A stretch of 22,703 bases of DNA, from positions 1-22,703 of the IMG/VR virus record IMGVR_UViG_3300034064_000394; one strand, written 5' to 3'. The notes under the pieces are model-generated. The model was given only the letters and a program-made list of their open reading frames with translations, was not told the DNA's origin and searched no databases. A program made the position numbers and the translations under genes. Source of the stretch: a virus. Shown in pieces: positions 1 through 22,703 of this stretch (position 1 is its first letter; every line of letters starts with the position of its first letter).

Positions 1-83
1 CATACATAGCCGTTTACCGCACCTCTGCGAAAGGTAACGTTAGCTAAAAATAGTACATCGGTTGCAAAGGGTTTATACGTCAT
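1..83 (-). CDS. Partial hypothetical protein (N-terminus only)
   Basis: An ATG on the minus strand (81-83) opens a frame that stays open to the window edge and gives 27 residues beginning MTYKPFATDVLFLANVTF. Its start overlaps the last 11 bases of the upstream connector-like gene, the same tight coupling used throughout this operon, which is the main reason to believe it. Too little is visible to name a family. Its place after the portal and connector-like genes makes another head-tail or structural protein plausible, but that is inference. Confidence 0.5.
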   Translation of the reverse strand, partial: MTYKPFATDVLFLANVTFRRGAVNGYV

Positions 84-660
84 GGCAATTGCAGCTTATT
101 CGGTTGCAATTTACACACTTATTGCGAGTATTTGAATTGCCACCAACGGGGCTTACTACTACGTTCTTTTTAGTTTTAGGGTTAGCCGGTGCATCGTCGC
201 CCCATAATGGGTAATCGGTAGAGTTATTACACAAAAACTCTATACATTCATTCCAATAGCTAATAGCCTGGTCTTTAGCGTTGGTTACTGCAAACTGTAA
301 AGTCTTAGTATCAACCCTTTCCGATACATCGTTATTGTTTTTAAAGACAATACCAAACCTTGTAACATTAATATTTTGGTTTTGCAAGAAACGAGCATAA
401 GCAAACATTACAATAACGGCTTTTAAGCCAGTAAACGTATAGGTGTTGTTATTGTAAACATAATCGCCACCGTCTAATAACAAAACGTTTTCGGTACTTG
501 CGGGATTGTTTACCACATCAACATAAAACTGATTACCCATTAAGGGTTTAAGGTCAAAGTTTTGCGCTTGTGTTATGTACGGTGTAAGCCTTTCGGTAAC
601 GTCTAAATTTCCCGTTAGTTCCCTGTATGGCTCAAAGTCGCTAAATGTTATTAGTGCCAT
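73..660 (-). CDS. Head-tail connector-like protein (DUF6712-like)
   Basis: A 195-residue protein whose N-terminal half (ITFSDFEPYRELTGNLDV, then a helix with AQNFDLKPLMG) resembles the small DUF6712-type proteins that lie beside portal or capsid genes in Bacteroidota phages and are thought to act as head-tail connectors. That assignment rests on recalled family resemblance. It overlaps the portal stop/start by one base, so the two are probably translationally coupled. The middle has a hydrophobic stretch around AVIVMFAYARFL, consistent with a helical bundle. The last 15 or so residues are unusual: four cysteines and a histidine in the pattern CxxCxxxxCxCH, which could bind zinc or form disulfides. 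Not seen here: any enzymatic motif. Confidence 0.55.
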   Translation of the reverse strand: MALITFSDFEPYRELTGNLDVTERLTPYITQAQNFDLKPLMGNQFYVDVVNNPASTENVLLLDGGDYVYNNNTYTFTGLKAVIVMFAYARFLQNQNINVTRFGIVFKNNNDVSERVDTKTLQFAVTNAKDQAISYWNECIEFLCNNSTDYPLWGDDAPANPKTKKNVVVSPVGGNSNTRNKCVNCNRISCNCHDV

Positions 661-1943
661 TATTCTATAATTTGAGTTCCGTTAACCATAGCTTCAGCAC
701 TTAGTTTGTCAACTCCAAAAACAACCTGTATTGTGTTAACCTTTTGTTGGGGTGTTAATACAGTATCAACTAAAATTGTAGTTAATGCTTGCACGCCACC
801 TACACCAATCGCAGCCGCTAAGTTTTCGCTATCTACGTTTTCTGCTGTTGCTGTTATTGGAATAATTGAGTAATCGTTTGTTGGGTTAATGTTGTAATAG
901 TAACGTGAAAACACTTTACGATACACCTCTTCAACAACTAACCTTTCGTCTTTAGTATTCTTGTTGTAATTGTCGGTAGCTTCTATAAACTCGCCGCTTG
1001 TGCCTAACTTGCCCTGTGTTTCTTTGCCTATTAAAATACTTGGTATGCCGTAGTTTTGACGTATGTTATCTTGCACCGATTGCTCTGTATATTCAAACAA
1101 CTTATCGGTATTCTGTATGTCAACCTTTAATAGTTTGGGGTCGGTAGCCTCTTCGGTACTTTCTACCATCATTATCTTACCTACATTATCAGAGCCTTGA
1201 AAACTTTGCAATGTATCTTGCATACCCGACCTTTCAGCTTCATCTTCAAACACACCCCTGTTAATATAGATGTGCGATGCCATAAAGTTAGTAGTTACAT
1301 CACGGTATTTCTTTAGTTTTATTTCACCGTCAGTAACACAATCCTCTAACACCGGGTCGGCTGTTGCTGTTGGGTATTCATGCCCATCGGCTGAATAATA
1401 TAAAATCTGACCTTTGTACTTATCCCAACCACCCGCAGCTAAAACCTCTTCTTGCACCCTATCAGAGTTAAAAAAGTTTATGTAATCTATGTTGTCTTTT
1501 TTAATTTGCTTGTTGCGCTTACGCCCCCAGTCATCATAAACAGCCACCGCATAAGGTATATAGCTATCCTTTTCTACCGCCAAACGGCAATGTTCAAAAG
1601 GTACTGAACTAACGCCTACTATCTCACCGTTGGCATTGTAATTAACGTGCAAAGCCAAGCCACGAAACATTGCTAAATCCTGTGTTGACCTGCGGAGTAA
1701 CATATCGGTAGTTTGCCCTAACTTGTTAACCTTGCTTTTGTAAAAGGTTTTGTCGGCAAAGCCTTGGCCGAAGATAAACTTTGAAAGAATATCGTTGCAC
1801 TTAAAAGACGTAGCACTACCCCGAATAATATCCATTACTCGCTGCGGGTAAGCGTTGTCAATATCGTAGCTAAGTATTCCCTCTGTTGGTATTCGTTTAA
1901 TACAAAGCCTATCCGATATATTTATAATAGACGTTCTTTGCAT
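660..1943 (-). CDS. Phage portal protein
   Basis: A 427-residue protein, the size expected for an HK97/SPP1-type portal. Portals form a twelve-subunit ring at one capsid vertex through which DNA is packaged and ejected. Supporting features are the N-terminal segment with SYDIDNAYPQRV, a basic/aromatic middle, and a C-terminal segment with NYGIPSILIG, then GEFIEATDNYN and a helix with KDERLVVEEVYRKVF. This last arrangement is typical of Bacteroidota phage portals, where the stem and clip helices precede the C-terminus. The start overlaps the preceding gene by one base. Its place is odd: portals normally follow the large terminase directly, yet here about 16 kb, including the tail block, lies between them. 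The role is fairly secure, although no single catalytic motif exists to prove it. Confidence 0.8.
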   Translation of the reverse strand: MQRTSIINISDRLCIKRIPTEGILSYDIDNAYPQRVMDIIRGSATSFKCNDILSKFIFGQGFADKTFYKSKVNKLGQTTDMLLRRSTQDLAMFRGLALHVNYNANGEIVGVSSVPFEHCRLAVEKDSYIPYAVAVYDDWGRKRNKQIKKDNIDYINFFNSDRVQEEVLAAGGWDKYKGQILYYSADGHEYPTATADPVLEDCVTDGEIKLKKYRDVTTNFMASHIYINRGVFEDEAERSGMQDTLQSFQGSDNVGKIMMVESTEEATDPKLLKVDIQNTDKLFEYTEQSVQDNIRQNYGIPSILIGKETQGKLGTSGEFIEATDNYNKNTKDERLVVEEVYRKVFSRYYYNINPTNDYSIIPITATAENVDSENLAAAIGVGGVQALTTILVDTVLTPQQKVNTIQVVFGVDKLSAEAMVNGTQIIE

Positions 1944-2410
1944 TACTTAGCTTTGCGCTTTTTAATGTGTTTAGTTACTTTTTCAATTGCTACTTCAGCA
2001 AAAACCTCGTTAACTACCTCTTCGGTAATAACTTCAGCTTTTACTTCTTTAGCCACCTTTTCAACCGGCACTTCTTTTAGTAAATCCTCGTTTATAGATT
2101 TAAATTTCTTTTCGTAAAATGCACGATTAGAAGTTAGCATATCAATAGCCACCGCTTCGGGTAGAAATGCTTCTGAATATACGCTACCTTTAAAGGTTAT
2201 CAGCGCACCGCTTTTTAAAATAAAGTTCTTAGTCATAACTTGTTCTTCTTTACCCAAAGATAAGTGATTTTTTAACTTAAAATACTCCTTATATAAACTA
2301 CCTGGGCAGGTGTTACAATTTACAGTTTTGCCAAAAGTAGTTTTATACAATGCGGCAAACTCTTTTTGAGCATCTGCATTGTACATTACTTGGTTAACGG
2401 TTAAATTCAT
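1943..2410 (-). CDS. Hypothetical protein with charged Val/Glu/Lys-rich C-terminal tail
   Basis: I do not recognise this 155-residue protein. The N-terminal 100 residues look globular and carry a short CNTCPG motif. From about residue 113 the composition shifts to V, E, A and K (VPVEKVAKEVKAEV and similar) and it ends in the strongly basic IKKRKAK. Such a tail is likely helical or disordered and could bind nucleic acid or an acidic partner. It lies between the structural protein and portal genes and overlaps the portal start by one base. It is the first gene after the intrinsic terminator at 2427-2453, so its expression, and that of the portal, probably depends on read-through. A structural or assembly role is inferred from position only. 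Confidence 0.6.
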   Translation of the reverse strand: MNLTVNQVMYNADAQKEFAALYKTTFGKTVNCNTCPGSLYKEYFKLKNHLSLGKEEQVMTKNFILKSGALITFKGSVYSEAFLPEAVAIDMLTSNRAFYEKKFKSINEDLLKEVPVEKVAKEVKAEVITEEVVNEVFAEVAIEKVTKHIKKRKAK

Positions 2411-2426
2411 AAGATTTTGTTATTAC

Positions 2427-2453
2427 AAAAAAGGGGCTTTTTATCGCCCCTTT
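2427..2453 (-). terminator. Intrinsic terminator between structural protein and portal genes
   Basis: On the minus strand an eight-base-pair stem AAAGGGGC/GCCCCTTT with an eight-base loop is followed directly by a run of six T, the last three of the stem's 3' arm's T residues being part of it. It sits in the 61-base gap between the 191-residue structural protein gene and the next gene, one of the largest gaps in the block. The form is that of a rho-independent terminator for minus-strand transcription. Because no promoter is evident in the 16 bases before the next ATG, partial read-through probably sets a lower level for portal and connector than for capsid. Confidence 0.8.
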
Positions 2454-2471
2454 CCTGTTAGTTAAACAATT

Positions 2472-3047
2472 CTACAATAAGGCTTCAATAAGTGCCAATG
2501 TAGTAGCGTAATCGGTATCAAATACGCTAAATTGTAAGTGAGGTTCTTTAGCAAGTTCACCGCTACCAAGTTGTAAAACATAAATACCGTCGTTTTCAAG
2601 AACGCTGCGTACCGATGTCAATACTTCTAAGCCGTTGGTGATGCCGTAGATTTCAAAGGCTGTATTTCCAGTAGCAGAACGGTTGTTGTTGCCTACTATT
2701 GCAACTAAGTTTCCGCTTTGTACCATTTTCTCAATTTGAGCCTTAGTTTCGGGGGTAATATCAAAAGCAGCAAAACCTACATTGTGTTGGTAGCTATCAA
2801 AATATTGACCTTTTACCAATTCCGTACCGGCTGTTATTGAGTTGTTACGTCCCTCTATTTTAAAGATTGTTTCGCCTGATGCTAACGATATACCATCAAC
2901 AATTTTATGTGGCAAGATACCTGCTGTATCGTAGGTAAATGATGCCCCATCTAAGTTGAAAAGGTAAAGAACGTCCGACGTTCCCCCTACTGGGGGATTG
3001 TCGCAGTCTATCAGTATGTTTGCGCTAATGCCACCGCATTGTGCCAT
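2472..3047 (-). CDS. Structural protein, candidate major tail (tube) protein
   Basis: A 191-residue protein with alternating beta-rich segments (VLYLFNLDG, ETIFKIEGRNN, NTAFEIYGITNGLEV, GIYVLQLGSGE). The short N-terminal MAQCGGISANILIDCDNP and the following LYLFN motif recall a family of presumed tail tube or structural proteins in Bacteroidota phages; this is resemblance, not proof. It directly follows the capsid gene by 19 bases and precedes a strong terminator, so it probably shares the high transcription of the capsid gene, which suits an abundant virion protein. No other gene in the window is an obvious major tail protein, which supports this choice by elimination. A capsid decoration protein is the main alternative. 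Confidence 0.5.
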   Translation of the reverse strand: MAQCGGISANILIDCDNPPVGGTSDVLYLFNLDGASFTYDTAGILPHKIVDGISLASGETIFKIEGRNNSITAGTELVKGQYFDSYQHNVGFAAFDITPETKAQIEKMVQSGNLVAIVGNNNRSATGNTAFEIYGITNGLEVLTSVRSVLENDGIYVLQLGSGELAKEPHLQFSVFDTDYATTLALIEALL

Positions 3048-3066
3048 AATTCTTAGTTTTTAAAAG

Positions 3067-4146
3067 TTAGTAAGCTAATTGTACCATGTAATCTTCAAGC
3101 ACCTTAGCATCAATGTTAAAGGCGAATTTAGCTACATATTTCTCTTCGTATTCAGCATAGAAAGCAGCTACTTCAGAAAGGTTACCAACCTCTTCAACAC
3201 CTAAGCCTAAGTTTTCGGTAGTTGTAAGAACGGCACGGTGAGGGCGGTAGTTGTTAGAACCGCTATCTTGGTAAAGGCTAATCATACGGTCAAAGAAGTT
3301 AACCGCAATTACCGGTATTCCGTTGTATGATAGCATGGTAAAACCACCCTCGATACGCTTGAAAGAACTATCAACACCTTGCATTTCTAACTCGTAAGCG
3401 TACTGGTCAAAAACCGACTGTGTTACAAGGTAAACAAGGTCAGAACGGTCACGCAAACGGAAGTCAGCACCTACTTTAAGTGAGTGAAGAGTGCCTGTTG
3501 CGATACGGTTTGTCAAGTCGGTAGAGTTGAAAGCCTGTAAAGCGTAAGTAGCTTGGCTATTTTTAGTGGTTAGGTTAGAAACCAAACGGGCTGCTGTTGC
3601 AGTACCCACGGCAAATAGCTGTTTCCAAAAACCATCAATCGGGTTGAAGTAGTCAACATCAATACCATCAGTAATATAACCCGCAGGGCTATCGTTATAG
3701 TTGGCAGCATCAGTATCACCAAACCAAGCAATACGCCAAGCGGCTTCTACTGCTGCATCGGTTAAACGCTCTTCAACAAAGTTTGCAAAATCAGTATCTA
3801 AGATATTGGTTTTGTTTACTCCGTTTTTAGTAGCCCATGCAAAGAAAGATGCTTCTAAGTCAGTCCAACAGTCTTCGATACGGGCTGCAATGTAAGCAGG
3901 AGTCCATACCTTTTCGCTAATATCAATAGTAGCGGTATCGGCTGTGGTTGAGCAGGTTGTTTTTTCTTTACCTAATAAACCAAGTTTACCAAGAAATACA
4001 ATTTGCTTGTTGGCTTTAATGCCGGTAAATATTTGGTGGAACTCGGTAATAGCTTGCTTTTGAAACAGGGCTTCAAAGATAGCTTCCGAAAGGGTTTGTA
4101 CTTCCCTACGGGTGAATGTGTAATTTGTTGGGTTTAAAATTGCCAT
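3067..4146 (-). CDS. Major capsid protein
   Basis: A 359-residue protein just downstream of the head maturation protease gene, the standard location. It begins MAILNPTNYTFTRREVQTLSEAIFEALF, a helical lead-in typical of Bacteroidota phage capsid proteins, and continues with mixed alpha/beta sequence containing RIEDCWTDLEASFFAW, an expected spine-helix region, and a C-terminal beta region with YNGIPVIAVNFFDRM and KYVAKFAFNIDAKV. Size and composition agree with an HK97-fold capsid subunit, which assembles into the icosahedral head and is usually processed by the upstream protease. No N-terminal delta domain of the HK97 kind is obvious, so scaffolding is probably supplied by the protease's C-terminal part. 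No Shine-Dalgarno sequence is seen; the six-base gap to the protease suggests coupled translation. Confidence 0.82.
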   Translation of the reverse strand: MAILNPTNYTFTRREVQTLSEAIFEALFQKQAITEFHQIFTGIKANKQIVFLGKLGLLGKEKTTCSTTADTATIDISEKVWTPAYIAARIEDCWTDLEASFFAWATKNGVNKTNILDTDFANFVEERLTDAAVEAAWRIAWFGDTDAANYNDSPAGYITDGIDVDYFNPIDGFWKQLFAVGTATAARLVSNLTTKNSQATYALQAFNSTDLTNRIATGTLHSLKVGADFRLRDRSDLVYLVTQSVFDQYAYELEMQGVDSSFKRIEGGFTMLSYNGIPVIAVNFFDRMISLYQDSGSNNYRPHRAVLTTTENLGLGVEEVGNLSEVAAFYAEYEEKYVAKFAFNIDAKVLEDYMVQLAY

Positions 4147-4152
4147 TTCGGG

Positions 4153-4719
4153 TTAAGAGTTAGATGTTTGTTTTTTTATTTTAACGTAATCGGCTTTGCG
4201 TTCTTTTGCGCTTTCGATACGGTTGGTATCTTCAGTCGTTTTAGCACGGTTAAGCACTTCTTTTTGGCGTGCCTTTGGCGTGTAGTCGCTTTGTACCTTA
4301 GCTTTTAAGGCTACAATTTCTGCGGCTTGCTCTTCAATAGTTGCGGTAGCTGTTTCTAAGGCGGTTGCAACTTCGGCTTCGTCAGATTGGTAAGCTGACA
4401 GTTGGGCTTCAAGGTCTGCAACTTTAGCTTGCATTTCAGCCATTGTGTATTCGCTTGGTGCGTACACTTCGGTAATTTTACCGCCCTCTGTAACGATACG
4501 GTAGCCCGATAAATCGCCAGTTAAAGCGTGTTCTGCGTTTTCAGGTACTTCGCCTGTGTTGTCAGAGCCTACATAAACCATATCACCTACCTTTGGGTAG
4601 CTATCTTCGGTTTCAATGTAAAGTTCCGTTCCGTTTTCTAAGGCAGAATGTAAAGCCTTTGGCTCGTCATTAATCAGAGCCTTTAGTTTGTCAAGTATTG
4701 ACCTTTTTTTTGTTTCCAT
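4153..4719 (-). CDS. Possible nested scaffold protein from internal start
   Basis: Within the protease gene and in the same frame, an ATG at 4717-4719 would yield a 188-residue protein METKKRSILDKLKALIND..., which is just the small beta domain, coiled coil and basic tail without the protease. It is preceded by the A/T-rich GTTGAAATAATA, the kind of leader used by real genes in this window, and it lies exactly at the domain border. Lambda C/Nu3 is the known precedent for a scaffold translated from within a protease gene. Nothing proves the start is used; it is offered as a candidate. Confidence 0.4.
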   Translation of the reverse strand: METKKRSILDKLKALINDEPKALHSALENGTELYIETEDSYPKVGDMVYVGSDNTGEVPENAEHALTGDLSGYRIVTEGGKITEVYAPSEYTMAEMQAKVADLEAQLSAYQSDEAEVATALETATATIEEQAAEIVALKAKVQSDYTPKARQKEVLNRAKTTEDTNRIESAKERKADYVKIKKQTSNS

Positions 4720-5298
4720 TATTATTTCAACTTTTCTTTTAGGTTGCAAATCAATTTTAGCATAAGCCTTAATCGGCTCGGCTATTGCGGTAATAAAACC
4801 AAGTTCTAAAGCCTTGCCAGGTGTTAGGGTTGTTTCAACCGCCATAAGCTGTTTAAGGCTATCGGCTGCTTGCCCTGTTTTAGCTGCATAGAAATCGGCT
4901 AACTTATTCTCGTTTTCGGTAAGCATTTGAGCTACCTCTGTAAACTTAGCAGCATCGCCACCCGCTTCAGTCCAGGGGTTATGAATAAAAAACTCGCTAT
5001 TCGGTGTCATTAAACGGGTTTCACCCGCTAAGGCTATAACAGTAGCTATGCTTGCACATAAGCCCTCTATAATAGTTTCAACTGGCTTGCCTAACGACTT
5101 AATGTAATCATGGATAGCAAAGCCCTCGCTAACGCTACCGCCCCGTGAATGTATGTGTACACGAACGCTGTCAAATTCTCCCGCATTATTCAACTGTTTG
5201 CGAATGCTATCTAATGAAACTACGCCAAACATATCAGCCATATCAGCCGCCACGTTGTCAACTTCACCATAAGCATATATTTCAGCTATTTTTGCCAT
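4153..5298 (-). CDS. ClpP-like head maturation protease with C-terminal scaffold-like region
   Basis: The ATG at 5296-5298 is preferred because the protein then begins MAKIAEIYAYGEV, the usual first strand of the family; an upstream ATG at 5349 would add 17 residues and run into the divergent gene. This gives 381 residues. The first 180 or so are a ClpP/crotonase-fold serine protease: RVHIHSRGGSVSEG oxyanion strand-loop, nucleophile Ser83 in LCASIAT and His106 in FFIHNPW. Such proteases cut scaffold and capsid during head maturation. Residues from about 194 resemble a separate scaffold: a basic helix, a small beta domain (ENGTELYIE...VGDMVYVG), and a long coiled coil (MAEMQAKVADLEAQL to about residue 335) with a Lys-rich end. 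Fusion of protease and scaffold is known from other phages. The gene precedes the capsid gene by six bases. Confidence 0.82.
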   Translation of the reverse strand: MAKIAEIYAYGEVDNVAADMADMFGVVSLDSIRKQLNNAGEFDSVRVHIHSRGGSVSEGFAIHDYIKSLGKPVETIIEGLCASIATVIALAGETRLMTPNSEFFIHNPWTEAGGDAAKFTEVAQMLTENENKLADFYAAKTGQAADSLKQLMAVETTLTPGKALELGFITAIAEPIKAYAKIDLQPKRKVEIIMETKKRSILDKLKALINDEPKALHSALENGTELYIETEDSYPKVGDMVYVGSDNTGEVPENAEHALTGDLSGYRIVTEGGKITEVYAPSEYTMAEMQAKVADLEAQLSAYQSDEAEVATALETATATIEEQAAEIVALKAKVQSDYTPKARQKEVLNRAKTTEDTNRIESAKERKADYVKIKKQTSNS

Positions 5299-5320
5299 TA
5301 GTACAAAATTGTTACCTTTG
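5291..5320 (+). promoter_or_regulatory. Bacteroidota-type promoter for the plus-strand gene
   Basis: TTTG at 5291-5294 and TACCTTTG at 5313-5320 are separated by 18 bases, a full match to the TTTG/TAnnTTTG pattern of Bacteroidota promoters. The ATG of the plus-strand gene follows 23 bases later after an A-rich leader. The element lies across the start region of the divergent protease gene, whose ATG is at 5296-5298, so the two may interfere. Confidence 0.65.
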
Positions 5321-5343
5321 GCTAAACTGTTTACTACAAAAAA

Positions 5344-5856
5344 ATGCAAGTAGATGTATTAGGATTAGGGGCAAGCCTAAAAGAATATAGGCCAACTGGT
5401 AACTTAACTATCGGGGTGAACGATATAGGGGCGTTCTACCCTGCGGACGTGGTTATTTGTGTTGACAACCTATATAGGTTTAAAGGCGAAAGAAAAAAAA
5501 CGCTATGTACGTATAAACCAAAGGTTGCATTTTGGTCGCATAGGCAAGAATTTAGGCAGTTTCAACCTAACTTTAAAGAATATGCATTAGGTGGTACTCA
5601 TAAGATATGGTCTTTAGACAAACCTAATACTGTTGTTTTTGGTTTTACCTCTGTTTATGCTGCGGTAAGTTTAGCCTATAATATATATAAGGCAAAAGAA
5701 ATAAATATTTACGGCTGCGACCTTGTAAACCACCCGCATTTGGGCGAAAAGCATAAGCTGAATAGCACCGTTAAACACTTAATAGAGTTGTTTTTGTATC
5801 TAAAAGAGAAAGGCGTAACTGTTAACCTTTATTGTGGTCTTGCTGACTTGATTTAA
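5344..5856 (+). CDS. DUF115/GT42-like putative glycosyltransferase (only plus-strand gene)
   Basis: A 170-residue protein with a Rossmann-like pattern: a first strand and glycine loop VLGLGASLKEY (residues 5-15), GVNDIGAFYPADVVICVD (24-41), and later TSVYAAVSLAYNI (102-114) leading to EINIYGCDL (119-127). This order of GxGxSL, xxN, S-helix and strand-xGxD recalls the DUF115/MptE-like family and GT42 sialyltransferases of the Cst-II kind, so transfer of a nucleotide-activated sugar is a reasonable guess; the exact donor is unknown. It is the only plus-strand gene. It has its own promoter (5291-5320) and a hairpin after the stop, and its last 35 bases overlap the converging methyltransferase gene. 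This self-contained layout is that of a moron, a cargo gene expressed independently of the late operon. Confidence 0.6.
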   Translation: MQVDVLGLGASLKEYRPTGNLTIGVNDIGAFYPADVVICVDNLYRFKGERKKTLCTYKPKVAFWSHRQEFRQFQPNFKEYALGGTHKIWSLDKPNTVVFGFTSVYAAVSLAYNIYKAKEINIYGCDLVNHPHLGEKHKLNSTVKHLIELFLYLKEKGVTVNLYCGLADLI

Positions 5857-6421
5857 ATACCATAATGGTATTTTTAAACCACCAAAGCGTAGCGGCATTT
5901 CTTAGCTTTTGGCTTGTTTCAACATCGTATTCGTACTCGCTAAACATTTTTATAACCTCTTGGTTAGGCAATTCATTTACATGACCATCGCCCCCTTGAC
6001 CGGGTATAGCCCAACTGATAACAATAATTTTAGGCTCGTAAACCTTAATGTTATTTACAAAGACGTTACATAATTCTTTTGGTATATGCTCTCCGACTTC
6101 TAAAGATAAAACGCATAGCCCATTATATGAACTTTCAACCGACTTATCAAAGTCAATTATTGATTGCGGCAAAGGCTCTGTTAAATCACGTACAAGACAA
6201 AACGGGTTATTTCTTGCTGTGCTAGGGTTACCGTCTATTCCATAAGCCAATGTATCTTTTTGATGTCTTAAAGCATAAACATACTTACCCTCTCCACAGC
6301 CTAAGTCAATAACTAAATTGCCTTTAAATAAATTGCCTAACGAATTAGCTAATTCACTATCAAACGCATGATGTTTATCAGTATCGTTACCCTGCCAAAA
6401 TCCCGTTTCTGCAATATTCAT
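5822..6421 (-). CDS. SAM-dependent methyltransferase (class I)
   Basis: A 199-residue protein with motif I NLVIDLGCGEGKY (residues 35-47), an acidic residue after the second strand in YGIDGNP (60-66), and a motif-IV-like region LCVLSLEVGEHIP. This is the Rossmann methyltransferase fold using S-adenosylmethionine. The opening TGFWQGNDTDKHHAFD followed by an LA helix is a recurring start among small methyltransferases linked to sugar clusters. The target is not evident. Between a glycosyltransferase-like gene (35-base overlap at its 5' end) and a converging DUF115-like gene, methylation of a sugar or glycan terminus is the natural guess; a DNA target is unlikely, as there is no NPPY or PCQ-type motif and no target recognition domain. 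Confidence 0.75.
   Translation of the reverse strand: MNIAETGFWQGNDTDKHHAFDSELANSLGNLFKGNLVIDLGCGEGKYVYALRHQKDTLAYGIDGNPSTARNNPFCLVRDLTEPLPQSIIDFDKSVESSYNGLCVLSLEVGEHIPKELCNVFVNNIKVYEPKIIVISWAIPGQGGDGHVNELPNQEVIKMFSEYEYDVETSQKLRNAATLWWFKNTIMVFKSSQQDHNKG
5855..5875 (+). terminator. Weak terminator-like hairpin after the plus-strand gene
   Basis: AAATACC (5855-5861) and GGTATTT (5867-5873) form a seven-base-pair stem around ATAAT, followed by further T residues so that five T run from 5871 to 5875. It starts within the stop codon of the plus-strand gene. The stem is A/T-rich with only two G-C pairs, so termination would be modest. On the minus strand it lies inside the 3' end of the methyltransferase gene and lacks a comparable T run. 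Confidence 0.45.
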
Positions 6422-7064
6422 ATATTTTATCTATTCGGTTTGTAACTTCTATATCAGTTCCGTAGTTGCGGCTATACCATGTATGCACGCAAAAAGGTTT
6501 ACCATTAAACAATAATTCCGTTGTTAGCCCGTCTCCCCATATCTTAGCTTCTAAGTTAAGCGGTTTGCCTTTGTCATGTAGGTAATAAAATAGACCTGTA
6601 AACGGTTCTTCGTTATCGTGGTTGCACGTTCCAATATTTAAAGGCTCTTTGTAACTTGTAATATCGTTAAAGGTGTATTTGTCAATAGCTACCCGCCCCT
6701 TTTTAACTATCAGCTTTTTGCATTTGGTAGCGTTAAAGATATTAAAGAACGGGTTTTGTACCGCCCATGACCTTGACCTACCCGAGTGAACTCCGCCATC
6801 AGGCATACCCGCATGGGTGTATTCGCCTTTTATAAAATAATCTATCAACTCACACAATACTATCCAATCAGTTATAAAGCAATCCTCATCAATATTTAGG
6901 ATATATGGTGTTTTAGCATGGTTAAACATATAATAGAGGTAGTCAACTGCTTCGGTAAAACCATCAAATCCAGTACACCTATATTTAGGTACGTCTTTAG
7001 GTATAAACTCGCACATACGTTCCCATAAAACAGGGTGTGCGCTTCGGGTGTAAACGGCTATCAT
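6387..7064 (-). CDS. Putative GT-A glycosyltransferase
   Basis: A 225-residue protein with a GT-A-like layout: an N-terminal strand MIAVYTRSAHP, a helix and then YILNIDEDCFIT (residues 54-65), in which DED (59-61) fits the metal-binding DxD motif that holds the nucleotide-sugar. A later NPFFNIFNATKC and the C-terminal FCVHTWYSRNYG, with a histidine that may complete metal binding, resemble phage and bacterial sugar-transfer proteins. I cannot assign a CAZy family or sugar. It overlaps the next upstream glycosyltransferase by four bases (ATGA) and the methyltransferase by 35, so all are probably co-translated. A more conservative reading is a GT-like hypothetical protein. Confidence 0.6.
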   Translation of the reverse strand: MIAVYTRSAHPVLWERMCEFIPKDVPKYRCTGFDGFTEAVDYLYYMFNHAKTPYILNIDEDCFITDWIVLCELIDYFIKGEYTHAGMPDGGVHSGRSRSWAVQNPFFNIFNATKCKKLIVKKGRVAIDKYTFNDITSYKEPLNIGTCNHDNEEPFTGLFYYLHDKGKPLNLEAKIWGDGLTTELLFNGKPFCVHTWYSRNYGTDIEVTNRIDKIYEYCRNGILAG

Positions 7065-8386
7065 AATTGTACCTTTATTAATTCGTAATCTTTATACTGT
7101 GTACGGCTTACCAATTTATATTGTAGGGTGTTTAGCCCGTCTTCGCTGCTAAGATACTGTTTTTCTACTGCCATTTGCAGCCTTTCGGTTACTTGTTTGT
7201 GGTTGCTCATATCCCTGCTGTGCGGTAAACTTTGAAACTTACACTCCCTACGTTCTATAAATAGGTTTTTGCAGCGTAAAAGCAACTCATCATCTTCACC
7301 GCCCCACCCCCAAAACTCGTTAGAGTAACCATTAATACTCCAAAACAAATGTTTGTCAAATATATTCACCCCGCCAAAGTAATCAGGGTATGGCATTCTA
7401 TTATTAAACTGACTTGCCTGTGTTGCTATATGGCAAGGGTTGGTTGAATACCTGTAATCGGCTGTTTGCGGTAGCATATCAACATCGTGAAATATAAAAT
7501 AGTCACAATCGTTTACAGCTAAAGCTGCCCCGATGTTTAATAGTTTAGCCCGGTTAAAGGGTTTGTTATCGGCTTGCCCAATAACCTTAACACAATAGTT
7601 TTTATACTCCTTAGCCTTTAGGTATTGCTTTAAATGGGGTATAAATTTATTGAGGTGTGTTTCCCTGGTGCGGTAAGGAATAATAAAACACGCCCTTTGC
7701 GGTTGCTCTTTTAGGTTTCTTGCTACGTGCGAATTATCTCCTATGTGCTTAACATATCCCTTGCCGTTAATTATTGCAGCAAAGTAACCCATTTCAAAAT
7801 ATAGCTTACTTAGTCTTAATTCTGTTGCCAACCCATGCTCACGGTTTTTACTTGCATAACTGCCTATTAACTGGTAATCATATAGCCTTTTTAAGCAAGG
7901 GTTAAAACTAAAGCCATGCCACCTATTTTGATAACCAGTCGTAACGTACTTAAACTTTACCCCGCTTGCCGATTGTATGCTTTTTTCAATGGGGTGTTGG
8001 TTGGTATCGTTTATAGCCCTTATCCAAACTTGTAAGATATGCCTACTGCGTTCTAATACCTTTTTGCTGTCTTCAATAAATCCCGACTTGTAAAACTGCC
8101 AATCCTCTTCACAATGAAAAATATATTTAGTTTTAACTAATCGGTAGCCAATATCAATACTTTCGGCTTGCCCTTTGTTTACATTATTGTTTACCCAAGT
8201 TATTAACGGGTATTTTGCTTGAAGTTCTTTGTTGCAGTCTTTTACCCCGCTATCCTCTACAATAATAAACGAGTGCAAAGGGTAGGTATTAAACTCAAAG
8301 AAACTTTCTAATGTCTTAGCTAACAGGCTTGGTCTATTGCACGATGTTAAAACTACCGTTACATCAGATTGATTGGTAAAAGTCAT
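7061..8386 (-). CDS. Two-domain glycosyltransferase: GT2-like plus beta-1,4-galactosyltransferase (GT7)-like
   Basis: This 441-residue protein carries two transferase domains. Residues 9 to about 225 are GT2-like: VTVVLTSCNRPSLLAKTL, an acidic FIIVEDSG, and CEEDW (92-96) at the metal-binding position. Residues from about 230 closely follow animal beta-1,4-galactosyltransferases: PYRTRETHL, FNRAKLLNIG (277-286), DVDMLP with the DxD at 301-303, PYPDYFGGV, INGYSNEFWGWGGEDDE (351-367) with the catalytic acidic pair, and a C-terminal HSRD (389-392) and DGLNTLQYKL. The His of HSRD is a known metal ligand; the other ligand, Met in the bovine and human enzymes, appears to be Ser here. The family moves galactose, or N-acetylated hexosamines, from UDP onto a terminal sugar. 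Two catalytic domains suggest addition of two sugars in turn, possibly a repeat polymer. Donor and acceptor are not determined. Confidence 0.85.
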   Translation of the reverse strand: MTFTNQSDVTVVLTSCNRPSLLAKTLESFFEFNTYPLHSFIIVEDSGVKDCNKELQAKYPLITWVNNNVNKGQAESIDIGYRLVKTKYIFHCEEDWQFYKSGFIEDSKKVLERSRHILQVWIRAINDTNQHPIEKSIQSASGVKFKYVTTGYQNRWHGFSFNPCLKRLYDYQLIGSYASKNREHGLATELRLSKLYFEMGYFAAIINGKGYVKHIGDNSHVARNLKEQPQRACFIIPYRTRETHLNKFIPHLKQYLKAKEYKNYCVKVIGQADNKPFNRAKLLNIGAALAVNDCDYFIFHDVDMLPQTADYRYSTNPCHIATQASQFNNRMPYPDYFGGVNIFDKHLFWSINGYSNEFWGWGGEDDELLLRCKNLFIERRECKFQSLPHSRDMSNHKQVTERLQMAVEKQYLSSEDGLNTLQYKLVSRTQYKDYELIKVQL

Positions 8387-8987
8387 ACGCTTCTTTTGTG
8401 CAATGTGTTTCTAAGAAATCAATATTTGGCACATACATATTTAATACTGTATGACCTTTGCCGCCTGTTTTACCTATCCCGTGTTTTATGCCAATAGCCA
8501 TAATATTAGTTGGGCTTACCGTTACCCCGTGCCACTTACTCCATATAAACAAGTCCGCAAAAACATAGTTGTTTGCCGGCATAGGATATTCAATAACATT
8601 CTTGCTAACCATACTGGTAAACATACTTGCCCTACCCTTATGGCTTGTAAACTTTAAGCCCTTAACTCCTAAATGATAATAATAGGTGTAATCAATACCA
8701 AGTAAATCGGGCTTATCATGTTGTAACCATTCCGCATACATATACTCTATGTAGTTGGGTTGGTAGTAATCGTCATCTTCCCAAAATAGTATGCAATCAG
8801 CCCCGCTATTTACAGCCTTTCGTATTCCGTACTTATACCTTTCGCTTATATCAACCTCATTACTCTTAGCAGAGTAATCAACCACAATAACCAAATCGGG
8901 CTGCTTGGTTTGGGCTGCTATTTGCTTTTTAGCAAACTCTAAAAACTGCGGTCTATCTCCTCTCGTTGGTATTACTACTGCTAACAT
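8364..8987 (-). CDS. Glycosyltransferase, GT-A fold (GT2-like)
   Basis: A 207-residue protein starting MLAVVIPTRGDRPQFLEF, the first beta strand and helix of family 2 glycosyltransferases, followed by LVIVVDYS and an acidic FWEDDDYYQPNYIE (residues 68-81). The DDD there fits the DxD motif for a divalent metal and nucleotide-sugar. The C-terminal half with KGHTVLNMYVP and FLETHC resembles phage-borne relatives and is short for a full GT2, so the acceptor part is small. It overlaps the GT2-GT7 gene by 23 bases and the upstream HTH gene by seven, placing it first in the sugar island. No membrane segment is seen, so it should act in the cytoplasm. Confidence 0.75.
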   Translation of the reverse strand: MLAVVIPTRGDRPQFLEFAKKQIAAQTKQPDLVIVVDYSAKSNEVDISERYKYGIRKAVNSGADCILFWEDDDYYQPNYIEYMYAEWLQHDKPDLLGIDYTYYYHLGVKGLKFTSHKGRASMFTSMVSKNVIEYPMPANNYVFADLFIWSKWHGVTVSPTNIMAIGIKHGIGKTGGKGHTVLNMYVPNIDFLETHCTKEAYDFYQSI

Positions 8988-9211
8988 TCTTGCCCCATTT
9001 TTTTAACAGCACGCCATACGGTTGTATCGTTTACATCGTACTTAGTAGCTACGTTATTTACTGCGGTTGTTATGCTGCAAGGCTTACACATTTCTTGCTT
9101 AACCTCTGCATACATTTCCGACTGTTTAATAACAAGAAAGGACATCGCCCCCGACTTTACCAATTTATCCATTAACTCCCTATTGTCGTTTATTAAATCG
9201 CCTACCCTCAT
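8981..9211 (-). CDS. Small helix-turn-helix protein
   Basis: A 76-residue protein. Residues about 46-75 (ITTAVNNVATKYDVNDTTVWRAVKKMG) have the pattern of a helix-turn-helix: a helix, a short turn at DVND, and a recognition helix. Before it lies a CKPC pair. Such small HTH proteins occur in phages as regulators or as terminase-like DNA-binding subunits. It overlaps the tape measure start region by four bases and the first island glycosyltransferase by seven, so it stands exactly between tail and sugar genes; a role in controlling the island is possible but not shown. Confidence 0.55.
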   Translation of the reverse strand: MRVGDLINDNRELMDKLVKSGAMSFLVIKQSEMYAEVKQEMCKPCSITTAVNNVATKYDVNDTTVWRAVKKMGQEC

Positions 9212-11721
9212 AAAGTTGCTACGGCTTGTACCTGGTTAACTTGACTTTGAACTGCGTTAATATCTACAACACTAACAACCGGGTTAGGCATTTTTGCAAA
9301 CATATCGGCTATCATGTTCATATCGTTGTTTACTGTTGGTGCAAATATAGCACCCCCATCGGCAAATTTAACACCGCCCCCCGCTTCATTTATTGCCGAA
9401 AGTATCGGTTTAAACATTGCCGTTGACCTTTTGTTAATAATTACCTCACCCCCCTCTGCTTCTATCATACCTCGTGGAGTTCCTATTTTAATACCCCCTT
9501 GTGCATGGCTGTTGCCTACTAACATTCCGTCGGCTGCTTTAATCATACCGCCTTTCTCAAAAGAGCCTATTACGGTAGCTTTAAATACTGCGAACGCTGC
9601 TTTAATAATACCCGTTAATAATGCCGCTTGTGCAATACCCGCAATACCACCCGTTGCTACACTTTGAGGACTTGCTAAACTTGCCGCAGTAGCTTCAGCA
9701 ATTGCAGCCGCTTGACGTGCTAAAACTACCTTTTCAATGGTATCAATAGTTATTGCCAATACTTGTTTAGAGAAACGCTTTAAATCAATTCCGCTTGCTG
9801 TAATACTTTCAGTAAAAGCCTTGTTGATTAGGTCGGCTTGTGCTGTAAATATATCAGTGTAAACTTTAGCGTTCTCTTCTAACTGTTTAGCTTCGGCATC
9901 AGATACAGCCAACCTATCGGCTGTGTATTTTTGAAACTCCTCAAAACTTTTAGCTTCGGCTTCTTGGTTTTTAAGAAGTTGCTCTTGGTTGGTAGTATCT
10001 TGGTTGGCAATTAACTCGGCATTAAGGTCTTTTTGAAATTGAGCCTCTTGGGTTAATATTAACCTTAGCTGATTTTGGTAGTTTGTGTTTAATGCCAGTA
10101 GGTCGGTTAGGTATTGGCTTTCTATCAATAGCCCCGCAGCCTTGCTATCTTGCAACAGCTTTAAGTCTTTAGCGTATTGCTCTGTTAGTATCTTGGTGCG
10201 TTGCTCGGCTGTATCACCTAACAGTTTATTCTCTAAATCGGCTAACGCTTTTAGTGCATCTTCTTTCGCCTTAGCTTCACGCTTGTAAAGCTCTATCCTT
10301 GCCCCTACATTATCAGCTTCAATATCCAAACGGTCTTGGTCTAACTTAATTAGTTCAAGGCTGTATTTAGCTTGTAGTTCAACATTCGTTTTGCTTTGAG
10401 CCATAAGCGTATTTAACCCTTTCTTTTGGTCTTCAATATCTTTTAGCTTTTGGGCGTTTAATTTAGTTTGTAAATTAAAAAGGACTAAGTCGCTTGCACC
10501 TTGCGCTGTTGCTAATTTTATTTGCCTTTCAATATCCCTTGCTCCACCGGCTGCTAAGGCACGCTTTTCGGCTTCTATTTTTACAAGGTCTTCATAGGCT
10601 GAAAACAGCAAGTCGGCTTGTTTTTTTTGCGTTTCTATGCTATCCGATACGTTTTCAATAATACCTAACGACTTCTTTTGCTCTTCTACCCACTTGGCAT
10701 AGTCAACACGCCCAAAACCAATAGCTTCATTAAAATCAGCAAGGGCATTGGTAACACCTTTAAAGTTGAATATCAATTCTCCTAACAATATAACAATAGC
10801 CCCTATGCCAGTAGTTGCCAAAGCTATTTTAAACAAACGTAAAGCCCCTGTTGAAGTACCTACTACCGTTGCGTATAATGCTTGGGCTGCTGCTGCTGCC
10901 TGTGTACGTGCTGTTGTTAAAGCAACCATAGCCGCACTATCTTTTTGCAGAGCATTAGCTACCTGTTGCACCCCGTTGGCAATAGCCATTGTAGCCTGTA
11001 TCTTTACTAAGGTCTTTTGTAGGTCTTCTCCCTCTTCACCAAACAAAGCCGCAGCCCCTTGTGCCGCAGCAAAGCCACCCGCAATACCACTAACAGCACC
11101 CGCAAACCCATCAATTAAACCCGTATCGCTTGATAGAGCCTTAACTGTGTTGTTTACATCGGAAATGCTGTCTTTTATTTGCCCCGCTTTTTGGCTTAAC
11201 TCTTGGAACTCCGCACTATTGCCCTTGCCTTGTACCTCTAATTGTTGTAACTGTTGGGTAAGTTCCCGCAATTGTACCTTTAAAGGCTTAACGGCTTCGG
11301 AGTAGTTACCTACGTTACGTGCATTTTGCCCATAGCTGCTTTCAACCTCTTTTAGTTTTGAGTTAATACGTGCTAACTCCGCAATTTGGTCTTTGCCCTC
11401 TTGAGTATTCTCCCGTTGTTCGGCACTTAACTTGTTAACGGCTGCTTGTGCTACTACATATTGAGCCTTTAATTGTTCTAAGCTACCCTCTGCGGCTTTG
11501 CTTGCTTTAATGCTTGCTTGAAGTACACGGTCTTGTTCTCGGTAGCTCTTGTTCAACAAACGTAATTCAGCTTCGGTTGCCCTTACTTGTTTTTCGCTTG
11601 CTTTCTCATCACCACGCATTTTGACTAATGCCGTTGATACCTTTTTAATTTGGTCTTCGGTATCTTTTAACGCATTGTTTTGTACGTCAATTTCAATTAT
11701 TATCTTTTCAGTAGTTGCCAT
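9208..11721 (-). CDS. Tape measure protein
   Basis: An 837-residue protein. Residues 15-190 and 360-640 are long, charged, heptad-like helices rich in K, E, A, L and Q. Hydrophobic segments lie at about 202-228 (GFAGAVSGIAGGFAAAQGAA), 300-320 (LATTGIGAIVILLGELIFNF) and 686-718. The C-terminal part has the typical glycine-rich GGMIKAADGMLVGNSHAQGG and EGGEVIINKRS (756-766), a signature seen in many siphophage tape measures. These proteins fill the tail tube, set its length and enter the host envelope on DNA ejection. By the usual rule of about 1.5 angstrom per residue the tail would be near 125 nm, which is an estimate only. It overlaps the HTH gene and the upstream tail gene by a few bases. 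Its separation from the chaperone gene by several others is unusual. Confidence 0.88.
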   Translation of the reverse strand: MATTEKIIIEIDVQNNALKDTEDQIKKVSTALVKMRGDEKASEKQVRATEAELRLLNKSYREQDRVLQASIKASKAAEGSLEQLKAQYVVAQAAVNKLSAEQRENTQEGKDQIAELARINSKLKEVESSYGQNARNVGNYSEAVKPLKVQLRELTQQLQQLEVQGKGNSAEFQELSQKAGQIKDSISDVNNTVKALSSDTGLIDGFAGAVSGIAGGFAAAQGAAALFGEEGEDLQKTLVKIQATMAIANGVQQVANALQKDSAAMVALTTARTQAAAAAQALYATVVGTSTGALRLFKIALATTGIGAIVILLGELIFNFKGVTNALADFNEAIGFGRVDYAKWVEEQKKSLGIIENVSDSIETQKKQADLLFSAYEDLVKIEAEKRALAAGGARDIERQIKLATAQGASDLVLFNLQTKLNAQKLKDIEDQKKGLNTLMAQSKTNVELQAKYSLELIKLDQDRLDIEADNVGARIELYKREAKAKEDALKALADLENKLLGDTAEQRTKILTEQYAKDLKLLQDSKAAGLLIESQYLTDLLALNTNYQNQLRLILTQEAQFQKDLNAELIANQDTTNQEQLLKNQEAEAKSFEEFQKYTADRLAVSDAEAKQLEENAKVYTDIFTAQADLINKAFTESITASGIDLKRFSKQVLAITIDTIEKVVLARQAAAIAEATAASLASPQSVATGGIAGIAQAALLTGIIKAAFAVFKATVIGSFEKGGMIKAADGMLVGNSHAQGGIKIGTPRGMIEAEGGEVIINKRSTAMFKPILSAINEAGGGVKFADGGAIFAPTVNNDMNMIADMFAKMPNPVVSVVDINAVQSQVNQVQAVATL

Positions 11722-13736
11722 TATGTTTTTATCAATTCAACCTCTGTAAGTTTACCAGGTTGATAGTTGCTAATCTTGTTAACGTAAAACGTACCTAAAT
11801 GCTGTATAAAGATACGCCTTTTAAAATCAAACCCTAAAGCATCGGTAGCCTTTAAATTGAACAAAGCCTTTAGCTTTTTAAACTTATCAAGGCTAAATGT
11901 AAGGGTGGTGTAGTTGTCAATTAACCCATCGGAGTTAGCCGTAAAGGTTAGGTTGTATGCGCTGTTATTCCAAAAGTGGGTTAATGGCTCTGTTGTACTG
12001 TTTTGCGCTGTTGTAGTTCCATCATCATAAACCAACTCTTCGGTCATTAAGGTATTATCAATATAGCCTATACGTGGTTTAACGGTTACCAGTTTATAGA
12101 GTAAGGTAGTTGTAAAACCTAAGCCCGTTAATATGGTAGGGGTTGCGCTGCTTACTACTATTTCGTTCGGGCTTGCAATAGCCGGTACATCACCCGCAGC
12201 AACACTTTGTTCATCAAACTCCAACAAAGGTATCTGCATTACGTTTTGGTTATCAAACCTTATAACGTCTAAACTTGCCGCAAATGGTTGCTGAATAGTA
12301 ATCAGTTCTTTTTTTAGCGTGGTATCACCTATATCAATATTACCGTTTGCATAGTCAGGTGGGTTGTTGGTTTCGTCAGCCCAACGAAATTGATTGTTTT
12401 GTGCAAAAAAATCGGGGTGAAAGGCTATGCTATGGTTGCTTACATTTAGCTTGTCAGTCCAATCTAAAGGCTCTGCATTATAGACCTCATCATAGGTAAC
12501 AAATTGTGCTATTTGAGCAACAACATCGGTAACAAGTATAAGATTGTAGCGTTGCACCAAAGACTTAACAAACTCTTTAAGGCTCATTTCGGGCATATTG
12601 CCAGTACACTCAAAAAGGTTTGTGTAACCTATAACAGTATCTTTTACTTCGGTACACTTAAACACACCATCAAAAAGGCTTGCATTAAATATGGCGTTGG
12701 TATCCCCCGCTTCAACCTCTACATATACTATACTACCCTGCGAAACATTTACATTCTCCATTACAAAACTATCAGGCAAAACCATTGATGGGCTTGTAAA
12801 GTCATATTGATAGAGTATGGTTGTATTTCCGTTTTGGTCTTCTGCCATTAACCTTAATGCGGGGGGGTTGCTTGCTAATACCCCGTAGGTAATTAAGTAT
12901 GTAACGCTAAAGTCATATAAGCCTGTTGCGGGTATTGTAAAATCAGGGTTGGCATAGTTTCCTGCTGGGTCGCTTACCTCTGTTGCAAATGTTATCTTAT
13001 CGGTTGCCCCTGCTAATATGGTTTGCGAACTGCCAACCTTTCGGGCTTCAAATACCTGTAAAGCGTTGTATGTATCGCTATGCTTCGGGTCGTTAGTTAC
13101 AATAGGTACAAACTCTTTAAGGTATCGGTTATCAGCTAAGAAATCCCCCGTAAAGGTGTAACCAGTTAACTCGGCTATCTTATTCATTAGGCTATGCACA
13201 AATATTGCAGGGCGTAACGTCTTAGGGTTTACAGTAAAAGCATTGGTTAAAGTACGGTACACCTCATCAGTTCCGTATTCTATTATAGGCCATATAACCC
13301 CCGTTGTGTTTGTTTTGGTGCTAAATGTATTTGGGGTAAGTCCATCAATATTCCAATAACTATCAAAGTCCGAAAGGTCAAGGTCGTTAAGTTTCTTGTC
13401 ACCAAGCAAGTCAAAGAAATCAGAGTTGCCGCTAAAAAATACGCAATCGGCTTCAAACTGTGTTGCTGAATTAACCTGTAAAAAGCCCGATATGGTTACC
13501 CCATCAATTTGCATTTGGGCTTCAATACGGCTATAAGGTATTGAGGACTGACTGTTAACATCATGCGGAAAGCCTAACAAACCCTTGTTTAAATTTGTTA
13601 ATGGCAGCTTGATGTTATTGGTAAAGTTACCGTTACGGCTCTCTAAATTGGTAAGGTCGTGAACTTGCAAGGTTAAAGCTATAACCGTACCTTTTGGCAA
13701 GTCAGCCGCAGTATTACCAATAAATAAATTTACCAT
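11721..13736 (-). CDS. Large tail protein, candidate baseplate/tail tip component
   Basis: A 671-residue protein beginning MVNLFIGNTAADLPKG, then TLQVHDLTNLESRNGNFTNNI. This opening, a small domain stating a set of nodal values, recurs in Bacteroidota phage tail proteins lying beside tape measure genes. The centre (about 260-340) has a beta sandwich with FTIPATGLYDFSVTYL and SMVLPDSFVMENVNV, resembling C1q/TNF-like jellyrolls used for host contact. Later segments (KEFVKSLVQRYNLILVTDV, about 410-430) look like the hub-like part. No enzymatic motif was seen. Its start overlaps the secreted-protein gene by seven bases and its stop overlaps the tape measure by one base. A distal tail or receptor-contact role is the likely one, but the exact part is unknown. 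Confidence 0.6.
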   Translation of the reverse strand: MVNLFIGNTAADLPKGTVIALTLQVHDLTNLESRNGNFTNNIKLPLTNLNKGLLGFPHDVNSQSSIPYSRIEAQMQIDGVTISGFLQVNSATQFEADCVFFSGNSDFFDLLGDKKLNDLDLSDFDSYWNIDGLTPNTFSTKTNTTGVIWPIIEYGTDEVYRTLTNAFTVNPKTLRPAIFVHSLMNKIAELTGYTFTGDFLADNRYLKEFVPIVTNDPKHSDTYNALQVFEARKVGSSQTILAGATDKITFATEVSDPAGNYANPDFTIPATGLYDFSVTYLITYGVLASNPPALRLMAEDQNGNTTILYQYDFTSPSMVLPDSFVMENVNVSQGSIVYVEVEAGDTNAIFNASLFDGVFKCTEVKDTVIGYTNLFECTGNMPEMSLKEFVKSLVQRYNLILVTDVVAQIAQFVTYDEVYNAEPLDWTDKLNVSNHSIAFHPDFFAQNNQFRWADETNNPPDYANGNIDIGDTTLKKELITIQQPFAASLDVIRFDNQNVMQIPLLEFDEQSVAAGDVPAIASPNEIVVSSATPTILTGLGFTTTLLYKLVTVKPRIGYIDNTLMTEELVYDDGTTTAQNSTTEPLTHFWNNSAYNLTFTANSDGLIDNYTTLTFSLDKFKKLKALFNLKATDALGFDFKRRIFIQHLGTFYVNKISNYQPGKLTEVELIKT

Positions 13737-14473
13737 AGCTGTTGCCCTAACAGGTTGAAGTTAATAATAGGTTTGGGTTTAATTAACGGCAATTCTTTTA
13801 CGCTTGTTGCCATTACCTTAGTAACCGAAACGTTATCTATATAATAATAGGCATAGTTAAATTGACTTTCGTAACTTTCGTAACTTTCGTACTTAGTTTC
13901 GTAATCGGGGTAAAAGTTGCCTAAGGTTATGTTTTGCTCACCGCCTTTTGCTATGTAGTATTGGCTAAACAGTACCCAGGTACTTGTATCTACCAACATA
14001 TTGCGTTCTGCTATTACCTTGCTGTAATCAATAACGCTGTAATCGGTATAAAAGCTGTATTGAGGTTGCATATCACCAAAGTAACAACCAATGTTATTAG
14101 CTGCTAACTGGTATTTATCCGAACGTGAGTAGTAAAATTGCACAAGGTAAACGCTATCCTTAACCATAGGCTCTATTTCGCCCTTAACCCATTCCCGTAT
14201 ATCGTTATCAATAGCCCCTAAACATAAAGCTATGTAGTTATCGCCCTGTTGAGGTTGTTGGCAGCCAAACCAATTACACGGCACTCCAACATCTGAATAA
14301 TCAATAGACCGTGAACTGTCGCAGCTACTAATCAAATCGCTATCGCACCTTACGTTATGCCACCCATCGGCTTTATTACCGATAAAGTCGGGGCAAGTTG
14401 CAACCTCAAAGCTACCGTTGTACACCTGGGCGTTAACCGCAAAGCTGATTAATATCAGTAATAGCGTTCTCAT
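13730..14473 (-). CDS. Secreted host-like protein with signal peptide (galactose-binding-like beta domain)
   Basis: A 247-residue protein with a clear signal peptide MRTLLLILISFAVNAQ, cut most likely before or after the NAQ, as is common in Bacteroidota. The mature part opens NGSFEVATCPD, followed by a W, GVPCNWFG, CQQPQQGDNYIAL, IREWVKGEI and LVQFYYSRSDKY...NNIGCYFGD. This sequence of motifs is that of the beta-sandwich domain at the N-terminus of many secreted Bacteroidota proteins. The C-terminal INFNLLGQQLW recalls the YNLLGQ strand of type IX secretion sorting domains, but the rest of that domain is absent. Eight cysteines suggest disulfides in the periplasm or outside. It lies inside the tail block between two structural genes. 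It may be a cargo gene from the host, for example altering the cell surface, or a virion-borne binding protein. Confidence 0.7.
   Translation of the reverse strand: MRTLLLILISFAVNAQVYNGSFEVATCPDFIGNKADGWHNVRCDSDLISSCDSSRSIDYSDVGVPCNWFGCQQPQQGDNYIALCLGAIDNDIREWVKGEIEPMVKDSVYLVQFYYSRSDKYQLAANNIGCYFGDMQPQYSFYTDYSVIDYSKVIAERNMLVDTSTWVLFSQYYIAKGGEQNITLGNFYPDYETKYESYESYESQFNYAYYYIDNVSVTKVMATSVKELPLIKPKPIINFNLLGQQLW
13865..13891. repeat. Tandem repeat, 3 copies of 9 bp
   Basis: Three exact copies of ACTTTCGTA (plus strand) lie head to tail, encoding an imperfect YES-type repeat in the secreted host-like protein (KYESYESYESQ). A fourth, degenerate copy follows (CTTAGTTTCGTA). Such in-frame repeats expand and contract by slippage, giving a protein of variable length without frame change. 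Confidence 0.85.
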
Positions 14474-15912
14474 TAGTTGTTTTGATTAAATTCACTTGGT
14501 TTTAAAATACTAAATGTAAGGTCAAAGGTATTCTTTTTGGTATCGGCTACATTCCACGTTCCACCGTTTACAGTCGTTCGGTATAGCACGTTCCCGTCCT
14601 CGTCAATAGCATATACAGCCGTAGAACTTAACAAGCCCTTTAGCCCGGTAACATCGTTACTGTCTAAATTATTAGCAGCAAGCGTTACCGCTTCTTTGCC
14701 CTGCTTTAATAGCACTACTTCGGTAGAGTTAGCCGTTGCCATATCTTCTATGTAAGGCTCAAACACCCCCGAATTAGATACGCCATAGCTTGTGGTGTTT
14801 CGGTTAGTGAATAACCAGTAATCCCACCCGCCCAACTTGTTTAACCAGGTAAGCATAATAGCGTTATCGCAAACCTCGCCTACCTTGATAATCTTTGTTT
14901 CGCTTATCCCACCAAACGGAAATGCACTTTGAGTTAACCGGATAGCTGTATAGGTAAAAGCGTTGCTTGTTACAACGCCCCTATCAATTCCTATGCGGCT
15001 CACCTCTCCGTTATAATCGTCAAGAGTTCCTAATGCCGTGCTATCAACTACGTTTAAATTCTCGTCGTACCATATTTGAATAGCTGTTATTCCTGTATCG
15101 CCTAAGTTCCACAAAAAAGATAAATCAAACGGATAGCCACTCCAATAGGTAGGGCGTGTAAAGCCCGATAAAAACAGAGCATCGCAATCAACATCGTCAA
15201 TAACTAAGTAGTTAGCAAGGTTGGGGGCTAAAGTTGCCTTTAATTGCATAGCAGCATTAACAGCCCAAAAGTCAGCGTCAACCGTTCCATCTTGGACAAC
15301 TAAATAAGCCCCGGCTGTTAAGCCGTAATAGTTCTCACGATACCTAACTTGGTAACGGGTGTAGTTTTCAGATAGCCAATTAAGGTCAACACTATTATAA
15401 GTGTAATCGGGTATTAGTTCCGATTGTATATAGTTTTGCAGTTCTGCAATAACATCACCATTAGGTAGGTTTTGAAACTTAGCTATCGGAGTTGTTGAAC
15501 TTGGTGACTGCCCGTTAATAGGTACATAAGCCGAGCCGTTCCAAATATCAACAATAACCTCTACCCGCCAATCTTTGATAACAGTAGGATATATTCCAAA
15601 TCCACTTGTTGAACCAACATAAGGTATATCGGTTGTAATGTTGTTGCCACTTACCGCAGTTACCAATCCTCTAACATTGTAAGTCGTTCCATCTGCTGAC
15701 TGAACATATATAGGTGTATCAACATCAACCCCGCTTGGTGGGGTAGTGCTAAAGTTAAAACGGGCAAACCCGCTAACATCGGTAACGGTAGCAAATACCC
15801 TGTCTTGCCTTTGAAATGTAAAGCGGGTGTAATTAAATCCCGCATTCCAAAAACACTCCACCCCAGTTAAAGGCTCGGTTGCTGTTGGTATTGTTTCTTG
15901 ACTAACTGCCAT
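14473..15912 (-). CDS. Tail-associated structural protein, function unknown
   Basis: A 479-residue, mostly beta protein lacking signal peptide and catalytic motifs. The N-terminal half has several strand-rich segments (YVPINGQSPSS, YQVRYRENYYGL) and the second half carries AIQIWYDENLNVV and LTWLNKLGGWDYWLFTNRN, a W/G/Y-rich motif that I associate with Bacteroidota phage tail or baseplate proteins. That recognition is informal. It overlaps the 65-residue gene by 11 bases and meets the secreted-protein gene at one base. Position in the tail block supports a virion role. A receptor-binding or baseplate wedge part is possible, not shown. Confidence 0.55.
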   Translation of the reverse strand: MAVSQETIPTATEPLTGVECFWNAGFNYTRFTFQRQDRVFATVTDVSGFARFNFSTTPPSGVDVDTPIYVQSADGTTYNVRGLVTAVSGNNITTDIPYVGSTSGFGIYPTVIKDWRVEVIVDIWNGSAYVPINGQSPSSTTPIAKFQNLPNGDVIAELQNYIQSELIPDYTYNSVDLNWLSENYTRYQVRYRENYYGLTAGAYLVVQDGTVDADFWAVNAAMQLKATLAPNLANYLVIDDVDCDALFLSGFTRPTYWSGYPFDLSFLWNLGDTGITAIQIWYDENLNVVDSTALGTLDDYNGEVSRIGIDRGVVTSNAFTYTAIRLTQSAFPFGGISETKIIKVGEVCDNAIMLTWLNKLGGWDYWLFTNRNTTSYGVSNSGVFEPYIEDMATANSTEVVLLKQGKEAVTLAANNLDSNDVTGLKGLLSSTAVYAIDEDGNVLYRTTVNGGTWNVADTKKNTFDLTFSILKPSEFNQNN

Positions 15913-16099
15913 TTAAAGTTCTGTATAAATCCATTAAACGCTCTATTGAAGCCGATTGCTCTTTTGGTGCGCCATACTCAATTCTTAATACTTGCACCTT
16001 TGCAAAGTACTCAACATCGTGTATAACCCCACACTTTAAAGTAACTGGGCTTTCAAATTTGGTTGTGGTAGCCCATTCTAATAGGTCGGCTGTTTCCAT
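15902..16099 (-). CDS. Small hypothetical protein in tail block
   Basis: A 65-residue protein (METADLLEWATTTKFESP... ending DLYRTLNGS). It is probably mixed alpha/beta, with a C-terminal helix rich in I, E, R and L. I do not recognise it. It overlaps both neighbours slightly (11 bases downstream, one base upstream), which supports real translation. A tail assembly or completion factor is possible from position alone. Confidence 0.5.
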   Translation of the reverse strand: METADLLEWATTTKFESPVTLKCGVIHDVEYFAKVQVLRIEYGAPKEQSASIERLMDLYRTLNGS

Positions 16100-16584
16100 T
16101 ATATTACCGTTGCTGTTGTATTCCTTATTACTTCTGACTTAATCAAAGCTACATAATAATCGCCAAACTTTGCGGCTGTATCGTTTAACCATTGCTGATT
16201 AACAGCGTCAGTTATTACTCCGCTATTTTGCCCCGACCTGTAAAGCACGTTGCCCTCTTTTAATAGCTTAACCGATATAGCATAAGCTAAAGACCTTTGG
16301 TTGCCACTTGCCGATACTATGCCTTTGATTAAAGTCCATTTTTCAATACTATCAACCATTGACTTAGGTGGCTTGTTGGTCTTTTGGCTTGGTCTTGTAC
16401 CGTACTCACTTGCAAACAAATAACCCGCACCATCAATAAGCACCCCGCCCAGGTCATCGGCTTCAATTCGCATTTCTGCTATTGACTTACCCGAAGCCTT
16501 TCGGTTTTGAGCAATCATGTTCTTAGCAATGTTATCCTTTGCCAATGTTAGTTGCTCTTCTATTATCTGCTTTATACTATACAT
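16099..16584 (-). CDS. Neck/tail completion-like protein (HK97 gp10-like candidate)
   Basis: A 161-residue protein. The segment GVLIDGAGYLFASEYGTRPSQ followed by a basic, helical stretch and a C-terminal helix with DYYVALIKSEVIRN resembles HK97-gp10-like proteins, which cap the head-tail junction or complete the tail; the Y.FASEYGT.PS motif is the strongest hint. It overlaps the preceding 158-residue gene by 13 bases and the next by one. The two together would form a connector/terminator pair as in other siphophages. The assignment is by short motifs and position, and could be wrong. Confidence 0.5.
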   Translation of the reverse strand: MYSIKQIIEEQLTLAKDNIAKNMIAQNRKASGKSIAEMRIEADDLGGVLIDGAGYLFASEYGTRPSQKTNKPPKSMVDSIEKWTLIKGIVSASGNQRSLAYAISVKLLKEGNVLYRSGQNSGVITDAVNQQWLNDTAAKFGDYYVALIKSEVIRNTTATVI

Positions 16585-17048
16585 ATCGTACCGTAGTTAA
16601 TAATAGGCAAGTCCATTTCAAGTAAACAGCCAGTTAAGCCAACGTCATAAGGTAGATTAACAACATCGGTTATTGTGTAGTTTAACCCGTTATCAAAGTT
16701 AAAAGCCTTTTTGCCGTTGGTGTAGGTATAAGACTGTATGCGGGTAATAAACTCTTTTGCATACGTTCTCATTTGCAAGATAGTAACCCGTTGTTGTGTG
16801 GGTGTTGCATCAAGTATCGCCTTATCAGCAAAGAATAAAACAACCGGGTAAACTACGTTGGCATTACCCATGCTTGATAATGTTTCCCGTGAACGTAACG
16901 GCTCGTCAAGATACACTTTAGGAAATGTAGCGTTATCGGCTTCCTTGTTTTGCTCAAACCTTGTGCCGTGTGTTAAGGTTAAAGCAGGGCTTGCCCCTAT
17001 CAAACCTACAACGTCTTGTAATACATCAACTATATCAACGGCTTGCAT
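16572..17048 (-). CDS. Tail terminator-like candidate
   Basis: A 158-residue protein starting MQAVDIVDVLQDVVGLIG. It has an alpha-beta pattern of the sort found in tail terminators, with a central PKVYLDEPL, a strand YPVVLFFAD, and a C-terminal NYTITDVVNLPYDVGLTGCLLEMDLPI. Tail terminators form a ring on the end of the tail tube and join it to the head. It lies directly after the chaperone gene, overlapping it by 14 bases, and before a gp10-like gene. I would call it a candidate, as the fold rather than any motif underlies the idea. Confidence 0.45.
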   Translation of the reverse strand: MQAVDIVDVLQDVVGLIGASPALTLTHGTRFEQNKEADNATFPKVYLDEPLRSRETLSSMGNANVVYPVVLFFADKAILDATPTQQRVTILQMRTYAKEFITRIQSYTYTNGKKAFNFDNGLNYTITDVVNLPYDVGLTGCLLEMDLPIINYGTICIV

Positions 17049-17801
17049 TTCTTATTTTGTTATAGGTTTCTTGGTAATCAATTACTTCTTTTTCGTAAAG
17101 CAAGATAGTAAACGCTTCACTATAATCCAACTGTTGTACCTCTTCACTTGTTAGGTTATGGGCTTTCATTATTGTACGGATTTGCGGGTACGACCTATAC
17201 TTAGCAAACCTTTCCACCCCCGCAGCTTGTGAGTAGGGGTCGGGCTTGCTGCTAAGGTGCTTTTGTTCTCGGTCAATGACTTCAGCAAGCCTTTCAAAAA
17301 AAAATCAATTAACGGCTTTGCGTTGGCTATCGGGTAGCTGCCAAACCATTCGGTTAAGTCCTTAATCGTTTTATCGTTGTAGGGGTTTTCAACTTCACGG
17401 GCAAATACTATTGCCAGTAGATTAGCATAACATTTTGGGTTAACCTCTACCCCGTCGGTATTATCAATAGCTGTATTTTGAAATAATATCTTTTGCCCGA
17501 ATGTTAGGTTATCAAAACCATTAGGCACGTTCAACACCTTACCGTTATAATCAATAACATCGGGTTTGCTAAATTCTATCGTTCGCCCTACCCAACCCAA
17601 GTTTACCCCTATTGTTAGGTGAAAGTTGGCAAGGTCGGCATTTTTAAGCGTTACAACATCAATACCAAGTAAGGCGGCTGCTAAGTCAATAGCATCGGCT
17701 TCGGGCTTTAATTCCCTTACTCTTGCATACTGATTGAGTGTTACCTCTTCCCAGTCTAAAGGTAGTTGATATTCTTTATTGTCAATTTTCAGCTTTAGCA
17801 T
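17035..17801 (-). CDS. Tail assembly chaperone, -1 frameshift product (gpGT-type)
   Basis: The second frame is open without a stop from the run of T at 17296-17304 down to the TAA at 17035-17037, and reads as natural protein: FFERLAEVIDREQ, then PDPYSQAAGVERF, QIRTIMKAHNLTSEEVQQL and ITLLYEKEVIDYQ-like helices. Slipping by -1 at TTTTTTT (17298-17304) joins residues 1-169 of the first frame to 86 residues of the second, 255 in all. The apparent separate 60-residue frame starting at a GTG (17217) is only the tail of this extension. The signal is described separately. Such -1 fusions are the hallmark of siphophage tail assembly chaperones, and the location upstream of tail genes agrees. Confidence 0.82.
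17169..17801 (-). CDS. Tail assembly chaperone, zero-frame product (gpG-type)
   Basis: A 210-residue protein beginning MLKLKIDNKEYQLPLDWEEVTLNQYARV, the usual opening of Bacteroidota tail assembly chaperones, and a helical body to about residue 165. The last 41 residues (from L169, LKGLLKSL...RTRKSVQ) are low in complexity and basic, suggesting a dispensable end. These proteins bind the tape measure during tail assembly. At residues 166-169 the code reads GAT TTT TTT TTG, and ribosomes slipping back one base here would instead make the 255-residue fused product (17035-17801). The ratio of short to long product normally matters for tail assembly. The leader before the ATG is A/T-rich. Confidence 0.8.
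   Translation of the reverse strand: MLKLKIDNKEYQLPLDWEEVTLNQYARVRELKPEADAIDLAAALLGIDVVTLKNADLANFHLTIGVNLGWVGRTIEFSKPDVIDYNGKVLNVPNGFDNLTFGQKILFQNTAIDNTDGVEVNPKCYANLLAIVFAREVENPYNDKTIKDLTEWFGSYPIANAKPLIDFFLKGLLKSLTENKSTLAASPTPTHKLRGWKGLLSIGRTRKSVQ
17243..17304 (-). promoter_or_regulatory. Programmed -1 ribosomal frameshift signal
   Basis: Read on the minus strand: a run of nine T (17304-17296), containing the slippery T TTT TTT at 17304-17298 in the zero frame; a six-base spacer TTGAAA; then GGCTTGCTG (17291-17283), which pairs perfectly with CAGCAAGCC (17251-17243). The loop is 31 bases and an AAG/CTT triplet inside can lengthen the stem across a two-base bulge. Slippery heptamer, short spacer and stem are the three classic parts of a -1 frameshift signal. 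Both tRNAs re-pair fully with T residues after the slip. Confidence 0.88.
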
Positions 17802-17805
17802 AGCA

Positions 17806-17813
17806 CAAATATA
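17806..17813 (-). promoter_or_regulatory. Possible promoter -7 element before chaperone gene
   Basis: The minus-strand octamer TATATTTG fully matches the Bacteroidota -7 consensus TAnnTTTG, in an A/T-rich 46-base gap. No good TTTG lies about 19 bases further upstream (GATG is there), and only five bases remain before the ATG, so the mRNA would have almost no leader. It may be chance in A/T-rich sequence. Confidence 0.25.
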
Positions 17814-17847
17814 AATTATTTTTATATATTAGCATCGTCTTTCATGT

Positions 17848-18156
17848 TTAATTGGTTATGGACTTAGCCCTGCTTAATGCGGGGCTTTGTCGTTCTACGG
17901 TCTTATCCGTTACCTGTATCAGGTGTTTACCGCCATTATACTCAAACCGTATAACGTTGGTTTGCTTATGCCTTTTGCAGTTCTTAACCTCAATTCCCGA
18001 CAAAGCATAGATTGAAAAGATAAACCCTGCAATAGCCCGATAAGCTAAATGCTTGCTTTTGTAGGTTTTATTTGCAACCATATCTAAACCCGCCCCTGAT
18101 TTATAGGTTATTTGGTAGTCTTCGCCTTGCTTGGTTATTATTATTCGTGCCGCCAT
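17848..18156 (-). CDS. Hypothetical protein between terminase and tail block
   Basis: A 102-residue basic protein starting MAARIIITKQGEDYQITYKSG, with alternating strands and a central helix (HLAYRAIAGFIFSIYALSG) followed by a basic CKRHKQTNVIRFEY region. The opening strand pair recalls small DNA- or stress-related domains with a QGEDYQIT-like hairpin, but I do not assign a family. It is separated from the large terminase by 84 bases and from the chaperone by 46, so it is one of the few genes here without overlap. The short flanks may hold regulatory sites; none is convincing. Function unknown. Confidence 0.55.
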   Translation of the reverse strand: MAARIIITKQGEDYQITYKSGAGLDMVANKTYKSKHLAYRAIAGFIFSIYALSGIEVKNCKRHKQTNVIRFEYNGGKHLIQVTDKTVERQSPALSRAKSITN

Positions 18157-18241
18157 GTAAGATTTTATATGTTTTTTGTCAAAATACGGGTGTTTTGTCG
18201 GGGTTTTGCCACACTAACCCAAAATGTTGATGTAAGATTTT
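18155..18241. repeat. Direct repeat of 12 bp flanking the terminase-hypothetical gap
   Basis: ATGTAAGATTTT occurs exactly at 18155-18166 and 18230-18241, 75 bases apart start to start. The first copy overlaps the start codon of the 102-residue gene; the second overlaps the stop of the large terminase gene. The stretch between also has three TTTTG-type words. It may be a remnant of a duplication or of a recombination that inserted or removed sequence here; it could also be a protein-binding site pair. No function is shown. Confidence 0.6.
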
Positions 18242-19395
18242 TACCTCATTCTTGTTAAGCTTACCCGTGTTGGTGTTAATGGTTTACTGACTAACTCATA
18301 ACTACCATACCTTGCAGCATCTAAAGCATCGTCAAAGTTCTTAACAGGCTCTTCTAATACAGTATCGGTTGCGTTATGCCGTTTCCATTTGTAGTTCTGT
18401 ATCTCCTTAACCAGGTTCTCACCGTTAACAAATATCTTTTGGCTCTTAACCTTATCAATCCCGTGCTTTACTTCTTTTTGTGCGGACTTGATGTTAAATC
18501 CCGCTTTGCGAATATCCTCTATTATTTCAGGTCTTGCACCATCGGCACGTATTTCGTCACGCTTGTTTACTAACTGGCTTAACAGGCTTATTAGTTCGGG
18601 TGTTGTTAGGTGGGATTGGTAAAGCATTTCCCGAAGATACAACTCGCCATCACGGTAGCTGCATTTAACTAATGCCGTAGGGTGATTGTAGCCAAAGTCC
18701 AAGCCGTACATCACCCTGCAACCATCAGGCTCAATATGGTAATATTCGTAGCGTGGGTATATCAAGTCCTTACTACTCGCCCTTTCACCAAGTCCGTAAA
18801 CCTTAAACCAGTCGGGGTCAGTTTCCCTTGCAGCTTCTATTTCTGCAATAATTTCTTTAGGCAAAAACGGGTTATCTAAGTACGTGGACTTAATAAGCGT
18901 GCAATCTTCCCTAACCAGTATCTTCTCGTATATCCAATGGTAGAGGTCGGACGGGTTAAAGTCCATTATTATCTGCCCAGTTGTACGGCTGTTTACCTGT
19001 TTAAAGTCCTCATACGTGCAATAGTTAGCTTCATTAAACCAAAAGTGGTCTTGCTTTCTACCGTGTAACTTTAGCGGGTCATCTAAGCCTATAAACTGTA
19101 TTTCGCTACCGTTGCTCTTTAGCGTGTACGTTAAGCTACTTAAATGGGCTGTAAAGTATGAACTTATACCCCCGCTACTGATAACGTCTATAAAGTCTTT
19201 ATAAGCTGTATCTTTTAAATTGGTTAACGCAGAACGGGCAATGGTTATCTTTATACCAGGTGTTTGTATCGCCCTATAAATAAGGTATTGGATAATTGAA
19301 TACGTCTTGCTTGACCTTGCCCCGCCTTGATGTACTATCAATCGGGTGTTGGCTTGCTCGGTACGTTCAAAAAGAATGGTACTATCGAACGTCAT
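18241..19395 (-). CDS. terL: Terminase large subunit
   Basis: A 384-residue packaging motor protein. The ATPase domain has the Walker A variant HQGGARSSKTYS (residues 22-33), a Walker B-type HFWFNEAN with catalytic Glu122, and the coupling motif GQIIMDFNPSD. The nuclease domain has three acidic positions of the RNase H-like fold: Asp233 in MYGLDFG, Asp285 in IRADGARPEI, and Asp355/356/359 in VKNFDDALD. This is a PBSX/phage-type TerL that cuts concatemeric DNA and pumps it into the head with the portal and small subunit. It overlaps the small subunit gene by 14 bases. It starts with the second half of that overlap, as is usual. Completeness is not in doubt. Confidence 0.93.
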   Translation of the reverse strand: MTFDSTILFERTEQANTRLIVHQGGARSSKTYSIIQYLIYRAIQTPGIKITIARSALTNLKDTAYKDFIDVISSGGISSYFTAHLSSLTYTLKSNGSEIQFIGLDDPLKLHGRKQDHFWFNEANYCTYEDFKQVNSRTTGQIIMDFNPSDLYHWIYEKILVREDCTLIKSTYLDNPFLPKEIIAEIEAARETDPDWFKVYGLGERASSKDLIYPRYEYYHIEPDGCRVMYGLDFGYNHPTALVKCSYRDGELYLREMLYQSHLTTPELISLLSQLVNKRDEIRADGARPEIIEDIRKAGFNIKSAQKEVKHGIDKVKSQKIFVNGENLVKEIQNYKWKRHNATDTVLEEPVKNFDDALDAARYGSYELVSKPLTPTRVSLTRMR

Positions 19396-19684
19396 CAGGT
19401 CTTACTATGCGAATAGTTAACTCGTTGCTTTCGTTGCCCTCTTTATCAGTAAAGCTAACGTTTTGCAGCTTAGGTAGTATATATGGCAATACCTCGCCAC
19501 AAGCTTTAACGTAGGGCAATCCCCTTAAACCTGTCATTTCTTTAAACAGTTTCTCTACCATATCTGAATTGAAGCCGTCGGTTAATGCTTCACGTAATTG
19601 TTTCTTAACTGGGTTTATTGCCCCTTTAGGTCTCCCCGAATTGCCTTTTTTAAATGCGCCTGATGTCTTTACTCCTTTTGGCAT
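19382..19684 (-). CDS. terS: Terminase small subunit
   Basis: A 100-residue protein opening MPKGVKTSGAFKKGNSGRPKGAINPVKK, with an AT-hook-like GRPKG (17-21) and basic residues, then a helix (QLREALTDGFNSDMVEKLFKEM). Such small proteins with an N-terminal basic hook are common terminase small subunits in Bacteroidota phages; they bind the packaging site and hand DNA to the large subunit. Its overlap with the large terminase gene strongly supports the role. The gap of 23 bases to the upstream glycosyltransferase carries two close copies of ACGCTTA. Confidence 0.75.
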   Translation of the reverse strand: MPKGVKTSGAFKKGNSGRPKGAINPVKKQLREALTDGFNSDMVEKLFKEMTGLRGLPYVKACGEVLPYILPKLQNVSFTDKEGNESNELTIRIVRPDDVR

Positions 19685-19707
19685 AATTAAGCGTTTGTAA
19701 GCGTTAT

Positions 19708-20364
19708 TTACGTTAAAGTTAACAATTCTTTTCTATTTCCCTTACCCGCTATGTTAACAGGCTTGGTAAAGTCGTGAGTATCAGGCTCAAAGTTACTCCA
19801 ATCCTTTACAATATCAACAACTCTTTCTTTATAATTTGGATATGCGCTGCTGTTTGTTAGCTTTTCGCTATACGATTGAACGCTATCCCTTACGTGTGAA
19901 TAGTGGTGTAGTTCTAAAAAATCCCTTTTGAAAGTGTGTACCTGGTTACATGGTATCTTTCTTGTTGGGTCGGCTAATACATTCCATTTAGCGGATAGTT
20001 GTAGTTTACCTATCTTTTGAATGAAAGGCACGTAATACTCTTCGGGTGTTGCAAATCTTACATTCTTGTATTTGTAATACGTTTGCATTTGGCAAGCGGT
20101 GGCTTGTAAGTCGTGGCGGTTAATATAGTATATAGCCCTATCCACCTCTTCAGGCTTGTAAACCTCATCGCAGTCCATAAGTAGTACGTGGGTGCAATCT
20201 ATTAACCTGTCTATGCCTTGTTGCCTTTTTGCTATTTCGCCTTTGTGGTCTTGGTACTTACCATAGACTAATTCTATTTGGTGGGCGAACGGTTGAATAC
20301 CAGCAATGCTTTCTTTTAGGTTTTCAAGCCCATCGAAGATATTATATACTATTCCTAACTTCAT
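19708..20364 (-). CDS. Glycosyltransferase, GT2-like, beside terminase genes
   Basis: A 218-residue protein whose GT-A features are MKLGIVYNIFDGLENLKESI at the N-terminus and VLLMDCDEVYKPEEV with the acidic DxD (residues 64-66). The C-terminal half with LHHYSHVRDSVQSYSEKL has an HHYSHVR region of the type often seen in short bacterial and phage GT2 proteins. Nucleotide-sugar transfer is likely; the substrate is unknown. Placed between the HNH endonuclease (four-base ATGA overlap) and the small terminase, it is 11 kb upstream of the sugar island, so two sets of sugar genes exist in this phage. No membrane segment is visible. Confidence 0.7.
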   Translation of the reverse strand: MKLGIVYNIFDGLENLKESIAGIQPFAHQIELVYGKYQDHKGEIAKRQQGIDRLIDCTHVLLMDCDEVYKPEEVDRAIYYINRHDLQATACQMQTYYKYKNVRFATPEEYYVPFIQKIGKLQLSAKWNVLADPTRKIPCNQVHTFKRDFLELHHYSHVRDSVQSYSEKLTNSSAYPNYKERVVDIVKDWSNFEPDTHDFTKPVNIAGKGNRKELLTLT

Positions 20365-20612
20365 CTTTTGCTTACAATAGTTTGCAGTTGTTCTTTGCTT
20401 ATAATTCCATCGTGCGCTAAGTTATGGCATACTCGGCATAATGCAACCAGATTACTAACGTGGTCTTGTTCTGCCTTTCTTTTGCTGCCAAACTTGCTGC
20501 GGGGTATTATGTGGTGTATATCAACTGATGTAGCAGAGCATACCTCACAGGCTATCCAACTGCCAGGTATATATCCTAATGCTTTATGGTAGTTAATTAT
20601 GTGTGGTTGCAT
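20361..20612 (-). CDS. HNH endonuclease
   Basis: The ATG at 20610-20612 is chosen because it avoids overlap with the ribbon-helix-helix gene and gives MQPHIINYHKALGY; an earlier ATG (20675) would overlap that gene by 41 bases. The 83-residue protein has CEVC (22-25), IHHIIPRS (32-39) with the catalytic His pair, an Asn54 in NLVALC, and CRVCH (59-63). The two CxxC pairs hold a structural zinc. HNH proteins beside terminase genes are needed for DNA packaging in several phages such as HK97, and this is the probable role. The stop overlaps the glycosyltransferase start by four bases (ATGA). Confidence 0.87.
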   Translation of the reverse strand: MQPHIINYHKALGYIPGSWIACEVCSATSVDIHHIIPRSKFGSKRKAEQDHVSNLVALCRVCHNLAHDGIISKEQLQTIVSKR

Positions 20613-20634
20613 TGTTAAAACTTTGTTAGTGTTG

Positions 20635-20763
20635 TTACTTGGTTTTAAGTTTGTCCTGAATAGCTTGCTCCACAAATGCGGTTATGGTTATGCCGGTTGC
20701 TTTCTTGCGTTCCTTTATTTGGGTTAACAAGTCGCTATCAATCTTTATGTTTTCTTTGCTCAT
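20635..20763 (-). CDS. Ribbon-helix-helix DNA-binding protein (42 residues)
   Basis: A short frame in the intergenic stretch encodes MSKENIKIDSDLLTQIKERK and then KATGITITAFVEQAIQDKL, ending TK. The pattern of a strand (NIKID), helix (SDLLTQIKERKKATG), a turn at TIT and a second helix (AFVEQAIQDKL) is that of Arc/MetJ-type ribbon-helix-helix proteins, which bind DNA as dimers. It is missing from most ORF scans because of its length. A strong promoter lies 20 bases upstream and the HNH gene 22 bases downstream. It may repress its own operon, which runs into the terminase and probably the late genes; this is inference. Confidence 0.75.
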   Translation of the reverse strand: MSKENIKIDSDLLTQIKERKKATGITITAFVEQAIQDKLKTK

Positions 20764-20782
20764 ATCTTTATTATTTATTGCG

Positions 20783-20813
20783 CTAAATTACTTTTTTTTA
20801 TTACACATACAAA
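20783..20813 (-). promoter_or_regulatory. Bacteroidota-type promoter for the RHH-HNH-terminase operon
   Basis: On the minus strand TTTG (20813-20810) and TAATTTAG (20790-20783) are separated by 19 bases. The second element has one mismatch to TAnnTTTG. The ATG of the ribbon-helix-helix gene follows 19 bases later. The surrounding 66-base gap is nearly all A and T. It is the only larger gap between the methyltransferase and terminase genes, and the likely start of the packaging operon. Confidence 0.55.
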
Positions 20814-20829
20814 TCTTTTTCACTTTTTT

Positions 20830-21891
20830 TCAAAAATTGCTTAGCCATTGATTATAAATTTCCGTAGCTATTTGAGCAGTCATTACCGGCGGAACACTCA
20901 TTCCGATTAAATACTGAATATCATTATTAAGAAAATTATAATCTTTTGGAAAAGCCCCTGCAAATGTAAACTCCAATTTACTCATACTTCTAAAGCAAGA
21001 ATAATGATAACCACCTGACCCTTTAGTATGCGCTATTACCGTATTTAGAACATTATTTTTATTTATTTTGTAATGTCCAATAGCTGTGCTTCCGCTTCTT
21101 CTAATCATTGTTTGACCTTCTTTTGTTTTTTCCCACATATTTTTTATTGATGGGAACAATCTTCGTATGCCCACACCTTTTGTTTCTTCAATTTCCATAA
21201 ACTTTATTTCGGGTTCATTAAAGTCTAAAATTAAAACGGGTCGTTGCTCAAAAAAACCGTGCTGCACTAAAAAAGGTGTTGCAATGTCTTTTCTTAAACC
21301 AATAAAAAATACCCTTTCACGCCTTTGCGGTACACCCATTTTAGAGGCATCTAATAAAAAGTGTTGTATGTAATACCCGGCAGCTTCAAACTCCTCATAA
21401 ATCTTAGCTACATACTTTATTGCTTCACCCTGTAACAAGCCCTTTACATTTTCAGCTATTACCACTTTTGGTTGTAATTCTTTAGCCAAATCAATAAAAT
21501 CAAAAAATAAGGTATCTAATACCTGTTCGGCTTGCCCCTCTCTAAATACCTTTTCTTTGCCCCAATCTTTTTCACGGTTGCCCGCCATACTAAAGCTACT
21601 ACAAGGCGGAGAGCCATCTAAAATATCTAATTCGTATAATTCTTTAGGCAAATCTTTACGCAGCTTAAAAGTCTGAATAGGCTCTAAATAGCTATACTTA
21701 GGTTGGTGGTTAGCTATGTAGCACTCCATCATTTTTGTGTCTATCTCATTGCAACCAATAACATCAAACCCTGCCAACTTATATCCCATAGTAGCACCGC
21801 CACCGCAAGCAAAGCAACTAAATACTTTACCCTTATCCTTAGTAAATACAGCGTCTTTTAATGTCCAATTATATGCAAACCTATGTATCAT
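20830..21891 (-). CDS. DNA (cytosine-5-) methyltransferase
   Basis: A 353-residue enzyme with the standard motifs in order: motif I VFSCFACGGGATMG (23-36), motif IV LDGSPPCSSFS with nucleophile Cys97, motif VI ENV (147-149), motif VIII QRRERVFFIG (189-198), a target recognition region about 210-300, motif IX around SKLEFTFAGAFP, and motif X IGMSVPPVMTAQIATEIY near the end. The Pro-Cys-Ser in place of Pro-Cys-Gln is seen in some family members. It transfers methyl from SAM to cytosine C5, probably protecting phage DNA from host restriction. No cognate nuclease lies nearby, so it looks like a lone phage enzyme; the HNH is of the packaging type. Target site unknown. Confidence 0.92.
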   Translation of the reverse strand: MIHRFAYNWTLKDAVFTKDKGKVFSCFACGGGATMGYKLAGFDVIGCNEIDTKMMECYIANHQPKYSYLEPIQTFKLRKDLPKELYELDILDGSPPCSSFSMAGNREKDWGKEKVFREGQAEQVLDTLFFDFIDLAKELQPKVVIAENVKGLLQGEAIKYVAKIYEEFEAAGYYIQHFLLDASKMGVPQRRERVFFIGLRKDIATPFLVQHGFFEQRPVLILDFNEPEIKFMEIEETKGVGIRRLFPSIKNMWEKTKEGQTMIRRSGSTAIGHYKINKNNVLNTVIAHTKGSGGYHYSCFRSMSKLEFTFAGAFPKDYNFLNNDIQYLIGMSVPPVMTAQIATEIYNQWLSNF

Positions 21892-21894
21892 ATC

Positions 21895-22185
21895 TTACCT
21901 TGTTTTATTAATTTCTAAAATAATGTAAAACAGCCTTTGTTCTACTGATTTTTTGGCTTTGTTGCAAATCATTAAATATCTGATTGTTGCTTCATTTTTT
22001 CTCAAGAAGTTTATCCAACCATTTTCACTTGTATTGATTGACATAGCATAGTCATAGTCTTTTTTTAGCTGCTCATGCTTTATCGTGGTTAGGTCGGACG
22101 TGTTGCCTATTTTTTGTCTTAGCAACTCACCTCTGCCCTTTACAATCGTTCCTATAAATGCGGGTATTTCAGTTTTTAAGTCCAT
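21895..22185 (-). CDS. Hypothetical protein between helicase and methyltransferase
   Basis: A 96-residue, predominantly helical, basic protein (MDLKTEIPAFIGTIVKGRGEL..., LKKDYDYAMSINTSENG, WINFLRKNEATIRYLM, and a Lys-rich C-terminus). I do not recognise it. It meets the helicase gene at one base (TAATG-type junction) and the methyltransferase starts three bases after its stop, so it belongs to the replication/modification operon. It could be a small replication accessory factor; no motif supports more. Confidence 0.55.
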   Translation of the reverse strand: MDLKTEIPAFIGTIVKGRGELLRQKIGNTSDLTTIKHEQLKKDYDYAMSINTSENGWINFLRKNEATIRYLMICNKAKKSVEQRLFYIILEINKTR

Positions 22186-22703
22186 TAGAATGGTGTATCA
22201 AAGTTAGTATTAGCTTTTAGTGGCTCGGTAAAATCTTTAACTTGCCTGTTCTCTTGATAGTCGGCAAACCTCTGCTTACCCCCGTTAAAAGATAGCCTGA
22301 TTGAGCCTAATACCCCGTTCCTATGTTTAGCAAATATCAACTCTGCATAGTCTTCGGTATATTCAAAGCCGCTTCCATCGTGAGTAATGTTATAGTAACT
22401 TGGTCGCCACGGGAATACAACAACATCAGCATCTTGTTCTATACTTCCGCTATCACGCAGGTCAGATAGTATAGGGCGTTTTTGTCCCCCTCGTTTCTCT
22501 ACATCTCTACTAAGTTGGCTTAGTGCTATAACAGGCACGTGCAACTCCTTTGCCATTAGTTTTAGGTTGCGGGTTATATGGCTTACCCTTGCATTGGCAT
22601 CGGCGTAGCTTCCCATTTCGGGTGCGCTAATTAGTTGGATATAATCAATAACAATCAAACCAAGCCCGTATTCGCTTTTAATCTTTGCTGCCTTATTCCA
22701 TAT
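22185..22703 (-). CDS. dnaB: Replicative DNA helicase, DnaB-like (C-terminal part, partial)
   Basis: The frame runs off the window at its N-terminal side; 172 residues are visible, starting IWNKAAKIKSEYGLGLIVIDYIQLIS. This has the DnaB C-terminal Walker B (LIVIDYIQL), H3-type SQLSRDVEKR, H4 DLRDSGSIEQDADVV, and the arginine-finger-like KHRNG. The N-terminal domain and Walker A lie outside the window. DnaB-type helicases form a hexameric ring that unwinds DNA at the phage fork. The C-terminal 30 residues (KANTNFDTPF) are typical for the family in ending with an acidic/phenylalanine tip. The stop overlaps the next gene's start by one base. Confidence 0.9.
   Translation of the reverse strand: MWNKAAKIKSEYGLGLIVIDYIQLISAPEMGSYADANARVSHITRNLKLMAKELHVPVIALSQLSRDVEKRGGQKRPILSDLRDSGSIEQDADVVVFPWRPSYYNITHDGSGFEYTEDYAELIFAKHRNGVLGSIRLSFNGGKQRFADYQENRQVKDFTEPLKANTNFDTPF

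Follow-up and report, generated by a model that had tools for sequence, protein, structure and literature searches.

A single gene in the head module of this virus very probably (at about 0.86) gives rise to two proteins that end at a common stop codon, a 41.5-kDa protease-scaffold and a free 20.7-kDa scaffold. The window, i.e., the whole stretch of DNA analysed, comprises 22,703 nucleotides, and the gene lies on its minus strand. Sequence comparisons support the view that an internal ATG at positions 4717-4719 is a real translation start under selection. That the nested product is a scaffold is suggested by where it lies, by its predicted architecture, by phage proteins of similar length that its model matches, and by analogy. 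In the proposed mechanism, ribosomes initiating at the first ATG would synthesize the 41.5-kDa form, and ribosomes starting independently at 4717-4719 would synthesize the 20.7-kDa form, the internal start being of the Shine-Dalgarno (SD)-less, A-rich, weakly structured type used by Bacteroidota ribosomes. The free scaffold would constitute the abundant prohead core, to which a small number of fused copies would bring the protease via the scaffold part common to both; removal of the scaffold by the protease would come later. The amounts of the two products, their co-assembly and the clearance step are what we infer from this arrangement.

The protease gene, its nested frame and its neighbours

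The ORF at 4153..5298 (-) encodes 381 aa from its ATG (MAKIAEIYAYGE), with the stop codon at 4153-4155. Profile searches identify its product as a ClpP-type (S14) head maturation protease with a scaffold-like tail: PF00574 scored 100.2 bits against a cut-off of 20.2, and the PHROG match of the full ORF was phrog_94 (head maturation protease). S83 and H106, which we take to be the catalytic Ser and His, are invariant in alignments of 12 and of 32 relatives. The features are as follows.

4153..5298, minus strand: full ORF, ClpP-type head maturation protease plus scaffold module (PF00574 E 1.7e-28; phrog_94 E 8.5e-53)
4777..5181, minus strand: Pfam CLP_protease stretch, residues 40-174 (Pfam match; S83 and H106 invariant)
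4720..4776, minus strand: linker, residues 175-193, of varying length among relatives (pLDDT <50 from residue 188)
4720..4743, minus strand: leader preceding the nested frame, rich in A/T, from -24 to -1 (A at -3, -6 and -13)
4717..4719, minus strand: putative internal start, an ATG at codon 194 of the full ORF (conservation, start-PWM and synonymous tests)
4153..4719, minus strand: nested ORF, 188 aa, 20.7 kDa, proposed free scaffold protein (frame, predicted structure)
4462..4659, minus strand: nested residues 21-86, predicted to form a small six-stranded beta domain (AlphaFold2)
4297..4443, minus strand: long helix of acidic character (pI 4.1) over nested residues 93-141, probably forming a coiled coil (AlphaFold2 and pI)
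4159..4227, minus strand: predicted C-terminal helix in a basic tail, nested residues 165-187 (AlphaFold2; tail 142-188 pI 9.8)
3067..4146, minus strand: the gene that follows, probably encoding the major capsid protein (phrog_38780 of unknown function at E 1.5e-43; a weak match at E 0.015 to phrog_9953, major head protein)

The sequence-only reading had proposed a 188-residue protein starting at an ATG on the border of the protease domain. Its coordinates, its frame (188 codons plus stop) and the stop common with the protease ORF were right, and the border position agrees with the end of the Pfam match at residue 174 and with the location of M194. In the AlphaFold2 model of the full ORF (pLDDT 84.8), the protease part is well modelled, and residues 188-200, which include M194, fall below 50. 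Modelled alone, the 188-aa tail reached a pLDDT of 86.3 and was predicted to contain a helix at 2-16, six strands within 21-86, and helices at 93-141 and 165-187. These elements agree with the small beta domain, coiled coil and basic tail previously described from the sequence.

When the nested model was used in a structure search, the six best viral matches were proteins of 183-206 aa (E 1.8e-6 to 1.5e-5), with TM-scores of only about 0.3; a Clp protease record of 374 aa and records of XkdF type were also matched. Foldseek against the PDB yielded no match at E <=0.001 (best E 0.22). A likeness to the FERM domain (VIA-align best Z 5.2, span 19-138) was set aside as a common arrangement. Weak hits to the Phage_scaffold profile PF06810 were given by 4 of 32 members (E <=0.01, best 6.1e-05), and the window protein was not among them.

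The gene at 3067-4146 (-) is the probable major capsid protein gene, a role assigned from its position. Two further genes of the head module, 2472-3047 and 1943-2410 (155 aa), have no assigned function in Pfam or PHROG, so that the earlier statement that the window shows no other scaffold gene remains unproven. Its companion, that this region "must" supply scaffolding, goes further than the evidence. Across 73-5298, the head genes are ordered as protease, capsid, the two genes without assigned function, and portal, as they are in BS-TP3 and TCUEAP1; the other phages compared have a portal-protease-capsid order, unlike the window. Several ORFs within 5344-8987, one of them on the plus strand (5344-5856), resemble glycosyltransferases or methyltransferases by eye; they separate the head genes from a long ORF at 9208-11721 with coiled-coil, tape-measure-like character.

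Evidence for initiation at the border ATG

Relatives were gathered from viral contigs, genomes and phage records, and are largely metagenomic contigs. From 150 ORFs, 18 host ClpP sequences, 45 protease-capsid fusions, 5 "other" ORFs (L098, L099, L104, L128, L129) and 5 partial or frameshifted ones (L030, L135, L142, L143, L144) were removed, leaving 77, which were reduced to 43 by clustering at 80% identity, with the window included. "Bacteroidota-type" is our own label for this set; its named members infect Elizabethkingia or Bacteroides, or sit in a Flavobacteriales genome, and these relatives suggest a host of the same type for the window.

All 43 non-redundant ORFs are single and continuous, and in every one the linker that follows the ClpP domain contains an in-frame ATG. 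The distance from the GF motif to the chosen border ATG is 16-48 aa, and the nested products range from 136 to 210 aa. Residues found directly after the border Met include Ser (13 sequences), Asn (11), Thr (5) and Lys (5). The start codon is kept down to 23-39% protein identity. Among the ClpP ORFs placed outside this set, L099, L104 and L128 have no linker Met as judged by eye.

A start PWM was trained on 160 putative starts of other genes, namely the first ATGs of long ORFs. With this matrix, the best-scoring internal in-frame ATG falls in the linker in 39 of 43 ORFs, against 8.1 expected, and border ATGs are separated from other in-frame ATGs at p = 1e-24. In the other four (L027, L033, L039, L105), an internal ATG elsewhere scores equally well or better, and the border sites as a group score below the training starts (p = 0.006). 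L105, which came from a search of genomes of the Bacteroidota phylum, has a poor A-rich score and carries AGGAG 12-16 nt before its border ATG. For the window, the A/T-rich leader noticed earlier (cctaaaagaaaagttgaaataata, A/T at 19 of its 24 positions) gives its ATG a score of 1.5, the highest among the internal in-frame ATGs of the ORF (runner-up -2.7), yet lower than the median for the training starts (5.4) or for the 43 border sites (3.4). As a start signal, the leader in the window is only modestly good.

Codon choice at the border was compared with synonymous randomisation in which the protein is held fixed. The PWM z-score exceeds 0 at 42 of the 43 border sites (mean 1.56), compared with a mean of -0.14 over 344 control positions of the same genes. 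Relative to the same type of null, the A count is raised at 37 of 43 sites, and 35 of 43 have less structure (p = 5e-5). Divergence between relatives points in the same direction: in 16 disjoint pairs, synonymous differences amount to 13/65 at codons -8 to -1 and 10/49 at codons +1 to +5, against 1213/2681 at farther codons (near versus far, p = 4e-8; codons -15 to -9, with 28/94, were excluded from the contrast). Synonymous change is therefore about halved around the border ATG. Hand-set border offsets were used for L009 and L027 in the synonymous, base-count and pairwise tests, in the alignment and in the 16-48 aa range.

A at -3, -6, -12 and -13 has been reported as a positive determinant of translation in Flavobacterium johnsoniae (PMC6847099). 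At these positions, A occurs in 30, 35, 33 and 25 of the 43 border ATGs, versus 95, 91, 134 and 113 of 350 other in-frame ATGs. Low structure and A at these sites, the properties of SD-less Bacteroidota starts, were thus both found, with the window having G instead of A at -12.

Shine-Dalgarno-type relatives and other forms of the gene

An ORF was obtained from 242 of 244 loci of a second set with SD-type initiation; 126 have a closed tail of at least 110 aa, and 52 remained after clustering at 70%. AGGAG or GGAGG followed by an in-frame ATG or GTG is present in the 65-codon linker region of 21 of the 52 ORFs, compared with 5 of 52 in the 115-codon ClpP region and 3 of 52 in a 65-codon distal region; the scanned linker region of the remaining 31 is without such a site. 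An SD duplex energy of <= -8 occurs in the linker of 23 ORFs, against 11.9 (sd 2.5) expected from synonymous shuffles, and this excess is absent from the two control regions (21 vs 27.6 and 4 vs 4.5 expected). A looser motif lists 29 linker sites (17 GTG, 12 ATG), some of which may be chance. Border sequences similar by position and by eye, not by alignment, include VATLKEG, MATLQEA and MGTLKDD, as well as VAFSDEQ and MQFSDEQ. Since V and M interchange at the border, it is the start codon rather than methionine that is kept. Pairwise synonymous differences in the SD set (near 41/189, far 976/3372) are biased towards conservation, the border having been chosen by SD strength.

Examples of border motifs include AAGGAGG in L129, AAGGGGA in Vibrio phages XM1 and Rostov 7, and, before GTG, AAGGAGG in Gordonia phage Adora and GAGGAG in Mycobacterium phage Jung (predicted internal GTG at codon 278 of its protease). 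In XM1, the SD score of the border ATG is exceeded by that of an ATG within the ClpP part. Listeria phage B025, Lactobacillus phage Sha1 and Vibrio phage Strym, which are ClpP-type with short tails, have no border SD site. Adora and Jung, with an annotated scaffold gene, had been expected to lack a nested start; this was ruled out by the finding that the strongest in-frame SD site lies at the border in both (rank 1 of 16 and rank 1 of 17, respectively). Residues 254-400 of the Adora protein, approximately from the internal GTG at codon 257, match PF10123 above the cut-off. The gp5 proteins annotated as scaffolding in Adora (L161:2595-3005) and Jung (L162:2668-3033) match the cement protein families PF22758 and PF09956 above cut-off, and also phrog_673, labelled head scaffolding protein. 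Judging from these matches, the scaffolding label on gp5 could possibly reflect a spread of misannotation.

The module also occurs behind other N-terminal domains. A beta-domain profile (E 1e-3) detected 73 ORFs, 69 of which also matched the ClpP profile, and no stand-alone scaffold gene was present among them. The exceptions are L143, L144, L408 and L409. In Nonlabens phage P12024L (L408:2955-3971), the module follows Peptidase_S78_2 (XkdF/S78), with a border ATG at codon 177; in Bacteroides phage BC679P2 (L409:179-1228), the N-terminal domain ahead of it matches no protease in Pfam or PHROG, and the border ATG at codon 161 has an A-rich leader. The ORF of L144 is broken or cut by the contig end. 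L143 was considered as a gene split at the border; its frame is interrupted within the ClpP domain, ahead of the GF motif, and the interruption is read as a frameshift or sequencing error. Searches of phage records with the nested parts of the window and of L003 gave no matches, and that of L020 retrieved nine records, all from Bacteroides phages.

The protease-capsid fusions (L048-L093 without L061; L154, mEp460; L158, F10) are single ORFs of about 650-770 aa. The motif MPxx[FILM][KR] is found in 45 of 47, with GAGGA/AGGAG-like runs before its ATG, and the amino acids encoding the run vary (KE, ED, EE, QE, GD). The synonymous test of this SD signal is weak (10 clusters, 9 scored, P 0.027 to 0.70; rank 1-3 among in-frame ATGs), and the pairwise counts (near 46/92, far 1854/2797) come from 22 pairs that re-compare few lineages. 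The border ATG in fusions such as those of F10 (codon 220, MPEALKTL) and mEp460 may serve as an internal start for the capsid protein.

Alternative readings and known systems

The tail of P2 gpO scaffolds in cis, and the same could apply here if the fusion were the sole product, with the Met and the A/T-richness explained simply by a flexible linker of Asn, Lys, Thr and Ser. This is very unlikely: the ORF is indeed continuous in all 43 relatives, only one CDS is annotated in TCUEAP1 and BS-TP3, and the linker is by eye rich in Asn, Lys, Gln and Thr, but codon choice resembles that of a start with the protein fixed (42/43), synonymous change is lowered at the site, and SD-type relatives have AGGAG/GGAGG at the border, with ATG or GTG at similar sites depending on the phage. 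The lowered synonymous change and the codon-choice constraint, together with persistence of the codon at 23-39% identity, also make it scarcely credible that two genes were fused and the old start codon survives unused, an idea suggested by viral proteins as long as the nested product that match its structure. A conserved slippery site was considered at the A8 run directly after the window's internal start (ATGGAAACAAAAAAAAGG, window 4701-4719); L003 has ATGACCACACAA instead, and this candidate is not supported.

Codon-level data would also fit a free scaffold translated from a separate internal transcript, in which the same start codon would be used under an internal promoter, as for herpesvirus UL26.5, rather than by internal initiation on the long mRNA. 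A Bacteroidetes-type promoter pattern (consensus TTG, 17-23 nt, TANNTTTG) lies within 250 nt upstream in only 1 of 43 ORFs and is absent in the window, which makes this distinctly unlikely. It is unlikely, too, that the nested product is real and has another role (e.g., protease regulator or portal chaperone), with scaffolding supplied by 1943-2410 or by part of the capsid protein. The head-module genes 2472-3047 and 1943-2410, lacking an assigned function, leave room for such a role; against it stand the long acidic helix followed by a basic C-terminal part, the position directly before the probable capsid gene, and the occurrence of the module behind different protease types. Two proteins from one gene by internal initiation, the smaller a scaffold, therefore remains the preferred reading.

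The odds are about even that this represents a general design, in which a nested, internally started scaffold would occur wherever a tailed-phage protease of any fold (Clp, XkdF/S78, Mu-I-like, S49) has a scaffold tail. The start signal would suit the host, being A-rich in Bacteroidota and SD with ATG or GTG elsewhere; the Pseudomonas-type single ORFs would produce the capsid protein from the same site; and the "scaffolding protein" of at least two actinophages would be a cement protein, with the true scaffold hidden in the protease gene. Where the scaffold is unannotated, or a cement-like protein bears that name, it may thus lie inside the protease gene. An internal start would account for an excess of scaffold over protease with no need of a frameshift, appears as one start rewritten between SD-less and SD translation, and provides a concrete site to test in each phage.

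The parallel with lambda C/Nu3 drawn by the sequence-only reading is borne out: in NC_001416, C (4418-5737) and nu3 (5132-5737) have a protease N-terminus, a scaffold C-terminus and an internal start in the same frame with the same stop. In contrast to lambda, whose protease is S49, the window has a Clp/S14 protease, a beta domain before the long helix, and an A-rich, SD-less start. An SD scan of lambda C (L407, 4300-6200) placed codon 309 (MTKETQST) best of 32 in-frame starts, and the annotated nu3 start at codon 239 tied for second at -6.4; a shorter Nu3 has reportedly been proposed. Mu-like protease/scaffold genes (KS10 gp28/gp29, PF10123) are a known nested kind, to which the Adora tail matches; at E 0.1 this profile does not match the window protein, and the translation signals differ. 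Herpesvirus UL26/UL26.5 likewise encodes a protease-scaffold fusion and a separate scaffold in the same frame, from a separate transcript; the protease folds are not known to be related. Pseudomonas phages of the MD8/F10 type share the ClpP-type protease and, in the members examined, an ATG-CC at a similar border with a GAGGA, AGGAG or purine run upstream, but differ in having the capsid protein within the same ORF; in MD8, one gene has been proposed to encode protease, scaffold and capsid (PMC8508860).

Among the best matches listed in the open-access literature, judged by titles and abstract openings, none described a scaffold start nested in the protease gene of phages of ClpP type or of Bacteroidota, and the records of TCUEAP1, BS-TP3 and BC679P2 annotate one CDS at the protease gene. 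Nested protease/scaffold genes are already known from lambda C/Nu3 and KS10; what is new is an SD-less start in a ClpP/S14 and S78 context, conserved across Bacteroidota-type phages and unmarked by annotators in these three records.
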